From: Rhodospirillales bacterium
GTDB taxonomy: Bacteria; Pseudomonadota; Alphaproteobacteria; Reyranellales; Reyranellaceae
DNA length: 64,000 nt
Assembly: GCA_016185145.1 (NCBI GenBank)
Contig: JACPOB010000081.1
Coordinates: 1-64,000, forward strand
Reading direction: 5' to 3'
Shown here: positions 1 through 64,000 of the stretch, one piece after another
Position numbering within the stretch: position 1 is the first letter of the stretch
Layout: every line of letters begins with the position of its first letter
Made by a program: the position numbers and the translations under genes
The notes under the pieces: model-generated
The model's input: only the letters and a program-made list of their open reading frames with translations
Databases searched by the model: none
What the model was told of the DNA's origin: nothing

Positions 1-145
1 GACTCAACAACAAGATCCGTGTCCTCCAGCGACGCGCCTACGGCCTGCGCGACGAGGAATACCTTCGCCTCAAGGTTCTCACCTGCATGCTTCCCGCGTT
101 ATGATCGCCCCAGATCACCCACTCGATTCCCTGAAGACCCGGAAA
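1..145 (+). mobile_element. 3' end of an ISL3-like insertion sequence
   Basis: The window opens inside a transposase reading frame (ends at 104). Between its stop and the next gene is a short A/C-rich stretch whose reverse complement starts GGGTCTTCAGGGAATCG near position 141, which looks like an insertion-sequence terminal repeat. The other end is outside the window, so the boundary and family are inferred. Confidence 0.45.
3..104 (+). CDS. ISL3-type transposase, C-terminal fragment (runs off the window start)
   Basis: Reading frame 3 encodes LNNKIRVLQRRAYGLRDEEY and then a short tail ending in MLPAL and a stop at 102-104. The asparagine-rich start, the RRAYG core and the following EYLRLK stretch are the conserved C-terminal signature of ISL3/IS1165-type DDE transposases. 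Only about 33 residues lie in the window, so whether the full transposase is intact cannot be told. Confidence 0.7.
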   Translation, partial: LNNKIRVLQRRAYGLRDEEYLRLKVLTCMLPAL

Positions 146-151
146 TAGTTC

Positions 152-1162
152 ATGGAACGTCGATCCTTCACGAAGGGCCTTGCGGCCATTCCCCTTATGC
201 TGGCCCCGATTCTGGCCCCGATTCTGGCCAGTGCGGTCGGCCGATCCGCTCAGGCCCAGGCCAGCTGGGCGCCTGACAGGCCCATCCGCATCGTCGTTCC
301 CTTCGCGGCGGGCGGCAGCACCGATGTCACCGCGCGGCTGATGGGCAATGCGCTGGGTGAGCGGCTGGGCCAGACCGTCGTCGTGGACAATCGCGGCGGC
401 GCCGCCGGCAACATCGGCGCCGAATACGTCGCGCGGGCGGAGCCCGACGGCTACACGCTGATCATGGCGACGAGCTCGACGCACGCCACCAACGCGGCGC
501 TCTATCGGCGGCTTGCGTTCAATCCGGTCCGCGACTTCACGCCGATCTCGCAGATCGCCTTCGTTCCGAACCTGCTCGTCGTGAATCCCGAAGTGCCGGT
601 GAACAGCATCGCCGAGCTGGTGGCCTATGCGAAGGCGAGGCCGGGCCAACTGAACTACGGCTCGGGGGGCGCCGGCAGTTCCCTGCATTTGGCCGCTGCC
701 GTTTTCGCCTACCGTGCCGGCATCGACATGGTGCACGTGCCCTATCGCGGCGGCGCACCGGTCGCGGCCGACCTCGTTTCCGGCAAGCTGCAGGTGAGCT
801 TCAGCCCGCTGGTCGAGGTGCTCCAGCAGGTGAGGGCGGGCAAGCTGCGCGCGCTCGGCGTCACCACCGCGCGGCGCTCGGCGCTGCTCCCGGACATACC
901 GGCCATCTCGGAAGTGATCCCGGGCTACGAGGTGGCGCTATGGAACGGCATCATGGGCCCGGCGGGACTGCCGGCGCCGGTGGCGGCGCGCCTCGCCTCG
1001 GAGATGGTCGCCATCGTCGGCAGCCAGGAAATGCGGTCGCGTCTTGGCGAGCAGGGCTCGGATCCCGTGGGCAGCACACCCCAGGAATTCGCCGCTTTCG
1101 TCGCCGCCGAGCAGCCGAAATGGGCGGAGCTGGTGCGTATTTCAGGCGCCACCGTCGACTGA
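152..1162 (+). CDS. Bug/TctC family periplasmic substrate-binding protein
   Basis: A 336-residue extracytoplasmic binding protein of the Bug (tripartite tricarboxylate receptor) family. The N-terminus RRSFTK followed by a long hydrophobic stretch is a probable Tat signal peptide, ending near AQA about residue 36. The mature part begins with the Bug strand RIVVPFAAGGSTD and keeps the VDNRGGAAGNIG and VHVPYRGGAP blocks that line the carboxylate pocket. No TctA or TctB membrane genes lie nearby, as is usual for these often orphan receptors. An IS end sits about 10 bases upstream, so its native promoter may have been separated. Substrate unknown. Confidence 0.9.
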   Translation: MERRSFTKGLAAIPLMLAPILAPILASAVGRSAQAQASWAPDRPIRIVVPFAAGGSTDVTARLMGNALGERLGQTVVVDNRGGAAGNIGAEYVARAEPDGYTLIMATSSTHATNAALYRRLAFNPVRDFTPISQIAFVPNLLVVNPEVPVNSIAELVAYAKARPGQLNYGSGGAGSSLHLAAAVFAYRAGIDMVHVPYRGGAPVAADLVSGKLQVSFSPLVEVLQQVRAGKLRALGVTTARRSALLPDIPAISEVIPGYEVALWNGIMGPAGLPAPVAARLASEMVAIVGSQEMRSRLGEQGSDPVGSTPQEFAAFVAAEQPKWAELVRISGATVD

Positions 1163-1168
1163 CGCCGC

Positions 1169-1930
1169 TCAGATCCCGAAACCACCGGCTATATTTATGG
1201 TCTCGCCGTTGATGTAGCCCGCAGAAGGTCCGGCGAGGAAGCAGACGGTCTCTGCCACCTCTTCGAGGGTTGCGATGCGACGGATCGGATGCATGTCCAG
1301 GATGGCCTCGCGGTTCGGAAGCTCACCGGCGACCTCCGCGGCCATGTCCGTGGGCATGATGCCCGGCTGTACGACGTTCACGGTGATGTTGCGCGGGCCG
1401 AGGTCGCGCGCGATGCCCTTGGCGTATTCGGCGAGCGCCCACTTCGTTCCGGCATAGTCGGCGACCCCGGGGAAGGGGACGTAGGAGCCGAGGAGGGAGC
1501 CGATGAAGATGATCCGACCGCCGTTGCTCAGCCGGGGCGCCGCCGCACGCGTGTTGGCGATCGTGCCCATGACATTGACCTGCCACTGGCGATTGTATCT
1601 GTCGCCATCAAGCGCGGGATCGTCCACGAGCTGACCCTGGATCGCGATGCCGGCATTGTTCACGAGGATGTCGAGCTTGCCGAATTCGGCGATCACCGAA
1701 CCGATCAGAGGCCTGGCGGATGACAGGTCGGCCTGATCGCTCTTGATCGCGATTGCGCGAGAACCCTTCGCCTTCAGCTTCGCCACGACGGCCTCCGCCT
1801 TGTCGGCCGAGGCGGCGTAGCTGATGGCGACGTCCGCTCCGCGCTCGGCGAACGCGTCCGCCGTCGCGGCGCCAAGGCCACGCGAGCCGCCGGTGATCAG
1901 CACGACCTTGCCCTTCAGGATGTTCGACAT
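1169..1930 (-). CDS. SDR family oxidoreductase
   Basis: A 253-residue classical short-chain dehydrogenase/reductase. It shows the cofactor loop TGGSRGLG near residue 12, NNAG near residue 90, a catalytic serine in IGS and the YAGTK (YxxxK) active site. The ATG at 1930 was chosen because the protein then begins directly with the Rossmann strand (SNILKGKVVLITGG). It is divergent from the TetR gene at 2044, and a palindrome lies between them, so the TetR protein probably controls it. It is convergent with the Bug gene with a 6-base gap. Substrate unknown. Confidence 0.92.
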   Translation of the reverse strand: MSNILKGKVVLITGGSRGLGAATADAFAERGADVAISYAASADKAEAVVAKLKAKGSRAIAIKSDQADLSSARPLIGSVIAEFGKLDILVNNAGIAIQGQLVDDPALDGDRYNRQWQVNVMGTIANTRAAAPRLSNGGRIIFIGSLLGSYVPFPGVADYAGTKWALAEYAKGIARDLGPRNITVNVVQPGIMPTDMAAEVAGELPNREAILDMHPIRRIATLEEVAETVCFLAGPSAGYINGETINIAGGFGI

Positions 1931-1954
1931 GACGGTTCCTTCAATTGTGTAATG

Positions 1955-1971
1955 ATCGTTATGATAACGAT
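1955..1971. promoter_or_regulatory. Probable TetR operator (17-bp palindrome)
   Basis: ATCGTTATGATAACGAT is a perfect 17-bp palindrome around a central G, in the divergent interval between the SDR and TetR genes. A degenerate copy (TAATGGCCGTTATGG at 2010-2024, just before the TetR start) shares the TAATGnnCGTTATG core. Two related sites between divergent genes fit TetR autoregulation and control of the SDR gene. Confidence 0.6.
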
Positions 1972-2043
1972 TGGTATGAAACATGGACCGGGACTGTCAA
2001 GCGGTTTAGTAATGGCCGTTATGGAAAAAGCCGGATCCACCTG

Positions 2044-2676
2044 ATGGGCCGCCATCGCGAATTTTCCGTGGAGGCGGCCCTCGACGCCGCGCTGTGTGTC
2101 TTCTGGCGCAAGGGCTACGAGGGCACTTCCTATGCCGACCTGACGGAGGCGACTGGCGTCGAGAGGCCCGCCCTCTATTCCGCATTCGGCAACAAGGAAG
2201 CGCTCTTCCGCCGAGCCCTGGCTCGCTATCACGAGCGATACCTGGGCTACCTTCCGGAGGCGCTTCAGCTGCCCACGGCGCGCCAGGTTGCGGCCCATTT
2301 CCTGCGTGGTGCGGTCGAGCTCAACACGCGCTATCCCGACCGCACGGGCTGCTTCGGCATCAACGGTGTCCTGGCGGGCTCGGACGACGCCGAACCCATC
2401 CGCCAGGCGCTGATCGAATATCGCGCCACCGGCGAAGCGCTGCTCCGCGAGCGGTTCGAGAGGGCAAAGGCGGAGGGTGATCTTCCGGAGACGGCCGACG
2501 GCGCAACCCTGGCCGCGTACGTCATGGCGGTGACGCACGGCCTCGCCGTGCAGGCAAAAGCCGGTTTCCCTCGTGAAGTCCTCCAGGCGGTGGCCGAGCA
2601 AGCCTTGGCTGGCTGGCCCGAGACGGCCCGCTCACGTCGGGCAGCGAGAACAGCTCGGGCCAAGAGCTCGACGTGA
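2044..2676 (+). CDS. TetR/AcrR family transcriptional regulator
   Basis: A 210-residue regulator with an N-terminal helix-turn-helix (about residues 8-55, including GYEGTSYADLTEATGVERPA followed by LYSAFGNKEALF, the standard TetR recognition block) and a helical ligand-binding C-terminus. The ATG at 2044 is preferred over an upstream in-frame start at 1945, because that one would overlap the operator and add unrelated residues. The last residues are Arg/Ala/Lys-rich. Its stop overlaps the GTG of the next gene (GTGA). Ligand unknown; likely controls the divergent SDR gene. Confidence 0.9.
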   Translation: MGRHREFSVEAALDAALCVFWRKGYEGTSYADLTEATGVERPALYSAFGNKEALFRRALARYHERYLGYLPEALQLPTARQVAAHFLRGAVELNTRYPDRTGCFGINGVLAGSDDAEPIRQALIEYRATGEALLRERFERAKAEGDLPETADGATLAAYVMAVTHGLAVQAKAGFPREVLQAVAEQALAGWPETARSRRAARTARAKSST

Positions 2677-3230
2677 GGATCTACACACCAGCGCCGCTCG
2701 AGGGCGCTGAATGGCTGACCCTGCGGGACTCCGATCCGGACCAGTGGGAAACGCTCTCCGTACTGTCCGGACCCGCCGGGTCCGCATGGCAAGCGCCGCA
2801 GATGTCTTTCATTCGCCAGCAGGAGGACGGAACGCCACGGCAGTATTCCGATTGTCCGTGGTGTCTTCACACGGTGCTCATCGTCCGGGACAGGGCGTTG
2901 ACCTCGTTGCGGCCCGTGCTCGAGAGGTACGGAGAGGTGCTGCCCCTGCGATGCGACGAGCCGGTCTGGCTCTTCAATGCCACGATCATCCTCGATGCCC
3001 TGGATGAGGAACGCTCGGGGATTGTGCGGTTTGACGACGGCGGCCTGCTGGCGATCGAGCGCCATGTGTTCAGGGCGGACGTCATCGGGAATAGCGAGAT
3101 CTTCAAGCTGCCGAGCAGGGCGTCCAGCATCTACCTGCAGGAGACGGTGGTGCGTCGTATCGGCGAGCTCGGTCTTGTGGGCCTGGCGTTCGATCTGGTC
3201 TGGACCGATGAGGGGCCATCCCCATCATGA
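2673..3230 (+). CDS. Imm11 (DUF1629)-like protein
   Basis: A 185-residue protein starting at a GTG that overlaps the TetR stop by four bases, so probably co-translated with it. No signal peptide or membrane segment. The C-terminal half (VLIVRDRALTSLRPVLE, then FNATIILDALDEERSGIVRF, then IFKLPSRASSIYLQETVVRR) has the layout of the Imm11/DUF1629 fold, found in immunity proteins of polymorphic toxin systems and in many stand-alone genes. No toxin gene is near, so an immunity role is not supported here. Family assignment rests on motif memory. Confidence 0.55.
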   Translation: MRIYTPAPLEGAEWLTLRDSDPDQWETLSVLSGPAGSAWQAPQMSFIRQQEDGTPRQYSDCPWCLHTVLIVRDRALTSLRPVLERYGEVLPLRCDEPVWLFNATIILDALDEERSGIVRFDDGGLLAIERHVFRADVIGNSEIFKLPSRASSIYLQETVVRRIGELGLVGLAFDLVWTDEGPSPS

Positions 3231-3282
3231 TCTTCCGGACCGCGCGCGCTCACGAGCGCGGGGACGCGCGCCGTCCGGAAGA
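3231..3282. repeat. Short palindromic repeat (TCTTCCGGAC family)
   Basis: An inverted repeat whose arms begin TCTTCCGGAC and end GTCCGGAAGA, with a GC-rich middle (GAGCGCG). It directly follows the Imm11-like gene and may also act as its terminator. The same outer arms bound the longer element at 55369-55496. Confidence 0.7.
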
Positions 3283-3330
3283 ATCCCGAAACCTGCTTGC
3301 CTCCCGTATAGCCGTGGCCGACAAGAAGTC

Positions 3331-4332
3331 ATGACCGCACACGCCCCCGCCATGACGCCCATTTCCCGCCGTGGCCTTCTGACCACCACTGTCGCCACCG
3401 CCGCCAGCCTCTCCTGGCCGTCGGCCCGAGCGCAGGGTTCCTACCCATCGCAGCCCGTCCGCGTCGTGGTGCCGTACGCACCCGGCGGCGGCTCCGATTT
3501 CACCGGTCGCCTGATCGCGCAGAAACTCCAGGAGACGGCGGGCTTCACCGTGATCGTCGACAATCGGGCCGGCGCGGCGGGCATGCTCGGCACGGAAATC
3601 GTCGCGCGCGCGCCGGCCGACGGCTACACGCTGCTCTATGCCGACGTCGCCCACGGCATCAATCCGGCGGTGTACCCCAAGGCAAAGTACGATCCGGTCA
3701 AGAGCTTCGCGCCGATCACCCTTGTCGGCGCGGCGCCGCAGGTGCTGGTGGCCCATCCTTCCTTTCCGGCCAATTCGTTGAAGGAGCTGCTCGCGATGCC
3801 GCGTGAGCAGATGAAGGCGATCGCCGTCGGAACGCCGGGCCAGGGCAGCGGTCCGCATCTCACCTACGAATTGCTGCGCGCCCGGATCGGCCTGGAGCTC
3901 GTCCATGTGCCTTACAAGGGCGGCGGGCCCGCGCTCAACGACGCGATCAATGGCCAGGTTCCGCTGGTGATGAATGCGATGCCGCCGGTCATGCCGCACC
4001 TGCAGTCGGGCAAGCTGAAGGCGCTGGCGATCGCGACGCCTGAGCGTCATCCGCGTATGCCCGACGTGCAGACCTACGCCGAAAGCGCGCCCGGCGTCGT
4101 CGTCTACAACTGGTACGGCTTTCTCGCGCCGGCGGGCACACCGGCCGAGGTGACGAACCGGCTGGCCGGGCACATCGCCCGCATCCTTGCCCTGCCGGAC
4201 GTGAAGGAAAAGTTCGACGGCGCCTTCCTCGATGCCATGCCGCAGGGCAGCGCCGAGATGGCACGCTTTCTCGACGAGGAAGTCCGCCAGTGGAAAGCCG
4301 TCGCGGTCCAGACCGGCATCTCGCTGGATTGA
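3331..4332 (+). CDS. Bug/TctC family periplasmic substrate-binding protein
   Basis: A 333-residue Bug-family receptor. Its N-terminus has a Tat-like SRRGLLTTT motif (residues 12-20) and a hydrophobic segment ending at ARAQ. The mature start RVVVPYAPGGGSDFTGRL matches the Bug signature, followed by VDNRAGAAGMLG and VHVPYKGGGPA. Either the ATG at 3331 or at 3352 could be used; both keep the signal. As with the gene at 152 no TctA/TctB partners are nearby. It is convergent with the LysR gene at 4413. Ligand unknown, probably a carboxylate. Confidence 0.9.
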   Translation: MTAHAPAMTPISRRGLLTTTVATAASLSWPSARAQGSYPSQPVRVVVPYAPGGGSDFTGRLIAQKLQETAGFTVIVDNRAGAAGMLGTEIVARAPADGYTLLYADVAHGINPAVYPKAKYDPVKSFAPITLVGAAPQVLVAHPSFPANSLKELLAMPREQMKAIAVGTPGQGSGPHLTYELLRARIGLELVHVPYKGGGPALNDAINGQVPLVMNAMPPVMPHLQSGKLKALAIATPERHPRMPDVQTYAESAPGVVVYNWYGFLAPAGTPAEVTNRLAGHIARILALPDVKEKFDGAFLDAMPQGSAEMARFLDEEVRQWKAVAVQTGISLD

Positions 4333-4412
4333 GGTGCGCGCCGGCGCGACTGGCGATGGCGTCGATGCGGGCGGCGGCGAGGCCGCGCGACAAATGACAG
4401 CGACGGCAACCT

Positions 4413-5342
4413 TCAAATCCGCCGTTTCGCAGTCCTCGCCCCCCTCTTCACGTGATCGATGAAGGCGCGCAGTTTCGGCATCATTTGATGCCGGCTGGGA
4501 TAGTAGAGGAACACGCCGGGCGCCATCGGCGCGAACGGCTTCAGCACGGGCACGAGCTTTTTCGCTTTCACCAGGCTGGCGGCGATCGGCTCGGGCACTT
4601 GGGCAAGCCCCATGCCTTCCACGGCGGCGCCTAGCAGGGTCGGGAAGTCGTGAGCGATCAGCGGGCCCGCGACGATCGCCTCGATCGGCTTGTTGCCGTC
4701 GACGAACGACCAGGGTCCGATCGAGCCGTTGGAGCGGCGAATGCGCAGGCAGGCATGGCGGCGCAGATCGTCGATGCGCTCGGGCCGTCCGCGCCGGCGC
4801 AGATACGCGGGGCTGCCGACGACCACGAACGGGAAGGGCGGCGTCAGCCGCACGGCGATCATGTCGGCGGCGATGAACTGGCCCATCCGGACGCCGGCAT
4901 CGAAGCCGCCGGCCGCGAGGTCGACCAGTTCCCCGCTGGCGGCGATCTCCACCTCGACCTCGGGAAAGGCCCGGGAAAAGGAGGCGATCAGGGGTTCCAG
5001 CAGGATCGGCACCACCGCCCGCGGCACCGTGAGGCGCAACACGCCGGACGGCCGCCGCCCGAGATCGCGCACGACCTCGCCGGCGGCGACCAGCTCCTCG
5101 AAGGCGGGCCTGGCGCGCGACAGGAACCGCTCGCCGGCTTCGGTCAGGCCGACACTGCGCGTCGTGCGGATGAAGAGCGCCGCGCCGACGCGCGCCTCGA
5201 GCGTGCGCACCGCCTGGCTGATCGCCGACGGCGTGACGCCGAGATCGGCGGCGGCTTTGCGGAAGCTGCGATTCCTGGCGACGCTCAGGAACGCCTCCAC
5301 GCCGTCGAGCGCGCCCTGCCGGACTGTGAAGTTCTGCTTCAT
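4413..5342 (-). CDS. LysR family transcriptional regulator
   Basis: A 309-residue LysR-type regulator. The winged helix-turn-helix covers about residues 12-70 (FLSVARNRSFRKAAADLGVT, SAISQAVRTLEARVG), followed by the periplasmic-binding-like effector domain (SGVLRLTVPRAVVPILLEPL). It is divergent from the membrane protein gene at 5430. The 87-base gap holds the palindrome GCGACTGGTCGC (5360-5371), a reasonable LysR-site core, so it likely controls that gene and itself. The C-terminal tail is basic. Confidence 0.92.
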   Translation of the reverse strand: MKQNFTVRQGALDGVEAFLSVARNRSFRKAAADLGVTPSAISQAVRTLEARVGAALFIRTTRSVGLTEAGERFLSRARPAFEELVAAGEVVRDLGRRPSGVLRLTVPRAVVPILLEPLIASFSRAFPEVEVEIAASGELVDLAAGGFDAGVRMGQFIAADMIAVRLTPPFPFVVVGSPAYLRRRGRPERIDDLRRHACLRIRRSNGSIGPWSFVDGNKPIEAIVAGPLIAHDFPTLLGAAVEGMGLAQVPEPIAASLVKAKKLVPVLKPFAPMAPGVFLYYPSRHQMMPKLRAFIDHVKRGARTAKRRI

Positions 5343-5359
5343 GTCTCGTCGACGTTATC

Positions 5360-5371
5360 GCGACTGGTCGC
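5360..5371. promoter_or_regulatory. Possible LysR-type operator
   Basis: GCGACTGGTCGC is a perfect inverted repeat (5-bp arms, 2-bp spacer) in the short divergent interval between the LysR gene and the membrane protein gene. Short GC-rich palindromes also arise by chance in this DNA. Confidence 0.35.
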
Positions 5372-5429
5372 CCGCCGGAATGCGGTCCCATATCGAGGCC
5401 ACGTCTATCGCGCATGACAGGAAGCTGAA

Positions 5430-5936
5430 ATGTCGACGGAACCGGTCTTCCAGATACAGCTCGTGCTGGGCTATGTGGCGTGGCTGCTCTGCTTCGGCGC
5501 GTACATCCTGCCCTGGCTCAGGTCGATGGACAGGGTCGAGGCGCACCGCGCCATCGCGACCCTGCACAGCTTCCGCTTCTTCGGGCTCGTCTTCATCGTA
5601 CCGGGAGTCGTCGGCCCCGACCTGCCCGCCAGCTTCGCCCCCTTCGCCGCCTATGGCGACCTCGCGACCGGGCTGCTTGCCATGCTGGCGCTGCTGACGA
5701 TCAGGGTACGTCCAGCCTTCTGGCTGTTCGTCGTTGCCTTCAACCTCGTGGGGACGGCCGACCTCGTCCTCAACTACGCCCACGCCATCCAGGCCGGCCT
5801 GCCGGCGCGGGCAGGGGAGCTGGGCGCCACCTACGCGATCCCGATCCTCTACGTGCCCCTGCTGATGATCGCGCACGTCGCGGCTTTCTATCTGCTGATG
5901 CGTCCGGAGCCCAAGAGGGTGCAGGCTCCCGCATAG
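5430..5936 (+). CDS. Multi-pass membrane protein of unknown function
   Basis: A 168-residue hydrophobic protein with about five predicted membrane segments (roughly residues 7-31, 44-66, 72-92, 95-118 and 128-157) and a short basic, cytosolic-looking C-terminus. No catalytic or transport motif is recognisable. Its place opposite the LysR gene suggests that regulator controls it. The first dispersed element begins directly after its stop codon. Confidence 0.75.
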   Translation: MSTEPVFQIQLVLGYVAWLLCFGAYILPWLRSMDRVEAHRAIATLHSFRFFGLVFIVPGVVGPDLPASFAPFAAYGDLATGLLAMLALLTIRVRPAFWLFVVAFNLVGTADLVLNYAHAIQAGLPARAGELGATYAIPILYVPLLMIAHVAAFYLLMRPEPKRVQAPA

Positions 5937-6170
5937 AAGTGCCTGCGTTGAAAGCAGTGCTGGCACTTGGGCTCGGCGGCACAAGGATAGCGTGATCGTC
6001 GGCTCGACTCGCCATTTTGTGGCCCTCTACGGTGCGAAAGAATTCGTGAAAACGAAACCGGCGGATCACGACGGCAGTGCTTGACATTGATGTACTTTAG
6101 TTATATTATCGACGCGTTGCGTTGCTTCCCCGCGTTGTCGCTCTTTGCATCGTTTATCCGAAACCAAGCC
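5937..6170 (+). repeat. Dispersed element, copy A (contains promoter-like sequence)
   Basis: About 234 bases matching, base for base at most positions, the reverse strand of 51900-52130. Shared blocks include ACAAGGA.AGCGTGATCG, the GAAAACGAAAC block, ACTTTAGTTATA and TGCATCGTT.ATCCGA. Frames are not preserved between copies, so it is not an obvious gene. The following 6171-6529 has no convincing gene; it holds a hairpin (CCCCTCCGG/CCGGAGGGG, 6197-6224) and AT-rich patches. Confidence 0.7.
6081..6111 (+). promoter_or_regulatory. Sigma70-like promoter in the dispersed element
   Basis: TTGACA at 6081-6086 is followed after about 15-17 bases by TATATT/TTATAT inside ACTTTAGTTATATTATCG. This is one of the most consensus-like promoters in the window and is conserved in the second copy of the element (51988 on the minus strand). 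No gene starts soon after it, so a non-coding transcript or a relic is possible. Confidence 0.5.
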
Positions 6171-6529
6171 AGGGCGTGGCCGCCACCCGCGCCCATCCCC
6201 TCCGGCTGCCTGCCTCCGGAGGGGACGGGCTCCGGCTCTTCGACATCGAGATTCCAACATCTAAATTATCTTAAATATCGAAATTCGACCGGCAGCCTGA
6301 ACAGGAGGATCGAGAAAACCGGTTGCGGAAATTGCGCTAATTGCGGGCCTCGACGACCGCTCAACTAATGGGGTGCCGAGCCGCTACCCGGCACTACGCT
6401 CTCTGTCGGAAACGCCGGAAACGCCGCAAACCTCGACCCATCCCTGACGGCAGTGCATGCATCGGCCGTGGGCTGGCGGTAAGCCGCCGTTTCCCTTTTG
6501 GCTACCGCTCCGCCAGGCTATGAACGCAC

Positions 6530-6961
6530 GTGCCCTGGACAGATCAGCGCCCGATCAATCTGCGCATCGTCGTTGAGCGGCCGGTCGCCGGCGTGCTCCA
6601 TAGCCTTCAGGCAAAGGACGAATCGCCGCTCGATCCGAAAAGTTCGCGCAAGGGCGAGCCGCTCGTCTTCGATTTTCAGGTCCGCGTCGGCGCGGGTCCC
6701 AAGTTCTTCGGCGACCAGGTGCGCCGCGAGGGTCCGCTGCGGCGCTTCGTGTATATATGTGTTGGCCAGTATGCCGGCGACGCTTCCTCACCCTGGTCTC
6801 GCCGGATGAAGATCGACATCCACGACATCGGGAATGACCTGCTGGATCGTGCAGCCGACGGCGGTGGCGTCATCGAAACGACAGTCAGCGGCACCGACAA
6901 GGACGGCACTCCCGCGTGCGCCACTGTACGGCCAACACGGCGGCGCATCGTCGAGCGCTGA
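6530..6961 (+). CDS. DUF5990 family protein
   Basis: A 143-residue protein starting at GTG 6530. It begins DQRPINLRIVVERPVAGVLH and has FVYICVGQYAGDASSPWSRR in its second half, ending with a GTDKDGTPACATVRP block; these are the hallmark segments of DUF5990, a small soluble family of unknown role. The nearby ATG at 6520 is in another frame. No clear operon partner. Family recognition is good; function cannot be stated. Confidence 0.75.
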   Translation: MPWTDQRPINLRIVVERPVAGVLHSLQAKDESPLDPKSSRKGEPLVFDFQVRVGAGPKFFGDQVRREGPLRRFVYICVGQYAGDASSPWSRRMKIDIHDIGNDLLDRAADGGGVIETTVSGTDKDGTPACATVRPTRRRIVER

Positions 6962-7126
6962 GGCCGGATCTCGTCGATCGAAGCAGTCGTCACTGCTTCC
7001 TGCTGCTACCAAAGAGGCGCTGTGGTACGCTTATCGAGGCGTGAAAGGAACCGCGGCTACCGTCTTTCCGGGTTCATTCATCGCGGCCTGCTACCAGTTG
7101 CCCGATAACCATCGGCGGAGGGTGTC

Positions 7127-7417
7127 ATGTACGCCGCAATTCGTCAGGCGAAGGCAAAGGCCGGTATGGCCGACCAGCTTGCCAGCCGGATCAAGGACGT
7201 AATTCCGATCATCAGTAGCGTCCAGGGTTTCATGGGATACTACGTGATCTACGCATCGGACGACACGGTGACTGCGATCAGCGTCTTCAACAACGTCGCC
7301 AGCGCCGACGAATCGAACAGGCTGGCGCTGGCTTGGATAGAGGAGAATCTTGGACCGCTGCTCGTCGGGCCTGCCACCGCGACGGCCGGACCGGTTATCG
7401 TCCATTCCTTGCCCTAG
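7127..7417 (+). CDS. Small ABM-like (dimeric alpha-beta barrel) protein
   Basis: A 96-residue protein with the beta-alpha-beta pattern of the antibiotic-biosynthesis-monooxygenase/dimeric alpha-beta barrel fold: an N-terminal strand (MYAAIRQAKAKAG), helix (ADQLASRIKDVIPIISSV), the GFMGYYVIYA strand and a VTAISVFNN strand. The start has GGCGGAGGGTGTC just upstream. Such proteins can be cofactor-free oxygenases, but no catalytic residues can be assigned. It is convergent with the aldolase gene. Confidence 0.7.
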   Translation: MYAAIRQAKAKAGMADQLASRIKDVIPIISSVQGFMGYYVIYASDDTVTAISVFNNVASADESNRLALAWIEENLGPLLVGPATATAGPVIVHSLP

Positions 7418-7427
7418 TCTTACTGCG

Positions 7428-8327
7428 TCAAACCTTGACGGCGGACGCGCGGTAGATCTCGTCGATCGACGCGGCCAGCGCAGCGTCGAACCCGGCGTCG
7501 CTCATCGGCCGCGTGAGGCCTTCGGTCAGGGCGCGCGAGAAGCTTGCGATCATGCCGTGATTGGCGGCCAGGCGGCGGCAGGCATCGGCGCGCGTGTAGC
7601 CGCCCGACAGCGCCACGACGCGCGCGACGCCGGCATGCTCGATCAGCGGCCTGTAGAAGTCGGGGGCCTCGGGCAGGGTGAGCTTGAGCATCACCTGCCT
7701 GCCCTTCGGCAAGGCATCGAGCCGGCCGACCAGCGCGTCGCGGAGAAGAGCCTCGCACGCGGCCTTGTCGGGGCTCTTGATCGAAATCTCCGGCTCGATG
7801 ATGGGCATCAGCCCGTGCGCCGAGATCCGGTCGGCAATCTCGAACTGCTGGGCGACGATCGCCGCAATGCCCGGCTTCGAGGCGTGGGCGATCACCGAGC
7901 GCATCTTGGTGCCGAAGACGTCGAGGCCGACGGCGCGCTCGAGCAGGGCATCGAGGCCGGGGATCGGCTTCATCAGGGAGACGCCGTCCTTCTCGGCTTC
8001 GAGCCCCTTGTCGACCTTGAGGAACGGCACGACGCCGCGCTCCTGCCACAGGAAGGCCGGCACCGGCTTGCCCTTCGTTTCGCCGTCCATGGTGTGCTCG
8101 AACAGGATGGCGGCGATCACCGCGGCGCTGGTGAAGGCCGGCGCTGTCATGATGCGCACGCGCATCTCGTGCATCAGCTTGAACATCTCGGCCTCGTCGC
8201 CGTGCCAGGCGCTGTCCGGGATGCCGTAGGCGCGCAGCGCGCCCGGCGTCGAGCCGCCGCTCTGGTCGAGCGCAGCGATGAAGCCCGGCTTGGCGGACAT
8301 CTGCTTGTACATCGCGTCATTGGCCAT
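7428..8327 (-). CDS. Class I fructose-bisphosphate aldolase
   Basis: A 299-residue class I (Schiff-base) fructose-1,6-bisphosphate aldolase. The protein begins near the family signature ALDQSGGSTPGAL (about residues 19-31), contains FLWQERGVVPFLKVDKG, and carries the lysine of QVMLKLTLPEAPDFY expected to form the Schiff base. The SGGYTRADAC phosphate-binding segment follows. The ATG at 8327 is preferred over longer frames because GAGGATG lies just upstream and the family starts here. Acts in cytosolic glycolysis/gluconeogenesis. Divergent from the SDR gene at 8481. Confidence 0.93.
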   Translation of the reverse strand: MANDAMYKQMSAKPGFIAALDQSGGSTPGALRAYGIPDSAWHGDEAEMFKLMHEMRVRIMTAPAFTSAAVIAAILFEHTMDGETKGKPVPAFLWQERGVVPFLKVDKGLEAEKDGVSLMKPIPGLDALLERAVGLDVFGTKMRSVIAHASKPGIAAIVAQQFEIADRISAHGLMPIIEPEISIKSPDKAACEALLRDALVGRLDALPKGRQVMLKLTLPEAPDFYRPLIEHAGVARVVALSGGYTRADACRRLAANHGMIASFSRALTEGLTRPMSDAGFDAALAASIDEIYRASAVKV

Positions 8328-8480
8328 GATCATCATCCTCCCGAGTGCTGGCTTGAGTTCCTCGACCGGCAAGGATAGGCCGGGCAACTGTAGTCCGGTT
8401 TGACCTTGAACGGGAATGCCCGAGTGGCGCCTGTGGCGCGATGCTATGCTGGACCGAACGGAAGCCCCGGGGGGACGCAC

Positions 8481-9329
8481 ATGAAGGATCTTGCAGGAAA
8501 GACGGCGTTCGTGACGGGCGCTGCCTCAGGCATCGGGTTCGGGATCGCCTCCGCCCTGGCCCAGGCCGGCGTGAAGGTCATGCTTTGCGACATCGAGGAG
8601 GCGGCTCTGCCGGCGGCGCTCGAGAAGCTGAGGTCGACCAACGCCGACGTCGACGGCGTGCGAGCCGACGTCTCGCTCAAGGGCGAGCTCGCGGCGGCGG
8701 CCGAGGCCACTCTCGCGCGCTACGGCAAGGTCCACATCCTGGTCAACAATGCCGGCGTCGGCGGCGGCGGGCCCTACGGCATGTGGAGCGATGCCGCGTG
8801 GGACTGGACGCTGGGCGTGAACCTGCGGGCCGTCGTATGGGGCATCGAGATCTTCGGCCCGCTGATCGAGCGGCACGGCGAGGGCGGGCACATCGTCTCG
8901 ACCGCCTCGATCGCCGGCCTGATCTCCGGCGGCAGCATCCCCTACAATGTCTCCAAGTACGGCGTGGTCGCGCTGTCGGAGGGCCTGCGGCTGGAACTCG
9001 CGCCGCGCGGCATCGGCGTCTCGGTGCTGTGCCCGGGCTACATCCGAACCCAGATCGCCGATTCGCGCCGCAATCTGCCGGAGCGCTTCGCCGGCAAGGT
9101 CGTCCGGCCGCCGGCAACCGGCCCCGTCGCCGAGCGCATCAAATCCATGCGCGACCGCCTCGCCCAGGGCATCGATCCGCTTTATGTCGGCGAACTGGTC
9201 CGCGAAGGCATCGAGGACGACTGGCCCTACATCTTCACCGACAACGAGCTCGAGCCGTACATCGAAGCACGCTTTGCCGCAATCAAGGAGGGCTTCGACC
9301 GGATTCGCGGACGTGTCCCGAGGCGTTGA
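8481..9329 (+). CDS. SDR family oxidoreductase
   Basis: A 282-residue short-chain dehydrogenase. TGAASGIGFG near residue 12, LVNNAGVGGGG, STASIAGL and YNVSKYG (YxxSK) are all present. The C-terminus is about 30 residues longer than a minimal SDR, with a region (EDDWPYIFTDNELEPYIEAR) typical of SDRs acting on larger substrates. The ATG at 8481 follows GGGGGGACGCAC. Monocistronic between the divergent aldolase and the convergent cupin gene. Confidence 0.9.
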   Translation: MKDLAGKTAFVTGAASGIGFGIASALAQAGVKVMLCDIEEAALPAALEKLRSTNADVDGVRADVSLKGELAAAAEATLARYGKVHILVNNAGVGGGGPYGMWSDAAWDWTLGVNLRAVVWGIEIFGPLIERHGEGGHIVSTASIAGLISGGSIPYNVSKYGVVALSEGLRLELAPRGIGVSVLCPGYIRTQIADSRRNLPERFAGKVVRPPATGPVAERIKSMRDRLAQGIDPLYVGELVREGIEDDWPYIFTDNELEPYIEARFAAIKEGFDRIRGRVPRR

Positions 9330-9356
9330 GACGTCGAACGCCCTAGTCTTACTGAG

Positions 9357-9809
9357 TCAGAGGGGATTGGGTCCCAGCACTTCCCAGCCGGACTCCTCCA
9401 GCCGCTTCTTGAGGTCGCCGTCGGGCGGCCGCTCGAGCATCCCCTCGACGAAGCGGCCGGCGCCGGCCGGGGTATAGAGGAACACGACCCGGCCCGGTTG
9501 GCTGCCGCTGTTCTTCCAGGCGTGCGGCACGTTGCGCGGCAGGAAGGCGCAGGTGCCTGGCCCGCCGGTCGTGACCTCCTCGCCGATCTTGAACGTGAAC
9601 TCTCCCTCGAGCACCCAGGCGATCTCGTCGCTGTCGCGATGGAGATGGAGCCAGCTGTTCTTGGAGCCGGCCGGCACCGTCTGCTCGAACAGCGTGACGT
9701 TCTCGCCGGTCTCGCGGCCGAACAGCTTCATGGACATGCCTTGGCCCGACGCTTCCTCGAGATGCTTGCCGCCGCCCGGCGGCACGACGACACCCTTGCT
9801 CATGGTCAT
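9357..9809 (-). CDS. Cupin domain protein
   Basis: A 150-residue single-domain cupin. The metal motif is in SWLHLHRDSDEIAWVLEGEF (HxH then E), with the second motif FLPRNVPHAWKN supplying the third histidine. AGGAGG precedes the ATG at 9809; a second ATG two codons in is also possible. No DNA-binding domain, so probably a small metal-dependent enzyme or sugar/acid-binding protein. The interval 9810-9980 downstream of the start contains only a short orphan frame. Confidence 0.85.
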   Translation of the reverse strand: MTMSKGVVVPPGGGKHLEEASGQGMSMKLFGRETGENVTLFEQTVPAGSKNSWLHLHRDSDEIAWVLEGEFTFKIGEEVTTGGPGTCAFLPRNVPHAWKNSGSQPGRVVFLYTPAGAGRFVEGMLERPPDGDLKKRLEESGWEVLGPNPL

Positions 9810-9980
9810 GGGGGCCTCCTCGATGCGGACGGGACGAGGGTAGGCCCGCTACCAGGCAGCCACAACCACGATCTCGCCGACCACCGGCAGCATGACCGTC
9901 GACTACTTTCCGTTCGGCCACGCATCCCTGGTCCGCCTCGTCGACCGCTTCGTCACAGAGATGCGCGGCATCAACCGGAC

Positions 9981-11141
9981 TCAGCCCCAGAGCCGCTTGC
10001 TGGCGATCGCCGCGCCGTCGCGCATCGCTTCGAGCTTGGCCCAGACCACGTCCTCGGAGACCTGGGTGTCGCCGACGATGGTGCCGAAGCCGCAATCGGT
10101 GCCGGCCATGACGCGCTCGCGGTCGCCGACGGCGCGCACGGCGCGCTCCAGCCGTTCGGCGATCACCTGCGGGTGCTCGACGTAGTTGTGCGTCGATTCG
10201 ACGACGCCGCAGACCAGGGCCATGTGGTCGGGCAGCTTCTGGGTGCGGAAGGCGTCGATCTCGTGGCTGTGGCGCGCATTGGCGAAGGGCAGGCAGAGCG
10301 CACCGGCCTTCACCTGGAAGCAGACGGGCAGCACGTCGGGCGCCGGCACGTCGTTCACGTGCGGGCTGTCGCGGTTGCCCCAGCAGGCGTGGAAGCGCAC
10401 CCGCTCGGCCGGGATGCCGGCCAGCGCCTCGTTCGGCGCCGCGACATGCATCTCCATCGCTGCGATGAATTTCGGCAGCGGCTCGTCCTGGAAGTAGCCG
10501 GCGCGCTCGATACCGAGGTCGGGCGAGTCGATCTGCAGCACGTGGCCCTGCGCCACGATGAACTCGTATTCGCGGCCGAGCTCGCGGGCGAGGGCGAAGA
10601 CGTAGGCCTCGTGGCTGTCGTAGTGCTGGTTCTGCAGCGAGCAGGCGGCGAAGCCGGGCGAGACGGCCGTGACGAAGGTTTCCGTGAAGCGCCTTGTCTG
10701 GCGCCGCAGCGCGCGGGCGAAGGCGTCGAGCTCGGCCTTCGCGCCGTCCAGGCTCTCGTAGCGCACCGGGCCGATCGCGGCCGGGAAGCCGTAGACGTTG
10801 AGCCGGCGCACGCCGCGCGCCTGGTAGTTCTGCCACCACTTGGGAAAGTGCTGCATGTCGAGGATCGGCCGACGCTTCGATTGGCCGCCGAAGCCTGACA
10901 TGCGCCCGGTGATGTAGCCGAAGAAGGTGGAGCGCGGCATCTCGCCGTCGTTGCCGACATCGATGCCGCAGTCGAGCTGGCGGCGCACGATCAGGTCCAT
11001 CGCCTCGTCGGTCAGCGCCGGGATTTGCGCGGCGTCGACAGGCTTGCCCTCGGCCTGGGCGACCAGCAGGTCGGCCAGCACGTCCGGCCGCGGCAGGCTG
11101 CCCATGTGGGTGGTCAGGATGCGATCCGTGCTGCGTTTCAT
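9981..11141 (-). CDS. MetE-core (cobalamin-independent methionine synthase II-like) protein
   Basis: A 386-residue protein equal to the C-terminal catalytic barrel of MetE without the N-terminal domain. It opens with RILTTHMGSLPRP, the family's first strand. The zinc ligands appear kept: RFHACWGN (HxC) and GTDCGFGT. Stand-alone MetE-core proteins include methyltransferases and alkyltransferases on thiols (for example epoxyalkane:CoM transferase), so the substrate need not be homocysteine. The ATG at 11141 begins MKRSTDRILTTH. Tail-to-tail context is absent; the LysR gene lies just upstream on the same strand. Confidence 0.85.
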   Translation of the reverse strand: MKRSTDRILTTHMGSLPRPDVLADLLVAQAEGKPVDAAQIPALTDEAMDLIVRRQLDCGIDVGNDGEMPRSTFFGYITGRMSGFGGQSKRRPILDMQHFPKWWQNYQARGVRRLNVYGFPAAIGPVRYESLDGAKAELDAFARALRRQTRRFTETFVTAVSPGFAACSLQNQHYDSHEAYVFALARELGREYEFIVAQGHVLQIDSPDLGIERAGYFQDEPLPKFIAAMEMHVAAPNEALAGIPAERVRFHACWGNRDSPHVNDVPAPDVLPVCFQVKAGALCLPFANARHSHEIDAFRTQKLPDHMALVCGVVESTHNYVEHPQVIAERLERAVRAVGDRERVMAGTDCGFGTIVGDTQVSEDVVWAKLEAMRDGAAIASKRLWG

Positions 11142-11207
11142 GCCGTCAACCAGGGTCCAGATTAGCAATGCGCGACACCCTTCGCGAGTCGCGGTCGGGC
11201 CGCCGGA

Positions 11208-12215
11208 TCATCGCGCTCGCCGTTTCGAGGGGGACTTGCGATCGGGCTGCCGCGCCGCCCGGGCCTTGGGGCGTACGAGCTTTTCGAACTGCTCTTTGGT
11301 GCGCTGTTCTCCCGAAGCAGTCGTTGCCCGCAGGAAGCGTGTGACGACATTGGCGAACACTTCCACGCGGCGCGGGGGATGGGCATTGGCATGGATCACC
11401 CAGACGCCCAGCTTGCCGCCGCCCGCCGGAAGGCTCTCGTAATCCGACAGCAACTGGACGAGCAAACCCGCGCGAATGTCGGCCGTGGGCAGCGGGCCGC
11501 CCAAGTGGGCAATCCCCAGTCCCTCGATCGCCATCGTGCGCAGCAGCAGCCAGCTGTTCGTCTGCACGTACGCATCGGGCTTGAACTCGGTCACGACGCC
11601 GGTCTTCGAGCGCAGTCGCCATACCGATTCGACCAGGGAACCGTGGACGAGGCATCGGTGGTGATCGAGATCGGCCGGCGTCCGCACACCGGCATGGCTC
11701 TTGATGTAGGAAGGAGAGGCGCAGACGAAGCGGCGGTAGTCATAGGCGCGTCGGCCGACGAGATCGGCCCTCGGCGACATGCCGGCATGAATGGCGAGAT
11801 CGCACGGCCCATCGAGCTCTCCCGGCGGATAGTCGCTCGTGAGCACATCGATGGTGATCTCCGGAAAGTCGCGCGAGAACTGCCTCAGTATGTCCGGCAG
11901 GTAGGAGGAGGCGATCCAGGCATCCATCGCCACCCGCACGCGGCCGCGCGGCACCGACTGCAACGCCCCGAGCATTTCCCGCAGCCTGGTCTCCCGCTGC
12001 AGCGATTCTTCGGCCCAGCGCAGATACACCCGGCCGGCCTCGGTCAAGGCAAGCGAGCGGGTCGAGCGGCTGACCAGGGTGACTCCGAGGTCCGCCTCGG
12101 CGCGGGCGAGATGACGGCTGGCGATCGACGGCGACATTTTGCGACGGCGGGCGGCAGCCGCCAGGCTGCCCGTCGCGGCGATGTCGGCGAACAACGCCGG
12201 AAAGTCGGATGACAT
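11208..12215 (-). CDS. LysR family transcriptional regulator
   Basis: A 335-residue LysR regulator. Its winged HTH is at about residues 5-60 (ADIAATGSLAAAARRRKMSP, SIASRHLARAEADLGVTL), followed by the effector domain (GRVRVAMDAWIASSYLPDIL). An unusual basic tail of about 40 residues (KARAARQPDRKSPSKRRAR) extends beyond the family norm. It is divergent from the amidohydrolase operon at 12366, with a palindrome between, and very likely regulates it. Confidence 0.92.
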   Translation of the reverse strand: MSSDFPALFADIAATGSLAAAARRRKMSPSIASRHLARAEADLGVTLVSRSTRSLALTEAGRVYLRWAEESLQRETRLREMLGALQSVPRGRVRVAMDAWIASSYLPDILRQFSRDFPEITIDVLTSDYPPGELDGPCDLAIHAGMSPRADLVGRRAYDYRRFVCASPSYIKSHAGVRTPADLDHHRCLVHGSLVESVWRLRSKTGVVTEFKPDAYVQTNSWLLLRTMAIEGLGIAHLGGPLPTADIRAGLLVQLLSDYESLPAGGGKLGVWVIHANAHPPRRVEVFANVVTRFLRATTASGEQRTKEQFEKLVRPKARAARQPDRKSPSKRRAR

Positions 12216-12245
12216 GGCGCTCGGCTTTCATTCGTTCGGTTTCAG

Positions 12246-12258
12246 CACGACTGTCGTG
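12246..12258. promoter_or_regulatory. Candidate LysR operator
   Basis: CACGACTGTCGTG, an inverted repeat with 5-bp arms and a 3-bp spacer, lies midway in the 150-base gap between the LysR gene and the operon starting at 12366. Size and place fit a LysR recognition site. Confidence 0.5.
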
Positions 12259-12365
12259 TAGTTCTCGTTCTTTCGCAAGGACCCCGGCTGCGCCTAATCA
12301 GGCGAAACAACGCCGCCGGCCCGCGAGGACGGCGGCTTCCCGGGACGAACGCAAAGGACACCGTC

Positions 12366-13595
12366 ATGCCAGCCACGGACAAAGTGTTTCTCGCGTCCGC
12401 CGACGGCCACGTCGGCGCGCCGACCGAGGACTACAAGCAGTATCTCGAGAAGAGGCATTTCCAGCCGTTCGAAGACTATCTCGCCCGGCACCAATGGCTA
12501 TGGTCGCCGGCGCACAAGGAGACCATGCTGTCGCCGAACCTGCACGACAGGATGCGCACGGTCGATACGTACGACAACAGCCGCGGGTCGCCGATCGTCT
12601 GGGACGCCTCGTATCGCCTGAAGGAGTACGACCGCGAAGGCATACTCGCGGAAGTCCTCGTGCCCGACGACCAGAACAGCAACGACCCGCCGTTCGGATC
12701 GGGACTGGCCACCGGCGCCGTCGCCGGCAGCAGCGACGAGCACTACCCACCCGAGTGGCAGCGCATAGGCGCGCGTGCCTACAATCGATGGCTCGCGGAC
12801 TTCTGCTCCGCCGATCGTTCGCGGTTGCTCGGTCTTACCATCCTCGGCTCGCTCGACGACATCGACTGGTGCGTGGCCGAGATAAAGCGCGCCTACGAGT
12901 CCGGACTGACGACGGGCGTGCTGCTGCCGCTCGAATACTATCAGCCGCTCTATCATCACCCGCGGTACGACCCGCTCTGGGAAGTGCTGCAGGAGCTCGA
13001 CCTCAGTGTCGTGTGCCACATCTCCAAGGGCGGACCGCAGTGGGTCGGCAACGATCCTTGGGTCATCTCGCGGGTCTGGGCGATCGAGGCGCGCTGGTTT
13101 GCGCAACGCCCCCTGTGGTGCCTGATCGTCGGCGGTGTGCTCGAGCGCTTCCCGCGCCTGCGGCTGGTGTTCACCGAGTTCGGTACCCAGTGGGTGCCGC
13201 AGACGCTCGAACTGCTCGACCGCTACACGATCACGGACAAGTCGGTGATGGCCGACTCAACCTGCAAGTATCCGCTGACGATGACGCCGAGCGAGTATTT
13301 CAGGCGCCAGTGCTACGTCGCCTATTCCGGGCTGGTCAGCCGCCAGGACCTCGAGGGCGAGCGGTTCAGCTCGGTGCCCAACGTCGTCTGGGGGGCCGAT
13401 ATCGGCCACGGCGAGGGCACCTGGCCGTCCGGACTCGATCAATTGCGCACGCTGGTCCAGGGCCTGCCCGAGAAGCCGATGCGCAAGTATCTCGGCGAGG
13501 ATCTGCATCGTGCCTTCCCGGGCGTGGGCCGCGACTACGGCGCCCTTCTTCAGCGCATCGCTCCCAGCGCCGGCCGCCTGGGCCTCGTCGCCTGA
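12366..13595 (+). CDS. Amidohydrolase family protein (amidohydrolase_2 type)
   Basis: A 409-residue TIM-barrel metal-dependent hydrolase or decarboxylase related to the ACMSD/amidohydrolase_2 group. The N-terminal metal motif appears as SADGHVGAP (DxH rather than DxHxH), with SVVCHISKGG and FGTQWVPQTL on later strands and GADIGHGEGTWP supplying the late acid. AAGGAC lies before the ATG at 12366. First gene of the LysR-divergent operon, followed by a cupin, an enolase-superfamily enzyme and a reductase, so it probably acts on an organic acid intermediate. Signal peptide absent: cytosolic. Confidence 0.88.
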   Translation: MPATDKVFLASADGHVGAPTEDYKQYLEKRHFQPFEDYLARHQWLWSPAHKETMLSPNLHDRMRTVDTYDNSRGSPIVWDASYRLKEYDREGILAEVLVPDDQNSNDPPFGSGLATGAVAGSSDEHYPPEWQRIGARAYNRWLADFCSADRSRLLGLTILGSLDDIDWCVAEIKRAYESGLTTGVLLPLEYYQPLYHHPRYDPLWEVLQELDLSVVCHISKGGPQWVGNDPWVISRVWAIEARWFAQRPLWCLIVGGVLERFPRLRLVFTEFGTQWVPQTLELLDRYTITDKSVMADSTCKYPLTMTPSEYFRRQCYVAYSGLVSRQDLEGERFSSVPNVVWGADIGHGEGTWPSGLDQLRTLVQGLPEKPMRKYLGEDLHRAFPGVGRDYGALLQRIAPSAGRLGLVA

Positions 13596-13615
13596 GCGAG
13601 GAAGAGGAAGCGATC

Positions 13616-14026
13616 ATGACGCAGGCAATTGCGCCCGGCCCGGTGGTGCTCGGTGATCCCGGCACCTTGCTGTTCGAGAACGAGAGGATCCGCGTCTGGG
13701 AACTCGTCATGAAGCCCGGCGAGATCTGCAACTGGCACGTCCATGAGTACGACCATCTGCTGGTCGTCATGGAGGGCGCCTCGATCGAGGCCTGGCGGGC
13801 CGACGGCAGCACCGGCAAGCTCGATATTCCGGACAACCAGGTCCTCTACATCCCGCGCACCGAGCAGCCCGAGATCGCCCGCAACGCGTCGGCGTCGAAA
13901 ACGCTCCGCGAGTTGATCATCGACCTGAAGGACGATCATGCCGAGCCGACGGCGCGTGCGCTGCTGCGGTTCTTCCAGCCCGGCACGGCGACCACGTCGC
14001 ATCCGCTTCCCGGGGGGCCGTCATGA
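13616..14026 (+). CDS. Cupin domain protein
   Basis: A 136-residue single cupin. NWHVHEYDHLLVVMEG holds the first metal motif (HxH and downstream E) and VLYIPRTEQPEIARN the second. The ATG at 13616 follows GAGGAAGAGGAAGCG. Its stop overlaps the next gene (ATGA), implying translational coupling with the enolase-superfamily enzyme. Role unknown; in such operons cupins often act on unstable keto or enol acids. Confidence 0.85.
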   Translation: MTQAIAPGPVVLGDPGTLLFENERIRVWELVMKPGEICNWHVHEYDHLLVVMEGASIEAWRADGSTGKLDIPDNQVLYIPRTEQPEIARNASASKTLRELIIDLKDDHAEPTARALLRFFQPGTATTSHPLPGGPS

Positions 14027-15114
14027 AGATCACCAGCATCGAGGTCGGCACCTACATGATGCCACGCCACGTGCCGCGCGGATACGAGGGGCGTCGCTGG
14101 GAAGTCCTGCCCACCGTCGTCGCTCATCTGCGCACCGACACCGGTATCGAGGGCATCGGTCACACGATCACGCTCAATCACGAGTTCACCCGATCCCTCG
14201 CCACGATGGTCGGCGAGATCGGCGAGCTCATGATCGGACAGGATCCGCGCCGAACCGAGCAGGCCCTGTCGAAAATCATCTACCCCGCGAACTGGGTCGG
14301 GCCGGGCGGCCTCCTCAACATCGCTGCCTGTGCGATCGACATCGCGCTGTGGGACATCGTCGGCAAGGACCTCGGCCAGCCCCTGTGGCGCCTCCTTGGC
14401 GGCGCCAATGACCGGATCCGCGTGTACGACAGCGGAAGCCTGATCGGCGTCGACGTCGAGACGCTGCAGCGCGGCGCGGAGAGCGCGTTGAAGGCCGGCT
14501 ATCGGGCGATGAAGATGCGGCCCGGCGGGGATCGCCATGGCCGAATCAAGGACACCGTCGCCCGGGTGCGCGCGATCCGCGACGTCATCGGCTACGACGT
14601 CGACCTGCTTTACGACGTCAACCAGACCTGGACGCCGTCGCGCGCCATCCGCGCCGGCCGAGCGCTCGAGGAGTTCGAGCTGTTCTGGATCGAGGATCCT
14701 ACCCTGATGCACGACGTTGCGGGGCAGGCCGCGGTTGCCCGCGCGCTCGACGTGCCGATCTGCTCGGGCGAGTACCACTACGACGTGCCGGCGCTGCTCA
14801 AGCTCCTGGAGGCGCGGGCCGTCGACTACCTCATGGTCGACATGATGCGCATGGGCGGCATCACCCAGTTTCGCAAGGTCGCCGCCATGGCCGAGGCCTT
14901 TGGCGTGCCGGTCGCCAGCCATCTGATCCCCGAGGTGTTCTGTCACTGCATCGCCGCCATCCCCAACGGGCTGATCGTCGAGGGCATGCCCTGGACCCAG
15001 GGCCTGTTCCGCGGGCTGCCCGAGCTGGCCGACGGCAAGCTGGTCCTGACCGAGCGCCCGGGCCACGGCCTCGAGCTCGATCCCGAAGCCGTCAAGAAAC
15101 ACCGCGCAGGCTAG
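14023..15114 (+). CDS. Mandelate racemase/muconate lactonizing enzyme family protein
   Basis: A 363-residue enolase-superfamily enzyme. N-terminal capping domain followed by the barrel with the general-base lysine in YRAMKMRPGG, metal ligands in LLYDVNQTW (Asp), LFWIEDPT (Glu) and ICSGEYHY (Glu), and a histidine in ASHLIPEVF of the mandelate-racemase pattern. This set supports proton abstraction alpha to a carboxylate (acid-sugar dehydration, racemisation or cycloisomerisation). Overlaps the cupin gene by four bases. Exact substrate not deducible. Confidence 0.92.
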   Translation: MKITSIEVGTYMMPRHVPRGYEGRRWEVLPTVVAHLRTDTGIEGIGHTITLNHEFTRSLATMVGEIGELMIGQDPRRTEQALSKIIYPANWVGPGGLLNIAACAIDIALWDIVGKDLGQPLWRLLGGANDRIRVYDSGSLIGVDVETLQRGAESALKAGYRAMKMRPGGDRHGRIKDTVARVRAIRDVIGYDVDLLYDVNQTWTPSRAIRAGRALEEFELFWIEDPTLMHDVAGQAAVARALDVPICSGEYHYDVPALLKLLEARAVDYLMVDMMRMGGITQFRKVAAMAEAFGVPVASHLIPEVFCHCIAAIPNGLIVEGMPWTQGLFRGLPELADGKLVLTERPGHGLELDPEAVKKHRAG

Positions 15115-15121
15115 GGTCGCC

Positions 15122-16114
15122 GTGCGCTACGTCATCTACGGTACCGGGGCGATCGGCGGCATCGTCGGTGCGCGGCTGCAGGCAGCGGGGCAGCAAGTCG
15201 TCTTCATTGCCCGCGGCTGCACCCTGGATGCGTTGCGGCGCGACGGTCTTACGCTGCGGACGGCGGATGAGCGCCGGACCTTCAAGGTCGACTGCGTCGC
15301 TACTCCCGTGGAAGCCGACATTTCGGCCGACGATGCCGTCATCCTGGCAATGAAGAGCCAGGATACGGTCGGCGCCCTCGGCGATCTCGCGGCGTGCGCT
15401 CCGGCCGGGGTGCCGGTGTTCTGCGCGCAGAATGGCGTCGCCAACGAACGCCTGGCATTGCGTCACTTCAGCAACGTCTACGGCATGTTCGTCTACATCT
15501 TCGGCCTTCACCTCGAGCCCGGTGTCGTGCAGTGCTACACCAGCCCGAGCTTCGGCGTGCTGGACCTCGGTCGCTTTCCCGGTGGCGCCGATGAGATCGG
15601 TCAGCGCACGACGGATCATCTCGCGGCTGCCGGCTTCGACACCTTCGGCCGCAGTGACATCATGCGGTGGAAGTACGGTAAGCTGCTGGCCAACCTGGCC
15701 AATGTGCTGCACGCCGCATGCGGCCCGAACGCGGCATTCAACGACATCCTCGATCAGGCACGGAGCGAGGGCGAGGCATGCCTTCGCGCGGCCGGCATCG
15801 CCTATGCCGGCGCCGACGAGCGCGCGCAGCGCATTGCGGCAATCCAGCCGCTCGAGACGATCGATGGTGCGCCATTTCCCGGCGGGTCGTCCTGGCAAAG
15901 CCTTGCCCGGGGGACCGGCAGTATCGAGACCGATTTCCTGAACGGCGAGATCGCGCTGCTCGGCCGCCTTCATGGCGTGCCGACGCCGGTGAACGAGATG
16001 CTGCAGGCCCTCAGCCGGAGCTTGCTGCAGGAAAAGAAGCGCCCGGCCTCGCTTTCGCCGGACAATGTTCGTTCGCTGCTGGCGCGGGGCGTTCAGGCCG
16101 CGGCTGCGGCCTGA
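15122..16114 (+). CDS. Ketopantoate reductase (PanE/ApbA)-family reductase
   Basis: A 330-residue NADPH-dependent 2-keto-acid reductase of the PanE family, from GTG 15122. It has the Rossmann motif YGTGAIGGIVGARL at the N-terminus, the AMKSQDT segment, and the catalytic lysine region MRWKYGKLLANLANVL in the C-terminal helical half. Because it lies inside a catabolic operon, reduction of a pathway keto acid is more likely than pantothenate synthesis. Spaced 7 bases from the upstream gene. Confidence 0.88.
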   Translation: MRYVIYGTGAIGGIVGARLQAAGQQVVFIARGCTLDALRRDGLTLRTADERRTFKVDCVATPVEADISADDAVILAMKSQDTVGALGDLAACAPAGVPVFCAQNGVANERLALRHFSNVYGMFVYIFGLHLEPGVVQCYTSPSFGVLDLGRFPGGADEIGQRTTDHLAAAGFDTFGRSDIMRWKYGKLLANLANVLHAACGPNAAFNDILDQARSEGEACLRAAGIAYAGADERAQRIAAIQPLETIDGAPFPGGSSWQSLARGTGSIETDFLNGEIALLGRLHGVPTPVNEMLQALSRSLLQEKKRPASLSPDNVRSLLARGVQAAAAA

Positions 16115-16134
16115 CAGCAACCAGGAGAGACGCA

Positions 16135-16449
16135 ATGCCCACTCATGGCCATGTCGTGCGGTTCCGCGCCAAGCCCGGCAAGCGCGACGAAGTGATCAAG
16201 GCCCTCGAGCCGATGTTCGAGGAAGTGAAGAAGGAACCCGGCACGCTGCTCTATCTCATGCACGTCTCGCAGACCGAGCCGGACGCCGTCTGGTTCTACG
16301 AGCGTTACGTCGATGAGGCGGCGTTCGAGGTTCATCGCACCAGCACCACCCATGACGCAGTCCTGGCGGCGTTGAAGCCGCTGGTTGCCTGGCCGCCGGA
16401 GATTCATTGGCTGGACCTGCTGGACAGCAAGGGCCTGCCGAAACCTTAG
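16135..16449 (+). CDS. Putative quinol monooxygenase (ABM domain)
   Basis: A 104-residue dimeric alpha-beta barrel protein. The pattern HVVRFRAKPGKRDEVIKALE, then EPGTLLYLMHVSQTEPDAVW and FYERYVDEAAFEVHR is that of the YgiN-like ABM group. AGGAGAGACGCA precedes the ATG at 16135. It follows the reductase within the same operon and may oxidise or detoxify a quinol or enol intermediate without a cofactor; this is inference from family. Confidence 0.85.
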   Translation: MPTHGHVVRFRAKPGKRDEVIKALEPMFEEVKKEPGTLLYLMHVSQTEPDAVWFYERYVDEAAFEVHRTSTTHDAVLAALKPLVAWPPEIHWLDLLDSKGLPKP

Positions 16450-16514
16450 AGCCTTTGGCGCCGGCGGTAGCCGCGCTGCGCAAGGGCAACCGTTCAACTG
16501 GGAGGAGGGTGACA

Positions 16515-17747
16515 ATGACAAAGGCAACTGGGACAAAAGCAATTGGAAGGCGTGCGTTCGGGGTTGGGTCTGTCCTGGCCGCATCCATGATCGGCAGCCG
16601 TGTGCGTGCGGCATCGCCGGGCGTCAAGATCGGGCTCCTCTCGGATTTTTCCGGGGTTTATGCCGATTCGAGCGGCAGGGGTTCGCTCGATGCCATCCAG
16701 ATGACGGTCGAGGAATTCGGCGGGCAGTTGCTCGGCAATCCGGTGCAAGTTGTTTTCGGCGATCACCAGAACAAGGCCGACGTCGGGGCCACGATCGCCC
16801 GGCGCTGGCTCGATCGCGAGGATGTCGATGTCATCGTCGACGTGAACAGCTCGGCGGTCGCCTTTGCCGTCAAGGATCTCGTGCAGGAGAAGAACAAGCT
16901 CGCGCTGTTCGTGGGCGCGGGAAGCTCCGATATCACGGGCAAATTCTGCTCGCCCAATACCGTGCAGACGCTTTTCGACACGAGCGCGCTCGTTCGGTCG
17001 ACAGTGAAGGCGATGAACAAGCTTCACGGTCCGAAGAGCTGGTTCTTTCTCACCGGCGATTTCGCCTTCGGCCATGCGCTGGAAAAGGATGCGCGTGCCC
17101 TCATCGAGGCGACCGGTGGAAAGGTCGTCGGCCGGGTGCTTGTCCCGCTCAACACCACCGACTTTTCGTCCTTCCTGCTGCAGGCCCAGTCATCCAAGGC
17201 CGACCTGATTGGCGTCGCGGTCGCCGGCCACGACCTCGCCCGCGCCGTGACGCAGGGGGTGGAATTCGGGCTCACCCCCAAGCAGCAGTTCGTTGCCTCT
17301 GTCGTGACCGAACACGATATTTACAGCATCGGCCCCAAGGCGGCGGAAGCCATGACCTTCTCTTCGCCGTTCTATTGGGATCTGGACGACAAGACTCGTG
17401 ACTGGTCGAAGCGCTTCATCGCTCGCACCAAGAAGTACCCGACCATGACGCAGGCCGGGAATGCCTCGGCGGTGCTGCACTATCTGAAGGCCGTGCACGC
17501 GGCCGAAACCAAGGAGGCCGGCGCTGTCATGGCCAAGATGAAGGAATTGCCGGTCGATGACTTCATGACGAAGTCGGCGCCTCTGCGCATCGACGGCCGG
17601 GTCGAGCGCGAGATGCACATCTTCCGTGGCAAGGGCCCCGCCGAAACCAAGGGCGGCTGGGACATCTACAAATACATCTCGACGAACTCGGGCGCGGACG
17701 CCGTGCGCCCGCTGAACGAAGGGGGCTGTCCGCTCGTCAGGTCCTGA
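16515..17747 (+). CDS. ABC transporter substrate-binding protein (Liv-type, type I fold)
   Basis: A 410-residue periplasmic binding protein of the branched-chain-amino-acid/amide group. A Tat-like signal (GRRAFGVGSVLAA, residues 11-23) ends at VRAA, followed by VKIGLLSDFSGVYADSSGRG. No permease or ATPase gene is adjacent, so it either shares a transporter encoded elsewhere or signals to a receptor. GGGAGGAGGG before the ATG is a very strong ribosome site. Last gene of the LysR-linked group; it presumably captures the substrate used by the enzymes upstream. Confidence 0.88.
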   Translation: MTKATGTKAIGRRAFGVGSVLAASMIGSRVRAASPGVKIGLLSDFSGVYADSSGRGSLDAIQMTVEEFGGQLLGNPVQVVFGDHQNKADVGATIARRWLDREDVDVIVDVNSSAVAFAVKDLVQEKNKLALFVGAGSSDITGKFCSPNTVQTLFDTSALVRSTVKAMNKLHGPKSWFFLTGDFAFGHALEKDARALIEATGGKVVGRVLVPLNTTDFSSFLLQAQSSKADLIGVAVAGHDLARAVTQGVEFGLTPKQQFVASVVTEHDIYSIGPKAAEAMTFSSPFYWDLDDKTRDWSKRFIARTKKYPTMTQAGNASAVLHYLKAVHAAETKEAGAVMAKMKELPVDDFMTKSAPLRIDGRVEREMHIFRGKGPAETKGGWDIYKYISTNSGADAVRPLNEGGCPLVRS

Positions 17748-17896
17748 GCACCGACGAGCATCGAGCGGCTCGCCCTCGACTCTCCTTCTGTCACTCCGAG
17801 CGTAGCGAAGGGCCTTTGAGGCCCCTCGCTGCACATCGTGCCGTGCTTAATGCTATCATGCCGCCGGTGCTTCGCGATGGGAGCCTGGTGCGATCC

Positions 17897-18703
17897 ATGA
17901 AGGACAACAGCATATTGCGGGCGGTGCGCGAAGGGCGGGCGGCGCTCGGGACCGGGCTCAAGGAGTTCGCCTCGCGCGGGGTGCCATGGATCATCGAGGC
18001 CTCCGGCTTCGACTACTGCATGATCGACCACGAACACGGCGCCTTCGATCTCGAGACGATCGCCGATCTCGCCGGGTGGTTCCAGGCCACCAACGTCTCG
18101 GCGATCGTGCGGATCCACAAATCCTTCACCTACCTGATCCCGGCGATCCTCGTCCAGGGGATCATGGGCGTCCAGGTCTCGGAGGTCGACAGCGTCGAGG
18201 AAGCGCGCGCGATCGTGGCGCAGGCGAAGTATCCGCCAATCGGCAATCGCGGCATCTCGGGGCAGGGGATGCACACCGGATACCGGAGCTATGGCGCCCG
18301 TCACGCGTCCGAGTATGCGCCGTGGGCCAATGCCAATATCATCGTCTGCGTGTCGATCGAATCGCTCGAGGGCCTGGAGAATGTCGAGGCGATCGCGGCC
18401 ACGGAGGGCATCGACATGATCGCCTACGGTCACTCGGACCTCAGCGCGCGGCTGGGCGTCCATCTCCAGCTCGAGCACCCGACGTTCAAGGCGGCCGTGC
18501 GCCGGATCGCGGAGGCCTGCAACGCGCACGGAAAGCTTGCCCGCGGGTCGGCGGAAACCGAGGCGCAGATCGAGGAGTACTGGCGGCTCGGGTGCAAGGT
18601 GCTGAACCTGCCCGGCACCGACGTCAGCACCTACCTCGATGGCCTGAAGGCGCGCGCCGATCGCGCCCATGTGCGGCTGAAATCGATCGGTGTGCCGACG
18701 TAA
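17897..18703 (+). CDS. HpcH/HpaI aldolase/citrate lyase family protein
   Basis: A 268-residue class II pyruvate-type aldolase fold. CMIDHEHGAFDLETI, VSAIVRIHKS (substrate-binding Arg), VQVSEVDSVEEARAIV and MIAYGHSDLSARLG follow the 4-hydroxy-2-oxo-acid aldolase layout. Such enzymes cleave hydroxy-keto acids to pyruvate and an aldehyde. The ATG at 17897 is chosen so that the family-start segment (DNSILRAVREG) is first; an upstream in-frame ATG at 17858 is possible. The 149-base gap before it contains a half palindromic repeat, so it is probably a separate transcript from the operon upstream. Confidence 0.88.
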   Translation: MKDNSILRAVREGRAALGTGLKEFASRGVPWIIEASGFDYCMIDHEHGAFDLETIADLAGWFQATNVSAIVRIHKSFTYLIPAILVQGIMGVQVSEVDSVEEARAIVAQAKYPPIGNRGISGQGMHTGYRSYGARHASEYAPWANANIIVCVSIESLEGLENVEAIAATEGIDMIAYGHSDLSARLGVHLQLEHPTFKAAVRRIAEACNAHGKLARGSAETEAQIEEYWRLGCKVLNLPGTDVSTYLDGLKARADRAHVRLKSIGVPT

Positions 18704-18813
18704 CCTCACCCTGAGGAGGCGGCGAAGCGGCCGTCTCGAAGGGTGGGAACGAGCGCGATCTTTGGGTCCCCATCCTTCGAGACGCGCCCTTCGGGCGCTC
18801 CTCAGGATGAGGT
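18704..18813. repeat. Intergenic palindromic repeat (CCTCA..CTGAGGAG family), copy 1
   Basis: An inverted repeat: the left part starts CCTCACCCTGAGGAGGC and the right part ends GCGCTCCTCAGGATGAGG, with TCTCGAAGG/CCTTCGAGA inside. It immediately follows the aldolase stop. Copy 2 is at 21514-21620. Small internal hairpins (CGCCCTTCGGGCG) make it REP/BIME-like. Confidence 0.85.
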
Positions 18814-18851
18814 TGGCTGTGTTGCGATTTGACAGTGAAAGGGAGGACAGG

Positions 18852-19613
18852 ATGCGCCTTCAAGGCAAGGTGGCGCTGCTGACCGGGGCGGCGGCGGCGA
18901 TCAAGGGCGAGCTGATGGGTTTCGGCGGTGCGGCGGCGCATCTGTTCGTGCGCGAGGGCGCGAAGGTGGTGCTGACCGATATCCGCGACGAGCTCGGCGA
19001 GCGGGCGGCTGCGGCCTTGCGGGCCGACGGGCACGACGCGCGTTACCTGCATCTCGACGTGACATCGGAACAGAGCTGGGCCGAGGTCGTGGAGGCGGTG
19101 ATGGCGGCGCACGGACGGCTCGACATCCTGTTCAACAATGCCGGCGTCTCCTTTCCCCGCAAGGTCGAGGACATCACGGTGGAGATCTGGGAACGCGAGC
19201 TCGGCGTTCATGCCAAGGGCGTTTTCCTCGGCACCCGGACGGCGATCCCGGCCATGCGCAAGGGCGGCGGCGGGTCGATCATCAACACGTCCTCGGTCAT
19301 GGGCATCGTCGGCAGTCCGACCTCGCCGGCCTATTCCGCCGCCAAGGGGGCCATCACGATCTTCACCAAGTCGGCGGCACTGCAATATGCCAAGGAGAAC
19401 ATCCGCATCAATTCGGTGCATCCGGGCTATGCCGATACGCCGCTGACCGAGAAGCGCTTCAGCGATGCGGCCGTGCGCCAGCAGCTGCTCGATCGCACGC
19501 CGATGGGGCGGCTCGGCACCGCCGAGGATATCGCCAACGGCGTGCTGTTCCTGGCATCCGATGAAGCATCCGGCTCGGAACTGGTGATCGATGGCGGCAT
19601 GACGGCGCAGTAG
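18852..19613 (+). CDS. SDR family oxidoreductase with an enlarged cofactor loop
   Basis: A 253-residue SDR starting MRLQGKVALLTG. NNAG (FNNAGVSF), TSSVMGIVG and YSAAKGAI are all normal, and the C-terminus ends GSELVIDGGMTAQ. The dinucleotide loop is unusual: instead of TGxxxGIG it reads TGAAAAIKGELMGFGG, an insertion of about seven residues before the final GxG. This will alter how the cofactor pyrophosphate is held. GGGAGGACAGG precedes the ATG at 18852. Confidence 0.88.
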   Translation: MRLQGKVALLTGAAAAIKGELMGFGGAAAHLFVREGAKVVLTDIRDELGERAAAALRADGHDARYLHLDVTSEQSWAEVVEAVMAAHGRLDILFNNAGVSFPRKVEDITVEIWERELGVHAKGVFLGTRTAIPAMRKGGGGSIINTSSVMGIVGSPTSPAYSAAKGAITIFTKSAALQYAKENIRINSVHPGYADTPLTEKRFSDAAVRQQLLDRTPMGRLGTAEDIANGVLFLASDEASGSELVIDGGMTAQ

Positions 19614-19620
19614 GCATTCC

Positions 19621-20700
19621 TCATTCCTTGCTGCCGGCGAGCGCCGCCGCGATCGAGCGCGCGACGATGGCGTTGCCGCGGTCGGTGAAGTGCATCATCG
19701 CATAGTAGGCGTCGACGTCGTGGCCGACATCCTCCTTCTCGAAGGCCGCGCGGGTGTCGAGCGTGGCCAGACCCGCCTTGACCGCGCAGCCAAGAAGTTC
19801 CGTCAACGCCCCCTGTTGCCCGGCGGCAGCCTTGGCATCGAAGAACACCCCTTGCTCGGGCAAGGCCACCACCAGGGCATTGGCGTGCTCGTGCGTCACC
19901 AGGGCCGCGAAGCGATCCATCAAGCGGCAGGACACGATGAAGGGATCGGCATCCGTCGCGACCTCGCGGCCATACCAGAATTGCTGCACGCCCAATCGGT
20001 TCACAATCAGGTCGAACAGGTGCGAGTAGCCGAGAAGGTGCTGTGCCGCCGTCATCAGCGGCGAACGGCCGGCCACCTGCACCGGCACGTTGCGCAGCGC
20101 GAGGCCGTCGCCTTCGAGGACGAAATAGGGTTTGCCCTTGGCATCGCGGACCGCGAGTGCGGTGCGCACGATGTCGTCGGCAATGAAAGCCAGAACCACC
20201 GTCGACGGCTTGATTTCAGGGACAAGGCGCTCCGCCCGCAGCACGATCTGGTCGAGGCCATAGCCGCGCACGCCGGCATTGAGCACGCGACGACCGGTGA
20301 GGCGCTCGAGATGGGCAGGCCAGGTCTCGTCGTTTCCGACGGCGAACCCCTCGGTCATCGAATCGCCGAACGCCATGATCAACGGTCCGGTCGCCGGCGG
20401 CCGATCACGATTCTGCGCGCGCGTACCTTCGGCGGTGAACGAGAAGGGCTTGCCGAGCATCGCTCCCGAGGAACCGGGGACGGGAGTCCACCCCAGCGTG
20501 GGATCGTAGGCGTACAGTGTCTCCCCCGGCGAGGGCTGAGACGCCATAACGGCGTAGTAAGGCCAGTGCCACAGCGATTCACCGGGATCCGTGAGGCGCG
20601 TGATGAGTTCGCCGGCGAGCAGGCAGAGGACGACCATGCCGGCCGACAGCGCCAGCCCGCTCCACGCGGAGCGCGGCCGGCTGGAGGAGCGAGCGGTCAT
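19621..20700 (-). CDS. SGNH/GDSL hydrolase, membrane anchored
   Basis: A 359-residue esterase-type protein. An N-terminal membrane segment (about residues 14-36) is followed by a periplasmic SGNH domain: block I FGDSMTEG (Ser near residue 114), the glycine block NAGVRGYGLDQ, and a C-terminal FTDRGN where the catalytic acid/histidine are usually in DxxH; here HFTDRGN carries the pair in the order H..D. Likely removes or transfers acyl groups on envelope glycans or a small ester. Seven bases from the convergent SDR gene. Confidence 0.82.
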   Translation of the reverse strand: MTARSSSRPRSAWSGLALSAGMVVLCLLAGELITRLTDPGESLWHWPYYAVMASQPSPGETLYAYDPTLGWTPVPGSSGAMLGKPFSFTAEGTRAQNRDRPPATGPLIMAFGDSMTEGFAVGNDETWPAHLERLTGRRVLNAGVRGYGLDQIVLRAERLVPEIKPSTVVLAFIADDIVRTALAVRDAKGKPYFVLEGDGLALRNVPVQVAGRSPLMTAAQHLLGYSHLFDLIVNRLGVQQFWYGREVATDADPFIVSCRLMDRFAALVTHEHANALVVALPEQGVFFDAKAAAGQQGALTELLGCAVKAGLATLDTRAAFEKEDVGHDVDAYYAMMHFTDRGNAIVARSIAAALAGSKE

Positions 20701-20724
20701 GGTGCGAACAACTGCAAGCGTGGC

Positions 20725-21486
20725 CTAGTAGGCGGAGAAGCCGCCTTCGGCCGGGATCGCGGCACCGTTCACCATGCGCGATTCGTCGGAAGCGAGGAAC
20801 AGGGCGACGTTGGCGATGTCCTCCGGCTGGCCGACGGCGAACGGGTATTTTCCAGCGATGTCGTCGATGCCGCCGAAGTGGATCTGGTTGCCGTCAGTGA
20901 AGCGGCTCCTGACGCGCTCGGTCAGCACGACACCAGGGCAGATGGCGTTGACGCGGATGCCCTTGGGCGAATAGGCGCCGGCAAGGGCCTGGGTGAAGGA
21001 GATCAGACCGCCCTTGGCCATGACGTAGACGTGGGCGATGTGGTTGCCACGCAAGGCCACCACCGAGGAGAAGTTGACCACGCTGCCCTTGCCGCGCTCG
21101 ACCATCACCGGGATGACGTGCCGGCAGCACAGGAACGGCCCCTTCATGTCGAGGTTGATGGTGCGGTCCCAGACCGACGGATCGACCTCGGTGACAGGCT
21201 TGTCCTCGGGCAGCGAGCCGCCGGCGCAATTCAGCAGCACGTCGATGTGCCCAAATGCGTCCCTGGCCTGCTGAACCATCCGCTTGACGCTCTCCTCGTC
21301 GGTCACGTCCGTCTTCACGAAGCGGGCGTCGGCGCCGGCCTCGCGCGCACTCGCCTCGCCCAGCTTGGCGTCGATCTCCGCCACGACGACCTTGGCGCCC
21401 TCCGCGACGAACATCCTGGCCGCTGCCCGGCCGATGCCGGAGCCCGCGCCGGTGATCACCGCAACCTTGCCCGCGAGACGATTCAT
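20725..21486 (-). CDS. SDR family oxidoreductase
   Basis: A 253-residue classical SDR: TGAGSGIGRAA, LLNCAGGSLP (the NNAG motif is NCAG), NFSSVVALRG, YVMAKGGL (YxxxK) and the end GAAIPAEGGFSAY. GAGGAGAAGG lies just before the ATG at 21486. It lies downstream of the amidohydrolase and LLM genes on the same strand, separated by a palindromic repeat, and may belong to the same pathway. Confidence 0.9.
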   Translation of the reverse strand: MNRLAGKVAVITGAGSGIGRAAARMFVAEGAKVVVAEIDAKLGEASAREAGADARFVKTDVTDEESVKRMVQQARDAFGHIDVLLNCAGGSLPEDKPVTEVDPSVWDRTINLDMKGPFLCCRHVIPVMVERGKGSVVNFSSVVALRGNHIAHVYVMAKGGLISFTQALAGAYSPKGIRVNAICPGVVLTERVRSRFTDGNQIHFGGIDDIAGKYPFAVGQPEDIANVALFLASDESRMVNGAAIPAEGGFSAY

Positions 21487-21513
21487 CTGGCCTTCTCCTC
21501 GTTACACGCACGA

Positions 21514-21620
21514 CCTCATCCTGAGGAGCCGCGCGAAGCGCGGCGTCTCGAAGGATAGGCAACACCAAGACTTGTTCCCACCCTTCGAGACGCGCCCTTC
21601 GGGCGCTCCTCAGGGTGAGG
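21514..21620. repeat. Intergenic palindromic repeat (CCTCA..CTGAGGAG family), copy 2
   Basis: Starts CCTCATCCTGAGGAGCC and ends GCTCCTCAGGGTGAGG. Same architecture and same CGCCCTTCGGGCG hairpin as 18704-18813, in the gap between two same-strand genes. Confidence 0.85.
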
Positions 21621-21638
21621 CTAAGAGTAAGTTCGAGC

Positions 21639-22466
21639 CTACCACTTGTAGACTTGCTGCAACGTTCCACCCATGAGCGCGGCCTTGTCGCTCTCGGACA
21701 GGCGCTTGGTGTCACGGAACGGCGCGACGCCCTGCTCATAGGTCAGCATGCCGATCGTCCGGGTCCAGTCGGTGCCCCACATGCAGCGATCCAGGCCGAA
21801 CGCATCGATGATCCGCAGCACCGGCGCCCAGATATCGTCGTAGGGGAACGGCTGCTGCGACATCGTGCAGGCGCCGCTGACCTTCACCCTGACGTTTCGA
21901 TACTGGGCCAGGTCGAGCAGCTTCGGCAGGTCGGCCCAGACGTCGGCGGGAACAGGTGGGCGAAACGGTTGGAGCAGGCCGAGATGGTCGATCACGATGA
22001 CCGTATCGGGGTGCTGCCGGACGTGCGGCAGGCCTTTGTCGATGATGCCCCAGCACAGCAGATTGACCGGCAAGCCATGCCTGCCGGCGGCGGCGAAGGC
22101 GCGGTGCAGGCCGGGATGGTCGGCTTCCATCGGCAGGCCCGCGCCCATGCGTATGCGAATGCCGCGCGCGCCCGGGGTCGCCGCCCACCGCGCCACGACG
22201 TCGTCGATCGCCGGATCGGTCGCGTCGACCGGCGTCACCACCCGGAACTTGTCCGGCCAGGCGTTGTAGACTTCCAGGGCGTAGCTCGGATCGTATTTGT
22301 AGGCGTTGAACGACGACACCATGATCGCGCCGTCGACACCGACGCTGCTCATTGCCGCGACCATTTCCTCGCCCGTTGCCGAGTCGAGCCCGTGCGAGGG
22401 ACTGGCCCACGGCCGGCCCGGATGATTGCGATCGAAGGGATGAACCTGGACGTCGATGATCGGCAT
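21639..22466 (-). CDS. Amidohydrolase family protein
   Basis: A 275-residue amidohydrolase_2-type TIM barrel. It starts IIDVQVHPFDRN (DxxVH metal strand), has VIVIDHLGLLQP (His on a central strand), VRVKVSGAC, and MWGTDWTRTIG with the late metal-binding Asp. A compact family member that may decarboxylate or hydrolyse a small ring or lactone. It starts five bases after the LLM monooxygenase stop, so the two are almost certainly co-expressed. Confidence 0.88.
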   Translation of the reverse strand: MPIIDVQVHPFDRNHPGRPWASPSHGLDSATGEEMVAAMSSVGVDGAIMVSSFNAYKYDPSYALEVYNAWPDKFRVVTPVDATDPAIDDVVARWAATPGARGIRIRMGAGLPMEADHPGLHRAFAAAGRHGLPVNLLCWGIIDKGLPHVRQHPDTVIVIDHLGLLQPFRPPVPADVWADLPKLLDLAQYRNVRVKVSGACTMSQQPFPYDDIWAPVLRIIDAFGLDRCMWGTDWTRTIGMLTYEQGVAPFRDTKRLSESDKAALMGGTLQQVYKW

Positions 22467-22471
22467 GACGG

Positions 22472-25328
<2,857 letters not shown>

Positions 25329-25350
25329 GATGCCCGCTGCGGGGATTTTG

Positions 25351-25403
25351 TCCCGTCATCCCGACCGAAGCTGAGCCCCTCGACTCCGCTCGGGATGACG
25401 GGA
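25351..25403. repeat. Short palindromic repeat (TCCCGTCATCCCGA arms)
   Basis: Perfect 14-bp inverted arms (TCCCGTCATCCCGA and its complement) around 25 bases. It follows gdhA and may serve as its terminator. Related core GTCCCGACCGGAG occurs in the larger element at 57333-57456. The rest of 25329-25617 shows no gene. Confidence 0.75.
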
Positions 25404-25617
25404 AATGCGATAGCCCTGCGCGCGAACGGGAGGGGCTTGGAAGCCTTCGCCTGCGGGTCTAGACTCGTCTCGAGACACATGATCTTGCGGCGCGATGGTG
25501 CGGGTGTTGTGTCCAAGTTTCCTGGGCGGAAGGGTGCGCCCATGGACCTCGCGCTGCGGGACGGCGCTACAGCTTTGAAAACAGGGGGAGGAACGCCTTG
25601 AAATAAAGGAGACGGAC

Positions 25618-26946
25618 ATGGCTAGCCAAATCCCGCGGGATTTCCGCCGCGTGATCGTCGCCGCGTCGCTCGGAAACGTCATCGAATGGTACGACTTCTA
25701 TATCTTCGGGAGCCTGGCCGCGGTCTTGTCGGTCAAGTTCTTCGAAAAGGGCCACCCGGTCGCTGCCCTGCTCAGCACGATCGCGCTGTTCACCGCCGGG
25801 TTCCTGATCCGTCCATTGGGCGCATTCCTCTTTGGCTGGCTGGGTGACCGGGTAGGACGCAAGTACACCTTCCTCATCACACTCAGCGGCATGGGTCTCG
25901 GGACGGGAGCGATCGGGTTGATCCCGACCTTCGAATCGATCGGTTTGACCGCCGCGTTCCTCCTCTTCGCGTTACGAATGATCCAGGGCTTGTGCCTGGG
26001 CGGCGAGTATGGAGGCGCCATCACGTATGTCGCCGAGCATGTCTCGGACGAACGCCGCGGCTACTACACCGGTTGGCTGCAGACCTCTCCAACCCTCGGA
26101 ATCGTGATGTCGCTGGCAGTGATCATCGCCGTGCGCTCCTATTTCGGTGAGCAAGCCTTCGACGCCTGGGCATGGCGCGTTCCGTTCCTGCTCTCCTTCC
26201 TGCTGGTGGCGATCGCGATCTACATCCGGCTCCAGCTTCAGGAGACGCCGATTTTCCAGGAGATCAAGGCCAGGGGGCAGATGGCCAGGAATCCCTGGAA
26301 AGAGGCTTTCCTCACCGCAAACATCAAATTCGTGCTGATCGCCTGCATCGTGGTCATCGGCGAGGGCGTCGTCTGGTACAGCGGTCAGTTCTGGGCGTTG
26401 TACTTCCTGCAGCAGGTTTCCAAGGTAGACCCGCTGACCACGGCCTACATTGTCGGGGCCGGCCTGCTCATTGCATCGCCGACCTTGATCCTATTCGGCT
26501 GGCTGTCCGATCTGATCGGCCGCAAACCGGTGATCCTGGGGGGCTTCCTGCTCGCCGCGCTCACCTACTATCCGCTATATTCGTGGCTTGGAACGGTGAC
26601 CCAGCCGGGACAGATCAACTTTCCAGTCGCCGTCTTCATCATCTTCATTCTCGTGTCCTACGTCGGGATGGTCTATGGGCCGATCGGAGCTTTTCTGGCG
26701 GAATACTTCCCGAGCAGGATCCGTTACACGTCGGTGTCCGTACCGTATCACATCGGCAATGGCTGGGGTGGTGGGCTGGTGCCGTTCATCACCTCGGCTG
26801 CGTTCCAGGCGACGGGCAGCCTCGGCATGGCGCTCATCTATCCGATCGCGGTTCCAGCCGTGTGCTTCGTAGCCTGCCTGTTCCTGATGCCGGAGACGCG
26901 GAAGATCAGCATCTGGGAGCCGACGGAGGCCAGACCTGCCTCCTGA
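25618..26946 (+). CDS. MFS transporter, metabolite:H+ symporter (MHS) family
   Basis: A 442-residue 12-helix secondary transporter. MHS landmarks: GNVIEWYDFYIFG in helix 1, the RPLGAFLFGWLGDRVGRKYT loop between helices 2 and 3, RMIQGLCLGGEYGGA in helix 4, and the repeat GWLSDLIGRKP in the second half. These carriers import carboxylates or zwitterions (citrate, ketoglutarate, proline betaine, shikimate). AAGGAGACGG precedes the ATG at 25618. Substrate not deducible. Confidence 0.92.
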   Translation: MASQIPRDFRRVIVAASLGNVIEWYDFYIFGSLAAVLSVKFFEKGHPVAALLSTIALFTAGFLIRPLGAFLFGWLGDRVGRKYTFLITLSGMGLGTGAIGLIPTFESIGLTAAFLLFALRMIQGLCLGGEYGGAITYVAEHVSDERRGYYTGWLQTSPTLGIVMSLAVIIAVRSYFGEQAFDAWAWRVPFLLSFLLVAIAIYIRLQLQETPIFQEIKARGQMARNPWKEAFLTANIKFVLIACIVVIGEGVVWYSGQFWALYFLQQVSKVDPLTTAYIVGAGLLIASPTLILFGWLSDLIGRKPVILGGFLLAALTYYPLYSWLGTVTQPGQINFPVAVFIIFILVSYVGMVYGPIGAFLAEYFPSRIRYTSVSVPYHIGNGWGGGLVPFITSAAFQATGSLGMALIYPIAVPAVCFVACLFLMPETRKISIWEPTEARPAS

Positions 26947-27194
26947 GACAGGAAGGCGGCACAGGGTGTTGTGCCGAAGAGGGCGCTTTCGAACGCGGAG
27001 GCCACGCCGTATGCAGCGAGCCGCCGACGCGTAGCGTGCGTCTGATGGTGACGCAGTGCGCCGTTGCTCGAATCAGCACGCAGTGGCCGATTCTTGCTGC
27101 TTGTAGGGACACCGCCCGTTTTCTACGAATTTCGTCGGGAGCACCTCTCCTCTGAACGAGCCTTCGCATGGCGAGGCGGCGGAGTGGGCGGTTG

Positions 27195-27227
27195 TTGACG
27201 GGGTATGGTTTCAGTGTTTCACTGAAA
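27195..27227 (+). promoter_or_regulatory. Probable promoter/operator of the 27267-38927 operon
   Basis: TTGACG (27195-27200) may be a -35 box; a good -10 is not evident. TTTCAGTGTTTCACTGAAA (27209-27227) is a perfect inverted repeat with 8-bp arms and a 3-bp spacer, and related half-sites (AGTGAAAAACTGAA) follow. A plausible binding site for the XRE-cupin regulator encoded at the operon end. The gap 26947-27266 otherwise shows no gene. Confidence 0.5.
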
Positions 27228-27266
27228 AAAGTGAAAAACTGAACGCCAGCGCGGAGACCAGACGAC

Positions 27267-29372
27267 GTGTACACGATAGCGGTCGATATCGGCGGCACCT
27301 TCACGGACGTGATCGCGATCGACAATCGCAACGGCGATACCGCCATGGGCAAGGCCCTGACTACGCCTGGCGACCTGCAGCAGGGCGTCCTCAACGGGCT
27401 TGCCGATGCTGCGGCGAACCTGTCGACGAGCGTGCCGGTGCTGCTCGGCAAGACCGAGCGCATGGTCCACGCCACGACCCAGTCCAGCAACGCCGTGTTC
27501 GCGTTCAGCGGGGCGCGGACGGCCGTGCTCACCACGCGCGGCTTCGGCGACACGCTGACCATCATGCGCGCCACCGGCCGGGTGGCGGGGCTCAGCGTCT
27601 TCGAGCGCCATCACTACCGGGCCACCGCCAAGCCGCGCCTGCTGGTCGACGAACGCGACATCTTCGAGATTCCCGAGCGGGTCGACGCCGAGGGCGAGGT
27701 CGTCACACCGCTGGACGAGGCCGAAGTGGCCCGCGTGGCGCGGCTCCTGGTGGAGCGGGGCTACGAAGCGGTCGCCGTCGCCTATCTCTTCTCGCACCAG
27801 AACCCGGCGCACGAGCGGCGCACCGCGGAGATCATCCGGCGCGAGGCGCCGCAGCTCTACGTTTCGGTCTCCGCCGATGTGGCGCCGGTCATGGGCGAGT
27901 ACGAGCGCAGCGCGACGGCGCTGTTCAACGCCTATGTCGGGCCGGTCATCGACAGCTACCTGTCGCGCCTCGAGCGGACGCTGGCCGACAACGGACTGAA
28001 GCAGAAGCTGCTCATCGTGCAGGCCAACGGCGGGCTCGCGACTGTGGCGCAAACCGTGCCGATCTACACGATCGAGTCCGGCCCGGCGGCCGGCGTCGTC
28101 GGCACGGCGCACATGGCCGAGCGGCTCGGCCATCGCAACATCATCGCCACGGACGTGGGCGGCACGACCTTCAAGGTGGCCATCGTCGAGAGCGGAGCCT
28201 GGAGCTACAGCACGCAGACCGTGCTCAACCAGTACCAGCTGCGCCTGCCGATGATCGACCTCGCCTCGATCGGCGCCGGCGGCGGCTCGATCGCCTGGGT
28301 CGACGGCCAGCGCCTGCGCATCGGCCCCAAGAGCGCATCGGCCGATCCGGGACCCGCCTGCTACGGGCTGGGCGGCACCGAGCCGACCGTCACCGACGCC
28401 GACGTGGTGCTGGGCTACATCGCTCCCGATAATTTCCTCGGCGGCCGCATGAAGCTGCATCGCGACCGCGCGCTGGATGCGATCCGCACCCGCATCGCCG
28501 ATCCGCTGTTCGGCGGCGACGTGATCGCCGCCGCAGCGGGCATCCGCAAGGTGGTCGACAGCCAGATGGCCGACCTCATCCGCAAGTGCACACTGGAGCG
28601 CGGCTACGATCCGCGCGACTTCGTGATGATGGCCTATGGCGGGGCAGGGCCGGTGCATGCCGCCTCCTACGCGGCCGAAGCCGGCGCCACCAAGCTGCTG
28701 GTGCCGTATTTCGCGACCGTGCATTCGGCCTATGGCGCGGTGTTGTCGGACATCCGCTTCAGCCTGCAATTCTCCGAGCCCATCGTGCTGCCCAACGATG
28801 CGGCGCGCATCGAGAAGATCTTCAAGGACATGGAGGCCAAGGGCACCGAGGCGCTGGAGCGCGCCGACGTGCCGCCGGCCAACCGGCGCTACGACCGCTG
28901 GGTCGAGGCGCGCTATCGCCGCCAGGTCCACCAGCTGCGCATTCCCGCGCCTGCCGTCATCGACGAGGCGGCGCTCGGTCCGCTGGCTCGCGCCTTCGAG
29001 CGCGAGTACGAGCGGTTGTTCGGGCCGGGCTCCGGCATGGCCGACGCCGGGATCGAGCTCGTCAACTACGGCGTCGATGCCGTCGGCGTGGTCGACAAGG
29101 CGCCGTGGAAGGAGGCGCCGCGCAGCGGCACCGTCGCCCCGTCATCGACGCGCGACGCTTATTGCCCGCTGCGGCAGGCCATGGTGCCGACGCCGATCTA
29201 TGACGGGCCGAGCCTGCCGCCCGGCACTGAGATCGCGGGCCCCGCGGTCATCGAGCATCCCGGCACGACGATCGTGGTGCTGGCGGGCCAGGGCGCCGCC
29301 ATCGACGCCTTCCGCCACACCCACATCACCATCGCCAGCAACGACAAGGGAGGCCGCGGTGGCCGCCAGTAA
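27267..29372 (+). CDS. hyuA: Hydantoinase/oxoprolinase subunit A
   Basis: A 701-residue ATP-dependent hydantoinase/oxoprolinase/acetone-carboxylase beta-type subunit, from GTG 27267. The actin-like phosphate loops are visible: YTIAVDIGGTFTDVIA at the N-terminus and IIATDVGGTTFKVAIVE in the middle, with SIGAGGGSIAWVD and DPGPACYGLGGTEPTVTDA further on. It uses ATP to activate the carbonyl of a cyclic amide or ketone. First gene of an 11-gene operon; the B subunit follows with a 14-base overlap. Confidence 0.93.
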   Translation: MYTIAVDIGGTFTDVIAIDNRNGDTAMGKALTTPGDLQQGVLNGLADAAANLSTSVPVLLGKTERMVHATTQSSNAVFAFSGARTAVLTTRGFGDTLTIMRATGRVAGLSVFERHHYRATAKPRLLVDERDIFEIPERVDAEGEVVTPLDEAEVARVARLLVERGYEAVAVAYLFSHQNPAHERRTAEIIRREAPQLYVSVSADVAPVMGEYERSATALFNAYVGPVIDSYLSRLERTLADNGLKQKLLIVQANGGLATVAQTVPIYTIESGPAAGVVGTAHMAERLGHRNIIATDVGGTTFKVAIVESGAWSYSTQTVLNQYQLRLPMIDLASIGAGGGSIAWVDGQRLRIGPKSASADPGPACYGLGGTEPTVTDADVVLGYIAPDNFLGGRMKLHRDRALDAIRTRIADPLFGGDVIAAAAGIRKVVDSQMADLIRKCTLERGYDPRDFVMMAYGGAGPVHAASYAAEAGATKLLVPYFATVHSAYGAVLSDIRFSLQFSEPIVLPNDAARIEKIFKDMEAKGTEALERADVPPANRRYDRWVEARYRRQVHQLRIPAPAVIDEAALGPLARAFEREYERLFGPGSGMADAGIELVNYGVDAVGVVDKAPWKEAPRSGTVAPSSTRDAYCPLRQAMVPTPIYDGPSLPPGTEIAGPAVIEHPGTTIVVLAGQGAAIDAFRHTHITIASNDKGGRGGRQ

Positions 29373-31563
29373 TTCGCGGATCGATCCGGTCACCTTCGAG
29401 GTGCTGAACCATCGCCTGCTCAGCATCACCGAGGAGATGGGCATCCAGTACATGCGGTGCTCCGGCTCCAACGTCCTGATCACCGGCAACGATGCGGCGA
29501 CCGCCATCATGCAGCCGGACGGCGCGCTGGTCTCGGTGGGGCCGTACATCGTGACCCAGGGCAACGTGCTGCCGCTGATCGTCGACAGCACCAAGCGGCT
29601 CAGCACCGACGTCGGCATCAACGACGGCGACATCTTCATCTGCAACGATCCCTATCTCGGCGCCATCCATCATCCGGACTTCGCCACCGTCGCTCCCATC
29701 TACTGGAAGGACGAGCTGATCGGCTGGATCGGCGCCTCGGGCCACCAGCTCGACACGGGCGGCATGGATCCCGGCGGCTTCTCCATCAAGGTGGTCGACG
29801 TGCACCAGGAGGGCCTCCGCATGCCGCCGGTCAAGCTGGTGGACCGCGGCACCATGCGTGAGGACGTGCTGCGCTGGATCATGAACCAGGTGCGCGACCC
29901 GCTGGTCGGCCTCGACGTGAAGGGCCAGGTCGCCGCTCTCAACACCGGTCGCCGGCGCATCATCGAGCTGATCGAAAGCTGGGGCGTCGACACGGTGAAG
30001 GCGGTCATGGCCCAGTCGATCGACCATGCCCGCGAGAAGCTCAGGAAGCGGCTCGGCGAGCTGCCCGACGGCGTGTGGCGCGACGTGCAGTACATCGACC
30101 ATGACGGCCACGAGACCAAGATCTACCAGATCGTCTGCACCATGACGAAGAAGGGCGAGGCGCTGACCTTCGACTTCGAAGGCACCAGCCCCAACGCCCG
30201 CGGCCTCATCAACTCGACCTATTCGGGACTGCAGGCGGCGGTGCTGTCGGCGGTCTACATCAACCTGTGCTGGGACATCCCGTGGAACCGCGGCGTGCGC
30301 GACTGCATCGAGCTCGTCACCAAGCCCGGCACGGTCAACAACTGCGCCTATCCGGCGCCGTGCGCCATGGCCACCATCTCTGCGGTGATCGTCACGATCG
30401 ACGCCTCGTGGCGCTGCCTGTCGCAGATGCTGATGGCCGACGAGCGCTATCGCGAGCAGTCGATGGCGGTGTGGTCGGGCACGTCGATGGCGCCGATCTT
30501 CGCCGGCACCAGCCAGCACGGCTTTCCTTTCGCCGCCACCGAGATGAGCCACTTCGGCGGCGGCGGCGGCGCGCGCACCTACGACGACGGCGTCGATACG
30601 GCGGGCATCGTGTTCAACACGACGCCCAACATGCCCAACATCGAGGACCAGGAATCGGAATACCCGGTCCTCTATCTCTTCCGCCGCCACCTGCGGGATT
30701 CCGGCGGCCCCGGCCGCTATCGCGGCGGACGCTCGGCGGAGCTCGCCTACACGGTGCACAAGGCGCCGGACAATCGGCTCGACGGGCTGTTCGCCGGCAC
30801 CGGCGCGGAAATGCCGAACGCCATCGGCATCGGCGGCGGCATGCCGGGTGCGGCGATCCGCATTGCGCGCGTCCTCGGCACGGACATCGCGGCGCGCGTG
30901 CGTGACGGCGCCCCGCTGCCCGACGCGCTGGAGGGGATCCAGGGCAGACTCGAGATCTTGCCGCCCAAGCATACGCGCTCGTCGATGGATCTGGGCGACG
31001 TCTGGTACCACAGCTGGCAGGCCGGCGGCGGCTACGGCGATCCGCTGCGCCGCGACCCCGAACGCGTGGCGATGGACGTGCGGCGCAAGGCCGTATCGGC
31101 GGGCGCGGCGGCGGATATCTATGGCGTGGTCCTGGGCGGCGACGGCGCCTGCGACGTGACGGCAACCGAGGCGCGTCGCGTGGAGCTGCGGCAGGCCCGC
31201 CTGAAGCAGGCCGTCACACCGGACCTCGGCGATGCCGTCATGACGTTCGCCGGATCGGGACGGCGGTCGGTCGCCGAGACGCTCGCGATCGATTTCGACA
31301 AGGGCACCGTGGCCTGCGGCGACTGCGGCCACGTCCATTGCCGGCCGCAGGACAATCTCCTGAATCACCTGCGCGAGGTGAAGGCGCCGCTGCACACGGC
31401 GGGACCGGTGCGCGGCGAGGACTACGACGTCGGCCGCTTCCGCCTGCGCCAGCTCTGCTGCAGCAACTGCGGCAGCCTGGTCGACGTGCAGGTGGCGCTC
31501 GACGGCGCGCCGAGGCCGTACTTCCGCATCGACGACTGGCCGGTCGCGGCCGCTGCAGAATAG
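29359..31563 (+). CDS. hyuB: Hydantoinase/oxoprolinase subunit B fused to an acetone carboxylase gamma-like domain
   Basis: A 734-residue protein from GTG 29359, which has GGGAGG just upstream and lies inside the end of hyuA. Residues 1-about 600 are a HyuB/acetone-carboxylase-alpha subunit (RIDPVTFEVLNHRLLSITEE, NDGDIFICNDPYLGAIHHPD, ATEMSHFGGGGGARTYD). The last about 115 residues add a four-cysteine domain, CGDCGH ... CCSNCGSLVDV, resembling the zinc-binding acetone carboxylase gamma subunit, normally a separate protein. The fusion hints that this complex may handle a ketone/keto acid or carboxylate its product rather than simply open a hydantoin. Confidence 0.88.
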   Translation: MAASNSRIDPVTFEVLNHRLLSITEEMGIQYMRCSGSNVLITGNDAATAIMQPDGALVSVGPYIVTQGNVLPLIVDSTKRLSTDVGINDGDIFICNDPYLGAIHHPDFATVAPIYWKDELIGWIGASGHQLDTGGMDPGGFSIKVVDVHQEGLRMPPVKLVDRGTMREDVLRWIMNQVRDPLVGLDVKGQVAALNTGRRRIIELIESWGVDTVKAVMAQSIDHAREKLRKRLGELPDGVWRDVQYIDHDGHETKIYQIVCTMTKKGEALTFDFEGTSPNARGLINSTYSGLQAAVLSAVYINLCWDIPWNRGVRDCIELVTKPGTVNNCAYPAPCAMATISAVIVTIDASWRCLSQMLMADERYREQSMAVWSGTSMAPIFAGTSQHGFPFAATEMSHFGGGGGARTYDDGVDTAGIVFNTTPNMPNIEDQESEYPVLYLFRRHLRDSGGPGRYRGGRSAELAYTVHKAPDNRLDGLFAGTGAEMPNAIGIGGGMPGAAIRIARVLGTDIAARVRDGAPLPDALEGIQGRLEILPPKHTRSSMDLGDVWYHSWQAGGGYGDPLRRDPERVAMDVRRKAVSAGAAADIYGVVLGGDGACDVTATEARRVELRQARLKQAVTPDLGDAVMTFAGSGRRSVAETLAIDFDKGTVACGDCGHVHCRPQDNLLNHLREVKAPLHTAGPVRGEDYDVGRFRLRQLCCSNCGSLVDVQVALDGAPRPYFRIDDWPVAAAAE

Positions 31564-31572
31564 GGATCGACA

Positions 31573-32427
31573 ATGCTGGTACGTTTTTCCAAGGACAAGG
31601 CGTCGCGGCTTCGCACCGGGCTGGCGATCGGCGATCGCGTGCACGACATCAGCGCGCGCTACCCGACGGTGGCGCACTTCGTTGCCGCCCATCCCGACGG
31701 CTGGGACGGCAGGACCCTCGACCTTTCCGGCACGGAGAGCCACCCGGCGGCAGGCGTCCATCTCGGCCCGCCGGTCGACGACGGCGCGTCGGTCTACCTG
31801 GTTGGGGCCAACTACAAGAAGCACGCGGAAGAGGCCGGGCTCGACGTCCCGGCCAGTCCCGTGATCTTCATGAAGCCGACGACCGCGCTGGTCGGGCCGC
31901 ACGATCCGATCCAGCTGCCGCCGATCTCCTCGGAGATGGACTACGAAGGCGAGCTTGCCGTCATGATCGGTCGCGAAGCGTGCCGCGTCAGCAAGGAGGA
32001 TGCGCCGCGCCATGTGGCCGGCCTCACGGTGGTCAACGACGTGACGGCGCGCGACCTGCAATGGGTGATGCTGGGCAAGAACCGCATCGTCGACTGGCTG
32101 TCGAGCAAGGCGCTGGACAAGAGCACGCCGGTCGGCCCAGGCATCGCCAGCCGCACGGTGGCCGCCGACCCGCACAAGCTCAGGCTCACCACCGACCTCA
32201 ACGGCCAGCGCATGCAGGACGGCGAGACCTCGATGATGGTGTTCTCGATCTGGCAGCTCATCGAGTTCCTGTCGGCGCGCGTGACCTTGCGGCCGGGCGA
32301 CATACTGTCCACCGGCACCCCGGTCGGCGTCGGCGGCTTCCGCAAGATCTTCCTCAAGGCCGGCGACAGGCTGCGCATCGAGGTCGAGCATGTCGGCGTC
32401 CTCGACAATCCGGTGGCGAAAGCCTGA
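31573..32427 (+). CDS. Fumarylacetoacetate hydrolase (FAH) family protein
   Basis: A 284-residue FAH-fold enzyme. The metal-binding acidic residues are in SEMDYEGELAVMIGREA (ExE) and FVNDVTARD-like VVNDVTARDLQW, with the conserved GPGI and LSTGTPVGVGGFRKIFLKAGD loop near the end. Members hydrolyse or decarboxylate beta-keto/acylpyruvate acids, often as the last ring-cleavage step. Ten bases after hyuB in the same operon. Signal peptide absent. Confidence 0.92.
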   Translation: MLVRFSKDKASRLRTGLAIGDRVHDISARYPTVAHFVAAHPDGWDGRTLDLSGTESHPAAGVHLGPPVDDGASVYLVGANYKKHAEEAGLDVPASPVIFMKPTTALVGPHDPIQLPPISSEMDYEGELAVMIGREACRVSKEDAPRHVAGLTVVNDVTARDLQWVMLGKNRIVDWLSSKALDKSTPVGPGIASRTVAADPHKLRLTTDLNGQRMQDGETSMMVFSIWQLIEFLSARVTLRPGDILSTGTPVGVGGFRKIFLKAGDRLRIEVEHVGVLDNPVAKA

Positions 32428-32430
32428 ACC

Positions 32431-33189
32431 ATGTCCGACTTCGCCGGGAAGGTCGTCCTCGTGACTGGCGGCACGCGTGGCATCGGCCTGGAACTGGTGC
32501 GCGCCTTCGCGACGGCCGGGGCGATCGTGGCATTTTCCGGCAAGGCGGCGGAGACGGTGGAGGAGGGGCGACGGCAGCTGGACGGTGAGCCGGGCATGTC
32601 GGGCAGGCTGCATGGGTTCGTCGCCGAGCTCGCCGATCCCGCCGCGCCGCGCCGCCTGGTCGACGAGGTCGTTGCCGCCTGCGGCGGCATCGACGTGCTG
32701 GTGTGCAACGCCGGGCTCATCGGCAGCAACGATCTCTGGGCGCTGGAACCTGAGGAATGGGACCGCATCGTCGCCGTCAACCTGCGCGCGGCCTTCTTCT
32801 GTGCCCGCGAGGCGGCGGTTTCCATGCGGGCGCGCGGCGGCGGCAGCATCGTCAACATCGCATCGGTGGCCGGCCAGATCGGCGGCGCCGCGACCGGACC
32901 GGCCTATGTGGCATCGAAGGCAGGGATGATCGGGCTGACCAAGTCGCTCGCCCGGCACTTCGCCGCGTCGCACATCCGCGTCAATTGCGTGGCCCCGGCG
33001 GACATCGAGACCGACATGACCGCGGCCTGGCCGGACGAACTGCGCCAGCGCCTGAAGGCGATGACGCCGCTGGCACGATTCGGGCATGTCGGCGAGGTGT
33101 CGCAGGCGGTGCTGTACCTGGCCGGCGAGGGGGCGTCGTTCGTCACCGGCCACACGCTCAATGTCAATGGTGGGATCTACATGGGCTAA
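32431..33189 (+). CDS. SDR family oxidoreductase
   Basis: A 252-residue classical SDR: VTGGTRGIG at residues 11-19, LVCNAGLIG (NAG variant), NIASVAGQIG, YVASKAGM (YxxSK) and the end VTGHTLNVNGGIYMG. Three bases after the FAH stop. Its position between enzymes and transporter genes marks it as the operon's alcohol/keto redox step. Confidence 0.92.
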   Translation: MSDFAGKVVLVTGGTRGIGLELVRAFATAGAIVAFSGKAAETVEEGRRQLDGEPGMSGRLHGFVAELADPAAPRRLVDEVVAACGGIDVLVCNAGLIGSNDLWALEPEEWDRIVAVNLRAAFFCAREAAVSMRARGGGSIVNIASVAGQIGGAATGPAYVASKAGMIGLTKSLARHFAASHIRVNCVAPADIETDMTAAWPDELRQRLKAMTPLARFGHVGEVSQAVLYLAGEGASFVTGHTLNVNGGIYMG

Positions 33190-33211
33190 CAGTGAGGAAA
33201 GGGGAGTCGTC

Positions 33212-34468
33212 ATGTCAGTCACGCGTCGTCGTCTAGTCTTAGCAGGGGCCATGCTGCCGTTGGTCGGGAGGCAGGCATTCGCCGCCGAACCGGTCAAGGT
33301 CGGCGCGCTCTATCCGTTGTCCGGCCAGGTCGCGAAGTCCGGCGAGGACACGCTGAACGGCATCCGTCTCGCCGTCGACATCATCAACAAGAAGTATCCC
33401 GACCTGAAGATGCCGCTGGCGGCCGACGAGGGCCTGCCCGGTCTGGGCGGCGCGCCGATCGAGCTGATCGCGGCCGATCACCAGGGCTCGCCCGAAACCG
33501 GCGCGGCCGAGGCCGAGCGGCTGATCGTGCAGCGCAAGGTCGCGGCGCTGGTCGGCGCCTTCCACAGCTCGGTAGCGGCGACGTCCAGCCAGGTCGCCGA
33601 GCGCATGCAGACGCCGTACCTGTCGGGCGAGTCGGAAGCGACGCCTCTCACCGAGCGCGGCTATCGCTGGTTCTTCCGCACCACGCCGAGCTCGCGCACG
33701 CAGGCGCGCGACTTCTTCACCTTCCTGCGCGACATCAACAAGACGCACAACAATTCGGTCAAGTCGATCGCCGTCGTGCACGAGAGCACGCTGTGGGGCC
33801 AGGAGTTCGCCAAATCGGTCGACGGCTATTTCGCCGAGTTCCCGGAATTCAAGAAGTCGATCGTGGTCGGCTACCAGCAGGGCACGGCCGACGTCACCAG
33901 CGAGGTGCAGAAGCTGATCGCCGCCAAGCCCGATGCGGTGTTCCATGCCTCGTACGACGCCGAGGCCATCCTGTTCGCGCGCACCTACAAGCAGTACGGC
34001 TTCAACCCGCAGGGCATCCTGGCGATCGGCGCTTCGTTCGGTTCGAATGCCTTCCGCGATGCGCTGGGGGCGGACTCCAACTACTTCTTCGTGCGCGAGC
34101 ACTGGTCGCGCGACCTTGCCGACCGCAATCCGCTGGTCGGCCAGATCGCCAAGATGTATCGCGACCGCTACGGCAAGGACATGGACGGCACGCCGGCCCG
34201 CGCCTTCACGGCCATGATGGTCCTGGCCGATGCGATCAACCGTGCCAAGTCGACCGACCGCGAGAAGATCCGCGAGGCGCTCGCCGCCACCGACATCAAG
34301 GGCGACGCGCTGATCATGCCGTGGGAGGGTGTGAAGTTCGACAAGACCGGCCAGAACATCCTGACACGCGGCATCTTCGTGCAGACCCTCGACGGCACGC
34401 CGAAGATGGTCTGGCCGGCGGACTTCGCCGTCGCCAAGCTGGTCTGGCCGCGGCCGGCCTGGCGCTGA
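33212..34468 (+). CDS. ABC transporter substrate-binding protein (Liv-type)
   Basis: A 418-residue type I periplasmic binding protein. The ATG at 33212, behind AAAGGGGAGTCGTC, gives a Tat-style signal (TRRRLVLAGAM) ending at AFAA, then VKVGALYPLSGQVAKSGEDT. The acidic/serine pocket residues fit an amide or amino-acid-like ligand, but the specificity cannot be read. It is the receptor of the LivHMGF-type importer encoded downstream. Confidence 0.92.
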   Translation: MSVTRRRLVLAGAMLPLVGRQAFAAEPVKVGALYPLSGQVAKSGEDTLNGIRLAVDIINKKYPDLKMPLAADEGLPGLGGAPIELIAADHQGSPETGAAEAERLIVQRKVAALVGAFHSSVAATSSQVAERMQTPYLSGESEATPLTERGYRWFFRTTPSSRTQARDFFTFLRDINKTHNNSVKSIAVVHESTLWGQEFAKSVDGYFAEFPEFKKSIVVGYQQGTADVTSEVQKLIAAKPDAVFHASYDAEAILFARTYKQYGFNPQGILAIGASFGSNAFRDALGADSNYFFVREHWSRDLADRNPLVGQIAKMYRDRYGKDMDGTPARAFTAMMVLADAINRAKSTDREKIREALAATDIKGDALIMPWEGVKFDKTGQNILTRGIFVQTLDGTPKMVWPADFAVAKLVWPRPAWR

Positions 34469-34507
34469 GAGCGGACGGAGCGATGGTGAAGCGCGATCGG
34501 GGAAGCC

Positions 34508-35374
34508 ATGTCTGAGCAGTTGATCATCCAATTGCTCGTGAGCGGCCTGGGCATGGGCTTCATCTTCGCCCTGATCGCGATCGGCCTGACGCTGATCTAC
34601 GGCGTCATGGGCGTGGTGAACTTCGCCCATGGCGAGTTCATCATGCTGGGCATGTACGCGACCTACCTGGCGTACGTGACCTGGGGCGTCGATCCGGTGC
34701 TCAGCCTGCCGTTCGTCGTCGTCTTGATGTTCTGCTTCGGGCTGGTCGTCTACTACCTGCTGATCCGCCGCGTGCTGCAGGGCAGCATGCAGTCGCAGAT
34801 CTTCGCCACCTTCGGTCTGATGGTGTTCCTGCAGGCCGCGGCGCAGTTCGTGATGGGCGCCGACTACTTCGCCGTGCGCAACAGCTGGCTGTCGGGCGTG
34901 GTGAAGCTGGGCGGCGTCGTGCTTCCCGTTCCCCAGATCGCCGCCGTCGTCGGCGCCTCGCTGGCGACGGTGCTGCTGTACCTCCTGGTCTTCCGGACGT
35001 CGGTCGGCCGCCAGCTGCGGGCGGCATCGCAGGACGCCCAGGCGGCGGCGACCCTCGGCATCAACGTATCGCTGATGTACGCCTTCGCCTGGGGCATCGG
35101 CGCGGCGTGCGTCGGCGTCGCGGCCTCCCTGCTGGCCAACTTCTACTACATATTCCCGCGCGTCGGCGCGGTGTTCGTGCTGCTGGCCTATGTCGCCGTG
35201 GCGCTGGGCGGCTTCGGCTCGATCCACGGTGCGCTGCTGGCCGGCGTCCTGATCGGCCTGATGCAGGTGGTGATCGGCTTCTTCGTCAGCTCGGAGCTGA
35301 AGTACGTGCCGGTCTACCTGCTCTATCTCGCCGTGGTGCTGCTGCGCCCGCGCGGCCTGTTCGGGCGAAGCTAG
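34508..35374 (+). CDS. livH: Branched-chain amino acid-type ABC permease, LivH-like
   Basis: A 288-residue inner-membrane permease with about eight helices. IFALIAIGLTLIYGVMGVVNFAHGEFIMLG is the LivH hallmark (shown here as FALIAIGLTLIYG plus GVVNFAHGEF), and the coupling segment RQLRAASQDAQAAATLGIN contacts the ATPases. It starts 39 bases after the binding protein gene. Confidence 0.93.
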   Translation: MSEQLIIQLLVSGLGMGFIFALIAIGLTLIYGVMGVVNFAHGEFIMLGMYATYLAYVTWGVDPVLSLPFVVVLMFCFGLVVYYLLIRRVLQGSMQSQIFATFGLMVFLQAAAQFVMGADYFAVRNSWLSGVVKLGGVVLPVPQIAAVVGASLATVLLYLLVFRTSVGRQLRAASQDAQAAATLGINVSLMYAFAWGIGAACVGVAASLLANFYYIFPRVGAVFVLLAYVAVALGGFGSIHGALLAGVLIGLMQVVIGFFVSSELKYVPVYLLYLAVVLLRPRGLFGRS

Positions 35375-35376
35375 AC

Positions 35377-36390
35377 ATGGTCCAGCCAACGACCGCGCCG
35401 TCGCGCTCACCCCTCGTCGCTCTCCTCGTCGTGGGCGCGATCCTGCTCCTCCTGCCGCTGGCCATCGCCGACCGGCCCTTCGAGCTGCGCATGGCCACGC
35501 TGGTCCTGCTGTTCGCCACCATGGGGCAAGGCTGGAACGTGCTGGGCGGCTATGGCGGGCAGATCTCGATCGGCCATGGCCTCTATTTCGGCCTGGGCGC
35601 CTATACCTCGGCCGTCCTGTCGGTGAAGTTCGGCGTCAATCCCTGGCTCGGCCTGCCGCTGGCGATCCTGGTGCCGACCCTGTGCGCGGTCGCCATCGGC
35701 ATTCCCTGCTTCAGGCTGCGCGGACACTACTTCGTCATCGCCACCCTGGTGGTGGCCGAATCGGTGTTCCAGGTGTTCACCGTGTGGGACTGGGTCGGCG
35801 CCGCGATCGGCCTCGAGCTGCCGGTGCGGCCCGACGGCTGGCTGAACTTCCAGTTCCATCGCGACAAGACGCCTTACTATTACCTGGCGCTCGGGTTGCT
35901 GGCCGTGGTGACCTTCGGCATTTGGCGCATGGGGCAGTCGCGGCTGGGCTTCCTGCTGCGCGCCGTGCGCGACGACGAGGAGGCGCTGCGCAGCCTCGGC
36001 TTCTCGCCGCAGGTCTACAAGTCCATCGCCATGGCGATCAGCGCCGCGATCCTGGGCGCCGCCGGCATGTTCCATGCGCAGTACGTGCTGTTCGTCGACC
36101 CGTTCAGTGTGCTGGGGCTGCATCTGTCGGTGCTGGTGGCGCTGTTCGCCATCCTCGGCGGGTCGGGCACCCTGTTCGGTCCGATCCTGGGAGCGGCCAT
36201 CCTGGTGCCGCTGTCGGAGTATTCGCGCGTCGCCTTCTCGGGAAGCGGCCGCAATGTCGATCTGCTGATCTACGGATTCCTGATCATGGTTATCGCGGTC
36301 TATCGACCGGACGGCCTGATCGGTTGGCTGAGCCGGTTGACCGGCTCCAGGCGCCGTGCCGGCGCTTCCATGAAAGGACAGGGTCAATGA
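35377..36390 (+). CDS. livM: Branched-chain amino acid-type ABC permease, LivM-like
   Basis: A 337-residue permease that pairs with LivH. GYGGQISIGHGLYFGLGAYT is the LivM signature, and LLRAVRDDEEALRSLGFSPQ is the coupling helix region. The ATG at 35377 is two bases after the livH stop, and its stop overlaps the DUF3830 start (ATGA). Confidence 0.93.
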   Translation: MVQPTTAPSRSPLVALLVVGAILLLLPLAIADRPFELRMATLVLLFATMGQGWNVLGGYGGQISIGHGLYFGLGAYTSAVLSVKFGVNPWLGLPLAILVPTLCAVAIGIPCFRLRGHYFVIATLVVAESVFQVFTVWDWVGAAIGLELPVRPDGWLNFQFHRDKTPYYYLALGLLAVVTFGIWRMGQSRLGFLLRAVRDDEEALRSLGFSPQVYKSIAMAISAAILGAAGMFHAQYVLFVDPFSVLGLHLSVLVALFAILGGSGTLFGPILGAAILVPLSEYSRVAFSGSGRNVDLLIYGFLIMVIAVYRPDGLIGWLSRLTGSRRRAGASMKGQGQ

Positions 36391-36821
36391 AGTTCGAGAT
36401 CACCTTCAAGCGCGGCGGAACGCTCAGCATGACGACATTGGACGCGGCGCCCAAGACGGCGGCTGCGGTCAAGGCCGAGGCGCCGATCGAGACCATGGCC
36501 TACCAGGCGCGCTGGTCGGGCCGCGAGTTCGCCATGCCGGTCAACTTCAAGCACAAGCCGCCGCGCGAGCACCAGAGCATCCGCGCCAATATCGGCGACG
36601 TGATCTACTTCCAGGAGTGGCCCGACGCCTACGACCGGTCGGGCTTCGAGAATATCGGCATCTTCTACGGTGCGGAGATCGTGCGCGAGTGGCGCGGCGA
36701 TGCGCCGGTGAACGTGTTCGGCCGCATCGACCCCGCCCAGTACGACCTGCTGCGCGAGATCGGTGATCGCGTGTGGCGGCAGGGCGGCGAGCAGATCACG
36801 ATTCGCCTGGTCGAGGACTGA
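36387..36821 (+). CDS. DUF3830 family protein (cyclophilin-like fold)
   Basis: A 144-residue soluble protein of the DUF3830 family, which has a cyclophilin-like barrel. Signature segments are HQSIRANIGDVIYFQEWP, NIGIFYGAEIVREWRGDAPVN and FGRID near the end; the N-terminus KFEITFKRGGTLSMTTLDAAP is a typical strand pair. Function unknown. It lies between the permease and ATPase genes, overlapped by the former and two bases from the latter, so it is made at the same level as the transporter and may bind its substrate or a degradation intermediate. Confidence 0.88.
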   Translation: MKFEITFKRGGTLSMTTLDAAPKTAAAVKAEAPIETMAYQARWSGREFAMPVNFKHKPPREHQSIRANIGDVIYFQEWPDAYDRSGFENIGIFYGAEIVREWRGDAPVNVFGRIDPAQYDLLREIGDRVWRQGGEQITIRLVED

Positions 36822-36823
36822 GC

Positions 36824-37555
36824 ATGACCGCGACGTTGTCGGTCCGTCAGGTGTCGCGGTCGTTCGGCGGTCTGCAGGCCGTCAACTCGGTCTCGCTCGA
36901 CGTGGCGGCCGGCGAGATCCTCGGCATCATCGGGCCCAACGGCGCGGGAAAGTCGACGCTGTTCAACCTGATCGCGGGACAGCTCCGGCCCGATTCGGGA
37001 ACGGTCGAGTTCGAGGGGCGGCCGGTCACGGGCCTGGCCACCGAGGCGCTCGTTCGCTGCGGCCTCGCCAAGACGTTCCAGACCTCGCGGCCGTTCGGCA
37101 CCATGACCTTCCTGGAGAACGTCATGGTGGCGGCGCTGTTGCGCGTGCCGGGGATCGCCACGGCCCGCCGCATCGCGCTCGAGCAGCTCGATACCGTGGG
37201 CCTGGCCCATCGCGCCGACGTGCCGGCGGCGTGGGCCAGCACGGGCCAGCGCAAGCGGCTGGAGATCGCGCGGGCGCTCGCCACGCAGCCGCGCATGCTG
37301 CTGCTCGACGAGCCGTTCGGCGGTGTCGACCTGCCGTCGGTCGATGCGCTGATCGACCTTCTGCAGGCGGTGCGCAGCCGCGGCATCACCCTGATGGTGA
37401 TCGAGCACAATCTCGAGGCCGTCCATCGCCTGGTCGACCGATTGATCGCGATGCACCTGGGCGAGGTGATCGTGAGCGGATCGCCCGAGCAGGTGACGCG
37501 CGACATCCGGGTCGTGCAGGCCTATCTCGGCGCGAGCGAGGCGGCGCATGCTTGA
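36824..37555 (+). CDS. livG: ABC transporter ATP-binding protein, LivG-like
   Basis: A 243-residue ATPase: Walker A GPNGAGKST near residue 38, FQTSRPFGTMTFLENVMVA (Q-loop), the signature in degenerate form ASTGQRKRLEIARAL, and Walker B MLLLDEPFGGVD. The signature departs from LSxGQ at its first residues, as is seen in some LivG proteins. Overlaps livF by eight bases. Confidence 0.92.
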   Translation: MTATLSVRQVSRSFGGLQAVNSVSLDVAAGEILGIIGPNGAGKSTLFNLIAGQLRPDSGTVEFEGRPVTGLATEALVRCGLAKTFQTSRPFGTMTFLENVMVAALLRVPGIATARRIALEQLDTVGLAHRADVPAAWASTGQRKRLEIARALATQPRMLLLDEPFGGVDLPSVDALIDLLQAVRSRGITLMVIEHNLEAVHRLVDRLIAMHLGEVIVSGSPEQVTRDIRVVQAYLGASEAAHA

Positions 37556-38273
37556 GGTTGCCCATCTCGATGCCGGCTATGGTGACCACCAGGTGCTGTG
37601 GGACGTCTCCATCCGGGTGTCCGACGGCGAGGTCGTGGCGCTGCTCGGTCCCAACGGCTCGGGCAAGAGCAGCCTGATGAACTCGGTGTCCAGGCTGGTG
37701 ACGCGCCTCGGCGGCACCATCGTCTTCGACGGCGTAGCCCTGCACGAGCTGCCCGCCTACAAGCTGCCGCGTCACGGCCTGTCCCATGTGCTGGAGCGGC
37801 ACCGGATGTTCCCGCAGATGACGGTGCTGGAGAACCTCCAGCTTGGCGCCGGGCCGGGGGCGTCGCGCGACAAGGTCGCCCGCGGCCTCGAGAAGGCCTA
37901 TGCGCTGTTTCCCCGCCTGCGCGAGCGCACCCGCCAGGTGGCGGGCTCGTTGTCCGGCGGCGAGCAGCAGATGTGCGCGATCGCGCGCGGCCTGATGAGC
38001 GAGCCCCGCCTGCTGCTCGTGGACGAGCCCTTCATCGGCCTGTCGCCGCACATGCGGGCCGAGGTGGATGCCGCCATTCGACGGATCAACGGTGAAGGCG
38101 TGGCGATCCTGCTCATCGAGCAGAACGTGGCCGTTTCTCTGGCGATGAGCCATCGTGCCTATATCCTGCGTGAGGGCCGGGTGGTACTGGAGGGCCGGTC
38201 GGCCGAGCTGGCGGCCGGGGACGCTGTCCAGCAGGCCTTCCTTGGCCGCATTCAGCCCGCCCGCGCCAGCTAG
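37548..38273 (+). CDS. livF: ABC transporter ATP-binding protein, LivF-like
   Basis: A 241-residue ATPase: Walker A GPNGSGKSS near residue 37, RHRMFPQMTVLENLQLG, signature SLSGGEQQMCAIARGLMSE and Walker B LLLVDEPFIGL. It completes the importer with LivG. Its stop is nine bases before the regulator gene. Confidence 0.93.
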   Translation: MLEVAHLDAGYGDHQVLWDVSIRVSDGEVVALLGPNGSGKSSLMNSVSRLVTRLGGTIVFDGVALHELPAYKLPRHGLSHVLERHRMFPQMTVLENLQLGAGPGASRDKVARGLEKAYALFPRLRERTRQVAGSLSGGEQQMCAIARGLMSEPRLLLVDEPFIGLSPHMRAEVDAAIRRINGEGVAILLIEQNVAVSLAMSHRAYILREGRVVLEGRSAELAAGDAVQQAFLGRIQPARAS

Positions 38274-38282
38274 GGCGGCGGC

Positions 38283-38927
38283 GTGTCGGACGGAACGAGA
38301 GAAAGCAACGTGCCGGAAGCGACGAAGAAGAAGGCCGTAGCGCGCAAGCCCGAGGCGGCGGTCAAGGTGCGACAGGGAAGCCTCGGCAACATCATCCGCA
38401 AGGCGCGGCTCGAGCGGCGCATGGTGCTGCAGGACCTGGCGGACAAGGCCGAGCTGTCGATCAGCTTCCTGAGCCAGGTCGAGCGCGATCTCCTGTCGCC
38501 CTCGGTCAGCGCCTTGAAGCGCATCGCCGATGTGCTCGATATCCCGGCCGGCTCGCTGATGTTCGGCGCCGAGACGCGCAAGGGCGGGGTCGGCATCGGG
38601 CTGGTGCGGGGCGACGGCCGCAAGCGTGTCGTGTTCCCCGATTCGCGCATAGAATACGAGATGCTGACTCCCGACCTGCGCCGCCGCATGTCGGTGCTGT
38701 GGCTGAAGGCGCCGCCGCATGCGGAAAGCGGGCCGGTCTTCTCCCACAACGGCGAGGATGCCGTCATCGTGCTGAAGGGCCGGCTGGAGGTCGAGATCGG
38801 CGGGGTGTGGCACGAGCTCTCCAAGGGCGACAGCCTGTACTTCGACAGCGAGCTGCCCCACCGCTGGCGCAACAATTCCAGCGCGGTCGCCGAAGTCATC
38901 TGGGTGTCGACGCCGCCCTCGTTTTAG
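38283..38927 (+). CDS. XRE family transcriptional regulator with C-terminal cupin domain
   Basis: A 214-residue regulator, from GTG 38283 (an alternative GTG is at 38310). Residues about 35-92 form an XRE helix-turn-helix (LGNIIRKARLERRMVLQDLA, ISFLSQVERDLLSPSV, LKRIADVLDIP). Residues about 135-210 are a cupin with EDAVIVLKGRLEVEIGGVWH and GDSLYFDSELPHRWRN, which probably binds a pathway metabolite. A lysine-rich linker begins the protein. As the operon's last gene it likely regulates the operon from the palindrome at 27209. Confidence 0.92.
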   Translation: MSDGTRESNVPEATKKKAVARKPEAAVKVRQGSLGNIIRKARLERRMVLQDLADKAELSISFLSQVERDLLSPSVSALKRIADVLDIPAGSLMFGAETRKGGVGIGLVRGDGRKRVVFPDSRIEYEMLTPDLRRRMSVLWLKAPPHAESGPVFSHNGEDAVIVLKGRLEVEIGGVWHELSKGDSLYFDSELPHRWRNNSSAVAEVIWVSTPPSF

Positions 38928-38955
38928 ACCATCGCCCGCGCTGCCTGAATCACTT

Positions 38956-39083
38956 CCTCCCCACGCTCAAGCGTGGGGAGGTGCCCGCGCAGCGGGCGGA
39001 GGGGTCATGAGCAAACAGTACTGACGCTCATGACCCCTCCGTCGCCGTATGACGGCGACACCTCCCCAGCTTCGCTGGGGAGG
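38956..39083. repeat. Mosaic palindromic repeat
   Basis: Built from nested hairpins: CCTCCCCACGC/GCGTGGGGAGG at the left, AGGGGTCATGAGC/GCTCATGACCCCT in the middle, GTCGCCGTATGACGGCGAC, and CCTCCCCAGC/GCTGGGGAGG at the right. It fills the gap between two convergent genes and can fold as one long cruciform. Confidence 0.85.
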
Positions 39084-39130
39084 AATGAACCAAGCAGCGC
39101 GGACTATGCTCTGGCGGGCGGCGCCCAACG

Positions 39131-40027
39131 TCAGCGCAGTGTCGGCAGGGTGGCGTGTAGGTGGTTCAGGAAGCCGGCCGCGGCGGTCGGCAGGGTGCGT
39201 CCCTTGAGGACGCAGACATCGACGGTCGCCTGCTGCAGCTCGCGGTCGGTCAGGGGAACGGCGACGACCTGGCCGGCCTCGATCTCGCGCTTGACGGTCA
39301 GTCGCGGCAGGTAGGTGATGCCGCAGCCCGAGCGGGCGAAGCCGCGCAGCGCCTCGATCGAGTTGGTCTCGAGCGTCGGGTTGAGGGTGAGCTGCGCGGT
39401 GCGGCAGCGCGTGTCGAGCAGCGTGCGAATGCCGAAATGCTTGCGCGGCACGGCGACCGGATACTGCAGCGTGTCGCTGAAGCTGAGGCGTCGCTGCTTG
39501 GCCGCCGGATAGCCCGCGATCATGATGGCGAACAGCGGGTCCTTGAGCCGCATCGTGCGCTGGATGTCGGCCTCGGGACTGGACGTGAAGGCGACGCCGA
39601 TATCGGCATCGCCGTTGCGCACCGCGGTGATCACCGACTCCGTGCCGGTGATCTCCAGGCTGATGCTGACGCCCTGGAAGCGCTTGCGGAAGGTGGCTAT
39701 GGCATGGGTGAGGCCGTTGGCCACGACGCCCTCGACCGAGCAGATGCGCACATGGCCGCGCCGCAGGCCCTTGAGGTCGTCGATCTCGGAATTGATGCGT
39801 TCCTCGTCGAGCAACGCCGCTCGGGCATAGCGGGCGTAGAGCTCGCCGGCGGAGGTGGGTACGACGCCGCGGGCGTGGCGCTCGAACAGGGGCAATCCGA
39901 AGGTGACTTCTAGGTTGCGCATCTGTCGGCTCAGCGCCGAGGGAGCGATGTGGAGGCGATCGGCTGCCTCGCGGATCGAGCCGGCGCGGACGACCTCGTT
40001 GAAGTACCGCAAGGACGTCAGTGACAT
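39131..40027 (-). CDS. LysR family transcriptional regulator
   Basis: A 298-residue LysR regulator: wHTH at about residues 3-60 (LRYFNEVVRAGSIREAADRL, IAPSALSRQMRNLEVTFGLP) and effector domain (GHVRICSVEGVVANGLTHAI). A cysteine-proline-free tail ends HLHATLPTLR. It is divergent from the TRAP transporter operon, and overlapping inverted repeats lie in the gap, so it most likely controls uptake of the substrate. Confidence 0.92.
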   Translation of the reverse strand: MSLTSLRYFNEVVRAGSIREAADRLHIAPSALSRQMRNLEVTFGLPLFERHARGVVPTSAGELYARYARAALLDEERINSEIDDLKGLRRGHVRICSVEGVVANGLTHAIATFRKRFQGVSISLEITGTESVITAVRNGDADIGVAFTSSPEADIQRTMRLKDPLFAIMIAGYPAAKQRRLSFSDTLQYPVAVPRKHFGIRTLLDTRCRTAQLTLNPTLETNSIEALRGFARSGCGITYLPRLTVKREIEAGQVVAVPLTDRELQQATVDVCVLKGRTLPTAAAGFLNHLHATLPTLR

Positions 40028-40083
40028 GGGCTCCCTCGCTTTCTGATTTCCAGAACGCTAGGGGCCAAGCCATCGCATTGCAA

Positions 40084-40114
40084 CAACAGGCACGACTGTT
40101 GCTTAAAAGGCAAC
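40084..40114. promoter_or_regulatory. Overlapping inverted repeats, candidate LysR site
   Basis: CAACAG (6-base spacer) CTGTTG at 40084-40101 overlaps GTTGC (7-base spacer) GCAAC at 40098-40114. Two overlapping palindromes of similar sequence between a LysR gene and its likely target operon fit a recognition site plus an activation site. Confidence 0.55.
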
Positions 40115-40210
40115 GCTTTGTCGTAAAAATTGATCTTGTCGAGAACTGCCCCAGGCATTCTGTTTGCTTGCACAAGGAAGACGGAAGCCGGGGGACGAGA
40201 GAGTTCGAAT

Positions 40211-40747
40211 TTGACCGAGTGGCTCAAGAAATTCCTGCACGCGCTCGCAGCCGTGATGCTGCTGGCGATCGTCCTCATCGTGCTGCTGAACGTCATCCTG
40301 CGATATTTCTTCAATATCGGCCTCGGCTGGACGGAGGAGGCGGCACGCTTCCTGCTGATCGCGATCACGTTCGTCGCCGCCGCCGCCGCAGTGAAGGAGT
40401 GGGGGCACTTCCGCCTTTTGATCGCGACGAAGTGGATGTCGCCCCGCGGCCTCGTCGCCGTCCAGATCTTCGCCATCCTGGTCGTGCTCGCCGTGTCGGC
40501 GATCCTGTTCCGCTACGGCATCGCCATCACCCAGGTCAGCTGGGCGCAGACCTCGCCGACCATGGAATGGCAGATGGGATACCTCTATTCGATCGTTCCG
40601 GTGTGCGGCGCCATCATGTTCATCTTTGCGCTCGAGCATCTGTGGAACGTCATCCGCGGCAGGTCGACGCCTTTGCAGAGCACCGCGCACGATCCGCATG
40701 CCACCCATCCGGCGCAGTCGGCTGAGAACTTGGAAGGGCCCGTCTGA
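40211..40747 (+). CDS. TRAP transporter small permease (DctQ-like)
   Basis: A 178-residue protein with four predicted membrane helices, the DctQ component of a tripartite ATP-independent periplasmic transporter. GWTEEAARFLLIAITFVAAA contains the family's WxEE..R motif. No ATG is well placed; TTG 40211 (TTGACCGAGTGG), preceded by GGGGACGAGAGAG, gives the standard length. Its stop overlaps the DctM start (TGATG). Confidence 0.88.
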   Translation: MTEWLKKFLHALAAVMLLAIVLIVLLNVILRYFFNIGLGWTEEAARFLLIAITFVAAAAAVKEWGHFRLLIATKWMSPRGLVAVQIFAILVVLAVSAILFRYGIAITQVSWAQTSPTMEWQMGYLYSIVPVCGAIMFIFALEHLWNVIRGRSTPLQSTAHDPHATHPAQSAENLEGPV

Positions 40748-42027
40748 TGGCGATAGCGGTCATGGTCGTCGCTTTCTCAATCATGCTGGTCCTGACGACG
40801 CCGGTGGCGTTCGCGATCGCCGCCGCCGCCGCGCTGGGCCTGATGATCGGCGACACGGCGCCGCTGCTGGTCGTCCCGCAACGCATATTCGCCGGCGCCG
40901 ATTCGTTCGTTCTGCTGGCCATTCCGCTGTTCATCCTGGCCGGCGCCCTGATGGAGACGGGCGGCATATCGGCCCGCCTCGTCGACCTCGCGCGCGCCCT
41001 GGTCGGACACATCCGCGGCGGGCTCGGCATGGCCGTCGTCGTCGCGGAGGCCTTCTTCTCCGGGATCTCCGGCTCGACGGTCGCCGACGTGTCGGCCATC
41101 GGCTCGCTGATGATCCCCTCCCTGAAGCGGATGGGTTTCAAGCCCGATCGCGCCGTGGCGATCGTGTCGGCGTCGTCCGCCATGGGCATTCTCATACCGC
41201 CTTGCCTCGTCATGGTCGTCATCGCGCAGATCGCCGGCCTCTCGGTGGGCGCGTTGTTCCTGGCGGGCTTCGTGCCGGCGGCCGTGCTGGCCCTCGCCTT
41301 GATCCTCCTGATCTACTTCCAGGCGCGCCGCGACGGCATCGGTGGCGACAAGCGGGCGACCTGGAAGGAGAGGGGACGGGCGTTCGTGGCCGCGCTCGTG
41401 CCGCTGATGATGCCCATCATCGTGTTCGGGGCGATCCTGAGCGGGATGGCCGACCCGACGGAAGCGGCGGTGCTCGCCGTCGCCTATGCGTTCGTCATCG
41501 GCGTGTTCGTCTACAAGGAGATCCGCTGGAGCCAGCTGCCGAAGATCTTCATCGACAGCGCGGTGACCAGCGGCGTCGTGATCTTCATGGTGGGGGCCGC
41601 CTCGAGCTTCTCCTGGATCCTCGCCTTCGAGCAGGTGCCGGCACAGCTCGCGCACCTGATGCTGGAAATTTCGTCGTCGCCGATGATCTTCTTCATCCTC
41701 AGCATCGCGATCCTCACGGTGCTCGCAGCGGTGCTGGAAGGGCTGCCCGCGATCATCATCTGCCTGCCGATCTTCCTGCCGATCGCCGCCCAGTTCCACA
41801 TCGACCCGCTGCACTACTCGATCGTCGTCGTCGCGGCCACCGGCCTCGGCCTGTTCCTGCCGCCGATCGGCATCGGCCTCTACATCGCGAGCTCGTTCGC
41901 CAATCTCACCGCGGAGCAGACGTTCAAGGCGATGATGCCCTACACGATCGTGCTCGCCCTGGGGCTGGTCGTCCTGATGCTCTTTCCCTGGCTCACGCTT
42001 GTAATCCCGCATCTCGTCTTTGGCTGA
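40747..42027 (+). CDS. TRAP transporter large permease (DctM-like)
   Basis: A 426-residue, about 12-helix permease. DctM landmarks: PLFILAGALMETGGIS, AEAFFSGISGSTVADVSAIG, SASSAMGILIPPCLVMVV, and LPIFLPIAAQFHIDPLHYSI followed by GLGLFLPPIGIGLY. It carries the sodium-coupled translocation path. Starts overlapping the DctQ stop. Confidence 0.95.
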   Translation: MAIAVMVVAFSIMLVLTTPVAFAIAAAAALGLMIGDTAPLLVVPQRIFAGADSFVLLAIPLFILAGALMETGGISARLVDLARALVGHIRGGLGMAVVVAEAFFSGISGSTVADVSAIGSLMIPSLKRMGFKPDRAVAIVSASSAMGILIPPCLVMVVIAQIAGLSVGALFLAGFVPAAVLALALILLIYFQARRDGIGGDKRATWKERGRAFVAALVPLMMPIIVFGAILSGMADPTEAAVLAVAYAFVIGVFVYKEIRWSQLPKIFIDSAVTSGVVIFMVGAASSFSWILAFEQVPAQLAHLMLEISSSPMIFFILSIAILTVLAAVLEGLPAIIICLPIFLPIAAQFHIDPLHYSIVVVAATGLGLFLPPIGIGLYIASSFANLTAEQTFKAMMPYTIVLALGLVVLMLFPWLTLVIPHLVFG

Positions 42028-42049
42028 AGCCGCCCCGGAGGATGGAACA

Positions 42050-43084
42050 ATGACCGAGCGCAAAATCTTTCATGCAAATCGTCGTCGATTTCTGAGCGGC
42101 TCAGCCGCGGGCGCGGCCGCCGTGATGCTGGCATCGCGCGGCGCGCTTGCGCAGCCGGCGATCATCAAGCTGCCGAAGAAGATCACGATCAAGGCGGCCA
42201 CCATAACGGCCGAGTCGTTCCCCTACGTCGACGGCCTGAGGTACTGGAAGAAGGCGGTCGAGAGCCGCACCGGCGGCGATGTCGACTTCCAGGTCTTCCA
42301 CACCGCGCAGCTCGGTGACGAGCGCACGGTCAACGAGGGCATCCTCGCCGGCTCGATCCAGGTCGGCATCGGTGCAGGCGCATGGGCCGGGTTCGTTCCG
42401 GCCTACAACGTCGTGGAGCTGCCGTTCCTCATCCGCGATCTCAAGCACATGTACAGCCTCGCCGACGGCGCGCTGGGGGCCAAGCTCGCCGAGCAGGGCG
42501 CCGCCAAGGGCTTCAAGGTGCTGGCCTACTACAGCGCCGGCGACCAGCATTTCCAGACGCGCAAGACGACCATCCGCAGCCTGCCGGACATCAAGGGTCT
42601 CAAGATCCGCGTCATCCAGAACAAGGCCCTCATCGACGGCTTCCGCGCCCTCGGAGCGGTGCCGACGCCGCTTCCCTATCCGGAGATCTACACCGCGCTC
42701 CAGCAGGGCACGGTCGACGGCACCGCGAACGACCTGCTGACCGTGACCTCGGCGCGGCTGTATGAAGTCGTGAAGCTCTTCACGTGGTCCAGCTACGTGG
42801 TCGAGCCGCGCCCCGTGATCATGTCGAAGACGTACTTCGACGCGTTGCCGGCGGATTTCCAGAAGGTCCTCGTCGAGACCGCCCAGGAGGCGGCCGTGCA
42901 CGAGCGCAAGGTGTTCGAAGAGCGCGCGGCGGGCGCCCTCGAGGAAGCGAAGAAGAACGGCATGCAGTTCTTCGAGCTCACGGACCGGCCGAAGTGGGTC
43001 GAGGCGAGCCGGCCGGTATGGGAGGCCTTCGGCAAGGCGACGCCCGGCGCTGCCGAGCTCATCAAGATCATCCAGTCGACATGA
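42050..43084 (+). CDS. TRAP transporter substrate-binding protein (DctP-like)
   Basis: A 344-residue periplasmic receptor. NRRRFLSGSAAGAA is a strong Tat signal (residues 10-23), processed near ALAQ. The DctP core is clear: LKIRVIQNKALIDGFRALGA includes the arginine that grips the carboxylate of the ligand, and PLPYPEIYTALQQGTVDG follows. Ligand probably an organic acid; the neighbours suggest an amino- or enamino-dicarboxylate. Confidence 0.93.
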   Translation: MTERKIFHANRRRFLSGSAAGAAAVMLASRGALAQPAIIKLPKKITIKAATITAESFPYVDGLRYWKKAVESRTGGDVDFQVFHTAQLGDERTVNEGILAGSIQVGIGAGAWAGFVPAYNVVELPFLIRDLKHMYSLADGALGAKLAEQGAAKGFKVLAYYSAGDQHFQTRKTTIRSLPDIKGLKIRVIQNKALIDGFRALGAVPTPLPYPEIYTALQQGTVDGTANDLLTVTSARLYEVVKLFTWSSYVVEPRPVIMSKTYFDALPADFQKVLVETAQEAAVHERKVFEERAAGALEEAKKNGMQFFELTDRPKWVEASRPVWEAFGKATPGAAELIKIIQST

Positions 43085-43133
43085 GCTGGATGCCTGTGCC
43101 CGGAAACATCACCCCTGACAGTCGATGGATAGG

Positions 43134-43886
43134 ATGACAAACCTGGTTTCGTTTGACGCTGGCAACTATCAATTCATTCCAGGAGTGTTCCAGTATTCAG
43201 CGGGTGTGAGGGCCGGTGACGGCTTCGAGATCGTGCGCGTGCGCTTTCGCGAGCCGCTTCCCCTGGCGCAGGCCTTTCCCGCCGTCGAGGCTCACCTCAC
43301 GGCGGTGCAGCGTCCGCTGGCTGCGTTCTGCTCGTGCGAGCTCCGGTCGCCGGCGCCGTTCACGGAAGCCGGCTTCACGGCGTTCAATCGCGAGTATGTC
43401 GGCTGGCTCGAGCGCTGGGGCCTGATGCGCGACGGCGTGAATCCGGTGGCGCGCACCAACGTCTGTCCGCAGGTTGCGCCGCCCGACAAGGTCACCCTCT
43501 ACGCCTTTTCCTATACGCGCCCCAGGACGGCGGGGGCGCCGGGCAGCTTCGTCGTCGCCGGCAGCGGCGAGGCTCCCGAAGGCAAGGGCAACTATCGCGA
43601 CCATGCGATTCGGCTCGGCGATCGCTCGGTCGAAGGCCTGGCGGAGAAGGCCCGCTGGGTGCTGGGCGAAATGGAGCGTCGCATGGCCATGCTCGGCATG
43701 ACATGGGCCGACAACACGGGCACGCACCTCTACACGGTGTACGACGTCCATCCGTTCCTCGAGCGGGAGATCGTCGGCCGGGGCGCGTCGTCCAACGGCC
43801 TGAGCTGGCACTTCGCCCGTCCGCCGGTCCAGGACCTCGACTACGAGATGGATGTGCGCGGGGTGTCCACCGAGCTCGTCATCTGA
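43134..43886 (+). CDS. CnbZ-like 2-aminomuconate deaminase homologue
   Basis: A 250-residue protein whose start TNLVSFDAGNYQFIPGVFQY and segments AAFCSCELRSPAPFTEAG and GNYRDHAIRLGDRSVEGLAE match the CnbZ (2-amino-5-chloromuconate deaminase) family as I remember it, a distant relative of RidA. Members remove the amino group from 2-aminomuconate-type enamines of nitro- or aminoaromatic pathways. The ATG at 43134 is preferred over 43125. It lies 49 bases after the TRAP receptor gene and 8 bases before the triple-RidA gene. No ring-cleavage dioxygenase is in the window. Confidence 0.72.
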   Translation: MTNLVSFDAGNYQFIPGVFQYSAGVRAGDGFEIVRVRFREPLPLAQAFPAVEAHLTAVQRPLAAFCSCELRSPAPFTEAGFTAFNREYVGWLERWGLMRDGVNPVARTNVCPQVAPPDKVTLYAFSYTRPRTAGAPGSFVVAGSGEAPEGKGNYRDHAIRLGDRSVEGLAEKARWVLGEMERRMAMLGMTWADNTGTHLYTVYDVHPFLEREIVGRGASSNGLSWHFARPPVQDLDYEMDVRGVSTELVI

Positions 43887-43894
43887 GTCGATCG

Positions 43895-45085
43895 ATGTCC
43901 AAGAAGGTCATACTCACCGACCGGTTGATGCGGCCGATCGCGCATTTCTCGCATGCCTCGAGGGTGGGCAACCTGGTGCATATCGGGGCGGTGGCGGGCG
44001 TGTTTCCCGGCCTCCGGCTCGCAGGCGACAGTGTGGGCCGCATCGACGTCGCCGCGCAGATCGATCGGATGTTCGACAATCTCGCGACGGAGCTCGACCT
44101 CATGGGCGCGCGCCTGTCCGATGTGGTGCGCCTCAAGACCTACGTCAGCTTCCCGCGCGATATCGGAAAGTACCGGGAGGCGTACGGCCGGCTTTTCTCG
44201 GCAATCAGGCCGGCGCATACGGTGGTCGGTTCATGGGACTTTCCGCTGCCCCAGGCCGCCGTCGAGCTCGATGCCGTTGCCGTTGTCGACGGCGGAGCAC
44301 GGGTGCTCGAAGCGGAGGGATTGCCGGTGCTGCCGGGCTGCGCACCCGCGGGAGTGCTGTGCGACGGCTTCCACTATGCAACGGCGTGTCCTGTCGATGC
44401 CGATGGCAAGGTGGCGGCGTCAACGGGCCGTGAGCAGACGATTGCGGCATTGCGCAATCTCGAGCGGATGCTCGCGGCCGCCGGGCTGACGTCCGGGGAC
44501 GTCTGCAGCGTCCACGTCACGATCGCGGATCTCCGCGAACTGCCTGTCGTCGAGAACGAACTCCGACAATTCTTCGGCGAATCGCTGCCGACCTGGACGG
44601 TCGTCGGAGCTCCCCTGGAAAGTCCGGATTTCCGGCTCACGATCGAATCGATCGCGACGTCGGGCGGCGGCCAGCGACTGGGCAGCAAGCTCGCGCCGCT
44701 GAACGCTGGCAGGGCGGCACCCGCCGTTCTGGCGGGCGACGTCCTGTTCCTCGGCGGCCAGATCGGTCTTTCGATGGACGCGGCCGAGGCCGGCGACGTC
44801 GAGCGCCAGACCCGGAACGCATGGGAGCGGCTCAACAGCCTGATCGACGTTGCAGGCTTCACGTCGGAGTCGGTCATCCGGACCAACAACGTTCTCACGG
44901 ATTGGCGCGACTATGCCGGCTTCAATGCCGGCTACGGCGCCAACGTGCCGGAGCCCTATGTGCCTCGCGCGACGGTGCTCGGTCAGCTTTCCGATGCCCG
45001 GGCCCGCGTCCAGGTGGAAGGCATCGTCCATCGCAACGGCGCGGAGGCGACGATCCTGCAAGTGCCGCCGATCATCCAGCGATAG
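43895..45085 (+). CDS. Protein of three tandem RidA domains
   Basis: A 396-residue protein made of three RidA/YjgF folds at about residues 15-125, 130-255 and 270-390. Each has the strand block (VGNLVHIGAVAG; CDGFHYATACPV; AGDVLFLGGQIG) and the helix block (NLATELDLMGARLSDVVRLK; NLERMLAAAGLTSGDVCSVH; RLNSLIDVAGFTSESVIRTN). The arginine that holds the substrate carboxylate in enamine deaminases (PxRxxV) is kept only in domain 3 (PYVPRATVLG); domain 1 has PAHTVV and domain 2 PTWTVV. Likely one deaminase unit plus two structural ones. Confidence 0.85.
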   Translation: MSKKVILTDRLMRPIAHFSHASRVGNLVHIGAVAGVFPGLRLAGDSVGRIDVAAQIDRMFDNLATELDLMGARLSDVVRLKTYVSFPRDIGKYREAYGRLFSAIRPAHTVVGSWDFPLPQAAVELDAVAVVDGGARVLEAEGLPVLPGCAPAGVLCDGFHYATACPVDADGKVAASTGREQTIAALRNLERMLAAAGLTSGDVCSVHVTIADLRELPVVENELRQFFGESLPTWTVVGAPLESPDFRLTIESIATSGGGQRLGSKLAPLNAGRAAPAVLAGDVLFLGGQIGLSMDAAEAGDVERQTRNAWERLNSLIDVAGFTSESVIRTNNVLTDWRDYAGFNAGYGANVPEPYVPRATVLGQLSDARARVQVEGIVHRNGAEATILQVPPIIQR

Positions 45086-45092
45086 CCAGGGA

Positions 45093-46460
45093 TCATCTGG
45101 ACAGGGTGTTCTTGTAGATCCCGCCGTCCTTCATGATGACCAGGAAGTTCTTCTGAGGGTCGGCGACGAGCCCGATGTTCTCCAGCGGATTGCCGTCGAC
45201 CAGCAGCAGGTCGGCGAGGGCTCCTTCCTCCACGACGCCGAGCTTGCCGGGATAGGGATTGCGCTTGCCCGACAGCGCCAGCAACTCGGCGTTGGTGCTA
45301 GTCGCCATGGCGAGCGCTTCGGCGGGCGTGTACCAGCGGACGAGCGACGCCAGGATGGCGCCCTGGCGCTGCGCCAGCGCGCGCGAGAACAGCACGTCTG
45401 TGCCCCACGCCGTCTTGAGCTTGTACTTCTTCGCGAGCTCATAGGTCTTGTCGATGCCGGGCCAGACTTCATCGGCCTTGGCGCGCTGGACCGAACCCTC
45501 CGGGAAACCCAGCCGCAGCTCCTCGGGAAGCGGCTGCGGGCTCAGCCATATCCCTTTGTCGGCCATCAGCTTGGCGGTCGCGTCGTCCATCAGGAAGCCG
45601 TGCTCGATGCACTTCACGCCGGCGGCGATGGATCGCCGGATCGCCTCCGGAATGAACGCGTGGGCGACGACGTAGGTGCCCCAGTTCTCGGCCGCTTCGA
45701 CCGCCGCCCGCAGCTCGGCCTCGGTGAAGGTGGTCACGTCGAGCGGGCTGTGCGGTGAGGAGACGCCACCGCCGGCCGTCACCTTGACCTGCGACGCTCC
45801 CTGCATGAGCTGCTCGCGCGCGCGCATCCGCATCTCGTCCGGGCTGTCGACGACCATGGCGCCACCGATCTGCTCCATGCGCGTGAGAGTGCTAAGAGTT
45901 CGCGGCAAATCGGAGGGCGACCGGAAATCCCCGTGTCCGCTTGTGACCGTGAGCATGGCGCCGGAGGGATAGATGCGCGGGCCCCGCACGACGCCCTCGT
46001 CGATCGCGCGCTTGAGGCCGAAGACCGGTCCGCCCACATCGCGCACGGTGGTGAAGCCGCGCATCAGCGTATCGGTCGCCTCCTCGCCGGCCAGGAGATT
46101 GTTGTAGCCCACATCGCCCGCGATCGATTCGGCGGGGGTCGTCCGGATCAGCATCGCGTGCCAATGCACGTCGATGAGGCCGGGCATCAAGGTCCGGCCG
46201 CCGCCGTCGATGATGCGCGTGTCCGCCCGGCGATCGACGGTGATGGGCTGTGTCGCGATTCTCTCGATCTTGTTGCCGCGCACGAGCACATTGGTGGGGG
46301 CGGAGAGTGCGGCGCCCTTGCCGTCGAAGATGCGGACATTCTCGAAGAGCGTCGTCCCGCCCTGGGGCGGAGGCGCTTGCTGCGCCAGACCGGCCTGGCA
46401 AAGGCCGATCGAGAGAGTCCACGCCATCGCCTGAGCGAACCAATTTTTGAACTGTACCAT
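45093..46460 (-). CDS. Exported amidohydrolase (imidazolonepropionase-like)
   Basis: A 455-residue metal-dependent hydrolase with an N-terminal Sec signal (FAQAMAWTLSIGLCQAGLAQ). Metal motifs: GLIDVHWHAML (HxH), VKVTAGGG (the lysine position usually carboxylated), YVVAHAFIPEA and CIEHGFLMD (His), TAWGTDVLF (Asp). Similar periplasmic proteins cleave amides of amino acids or cyclic dipeptides. The ATG at 46460 was chosen because it begins the signal peptide; longer frames run into the divergent promoter. It ends seven bases from the triple-RidA gene (convergent). Confidence 0.88.
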   Translation of the reverse strand: MVQFKNWFAQAMAWTLSIGLCQAGLAQQAPPPQGGTTLFENVRIFDGKGAALSAPTNVLVRGNKIERIATQPITVDRRADTRIIDGGGRTLMPGLIDVHWHAMLIRTTPAESIAGDVGYNNLLAGEEATDTLMRGFTTVRDVGGPVFGLKRAIDEGVVRGPRIYPSGAMLTVTSGHGDFRSPSDLPRTLSTLTRMEQIGGAMVVDSPDEMRMRAREQLMQGASQVKVTAGGGVSSPHSPLDVTTFTEAELRAAVEAAENWGTYVVAHAFIPEAIRRSIAAGVKCIEHGFLMDDATAKLMADKGIWLSPQPLPEELRLGFPEGSVQRAKADEVWPGIDKTYELAKKYKLKTAWGTDVLFSRALAQRQGAILASLVRWYTPAEALAMATSTNAELLALSGKRNPYPGKLGVVEEGALADLLLVDGNPLENIGLVADPQKNFLVIMKDGGIYKNTLSR

Positions 46461-46523
46461 CCATCGACTGTGCCGCGCCTCGACGTGCCGATCAAATCCG
46501 ATGTTTGCCGTATACAAGTATTG

Positions 46524-46535
46524 ACTTATATAAGT
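46524..46535. promoter_or_regulatory. AT-rich palindrome, candidate ArsR operator
   Basis: ACTTATATAAGT is a perfect 12-bp palindrome in an unusually AT-rich patch between the divergent amidohydrolase and SRPBCC genes, directly after TTG (TTGACT, -35-like at 46521). The size and composition suit an ArsR-family site. Confidence 0.45.
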
Positions 46536-46575
46536 GTAGGACGATATTCCTCCTCGCAACAGGAGGGAAAGAGGG

Positions 46576-47241
46576 ATGCAGATCGACGACGTCGCTGGAG
46601 TGCTGGGACTTGTCGCGCGCGCGGTGCGCAATTTCGAGAAGGACGGGAAGCCGGCGAGCGCGGTGACCCTGACAAGGCTTTACGACACCAGCGTCGATGA
46701 CCTGTGGGATGCGCTCACCAGCAGCGAACGCCTGCCGCGATGGTTCCTGCCGGTCGAGGGTGACCTCAGGCTGGGCGGACGCTACCAGCTCCGCGGGAAT
46801 GCAGGCGGCACCATCACGGCGTGCACGCCGCCGACCCATTTCGCCGCAACCTGGGAATTCGGCGGCGGCACGAGCTGGATCGACGTCAAGCTGGCGGCGG
46901 AACGCGGCAAGGCGCGGCTGACGCTGGAACATACCGCCCTCATCGAGGATCATTGGAACCAGTTCGGCCCGGGCGCCGTGGGCATCGGCTGGGACCTCGC
47001 CCTCATCGGACTGGGGCGATACCTGGCAACCGGGGCGTCGGTCGATCATGCGACGGCCGAGGCCTGGATGGGCTCGCCGAACGGCAAGGCGTTCATGAGG
47101 GCGAGCGGGGAGGCGTGGCGGATGGCGCATGTCGCGAGCGGAGTGGAGCCGGCCTCGGCCAAGGAGCGGTCGGACCGGACGATCGCCTTCTATCTCGGCG
47201 AGACGCCGACCGACGTCGCGCATCCCGGCACGGGAACCTGA
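46576..47241 (+). CDS. SRPBCC/AHSA1 family protein
   Basis: A 221-residue START-fold protein. SAVTLTRLYDTSVDDLWDAL, RLPRWFLPVEGDLRLGGRYQ and FAATWEFGGGTSWIDVKL give the AHSA1/SRPBCC hydrophobic-pocket pattern. The gene overlaps the following ArsR gene (TGATG); SRPBCC-ArsR pairs are common and usually sense or bind a small lipophilic compound. Confidence 0.88.
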   Translation: MQIDDVAGVLGLVARAVRNFEKDGKPASAVTLTRLYDTSVDDLWDALTSSERLPRWFLPVEGDLRLGGRYQLRGNAGGTITACTPPTHFAATWEFGGGTSWIDVKLAAERGKARLTLEHTALIEDHWNQFGPGAVGIGWDLALIGLGRYLATGASVDHATAEAWMGSPNGKAFMRASGEAWRMAHVASGVEPASAKERSDRTIAFYLGETPTDVAHPGTGT

Positions 47242-47603
47242 TGCACGTCTTCGAGGTGCTGTCCGATCCGGTGCGCCGTCGCATCCTCGAGCTGCTCGGT
47301 TCGGGAGAGATGGCCTCCGGCGAAGTCGTGGAGGCGATCGGGAGCGAGTTCGGGATCACGCAGGCGGCGGTGTCGCAGCATCTCAAGGTGTTGCGCGAGA
47401 GCGGCTTTGCCCGGGTCCGGGCGGACGCCCAGCGACGGCTGTATTCGGTGGATGCCGCGGGGCTTCAGATGGTGGATGCCTGGCTCGGTCAGTTCAGACG
47501 CTTCTGGGAGCCGAAGCTCGACGCCCTGGCGACGGAAATCGCGCGCGGCAAGCGCGAGCGGCGTCGCGCGCCGATCGCCGCGCGCCCGGGCAAGAGGGCA
47601 TAG
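47241..47603 (+). CDS. ArsR family transcriptional regulator
   Basis: A 120-residue winged-helix repressor: VFEVLSDPVRRRILELLGSG, then GITQAAVSQHLKVLRESGFA (recognition helix) and RLYSVDAAGL (wing). No CxC metal motif is present, so it is not a classical arsenic/metal sensor. Translationally coupled to the SRPBCC gene, and probably acts on the palindrome at 46524. Confidence 0.9.
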   Translation: MHVFEVLSDPVRRRILELLGSGEMASGEVVEAIGSEFGITQAAVSQHLKVLRESGFARVRADAQRRLYSVDAAGLQMVDAWLGQFRRFWEPKLDALATEIARGKRERRRAPIAARPGKRA

Positions 47604-47720
47604 CTCAGCTAAAGCACAATCCGTCCAGCTTGCCGGATGAGGGCACGTAATCGCGCCACGCTTGTAACTCCCCGAGGCGCTTGTGCTCGTCTACGAAGCG
47701 TCAAAGGGAGTTTCGCCGAC

Positions 47721-48584
47721 ATGACCGCACTGACCAAGGATGTGATCCGCCTCTGGCCCGATGGCCCGCCGTCGACGCTGGAAGGCGTGGGACCCGAACT
47801 CGTGTTCCGTGGACCGTTCGGAACGGCCCGCGATACCGCCATGTTGCGCAATGTGTCGGAGCCGACGCTGACGGTGTTTCGGCCGGCCCGGCCGAACGGC
47901 GTCGGCGTGATCGTATGCCCGGGCGGCGGCCTCAGGGTCCTGGCGTGGGAGCACGAAGGCATCGACGTCGCGACGTGGCTGGCGGCGCGGGGCTACACCG
48001 CCTTTCTGCTGAAGTATCGCCTGCGGGCGACGCCGGCGGACGACGACGCCGAGATGACGCAACCGGAGTCGCGATTTGACCTCGGTCGAACGGGAAGAAA
48101 CGCGTTCCGCGCCCTGGCCGAGATCGTGCCGCCCGAGACGATCCGCGACGTGCGCGCCGCCGTGGCCGATGACGGACGGCGCGCGGTCGCGATTGTCCGC
48201 GAGCGCGCCGGGCAGTGGGACGTGGACCCGGCCAAGGTCGGCATGATCGGCTTCTCTGCCGGTGCGTTCCTGGCCGTCGATGTCGCGATCTCTCCACGTG
48301 TGGCGCCGCTTGCGTTCGTCGCCGCGATCTACGGCGGCGAGACGCGAGGAGAGCCCGTGCCGGCGGATGCACCTCCGCTGTTCACGTGCATCGCACAGGA
48401 TGACTTGCTGCTTTATCGGGTGACGGAACGTCTCTACTCGGACTGGACCGATGCCGGGTGTTCCGCCGAGCTGCACGTCTGGCGGCGCGGCGGCCACGGA
48501 TTCGGCGTGGCGAAGCGGGGGATGCCGTCAGACCGCTGGACCGAGCAATTCCACGATTGGCTGACCGATCTGGGATTTGCGTAG
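47721..48584 (+). CDS. Alpha/beta hydrolase
   Basis: A 287-residue esterase-like hydrolase. VIVCPGGGLRVLAWEHEG carries an oxyanion-type PGGG loop, VGMIGFSAGAFLAVD the GxSxG nucleophile elbow, and WRRGGHGFG the terminal histidine; the layout is that of acetyl-xylan/carboxyl-esterase-type proteins. The ATG at 47721 follows AAAGGGAG. Substrate unknown. Confidence 0.85.
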   Translation: MTALTKDVIRLWPDGPPSTLEGVGPELVFRGPFGTARDTAMLRNVSEPTLTVFRPARPNGVGVIVCPGGGLRVLAWEHEGIDVATWLAARGYTAFLLKYRLRATPADDDAEMTQPESRFDLGRTGRNAFRALAEIVPPETIRDVRAAVADDGRRAVAIVRERAGQWDVDPAKVGMIGFSAGAFLAVDVAISPRVAPLAFVAAIYGGETRGEPVPADAPPLFTCIAQDDLLLYRVTERLYSDWTDAGCSAELHVWRRGGHGFGVAKRGMPSDRWTEQFHDWLTDLGFA

Positions 48585-48607
48585 GGAGTGACTACTCGCG
48601 GCCTCCG

Positions 48608-49996
48608 TCAATCCTTCAGCGGCTCGAGGTCGCCCAGCATCGTCGGAATCCACTCCGAGATCGTGGGGTGGATGTGCACCGCGCGCTGCAGCGTGGTGTA
48701 GGGCGCGTGAGCGTACATCGTGTCGAGTACGCAATGGATCGCCTCGTCGCCGCTGGCGCCGAGGAACGACGCGCCCAGGATCTCCTTGGACTCGGCGTCG
48801 ACCAGGATCTTCATGAAGCCCTCGGTCTCGCCCTTCTCATAGGCGCGCGAGACGTCCGCCATGTCGGCCCGGGCGACCAGGGCGCGACGGCCGCTTTTTT
48901 TGACGCTCTGGCGCACCTCGGTCTCCGTCATGCCGGCGCGGCCCAGCGGCGGGTCGGTGTAGAGCGCATAGGCGGTGATGCGGTCGCTGACGCGCCGCTT
49001 CCCGCCGTCGAGCAGGTTGGCGGCCACGATCTCGTAGTCGTTCCACGCGGTGTGGGTGAAGGCGCCGCGGCCGTTGCAGTCGCCCAGCGCCCAGATGCCG
49101 GGCACGCTTGTCCTGAGCTCGTCGTCGACCTCGATGTAGCCGCGCTCGTTGGTCTTCACCCCGGCGCGCTCGAGGCCGAGATCGTCGGTGTTGGGCCGCC
49201 GCCCGATGGCGACCAGCAGGTGCGATCCCGCCACCTCGGGCGCCCCTTCGGTGCAATCCAGTCCCAGGACGATGTCGTCGCCGCGCCTGGCGGCGCGCAG
49301 GCACTTGGCGCCGGTGCGCACCGCGATGCCTTCGCGGCCCAGGAAGCCGGCGACCGCCGCCGAGACGTCCTCGTCCTCGCGGCCGATCAGGCGCGGGCCC
49401 ATCTCGACGATCGTGACCTCGCTGCCGAAGCGGCGATACATCTGCCCGAACTCCAATCCGATGTAGCTGCCGCCGACGACCAGCAGATGGCGCGGCACGA
49501 AATCGACGTCCATCATCGAGCTGTTGGTGAGGAAGGGCACCTGGTCGAGGCCGGAAATGCCCGACGTCGTGGCGCGGCCGCCGACATCGAGGAAGATCTT
49601 CTCCGACTGCAGGACCTCGTTGCCGACCTCGACCTCGCGCGGCGAGCGCAGCCGCGCATGGCCGGTGTAAACCGTGCAGTTCTCGAGATTGCGCAGCGAG
49701 CGCTCGACGCCGCGGGTCGAGGCGCCGGCGATCTCGTCCTTGCGCGCCTTGACCCGCTTCATGTCGACCTTGACCTCGCCGGCGCTGAAGCCGTAGTCGG
49801 CGCCGCGGCGCGCCACGTGCGCGGCATAGGCGCTGGCGACCAGCGTCTTGGTCGGCGTGCAGCCGGTGTTGACGCAGGTGCCGCCGAAGCGGCCGCGCTC
49901 GACGATCGCCACCTTCATGCCTGCGCCTGCCAGGCGTCGCGCCAGGGCAGGACCGGCCTGGCCGGTACCGACGATGACAGCATCATAGGTCGTCAT
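48608..49996 (-). CDS. Mercuric-reductase-like FAD/NAD(P) disulfide oxidoreductase
   Basis: A 462-residue class I pyridine nucleotide-disulfide oxidoreductase. VIVGTGQAGPALARRLAGAG binds FAD, GGTCVNTGCTPTKTL holds the redox-active disulfide, VVGGSYIGLEFGQMYRRFG binds NAD(P), WALGDCNGRGAFTH is the second FAD motif, and HIHPTISEW supplies the partner His-Glu pair. The N-terminal HMA domain and C-terminal cysteine pair of true MerA are absent, so mercury reduction is doubtful. CGGAGGAGAT precedes the ATG at 49996. Confidence 0.9.
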   Translation of the reverse strand: MTTYDAVIVGTGQAGPALARRLAGAGMKVAIVERGRFGGTCVNTGCTPTKTLVASAYAAHVARRGADYGFSAGEVKVDMKRVKARKDEIAGASTRGVERSLRNLENCTVYTGHARLRSPREVEVGNEVLQSEKIFLDVGGRATTSGISGLDQVPFLTNSSMMDVDFVPRHLLVVGGSYIGLEFGQMYRRFGSEVTIVEMGPRLIGREDEDVSAAVAGFLGREGIAVRTGAKCLRAARRGDDIVLGLDCTEGAPEVAGSHLLVAIGRRPNTDDLGLERAGVKTNERGYIEVDDELRTSVPGIWALGDCNGRGAFTHTAWNDYEIVAANLLDGGKRRVSDRITAYALYTDPPLGRAGMTETEVRQSVKKSGRRALVARADMADVSRAYEKGETEGFMKILVDAESKEILGASFLGASGDEAIHCVLDTMYAHAPYTTLQRAVHIHPTISEWIPTMLGDLEPLKD

Positions 49997-50153
49997 GGCG
50001 ATCTCCTCCGGGGGTGCCGACCGAGAGTCGAGAATCCCGGCGCCAAGGGCAAGCTGTGACTGCGCTCTGTCCATCGACGGCGGATGCACAAGGTGAGCAA
50101 CCCGCCGCGGCGGAAGCCGTTGCCGTTACGACAACGGCTTCAAGGAGATTCGC

Positions 50154-50393
50154 ATGTCACGTACGGCAACCCTGGTCGTCATCGCGTCGGCGCTGTCAAT
50201 GCTGACGGCCGCTTGCGGCGAGACTCCCGGTCAGCGTGCGGTCACAGGCGGCGCCATCGGCGCGGCGAGCGGCGCGGTGGTCGGCTCGACAATGGGCGCC
50301 CCGCTGGGCGGCGCCGTGGTCGGCGGCCTCGGCGGTGCGGCCGTCGGCGCCGCGACCACGCCGCGGCGCGACTACTACTACGGCGGCTACTGA
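50154..50393 (+). CDS. Small glycine-zipper lipoprotein
   Basis: A 79-residue protein with a lipoprotein signal (SALSMLTAACGE, lipobox L-T-A-A-C). The mature part is a repeated Gly/Ala zipper (AVTGGAIGAASGAVVGSTMG, then GAVVGGLGGAAVGA) and ends in a Tyr/Gly tail (DYYYGGY). Such proteins sit in the outer membrane and resemble YMGG-like/Rickettsia 17-kDa antigens. AGGAGATTCGC precedes the start. The last bases overlap the end of the DinB gene. Confidence 0.8.
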   Translation: MSRTATLVVIASALSMLTAACGETPGQRAVTGGAIGAASGAVVGSTMGAPLGGAVVGGLGGAAVGAATTPRRDYYYGGY

Positions 50394-50920
50394 TAGGCGG
50401 ATGCCGCCTGTGATTGCACCGGTCGCCGCGGACTGTCGTCCTCGGCCTTCAGGAAGTCCGTGAGCCGATCCGGCCACGGTTCTACGCCGTTCTTCTGCAG
50501 TAGGAGAGCGACCTGGCCGCGATGGCCGGCGGCGTGCATGGCGACATGCAGCAACATTTCGCCGCGCGTCATGCGGGCGGGTTCGCCGTTCGAGAAGGAG
50601 AAGGCGATCGGCTCGTCGACCTCGTCCGGCCGCAGCGCATCGGCATAGTCGGCATACCAGTCGCCGGTCGCGCGCGCCCGGCTCGCCAACGTGTCCAACG
50701 ATGGAAGCTCGGCCGAGCGCGGCGCCTGATGGCCGTGCGGACGCGCTTCGAGATTGTGGCTGAAGATCTCGTCGACGGCCTGGATGTGGTCGAGCAGCCG
50801 GCGGATCAGGATGCGGTCGTCGTCGGGAATGCGCTCGAGGCTTTCGGCGATGACCGAATTCAGGCCGTTGGTCGCCCAACGCTTGTAGTGGACCAGGGTA
50901 CGGTAGGGGAGGGTGAACAT
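50387..50920 (-). CDS. DinB family protein
   Basis: A 177-residue four-helix-bundle protein. The metal-type histidines lie in LLDHIQAVDEIFSH (helix 2) and MLLHVAMHAAGHRGQVALLL (helix 4), the usual triad of DinB/YfiT-like proteins, which serve in thiol transfer or stress responses. Divergent from the TetR gene at 51009. Its end overlaps the lipoprotein gene by seven bases (convergent). Confidence 0.87.
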   Translation of the reverse strand: MFTLPYRTLVHYKRWATNGLNSVIAESLERIPDDDRILIRRLLDHIQAVDEIFSHNLEARPHGHQAPRSAELPSLDTLASRARATGDWYADYADALRPDEVDEPIAFSFSNGEPARMTRGEMLLHVAMHAAGHRGQVALLLQKNGVEPWPDRLTDFLKAEDDSPRRPVQSQAASAYQ

Positions 50921-50961
50921 CGCGGGTGCCTTTCATCATCCTCGTTGCCTGCCGTTAATTT

Positions 50962-50977
50962 GCGAGCTATGACTCGC
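50962..50977. promoter_or_regulatory. Candidate TetR operator
   Basis: GCGAGCTATGACTCGC has perfect 5-bp arms and a 6-bp spacer, in the divergent gap between dinB-like and TetR genes; the half-site ACTCGCATTG is repeated directly downstream. Fits autoregulation and control of the DinB gene. Confidence 0.45.
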
Positions 50978-51008
50978 ATTGTCTACTCGCATTGGCAGAG
51001 GGCGCTCC

Positions 51009-51653
51009 ATGGCCCGCGCAATCCCGACAATCCCGCGAAAATCCGCGTCGCAGGAGCGCTCCCGGGCGACGGTGGAGGCGCTGCTGGACGCGACCGCTCG
51101 CGTTCTGACAAGGGTGGGATACGATCGCGCCAGCACCAACCGCATCGCCGTGACCGCGGGCGTGAGCGTCGGCTCGCTCTATCAGTACTTTCCCAACAAG
51201 GAGGCGCTGGTGGCCGCGCTGGTCGCGCGCCACAATCGGGAAATCCTCCAGCTGGTCCGCGATGCACTGGAGGAAGTCGCCTCGCTCGACCTGCCGACGG
51301 CGGTCCGCGCGATGGTGGCGGCGGCGCTCGACGCCCACCTGGTGGATCCCACGCTGCATCGCATCTTTGCCGAACAGGTGCCGCGCATGGGCCAGCTCGC
51401 CGAGATCGAGGCGCTCGAGCGGGAAACCTTCCAGCTGGTCCGCACCTACCTGGAAAAGCGACGCCGGGAGATTTCGACGAAGGACCTCGACGCCGCGACC
51501 TCGATTCTCGTGACCACGGTGGAAGCGCTGACCCATCAGTTCGTCATCAACAAGCCCGATGCACACGGCGACCGCGACCGCTTCATCGACGAAGTCACGC
51601 GCCTGCTGGTGGGCTATCTGATGCCGCGGCGCACCGCCAAGCGGGTGAAGTGA
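51009..51653 (+). CDS. TetR/AcrR family transcriptional regulator
   Basis: A 214-residue regulator. The HTH covers about residues 22-68 (ALLDATARVLTRVGYDRAST, IAVTAGVSVGSLYQYFPNKE) and the C-terminal helices resemble the TetR_C_17-like domain. The ATG at 51009 is the first ATG in frame. Likely represses itself and the divergent DinB gene. Confidence 0.9.
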   Translation: MARAIPTIPRKSASQERSRATVEALLDATARVLTRVGYDRASTNRIAVTAGVSVGSLYQYFPNKEALVAALVARHNREILQLVRDALEEVASLDLPTAVRAMVAAALDAHLVDPTLHRIFAEQVPRMGQLAEIEALERETFQLVRTYLEKRRREISTKDLDAATSILVTTVEALTHQFVINKPDAHGDRDRFIDEVTRLLVGYLMPRRTAKRVK

Positions 51654-51692
51654 CTGGCCAAAGGACGAACGGGATCGCATTTCGCCACTCAT

Positions 51693-51735
51693 GTTCCTCT
51701 CCTCCGATAGGGGGAGAGGCTAGGTGAGGGGGCTA
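51693..51735. repeat. Partial palindromic repeat (CCTCTCC..GGGGAGAGG family)
   Basis: TTCCTCTCCTCCGATAGGGG then GAGAGGCTAGGTGAGGGG: one half of the element seen complete at 63583-63703. It follows the TetR gene. Confidence 0.7.
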
Positions 51736-51899
51736 CCGGGAGGAGCGCGAGCGATGTGTCCACCGTCGAATTCCCGCTATTCTCGCTGTTTCCGCTACTG
51801 GTTTTCAGGGCGGGACGGCGGCCGGCCTCGTCGCTCGGGGTTTGGGCGCGCCCATCCGACCGGGCCAGCCGGACGGGTTCGCGCGGTATACGCCGCGCG

Positions 51900-52130
51900 C
51901 GATGGTAATCGGATGAACGATGCATAGAGCGGGAACGCTGGAAGCCGCGCAACCGGCCGATATTATAACTAAAGTGGATATGTGTCAAGAACTGTGGTCA
52001 GAATCGCCAGTTTCGTTTTCGCGACTTTTGGCGCTCCGTAGGGGGCCATCTCTGGCGGGTCGAACCGGCGATCACGCCATTCCTTGTGTCGCTGGCTTCG
52101 AGTGCCAGCAATGCATTCACTTCGACACTT
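51900..52130 (-). repeat. Dispersed element, copy B (contains promoter-like sequence)
   Basis: Reverse strand matches 5937-6170 over about 231 bases with few gaps (GCTGGCACT, ACACAAGGA, GCGTGATCG.CGG, GAAAACGAAAC, CTTGACA, ACTTTAGTTATA, TGCATCGTTCATCCGA). Further similarity (GCGGAAACAGCGAGAATAGC here, GCGGAAATTGCGCTAATTGC at 6326) may extend it another 150 bases. The remaining gap 51736-52218 shows no convincing gene. Confidence 0.7.
51958..51988 (-). promoter_or_regulatory. Sigma70-like promoter in the dispersed element
   Basis: On the minus strand TTGACA (51988-51983) is followed by TATAAT in ACTTTAGTTATAATATCG, 15 bases on (17 if TATCGG is not used). Conserved with 6081. It would transcribe away from the methyltransferase gene, toward 51736, where no clear gene lies. 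Confidence 0.5.
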
Positions 52131-52218
52131 TATCGTGATCCTCATCGGGCCGTTGGGTCTGCAAATGCTCGCGTCTCCCAATTCAGATCTGCCAAAATCT
52201 CTGTAACGAGCTACCAGC

Positions 52219-53079
52219 ATGCCTGATCAATCCGACCTCCTGCCCGACAGCACCGCCGTCCGCGTCGCCCTGTGGCGCGCCCTGCATGTCGAAGCCGATC
52301 CGCCGCCGCATGTGCTGGAGGATCGCGTCGGACTCGCTCTGGCGGCGCCCGACGCGGGCTGGCGCGAACGGCCGGACATGAATCCGGACTTCACCAAAGC
52401 CTTCCGTGCGTCGATCGTGGGCCGCGCCCGCTTCATCGAGGATCTGGTGGCCGAGCAGGCGGGGCAGGGCGTCGGGCAGTACGTCATCCTCGGCGCGGGG
52501 CTCGACACCTTCGCCCAGCGCCAGCCGGAGATCGCCTCGCACCTCCGCGTGTTCGAGGTCGACCGGCCGGGACCGCAGGCGTGGAAGCGCGGGCGTTTGG
52601 TCGATCTCGGTTTCGGCGTGCCCGATTGGCTGCGACTGGTGCCGGTCGACTTCGAGGCAGGCGACGCCTGGCTGCAGAAGCTGGCGGCCGCCGGGTTCGA
52701 CGCGGCGAGGCCCGCCGTGGTGGTCTCCACCGGCGTCAGCATGTACCTCAGCCGGGAGGCGATCATGGCCACGCTCCGCCAGGTGGCGGCGCTGGCCCGA
52801 GGTTCGACCTTCGCCATGAGCTTCCTGTTGCCGCTGGAGATGGCCGATCCCGAGGTGCGCCCCGGCCTCGAACGTGCCGCGCAAGGCGCACGCGCCAGCG
52901 GCACGCCCTTCATCAGCTTCTTCACGCCGCAGGAGATGCTGGCGCTGGCGCGCGAGGCGGGCTTCAGGCAGGCGCGGCACGTCTCCGCCGCCATGCTCGC
53001 CGAGCGCTACTTCGGCGGCCGAACAGACGGGCTGAGGCCGCCCAACAACGCCGAGGAACTGCTGGTCGCGACGGCCTGA
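52219..53079 (+). CDS. Class I SAM-dependent methyltransferase (PPM1/TIGR00027-like)
   Basis: A 286-residue methyltransferase. YVILGAGLDTFAQRQPEIAS is motif I (SAM binding), FEVDRPGPQAWKRGR the acidic second motif, and VVVSTGVSMYLSREAIMATL the following block, as in leucine-carboxyl-methyltransferase-like and polyketide O-methyltransferase-like enzymes. Methyl acceptor unknown. Sixty bases before the antitoxin gene on the same strand. Confidence 0.88.
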   Translation: MPDQSDLLPDSTAVRVALWRALHVEADPPPHVLEDRVGLALAAPDAGWRERPDMNPDFTKAFRASIVGRARFIEDLVAEQAGQGVGQYVILGAGLDTFAQRQPEIASHLRVFEVDRPGPQAWKRGRLVDLGFGVPDWLRLVPVDFEAGDAWLQKLAAAGFDAARPAVVVSTGVSMYLSREAIMATLRQVAALARGSTFAMSFLLPLEMADPEVRPGLERAAQGARASGTPFISFFTPQEMLALAREAGFRQARHVSAAMLAERYFGGRTDGLRPPNNAEELLVATA

Positions 53080-53138
53080 TCGTGGGCTATCTGCCGCCGT
53101 CCGTGTCCTCAGCCAGCGCTTGTGATAGAATTCATCCG

Positions 53139-53513
53139 ATGCCTCGCCGTGTCGCCTCCAAGCCCCCCAAAGGCCAAGCCCGCATCCACGTTGTGCCCAT
53201 GGAGGGCCGTTGGCAGGTCAAGCACGAAGGCGCGAGCCGCGCCGTTGGCGTCTACAGCAGTCAGGCCGAGGCGACCGAAGCCGCAAAATCGAACCTGCGC
53301 CGTTCGGGTGGCGAGTTGATGGTTCAAGGGCGGGACGGTCGCATCCGCGAGAGCATGACGCTCGGCCGCGATTCGATGGCCAAGATCGCTGCAATAGAGG
53401 GAATCCACCTGTCGCCGCAATCGATGCGTACGCTCAGAGAACTCGATCGCAGGGACGCCTCGAGCGAAGAGCGTCGCCGGTCGATCGCCCGCCAGTTCAG
53501 GAAAAAAGTCTGA
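53139..53513 (+). CDS. DUF2188-domain antitoxin of a Fic module
   Basis: A 124-residue protein. Residues about 14-65 are a DUF2188 domain (RIHVVPMEGRWQVKHEGASR ... GGELMVQGRDGRIRESMT). The C-terminal AAIEGIHLSPQSMRTLRELD with SSEERRRSIARQFRKK resembles the short helical antitoxin that inhibits Fic toxins. Its stop codon overlaps the position where the Fic gene should start (CTGA), the usual coupled arrangement. The toxin is broken, but this gene is intact. Confidence 0.75.
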   Translation: MPRRVASKPPKGQARIHVVPMEGRWQVKHEGASRAVGVYSSQAEATEAAKSNLRRSGGELMVQGRDGRIRESMTLGRDSMAKIAAIEGIHLSPQSMRTLRELDRRDASSEERRRSIARQFRKKV

Positions 53514-54088
53514 GCACCGACTTCTACGACGCCGAGCCGGATCGCTACTGCTACGCTGGTTCGACAGTGTTGAAGAATAAGCTCGGCTTGCGTGATCAGG
53601 CTGAACTGGACGCCTTCGAGGCGCTTAGTGTCGCGGTCAGAGCTGAGGAGCCGCTTCCCTCCGGCCGCTTTTCACTGCACATTATCGTGCCGTGCACCGC
53701 CATCTGTTTCAGGATGTATACGGGTGGGCGGGCCGATTCCGAACCGTTCGAATGACCAAGGATCAGAGTCCCTTCTGCTTTCCCGAGAACGTTGCCAGTG
53801 AAATGCGAGGACTATTCGTCCGCCTGCATAACGCCGATCCCCTAAGGGGGAGGACGGCAGAGGATTTCGCTGAGGAGGTTCCTTGCTTATCTGAATGCGA
53901 TTCATCCGTTCCGAGAAGGCAACGGACGAACCCAACTTACCTTCACCGCGCTGCTCGGCGTCCAGGCTGGCCATCCCCTTAGACTTTCGCGATTGGACCC
54001 GGCCAGCTTCCTTCAGGCGATGATCGACAGCTTCTTCGGTGACGAATCGCAGTTGAGCCGACAATTGCGGGATCTTGTGATCGATTGA
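53510..54088 (+). pseudogene. Fic/DOC family protein, disrupted by two frameshifts
   Basis: Three overlapping frames together give a full Fic protein. It begins STDFYDAEPDRYCYAGSTVL (frame from 53510), jumps one base near 53680 into AVHRHLFQDVYGWAGRFRTV, and jumps back near 53879 into FLAYLNAIHPFREGNGRTQL, ending at 54088. The HPFxxGNGR AMPylation motif is intact. One base appears lost (LHHYRA coded as CACAT) and one gained, and the start is CTG, with the antitoxin overlap reading CTGA instead of ATGA. Sequencing error is possible, but three changes at once suggest decay. Confidence 0.8.
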
Positions 54089-54263
54089 ACGTCGCGGACT
54101 TACTTCGTCTGCCGTCTGTCGCCGAAACGCTCATCCCTGCTGCACGCGGCATGGGCGGCGAACGAGGCGTAAGCGGCGGCATTGTGGATCGTGTTCTCCG
54201 GCGTCTGCAGGTCGTAGCCTGAGTGTAGCGTAGCCTAGCGCGGGCGCCGCTGGCCCCTTCAAG

Positions 54264-55298
54264 TCATTGCTTTTCGGAGCCTTTGCTCAACGAGCCGATG
54301 CCGAGCGATCCGTCGGAAGAGGAGGATGGCGACGGCGATGGCGCCTCGCTCTCCGCCGCCGGCGCGGCCGGCTCGGCCACGACGTCGTCCAGGAACGTCA
54401 CCGACGGCACGAAGAACAGCGTGCCGGTCACCGGCCGGCTGAAATCGAGCAATCGGTCGTAGTTGCCGGGCGGCAGGCCCACGAACATGTTCTCCAGCAT
54501 GCGCTCGGTGCGGCTGGGCGAGCGGGCGTAGCCGCAGAAATAGGTGCCGTACTCGCCCTTGCCGACCTCGCCGAACGGCATGTTGGCGCGCACGATCTTG
54601 AGCTCCTGGCCGTTCTCCTCGATCACCGTCAGCGCATTGTGGGCGAAGGAGGGCTTCACGGCATCGTCCAGCTCGATGTCCGAGAGCTTGGTGCGGCCGA
54701 CGAAGCCTTCCTGCTGCTCGACGGGGACGGCGTTCCAGCCTTTCAGGTCATGCAGGTATTTCTGCACGATCACGTAGCTGCCGCCGGCGAAGGCGGCGTC
54801 CTCCTCGCCGATCACCGTGGCGTCGAGCGCCTCCTGGTCGACGGGGTTCTCCGTGCCGTCGACGAAGCCCAGCAGGTCGCGGTTGTCGAAATACTTGAAG
54901 CCATGCACCTCGTCGGCCACGGCGACCGCGCCATCGAGCCGCGACATGATCTGCGCGGCGAGCTCGAAGCAGAGGTCCATGCTGGCGGAGCGGATATGGA
55001 AGAGGAGGTCGCCCGGCGTGGCGACGGCGTGGTGCTGGCCGCGGATCTCGCGGAAGGGATGCAGCTCCTTGGGCCTCGGTGCGCCGAACAGGCGGTCCCA
55101 GGCGTTGGAGCCGATGCCCATGACACAGTTCAGCCGGGCGTCGAGATCGCGGAAGCCGACCGAGCGCACCAGCGCCGACAGGTCGGCGCACAGGCCTTTC
55201 ACCGCGGCCTCGGCCCCATCGTTCATCGTCACGACGAGGAAGATGGCGGCGCGCGTCAGCGACGCGGCCACCGGTTGGGAATTCGTCGACGGCACGCG
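54264..55298 (-). CDS. DyP-type peroxidase with encapsulin cargo-loading peptide
   Basis: A 345-residue dye-decolourising heme peroxidase (YfeX-like class). LLGFVDGTENPVDQEALDAT has the catalytic GxxDG aspartate, SFAHNALTVI the proximal heme histidine and IVRANMPFGEVG the distal arginine. After the catalytic domain comes a Pro/Ala/Ser-rich linker and the ending DGSLGIGSLSKGSEKQ, which matches the known cargo-loading tail of encapsulin-packaged DyP (DGSLGIGSLK-type). GTG 55298, preceded by TATGGAGCG, is preferred; an ATG at 55406 lies inside the palindromic repeat. No encapsulin gene is in the window. Confidence 0.9.
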   Translation of the reverse strand, partial: RVPSTNSQPVAASLTRAAIFLVVTMNDGAEAAVKGLCADLSALVRSVGFRDLDARLNCVMGIGSNAWDRLFGAPRPKELHPFREIRGQHHAVATPGDLLFHIRSASMDLCFELAAQIMSRLDGAVAVADEVHGFKYFDNRDLLGFVDGTENPVDQEALDATVIGEEDAAFAGGSYVIVQKYLHDLKGWNAVPVEQQEGFVGRTKLSDIELDDAVKPSFAHNALTVIEENGQELKIVRANMPFGEVGKGEYGTYFCGYARSPSRTERMLENMFVGLPPGNYDRLLDFSRPVTGTLFFVPSVTFLDDVVAEPAAPAAESEAPSPSPSSSSDGSLGIGSLSKGSEKQ

Positions 55299-55368
55299 CG
55301 CGCTCCATACTGACCTGATCGGGGCATCGCCATTTTGCGGCGAGAGGCTGTGAAGAGCAATGCTGGGC

Positions 55369-55496
55369 TCATCGTCTTCCGGACCGCGAGCTTCCAGCTC
55401 GCTCATGATTCATGAGCGAGCTGGAAGCTCGCGCGTGCTTCCAGCTCGCTCATGTTTCATGAGCGCGCTGGACGCTCGCGGTCCGGAAGACGATGA
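55369..55496. repeat. Long palindromic repeat (TCTTCCGGACCGCGAGC arms)
   Basis: Perfect 23-bp terminal arms (left at 55369-55391, right at 55474-55496) enclose two nested hairpins built on GAGCTTCCAGCTCGCTCATG. Related short copy at 3231-3282. It separates the peroxidase from the small gene at 55504, and supplies a spurious upstream ATG for the peroxidase. Confidence 0.85.
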
Positions 55497-55503
55497 CGCG
55501 CCT

Positions 55504-55806
55504 CTAGCCGTTCCCCGCCACGATCGCGTCTAACGTCGCGCGAAGCTCGGCCACCGCCACCGGCTGATCACTTTCCGGACGGTTGGCCGCTTCGGGCGGA
55601 AGAGGGGCCACGCGCTCGGCGTTGGCCATCGCCGCCTGCCCCGCCTCGTGCAGGTCGTCCTGGAGGCATCGCAGAGCGACAATGACGTGATAGCTCTCGC
55701 GTCGATTGGGTGACCTCTTGGCGCGCTCGAGCCCCCTGACGAAGCGGTCTATGCGCTGCGCCAGGGCATGCCGTTCCGCCGAGCCCGCTGCGATGCCGTC
55801 GCTCAT
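55504..55806 (-). CDS. Small helical protein of unknown function
   Basis: A 100-residue hypothetical protein starting MSDGIAAGSAERHALAQ with AAGGCAACGG before the ATG. Strongly helical (RIDRFVRGLERAKRSPNRRE, then VALRCLQDDLHEAGQAAMAN), with no signal or membrane segment. Base use matches neighbouring genes. It lies between the MarR and DyP genes on the same strand. I do not recognise the family; it could be a chance frame. Confidence 0.5.
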   Translation of the reverse strand: MSDGIAAGSAERHALAQRIDRFVRGLERAKRSPNRRESYHVIVALRCLQDDLHEAGQAAMANAERVAPLPPEAANRPESDQPVAVAELRATLDAIVAGNG

Positions 55807-55900
55807 TCCGTTGCCTTGGGTGATGTTGGCCAGTCTCTTTCTCTCGGTCGGAAGAGGGCCGGCCGTCAAGTGCCATTGGAGCGCGGTCCGGAAGCGGGCG

Positions 55901-56362
55901 CTAACGCTCGCCGGCTTCCAGCTTCCGACGCAATGCTGTCATGACGCGGTGGGCGGCCTGCACGTCCTTGACCGAAAGCCCGTCGGCGAGGCTGTTGACC
56001 CACGGCACCTGCAGGCGCATCGCGGCCTCGTAGGTCTCGCGGCCCTTGTCGGTCAGGACGACGAGCTGCGCCCGCCGATGGTGCGGATTGGCGGCGAAGG
56101 TGACGAGGCCGTCCGCCATCAGGTCGTTGACGATGCGCTGGACGTTCTGGCGGTTGGCGCCGAGGTCGCGCGCCAGCCAGGCGACCGGCTGCGGCCGGTC
56201 CGCGGCGACGATGGTGCCCAGGATCTGCCAGCGCGCACTGGTCAGGCCGAGGCCCGCGACCAGCCTGTCGCCCGAAGCGATCATGCGGCTGTTCAGCCTG
56301 AACAGGTCGAGGACGAGGTCGGTAAGGGCGGCACCCGCCGAGGTTCGCTTGGTCTTGGACAT
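55901..56362 (-). CDS. MarR family transcriptional regulator
   Basis: A 153-residue winged-helix regulator: GLGLTSARWQILGTIVAADR, WLARDLGANRQNVQRIVNDL (recognition helix), LVTFAANPHHRRAQLVVLTD (wing, with the DRR-like HHRRA) and the dimerisation helices at both ends. Divergent from the ABM gene at 56462, with an 18-bp palindrome in between. Confidence 0.92.
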   Translation of the reverse strand: MSKTKRTSAGAALTDLVLDLFRLNSRMIASGDRLVAGLGLTSARWQILGTIVAADRPQPVAWLARDLGANRQNVQRIVNDLMADGLVTFAANPHHRRAQLVVLTDKGRETYEAAMRLQVPWVNSLADGLSVKDVQAAHRVMTALRRKLEAGER

Positions 56363-56381
56363 CCGGCGCCATATGCCGTTG

Positions 56382-56416
56382 TTGACATCATGATGTCAAT
56401 TGACTAGATGATGTCA
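56382..56416. promoter_or_regulatory. MarR-type operators
   Basis: TTGACATCATGATGTCAA (56382-56399) is a perfect 18-bp palindrome. Immediately after it TGACTAGATGATGTCA (56401-56416) is a second, imperfect site with the same TGAC/GTCA ends. They lie in the divergent gap between the MarR and ABM genes, a classic repressor arrangement. Confidence 0.7.
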
Positions 56417-56461
56417 TAGTACCAATTTGACATTATACATCCAAATTCACGGAGCCCCATC

Positions 56462-56824
56462 ATGCTGCGTCCTCTCGACCCCGCGTTTCCGATCGATCGC
56501 CAGCTCGCCCTCGATGCGTCTCCCGTCGTGCTGGTGAACGTCTTCACTCTCGACAAGGCCGACGAGCCGGCCTTCCTGCAGGCCTGGCAGGGCGACGCGG
56601 CGATCATGAAGCGCCAGCCGGGCTTCATCTCGACCCAGCTTCACCGCGCGATCGGCGAGAGCCCGACCTATCTGAACTACGCCGTCTGGGAATCGACCGC
56701 CGACTTCCGCGCCGCCTTCGCCAATCCGGAGTTCCACGCGAAGCTTTCAGCGTATCCGGCCTCGGCCGTCGCCTCGCCGCATCTGTTCCAGAAGGTGGCG
56801 GTGCCCGGCATCTGCGTGGCTTAG
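56462..56824 (+). CDS. Antibiotic biosynthesis monooxygenase (ABM) domain protein
   Basis: A 120-residue dimeric alpha-beta barrel protein: VVLVNVFTLDKADEPAFLQA, MKRQPGFISTQLHRAIGESP and NYAVWESTADFRAAFANPEF follow the ABM pattern (with the conserved W). Probably a quinone- or heme-like oxidative stress factor under control of the divergent MarR regulator. The start is close to the palindromes. Confidence 0.87.
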   Translation: MLRPLDPAFPIDRQLALDASPVVLVNVFTLDKADEPAFLQAWQGDAAIMKRQPGFISTQLHRAIGESPTYLNYAVWESTADFRAAFANPEFHAKLSAYPASAVASPHLFQKVAVPGICVA

Positions 56825-57332
56825 ACCATCGTGTCGCCATCCCGAGCGAAGCCCGCTGCATTGAGCGCGACCTTGCGTTTCTGATCATCCGCCATGCGGC
56901 CTCGTCGGCGCTTTCCTGAACCAGGTATCCCTTCAGGTATGCGCGCAGAGGAGTCGAGAGCGCCCTGATCATCGCTTATCTTGCTTGCGGTACCGCCCAC
57001 GTACCACGACGACGAAGGCCCGGTTCCCACACCCCATATCCACTCCCGCCGGGCCTTCTTTTCGTCCGCGCGAAGGTGGACGGAACGCTCCGCCAACACG
57101 CGCATCTGCGGCCAGAGTTGCGTGGGCGCAGCCAGATTGCTGTTGGCGATCACCGTACGTCGCGACTACGTGGCATCCTTTGCTTCGTGTCGCCCTGGGG
57201 TGTCGCTGCAGTGGAATCCGCTGGCGACGAGGCGGACGCCCGATGAGCGGCGGCGCGCGGAAGCGCTGGGTCGCCGCAGGCCGGTCGGGCACTAAGCTCG
57301 CCTCGCTACAGTCTGATGAGTTAAGCTCGATT
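56825..57332. other. Intergenic stretch without a clear gene
   Basis: Contains a hairpin, GAAGGCCCGG (57014-57023) and CCGGGCCTTC (57049-57058), with a 25-base loop and followed by TTTTC, which could end a transcript from the left. An open frame without stop codons runs through 56970-57245 but has no family features. I see no supported gene. Confidence 0.5.
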
Positions 57333-57456
57333 CGTCGTCCCGACCGGAGCGCAAAGCGCGAAGCGGAGGGACCTTCTTGCCACGATAGGCTGTCTATTCG
57401 TTGAAAGAAGGTCCCTCCACTACGCCTCGCTGCGCTCGGCTCCGGTCGGGACGACG
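57333..57456. repeat. Palindromic repeat (CGTCGTCCCGACCGGAGC arms)
   Basis: Perfect 18-bp terminal arms with a second inner pair (GGAGGGACCTTCTT/AAGAAGGTCCCTCC). It stands just before the amidase gene. Confidence 0.85.
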
Positions 57457-57500
57457 ATCGACCTAGATCATCATGCTGGCGTATGGCGAGGGGGAGACGG

Positions 57501-59111
57501 ATGGCGAAATCAGCTCGGCGGAAGCATCTCGGCGTGGAGGACGCTTCGCTCGTCGATGTGATCGAAGCCCTGAGCGCGGGAACGGTCACGGCGAGCGCGC
57601 TCGCCCGTGCGTACCTGGCGCGCATCAAGGCCTACGACCGCGTCAAGAACGACAGGGGGCCGCGCCTCAACTCCGTACGCGAGGTCAATCCCGATGCATT
57701 GAAGATCGCAGCGCGCCTCGACGGCGTAAAGCCGTCGGCACGGCTGCCACTGGCCGGGGTGCCGATCCTGGTGAAAGACAACATCGCCACCGGCGACAGG
57801 CAGCACACGACCGCGGGCTCTCTGGCGCTGGCAAGTGCGCGTGCCCGGGACGACGCGCCGGTCGTGAAGCGGCTGCGCGCGGCAGGGGCGGTGATCCTCG
57901 GCAAGGCGAACCTCACCGAGTTCGCCAACATCCTCGCGGTCGACATGCCCGCGGGCTACAGCTCGCTGGGAGGGCAGGTGAGGAATCCCTACTCGCCCAA
58001 GCTGGTCGACGAGCGCGGCATTCCCGTCGTGCTGCCGGGCGGCTCGAGCGGAGGCTCCGCCGTCGCCGTCGCGGCCGGCCTGTGCGCGGCGGCGATCGGC
58101 ACCGAGACCTCGGGCTCGCTGCTCAGCCCGGCGACGCAGAACGGCCTTGTCACCGTGAAGCCCACGGTCGGGCTGATCAGCCGCGCCGGCATCCTGCCGA
58201 TCTCGCACAGCCAGGACACCGCCGGGCCCCTGACGCGCACGGTGCGCGATGCGGCGATCCTGCTGAACGTGCTGGCGGCGCGCGATCCGCTCGATCCGGC
58301 GACCCGGCCGATGAAGCGGCCGAAGGACTACACCGCGGGCCTCGACAAGGACGGCCTCAAGGGCGCCCGCATCGGCGTGCCGAGCGATCCCGACGATCCG
58401 CTGAACGACGCCTATTTCGGCAAGCTGTCGCCGCAATCGCGGAAGGTGATGGAGAAGGCCCTGAAAGTCCTGGCCGACTGCGGCGCCGTCCTCGTTCGCG
58501 CCAGCCTCCCGACCGCGGGCTGGATCGGCGGGCCCGGCACGACCATGAACGTGCTGAACTGCAATCCGCTCAGCCGCAACAAGGGCAATCTCGCGACGCC
58601 GCCGATCGTGTTCGTCTACGAGCTCAAGCGCGATCTCAATCTCTATCTGCGCGACTGGGCAATCGGCACGAAGATCAGGACCATGGCCGACATCGTCGCC
58701 TTCAACGCGCGCAACGCGAAGAAGGCGTTGCGCTTCGGCCAGGATCTCTTCCTCGCCGCCGAGGCCACCCGCGGCGACCTGTCGGAGCTGGAATACCGCT
58801 CGGCGCGGGCCATGGACCTTTTGGCCGCCAAGGAGCGCGGGCTCGATGCCTATATGAGCCGGCACAAGCTCGACGCCATTGTGTTTCCGGGCGCGTCGGG
58901 CTGCGCCATCGCGGCCAAGCCGGGCTATCCCAGCGTGCAGGTCCCGGCGGGTTTCACGAGCGGCGTCGGTGACCGGAAGACGCCGAACTTTCCGCTCGGC
59001 CTCACTTTCACCGGCCGCGCCTGGAGCGAGGCGACGCTGCTGCGGCTGGCCTACGCCTACGAGCAGGCCTCGACCATGCGCCGTCCGCCGCCTGGGCTGC
59101 CGGCGCTATGA
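57501..59111 (+). CDS. Amidase (amidase-signature family)
   Basis: A 536-residue amidase. The Ser-cisSer-Lys triad is visible: [14 protein letters not shown] (Lys), [20 protein letters not shown] (cis-Ser) and [18 protein letters not shown] (nucleophile region). It hydrolyses an amide of unknown identity; AS enzymes of this length without fused domains include aryl-amidases and peptide amidases. The ATG at 57501, with GGGGGAGACGG just upstream, is better than 57483. Convergent with the Mo-oxidoreductase genes, 5-base overlap. Confidence 0.92.
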
Positions 59112-61412
59112 CAAGAGCTTGTCGAGCGTGATCGGCAAATCGCGCACGCGTCTGCCTGTGGCGTTGAACACTGCGTTGGCGATGGCCGCCGCGGTGCCGG
59201 TGATGCCGATCTCACCGATGCCGCGCGCACCGAGCGGCGCCTGCGGGTCGGGGATGTCGGTCCACATCACCTCGATCTCGGGCACGTCGAGATGCACCGG
59301 CACGTGATACTCGGCCAGGCTCGGGTTCATGACCCGGCCGTTGCGCGGATCGAGCAGCGTCTCCTCGGAGAGCGCCAGACCCATGCCCATGATGATGCCG
59401 CCGCGGAACTGGCTGGCCGCCGTCTTGGGGTTCAGGATGCGCCCGCAGTCGAACGAGCCGAGCAGCCGCCGCACCCGTACTTCGCCGGTCACGGCGTTGA
59501 CGCCAACCTCGGCGTACTGCGCGCCGGTGGAGTGCATGGAGTACTTCATCTGCTCCATCGGCAACGAGCCGCTTTCCTCGGCTTCGACGAAGTCGCGTTG
59601 CGCGCGCCTCAGGATCGAGGCGTAGCTCTCGTGCCGTGACGGATCCCTGGCCTGCGCCAGCCCGCCGTCGCGCGCCACGATCTCGCTGATCCTGAGCCCG
59701 CCAAGCGGGCTGTCGTTGCCGGCGAGCTTCAGCACCCGGGCCAGCAGCGCGTCGGCCGCCGCCGTCACCGCGGCGATGGTGCCCGCGGTCTGCGACGAGC
59801 CGCCCGCCATCGCCCCGGGCGGCAGGAGGCTGTCGCCGTACTCGAACGACACTTGCTCCAGCGGCATGCCCAGCCGGTCGGCGGCGTGCTGGGCCTGCAC
59901 CGTGGCGGTGCCCATGCCCATCTCGTGGCCCGCCGTCGACACCGTGACTCGGCCATCGGAGTCGAGACGGAGCCGCGCCTTGACGCCGGGCATGCGGTAG
60001 TAGGGATAGGTCGCGGTGGCGACACCCATGCCCAAAAGCCATTCGCCGTCGCGCCGGCGGCCGGGCACCGGGTCGCGCCTCTGCCAGCCGAAGCGCGCCG
60101 CGCCGTCGGCATAGGCCTTCACCAGATGGCGCGACGAGTGCGGCGAGTTGGTCGTCGGATCGCGCGCGGGCTCCCAGCGCCGCCGGAGCTCGATGGGATC
60201 GATCGCCATCGCGTGCGCCAGCTCGTCGACGGCGCTCTCCAGCGCGAAAGTGCCGACTGATTCGCCGGGGGCGCGCATCCAGGTGTTGGCCACCATGTCC
60301 ATGTCGGCCACTGTCTGCTCCAGCCGCAGGGTCCGCGCGGCATAGAGGTGGCGCGCCGGGAAAGTGTACTGCTCGGGACAGTTGTTGTGCGTCGTCATGG
60401 CGACGACGCCGGTGTGGATCAGGGCGTCGAGCCGGCCATCCCTGGCCGCGCCCAGCGCCACGCGCTGGCGGGTCGTCGTGCGGCCGCCGACCAGGCGATA
60501 GACTCCCTCGCGGCTCAGCACCAACCGCACCGGTCGGCGCGAGAGCTTCGCCGTGGCCGCGGCGAGGATCTGATGGCTCCACAGCGTCTTGCCGCCGAAG
60601 CCGCCGCCGACGAACGGCGACAGCACGCGCACCTGGTCGGCCTCGAGATCGAACACCTTGGCGAGCGTGCCGGCCGTGCCGGTGATCATCTGCGTGGCGT
60701 CGTGCACCACCAATGTCCCGCCCTCCCACAGCGCGGTCGCGGCGTGCAGCTCGAGTGCATTGTGGTTCAGGAACGGCGTCGTGTAGGTCGCATCGACGCG
60801 ATGCGCGGCAGCCGCCAGCGCCTTCTCGGCGTCGCCGGTCTCGACGATCGAGGGCTCGCCGATCACCGCGCCGGGATTGCGCGCCTGGCACGCGGCCACG
60901 GTGAAGTCGGTGACGGCCGGCCGCGCCTCGCAGGTCAGCGACACCAGGCCGGCCGCATGCTCGGCCTGCTCCCATGTCTCGGCCAGCACGACGGCCACGG
61001 CCTCGCCGTTCCAGTGGATGGAATCGTCCTGCATGATGGGCAAATCGCTGCCGGCCACGCCGTCGCCCTCGCCGAACGCTTCGGGCGCCTTCATCCGCGG
61101 CGCGTTGCGATGGGTCATCACCAGGGCGACACCGGGTGCGGCCTCGGCCGCGCTCGTGTCGAGCGACGCGATGCGGCCGCGCGCGATGGTCGAATGCACG
61201 ACGGCGGCGTGCAGCAATCCCGCCAGCGGAACCTCGGCGGCAAAACGCGCCTGCCCGCGCACCTTCAGCACGCCGTCGAGCCGCGACACCGGCTCACCGA
61301 TATGGCCGTGCTGCCCCCGGCGGATTCCTGGAGGAGCCTCGGGCCGTGTGCCGGGCACCAGGGCATCGGGGACGTGGCGCAGCACCGTGCGCAGGATTCC
61401 GGTCATGCTCAT
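59106..61412 (-). CDS. Molybdopterin-binding subunit of a PaoC-like aldehyde oxidoreductase
   Basis: A 768-residue xanthine-oxidase-family large subunit. GEPVSRLDGVLKVRGQARFA is the family start, VLSPFVGGGFGGKTLWSHQI binds the molybdenum cofactor, MVANTWMRAPGESVGTFALE a further cofactor contact, and GARGIGEIGITGTAAAIANA carries the catalytic glutamate near the C-terminus. The ATG at 61412 overlaps the FAD subunit stop (ATGA). Oxidises aldehydes or N-heterocycles by hydroxylation from water. No PaoD/XdhC-type chaperone gene is in the window. Confidence 0.92.
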   Translation of the reverse strand: MSMTGILRTVLRHVPDALVPGTRPEAPPGIRRGQHGHIGEPVSRLDGVLKVRGQARFAAEVPLAGLLHAAVVHSTIARGRIASLDTSAAEAAPGVALVMTHRNAPRMKAPEAFGEGDGVAGSDLPIMQDDSIHWNGEAVAVVLAETWEQAEHAAGLVSLTCEARPAVTDFTVAACQARNPGAVIGEPSIVETGDAEKALAAAAHRVDATYTTPFLNHNALELHAATALWEGGTLVVHDATQMITGTAGTLAKVFDLEADQVRVLSPFVGGGFGGKTLWSHQILAAATAKLSRRPVRLVLSREGVYRLVGGRTTTRQRVALGAARDGRLDALIHTGVVAMTTHNNCPEQYTFPARHLYAARTLRLEQTVADMDMVANTWMRAPGESVGTFALESAVDELAHAMAIDPIELRRRWEPARDPTTNSPHSSRHLVKAYADGAARFGWQRRDPVPGRRRDGEWLLGMGVATATYPYYRMPGVKARLRLDSDGRVTVSTAGHEMGMGTATVQAQHAADRLGMPLEQVSFEYGDSLLPPGAMAGGSSQTAGTIAAVTAAADALLARVLKLAGNDSPLGGLRISEIVARDGGLAQARDPSRHESYASILRRAQRDFVEAEESGSLPMEQMKYSMHSTGAQYAEVGVNAVTGEVRVRRLLGSFDCGRILNPKTAASQFRGGIIMGMGLALSEETLLDPRNGRVMNPSLAEYHVPVHLDVPEIEVMWTDIPDPQAPLGARGIGEIGITGTAAAIANAVFNATGRRVRDLPITLDKLLS

Positions 61413-62392
61413 GCGCGACCTCCGAGTTGGGTGAGGACCGCAACGATCGTGCGCTTCGCCAGTTCGACCTTGAAGCCGTTGTCGCGCAGGACATGGGCTG
61501 AAGCCAACTCGCCCTCCGAAGCGTGACGAAACACCTCCTCCGACGGCTGTCTGCCGCGGAGGAGGGTTTCCGCGGCTCGCGCGCGCCACGGCTTAAGGGC
61601 GACACCGCCCAGCGCTACCCGCACGTCCCGGATCATCCCGTCATCGCCGACCTCCAGCGCTGCCGCGACCGAGACCAGCGCAAAGGCATAGCTCGACCGG
61701 TCGCGCACCTTGCGATAGGTCGAGCGCCGCGCCACCACCAGCGGCGGCAGCTCGACCGCCACGATCAGCTCGCCGGGCCGGAGTTCGGTCTCGCGGTCGG
61801 GCGTGTCGCCGGGCAGGCGATGCAGTTCCTCGAGGGGCAGGGTGCGCGCGCCCTCGGGGCCGTCGAGATGCACCGTCGCATCCAGCGCGACCAATGCCAC
61901 GCACATGTCCGATGGATGTGTCGCCACGCAGGCCGGGGAGGCGCCCAGGATCGCATGCATGCGATTGAAACCATCGATCGCATCGCAGCCCGCGCCCGGG
62001 TCGCGCTTGTTGCAGCGCGCGGCGTCGTCGTAGAAGTAGAGGCAACGCGTACGCTGCATCAGGTTGCCGCCGACGGTCGCCATGTTGCGGATCTGCGCCG
62101 ACGCCCCGGCCACGATGGCGCGCGTCAGCATCGGATAGCGGGTGCGCACGCGGTGGTCCGCCGCCAGCGCGGTATTGCTGGTTGCCGCGCCGATGCGCAG
62201 GCCGCCGTCGGCGCGCTCGATGATGGTGCGCTCGAGGCCGGTCACGTCGACGAGCGAGGAGGGTCGCTCGATGCCCTCGCGCATCAGGTCGACCAGGTTG
62301 GTGCCGCCGCCCAGATACTTGGCGCCGGCCTGGGCGACGTCGCGGATCGCCGCGGCCGGATCGCCGGCGCGGCTGTAGGTGAAGGGGATCAT
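61409..62392 (-). CDS. FAD-binding subunit of a PaoB-like aldehyde oxidoreductase
   Basis: A 327-residue FAD subunit. KYLGGGTNLVDLMREGIERP and ATVGGNLMQRTRC hold the FAD contacts. Between them and the C-terminus lies a cysteine-rich insert, RTRCLYFYDDAARCNKRDPG then AGCDA and SPACVATHPSDM, matching the extra [4Fe-4S] cluster loop of PaoB and hydroxybenzoyl-CoA reductase. Four cysteines are conserved. Its start overlaps the FeS subunit stop. Confidence 0.9.
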   Translation of the reverse strand: MIPFTYSRAGDPAAAIRDVAQAGAKYLGGGTNLVDLMREGIERPSSLVDVTGLERTIIERADGGLRIGAATSNTALAADHRVRTRYPMLTRAIVAGASAQIRNMATVGGNLMQRTRCLYFYDDAARCNKRDPGAGCDAIDGFNRMHAILGASPACVATHPSDMCVALVALDATVHLDGPEGARTLPLEELHRLPGDTPDRETELRPGELIVAVELPPLVVARRSTYRKVRDRSSYAFALVSVAAALEVGDDGMIRDVRVALGGVALKPWRARAAETLLRGRQPSEEVFRHASEGELASAHVLRDNGFKVELAKRTIVAVLTQLGGRA

Positions 62393-62925
62393 GCCGCCCT
62401 CCCTTGCCGTATGTGCGCGTCGCGCACCTCCTCGCCGAAGGTCTCGGCGATCGCCGCCGCGATGCCGTTGTAGGCACCGCAGCGGCAAAGGTTGCCGCTC
62501 ATGCGTTCGCGCAGTTCGTCGCGGCTGAGCGCGATGTCCTCGGCGGCGAGGTCTTCGGTGACATGGCTCGGCACTCCGCGCTCCAGCTCGGCCGCCATGG
62601 CGATCGCCGAGCAGAGCTGACCCGGCGTGCAATAGCCGCACTGGAACCCGTCATGCGCCACGAACGCAGCCTGCAGATGGTGCAACCTGTCGCCGTCCGC
62701 CAGGCCCTCGACGGTGACGATCTCGCGCCCCTGGTACTGCACCGCCAGCGCCAGGCAGGCGTTGATGCGCTCGCCGTCGACCAGCACCGTGCAGGCGCCG
62801 CAGGCGCCCTGGTTGCAGCCTTTCTTGGAGCCGGTGAGCTCCAGGTGATCGCGCAGCAGGTCGAGAAGGGAAGTGCGCAGGTCGACGTCGACGGCGACCG
62901 CGCGGCCGTTGATCCGGAAATCCAT
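62389..62925 (-). CDS. (2Fe-2S)-binding subunit of a PaoA-like aldehyde oxidoreductase
   Basis: A 178-residue iron-sulfur subunit. GCNQGACGACTVLVDG provides the plant-ferredoxin-type cluster and FQCGYCTPGQLCSA plus GNLCRCGAYNGI the second. The ATG at 62925 (AGGAGCGTTCCC upstream) begins directly at the domain (DFRINGRAVAVDVDLRTSL); no Tat signal precedes it, unlike E. coli PaoA, so the complex is probably cytosolic. First gene of the three-gene unit. Confidence 0.93.
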   Translation of the reverse strand: MDFRINGRAVAVDVDLRTSLLDLLRDHLELTGSKKGCNQGACGACTVLVDGERINACLALAVQYQGREIVTVEGLADGDRLHHLQAAFVAHDGFQCGYCTPGQLCSAIAMAAELERGVPSHVTEDLAAEDIALSRDELRERMSGNLCRCGAYNGIAAAIAETFGEEVRDAHIRQGRAA

Positions 62926-63118
62926 GGGAACGCTCCTGTCGAAGGCGAACGACCGACCTTGCGGGAACGTTCCCCGAGAACTCTGGAGCGGCCGCGAGGG
63001 CCGGCCGACGGCCCGCACGGTGTCTCGATCAAGCCTCCCGGCAATCCGGCCAATGACACTGCTGCGCCGCCGCGGCTAATGGTGCGCCGCGGTCGCTTTG
63101 GACCGAGTGGAGGTTAGT

Positions 63119-63574
63119 ATGAGAACGACGGTCCTGTTGGCGACTCTTGCGCTGTTTGCCGTACCCGCCATCGCTGCCGACGACCATCACGGGGTCGTGC
63201 AGCCCGACGGCCTGAAGTGGGCTCAGCCGGCCGCCTACGCGCCGGGCGCACAGCTCGCCGTGGTCAAGGGCGATCCGACCAAGGAGGGTCAGTACGTCGT
63301 CCGCCTGAAAGTGCCGGCCGGTTACCAGATCGCGGCGCACACGCACCCCAACGACGAGAACGTCACCGTCCTGTCCGGAAGCTTCAACATCGGCACTGGC
63401 GACAAGCTCGACAAGACGAAGGGCGAGTCCGTGAAGGCGGGCGGCTATTCCTTCGTGGCGAAGGGCATGACCCACTATGCGTGGTTCACCGAGGAGACGG
63501 TCCTGCAGTTGCACGGCACCGGGCCGCAGGGAATCACCTACGTCAATCCGGCGGACGATCCGCGGAAGAAGTAG
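63119..63574 (+). CDS. Secreted cupin domain protein
   Basis: A 151-residue periplasmic cupin. Sec signal RTTVLLATLALFAVPAIAA, then the cupin core: QIAAHTHPNDENVTVLSG (HxH and E) and FVAKGMTHYAWFTEE. Resembles small exported quercetinase-like cupins of unknown role. The ATG at 63119, behind GTGGAGGTTAGT, is supported by the signal. Divergent from the Mo-oxidoreductase operon, 193 bases away. Confidence 0.87.
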   Translation: MRTTVLLATLALFAVPAIAADDHHGVVQPDGLKWAQPAAYAPGAQLAVVKGDPTKEGQYVVRLKVPAGYQIAAHTHPNDENVTVLSGSFNIGTGDKLDKTKGESVKAGGYSFVAKGMTHYAWFTEETVLQLHGTGPQGITYVNPADDPRKK

Positions 63575-63582
63575 TCGCTTGG

Positions 63583-63703
63583 GCCTCTCATATTCCTCTC
63601 CCCCGACAGGGGGGAGGTTAGGTGAGGGGCTTCGAAGGCTACCTACCGCCTGCAACCCCCTCACCCAGCCTCTCCCCCTAGCGGGGGAGAGGAGCATGAG
63701 GCC
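63583..63703. repeat. Palindromic repeat (CCTCTCC..GGGGAGAGG family), full copy
   Basis: Arms starting GCCTCTCATATTCCTCTCCC and ending GGGGAGAGGAGCATGAGGC, with AGGTTAGGTGAGGGG and CCCCCTCACCCAGCCTC inside. A partial copy is at 51693-51735. Lies between two convergent genes. Confidence 0.85.
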
Positions 63704-63718
63704 GGAGAGGAGGATGAG

Positions 63719-64000
63719 CTACCGAAACGCCGGGATGATGTGCTTGGCGAAGGTCTCCATCTGGCGCATTTCCTCGTCGAGCGACATGAAGCCCTGGTCG
63801 AAGAACCAGCCGAACCATTCGAGCTCGCCCTCGTTGCCGATGCGGTGCAGCGTCTCGATCTCGCGCTTGACCTGGTCGGGTGTGCCCGCGAGCGCGTACT
63901 TGACCTTGCGCATGCGCTCCAGGGTCCACTCCGACGGCGGTAGCGGCGTGTAGGGATCGAACGGGTACTTGGCCGCATCGTCCTGGGTACGGAACGCTTC
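63719..64000 (-). CDS. LLM class flavin-dependent oxidoreductase, C-terminal part (runs off the window end)
   Basis: The last 93 residues of a luciferase-like monooxygenase. KYALAGTPDQVKREIETLHR is the conserved GTPxxV segment near the end, followed by EGELEWFGWFFDQGFMSLDE and MRQMETFAKHIIPAFR. The frame is open to base 64000 (starts EAFRTQDDAAKYPFDPY), so the start lies beyond the window. Typical of the group with aldehyde or amine substrates, but specificity needs the missing N-terminus. Confidence 0.85.
   Translation of the reverse strand, partial: EAFRTQDDAAKYPFDPYTPLPPSEWTLERMRKVKYALAGTPDQVKREIETLHRIGNEGELEWFGWFFDQGFMSLDEEMRQMETFAKHIIPAFR

What the first reader, a model, noticed from the sequence alone, without database searches (positions are those of the whole stretch)
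54264..55298. Encapsulin-targeted DyP peroxidase without an adjacent shell gene
Seen: a DyP peroxidase ending in a Ser/Pro linker and DGSLGIGSLSKGSEKQ. Known: DGSLGIGSL-type tails load DyP into encapsulin nanocompartments, and the shell gene normally lies beside the cargo gene. Here the flanks are a broken Fic module, a palindromic repeat and a small helical protein. Inference: either the shell is encoded elsewhere, or the neighbouring region was rearranged and the cargo orphaned.
Basis: partly seen in the sequence, partly recalled or inferred. Interest (0 to 1): 0.78.

Follow-up and report, generated by a model that had tools for sequence, protein, structure and literature searches.

The report
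Peroxidase cargo encoded apart from shell
A soil bacterium (Reyranella) carries a peroxidase with the address tag for a protein nanocage, but the only cage gene in its genome lies far away beside an iron-storage protein with the same tag, so the peroxidase has probably lost its own cage and now relies on the iron-storage one.

Summary
In detail: 54264-55295 (-) encodes a B-type DyP peroxidase ending in a Ser/Pro linker and DGSLGIGSL-SK, with no encapsulin gene beside it. The shell is not missing. The assembly (Reyranella-like) has exactly one family 1 encapsulin, on another contig, in an operon with an encapsulated ferritin (EncFtn) whose tail has the identical core DGSLGIGSLR. The same split arrangement holds in the isolates R. 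soli, URHD0017 and Enhydrobacter aerosaccus, so it is an old trait of the lineage, not a local break. A congener (G016) keeps both a DyP-encapsulin operon and the EncFtn-encapsulin operon, and shares the TetR/DinB flank with the orphan loci. This points to loss of the DyP-type shell gene in place. The tail is under purifying selection (97% identical against 35% for the linker). Among 80 related DyPs, tails occur almost only where a shell exists in the genome. Best reading: an in-trans "secondary cargo" that probably loads into the EncFtn shell. Caveat: in the window's subclade the basic residue after GSL, needed for loading in Klebsiella, is Ser, so weaker or lost loading is a real rival. Secondary cargos are known; DyP re-homed to an EncFtn shell is a variant I did not find described.

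The parts
54264..55295 (-). DyP-type peroxidase CDS (343 aa, GTG start, stop included)
   Evidence: residues known from other DyPs present in the alignment: GFVDGTENP, AHN, VRANMPFG
54315..54383 (-). flexible Ala/Pro/Ser linker VVAEPAAPAAESEAPSPSPSSSS
   Evidence: fast-evolving, 35% identity among orphan DyPs
54282..54314 (-). encapsulin targeting peptide DGSLGIGSL-SK (Ser at the position usually Lys/Arg)
55303..55306 (-). probable ribosome-binding site GGAG, conserved upstream of the GTG start
53139..54089 (+). DUF2188 gene and frameshifted Fic gene, inserted between DyP and the LCM methyltransferase gene relative to R. soli; incidental
55386..55480 (.). palindromic repeat upstream of DyP; core has 317 copies in the genome, so not specific to this system

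Best explanation
The gene encodes an encapsulin cargo DyP that lost its own shell gene in this lineage of Reyranella and is now a secondary cargo encoded in trans. Its C-terminal DGSLGIGSL peptide docks in the inner pocket of the only encapsulin the genome encodes. That shell is made with an encapsulated ferritin (EncFtn) carrying the same peptide. A minor share of particles, or of sites within particles, would then carry a heme peroxidase with the ferroxidase, so that H2O2 consumption and iron storage are placed in one compartment. Shown here: the tail, the single distant shell with its EncFtn, the conserved pocket residues, selection on the tail, and the synteny with a congener that keeps the DyP-shell operon. 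Inferred: physical loading, co-residence and physiology.
For: One encapsulin in the genome (NF041155 313 bits), adjacent to EncFtn with tail DDDGSLGIGSLRSDK. The contigs belong together: the genome-specific repeat is on both, the GC is alike (66.8 and 66.2%), and the nearest match of the shell is R. soli, which also holds a close DyP. The same split occurs in R. soli, URHD0017, E. aerosaccus and two MAGs, with the EncFtn-shell operon elsewhere. G016 has DyP directly before a second shell (50% identical) plus the EncFtn-shell operon, and the orphan loci share its TetR(-)/DinB(+) flank. The 8 Reyranella orphan DyPs form one clade (SH-aLRT 98) among encapsulin-linked proteobacterial DyPs. The motif has 97% amino-acid identity with 64 synonymous and 7 nonsynonymous pairwise differences, against 35% identity in the linker. 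Of 80 DyP loci, 50 have tail and adjacent shell, 22 have neither, 8 have tail only, 0 have shell only. Of the 22 tailless genomes, 21 have no encapsulin above the family cut-off; 7 of the 8 genomes with tail only have one elsewhere. Shell residues equivalent to Klebsiella Arg34, Asp38 and Asp229 are kept (PMC10960027).
Against: The residue after GSL is Ser in the window, R. soli and two close relatives, but Lys/Arg in 55 of the 58 tailed DyPs of the collection scan. In Klebsiella, Lys346Ala at this place abolished loading (PMC10960027), although the Asp38 partner was mostly dispensable. In M. tuberculosis the predicted in-trans cargos FolB and BfrB loaded in E. coli but were not found in native particles (PMC8635971). 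G004, with 90% identical DyP, has a tail but no encapsulin detected; it is a MAG that also lacks the gene flanking the shell.
Confidence: 0.6

Rival explanations
1. The tail is a decaying relic. After loss of its own shell, DyP works free in the cytosol, and the loss of the basic residue in the R. soli subclade marks the first step of decay.
For: Ser in place of Lys/Arg in the window's subclade; Lys346Ala abolishes loading in Klebsiella (PMC10960027); many relatives have untagged DyPs and no shell; G003, which has an EncFtn shell, has a tailless DyP and a second fragment.
Against: The eight motif residues are invariant in the four Ser-bearing species, while only 7 of 23 linker columns are; at the linker rate that would happen with P of about 7e-5 (crude, ignores composition and phylogeny). 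Tails seem to be lost when shells are lost.
Confidence: 0.25
2. DyP is loaded into a second, DyP-type shell that the assembly failed to capture.
For: The assembly is a draft in 201 contigs, 92% complete; G016 has two shells.
Against: R. soli, URHD0017 and E. aerosaccus (97-99% complete) also have only the EncFtn shell. The place after DyP where the shell would sit is covered by sequence here and in relatives and holds other genes.
Confidence: 0.07
3. The encapsulin contig is contamination, and the organism that owns the DyP has no shell.
For: Estimated contamination is 7.6%; relative G004 has the tagged DyP without a detected shell.
Against: The genome-specific repeat lies on both contigs; GC matches; the shell is 95% identical to that of R. 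soli, an isolate with the same orphan DyP.
Confidence: 0.03

Closest known systems
Classical DyP-encapsulin operon (Brevibacterium linens, Mycobacterium, Klebsiella pneumoniae; family 1)
   Same: B-type DyP, flexible linker, GSLxIGSL targeting peptide; nearest solved relative is Klebsiella 8u4z
   Different: No shell gene beside it; Ser instead of Lys/Arg after GSL
EncFtn-encapsulin operon (Rhodospirillum rubrum, Haliangium ochraceum)
   Same: The genome's only shell and its adjacent EncFtn are of this type, and the EncFtn tail core is identical to the DyP tail core
   Different: A DyP with the same tail is encoded elsewhere in the genome; not reported in the papers I could read
Secondary (in-trans) encapsulin cargos: EncC/EncD of Myxococcus xanthus, FolB/BfrB of M. 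tuberculosis
   Same: Tagged cargo encoded away from the core shell operon (PMC8229669)
   Different: There the extra cargos are ferritin-like or folate enzymes; here a normally core cargo (DyP) is the in-trans one and the core cargo is EncFtn

Membership tests
Encapsulin-associated DyP peroxidase | DyP fold by profile, close to structures of encapsulated DyPs | tested here: met
Encapsulin-associated DyP peroxidase | C-terminal GSLxIGSL peptide after a flexible linker | tested here: met
Encapsulin-associated DyP peroxidase | Basic residue directly after GSL (GSLxIGSLK) | tested here: not met
   Ser here, Lys at the next position; 55 of 58 tailed DyPs have Lys/Arg. So the peptide matches the motif only in its GSLxIGSL part
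Core cargo of a DyP-encapsulin operon | Shell gene adjacent to the cargo gene | tested here: not met
   not filed as core cargo
Secondary encapsulin cargo | Tagged protein encoded outside the core operon of a genome that has a family 1 encapsulin | tested here: met
Secondary encapsulin cargo | Present inside purified particles | not testable with these tools
   Needs particle purification
Family 1 encapsulin shell (gene on C4, outside the window) | Linocin_M18/encap_f1 profile and residues of the peptide pocket | tested here: met
   Arg34, Asp38 and Asp229 equivalents present

The most novel reading that the evidence does not exclude
Shell swapping: after losing its own shell, an encapsulin cargo enzyme was adopted by a 50%-identical shell of a different functional class because both share one address tag. 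This would give a natural mixed peroxidase-ferritin nanocompartment, with the Ser at the tag's end possibly lowering DyP's share relative to EncFtn. A second, unrelated alphaproteobacterial MAG (L013/L219) has the same combination of orphan tagged DyP and EncFtn shell, so the switch may recur.
Probability: 0.35. Interest if true: 0.6.

Novelty: new variant of a known kind. Interest (0 to 1): 0.45.

Why it matters
Encapsulin function is usually read from the gene next to the shell. Here the genome-wide view changes the reading of both loci: an "orphan" peroxidase is probably not orphan, and a "ferritin" compartment may also hold a peroxidase. The genus gives a natural series (operon kept in G016, shell lost in eight genomes, tail lost in G003, both cargos absent in others) that makes it testable whether cargo tags alone let enzymes move between shells, and how much the final basic residue of the tag matters in nature.

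Tried and rejected
Searched for remnants of the DyP-type shell downstream of the orphan DyPs with the G016 shell (tblastn, blastn): only chance matches. Considered the small helical gene upstream (55504-55812) as a dedicated partner: its family is spread over the genus, mostly without DyP, so not specific. Considered the palindrome and broken Fic gene as the cause of orphaning: rejected, since relatives without them are orphaned too. The third match of the tag pattern (contig C197, GRLGIGWL) recurs as near-identical DNA in many relatives and does not have the cargo sequence; not pursued. The absence of an encapsulin in G004 was checked: the gene flanking the shell is also missing there, so a gap or a larger deletion is possible. 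In K. saccharivorans (L050) the tagged orphan DyP has an altered core (GSLGICSL) and the genome has a second complete DyP-encapsulin operon, so it is a different case. No structure prediction was run, because close solved homologues exist.

Full report
Observation. The minus-strand gene at 54264-55295 is a B-type DyP peroxidase (Pfam Dyp_perox_N and _C; TIGR01413). Its best match among solved structures is the encapsulin-associated DyP of Klebsiella (8u4z, E = 3e-145). It ends in a Ser/Pro-rich linker and DGSLGIGSLSKGSEKQ. No encapsulin gene lies in the surrounding sequence.

Where the shell is. A search of the whole assembly (7.77 Mb, 201 contigs, 92% complete, 7.6% contamination) finds exactly one family 1 encapsulin, on contig C4 (NF041155 at 313 bits). 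Immediately upstream is an encapsulated ferritin, EncFtn (TIGR04535, PF22277), ending in DDDGSLGIGSLRSDKGESAK. The DyP in the window is the only match to the DyP N-terminal family in the assembly. The tag pattern occurs three times in the genome and two of these are the DyP and EncFtn tails. Contamination is an unlikely explanation: a genome-specific palindromic repeat (317 matches with up to 2 mismatches) lies on both contigs, GC is 66.8 and 66.2%, and both genes have close matches in Reyranella soli.

The same split in relatives. Among 61 genomes of the genus, EncFtn occurs in 46, and in 37 of the 38 EncFtn loci examined (some of them the same locus fetched twice) the encapsulin is in the same locus. 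A close DyP occurs in 10 genomes, counting a broken one. Eight of these (window, R. soli, URHD0017, E. aerosaccus and four MAGs) have a tagged DyP with no shell beside it. Six of the eight have the intact EncFtn-shell pair elsewhere. G020 (81% complete) shows only a 35-residue shell fragment. G004 shows no shell, but the gene flanking the shell locus is missing there too. G003 has a tailless DyP and a second fragment.

How it became an orphan. G016 (a single contig) has DyP directly followed by a second encapsulin that is 50% identical to the window genome's EncFtn-type shell, plus the EncFtn-shell operon. On the far side of that operon lie a TetR gene (-) and a DinB gene (+), in the same order and orientation as beside the orphan DyPs of the window, G004, R. 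soli, G078, URHD0017 and G070. In R. soli the next gene (LCM methyltransferase) starts 23 bases after the DyP; in G004 the TetR gene starts 29 bases after it. The eight orphan DyPs form one clade (SH-aLRT 98) within proteobacterial DyPs that are mostly shell-linked or tailless. The simplest history is one loss of the DyP-type shell gene in place. No remnant was found. G016 is not the immediate sister of the orphan clade in the quick tree, so the exact order of events is not fixed.

Is the tail still used? Two tests say it is probably under selection. First, among the eight orphans the GSLGIGSL motif keeps 97% amino-acid identity with 64 synonymous and 7 nonsynonymous pairwise differences (all 7 from one Ile/Val site in G070), while the linker just before it has 35% identity. 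Second, among 80 DyP loci from across bacteria, 50 have tail and adjacent shell, 22 have neither, none has a shell without a tail, and 8 have a tail without an adjacent shell. Of those 8, whole-genome searches find a shell in 7, all but G004. Of the 22 tailless, one (G003) has a shell above the family cut-off, and one (Mesorhizobium denitrificans) has a sub-threshold fragment with a stop. The loci come from one degenerate-pattern scan and are related to each other, so the counts are not independent trials.

The main doubt. In the window, R. soli and two near relatives, the residue after GSL is Ser, with Lys following in three of the four. It is Lys or Arg in 55 of 58 tailed DyPs of the collection scan (the window adds a fourth Ser) and in all 37 tagged EncFtn tails examined. 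In the Klebsiella system, changing this Lys to Ala abolished loading, although its partner Asp38 was mostly dispensable (PMC10960027). The pocket residues Arg34, Asp38 and Asp229 are kept in the Reyranella shell. Loading may be normal, weaker, or lost. The Mycobacterium tuberculosis precedent advises caution: two in-trans cargos that load in E. coli were not seen in native particles (PMC8635971).

Relation to the known. In-trans "secondary cargos" are an accepted class, with Myxococcus EncC and EncD the case shown in nature (PMC8229669). DyP is normally the core cargo beside its shell (1,505 systems, PMC8346489). I found no paper describing a DyP encoded in trans to an EncFtn-type shell, but the library holds only open-licence papers, and I did not read Giessen and Silver 2017. 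A second, unrelated MAG (L013, shell in L219) has an orphan tagged DyP plus an EncFtn shell, suggesting recurrence.

Verdict. Physical loading is likely but unproven. I rate it a new variant of a known kind, of moderate interest.

Noticed in passing
window 53514-54089 (+): A Fic gene split over three frames (HPFREGNGR motif readable in one frame only), after a DUF2188 gene; either a pseudogene or assembly errors. The pair is an insertion relative to R. soli, where the LCM methyltransferase gene lies directly beside DyP.
   Followed up: partly
window 55386-55480: REP-like palindrome whose 22-base core has 317 copies in the genome (up to 2 mismatches) and no exact copy in the DyP loci of relatives compared: possibly a recent, species-specific expansion.
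   Followed up: partly
window 55504-55812 (-): Small helical protein without a Pfam match, upstream of DyP in four sister genomes; paralogues spread through the genus away from DyP.
   Followed up: yes
L196 (G016) 8740-11928 (-): A molybdopterin oxidoreductase (formate dehydrogenase-like) gene lies beside the DyP-encapsulin operon, recalling the FDH gene of the Klebsiella DyP operon.
   Followed up: no
L050 and L218 (Komagataeibacter saccharivorans): Two tagged DyPs: one in a complete DyP-encapsulin operon, the other alone with an altered tag GSLGICSL.
   Followed up: partly
L221 (Mesorhizobium denitrificans): Sub-threshold encapsulin fragment with an in-frame stop in a genome whose DyP has no tail: a possible shell remnant with tag loss.
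   Followed up: no
G000:C197:19449-19471 and homologues: A near-identical 23-base match to the tag pattern (GRLGIGWL) recurs in many Reyranella genomes; not cargo-like, identity of the gene not determined.
   Followed up: no
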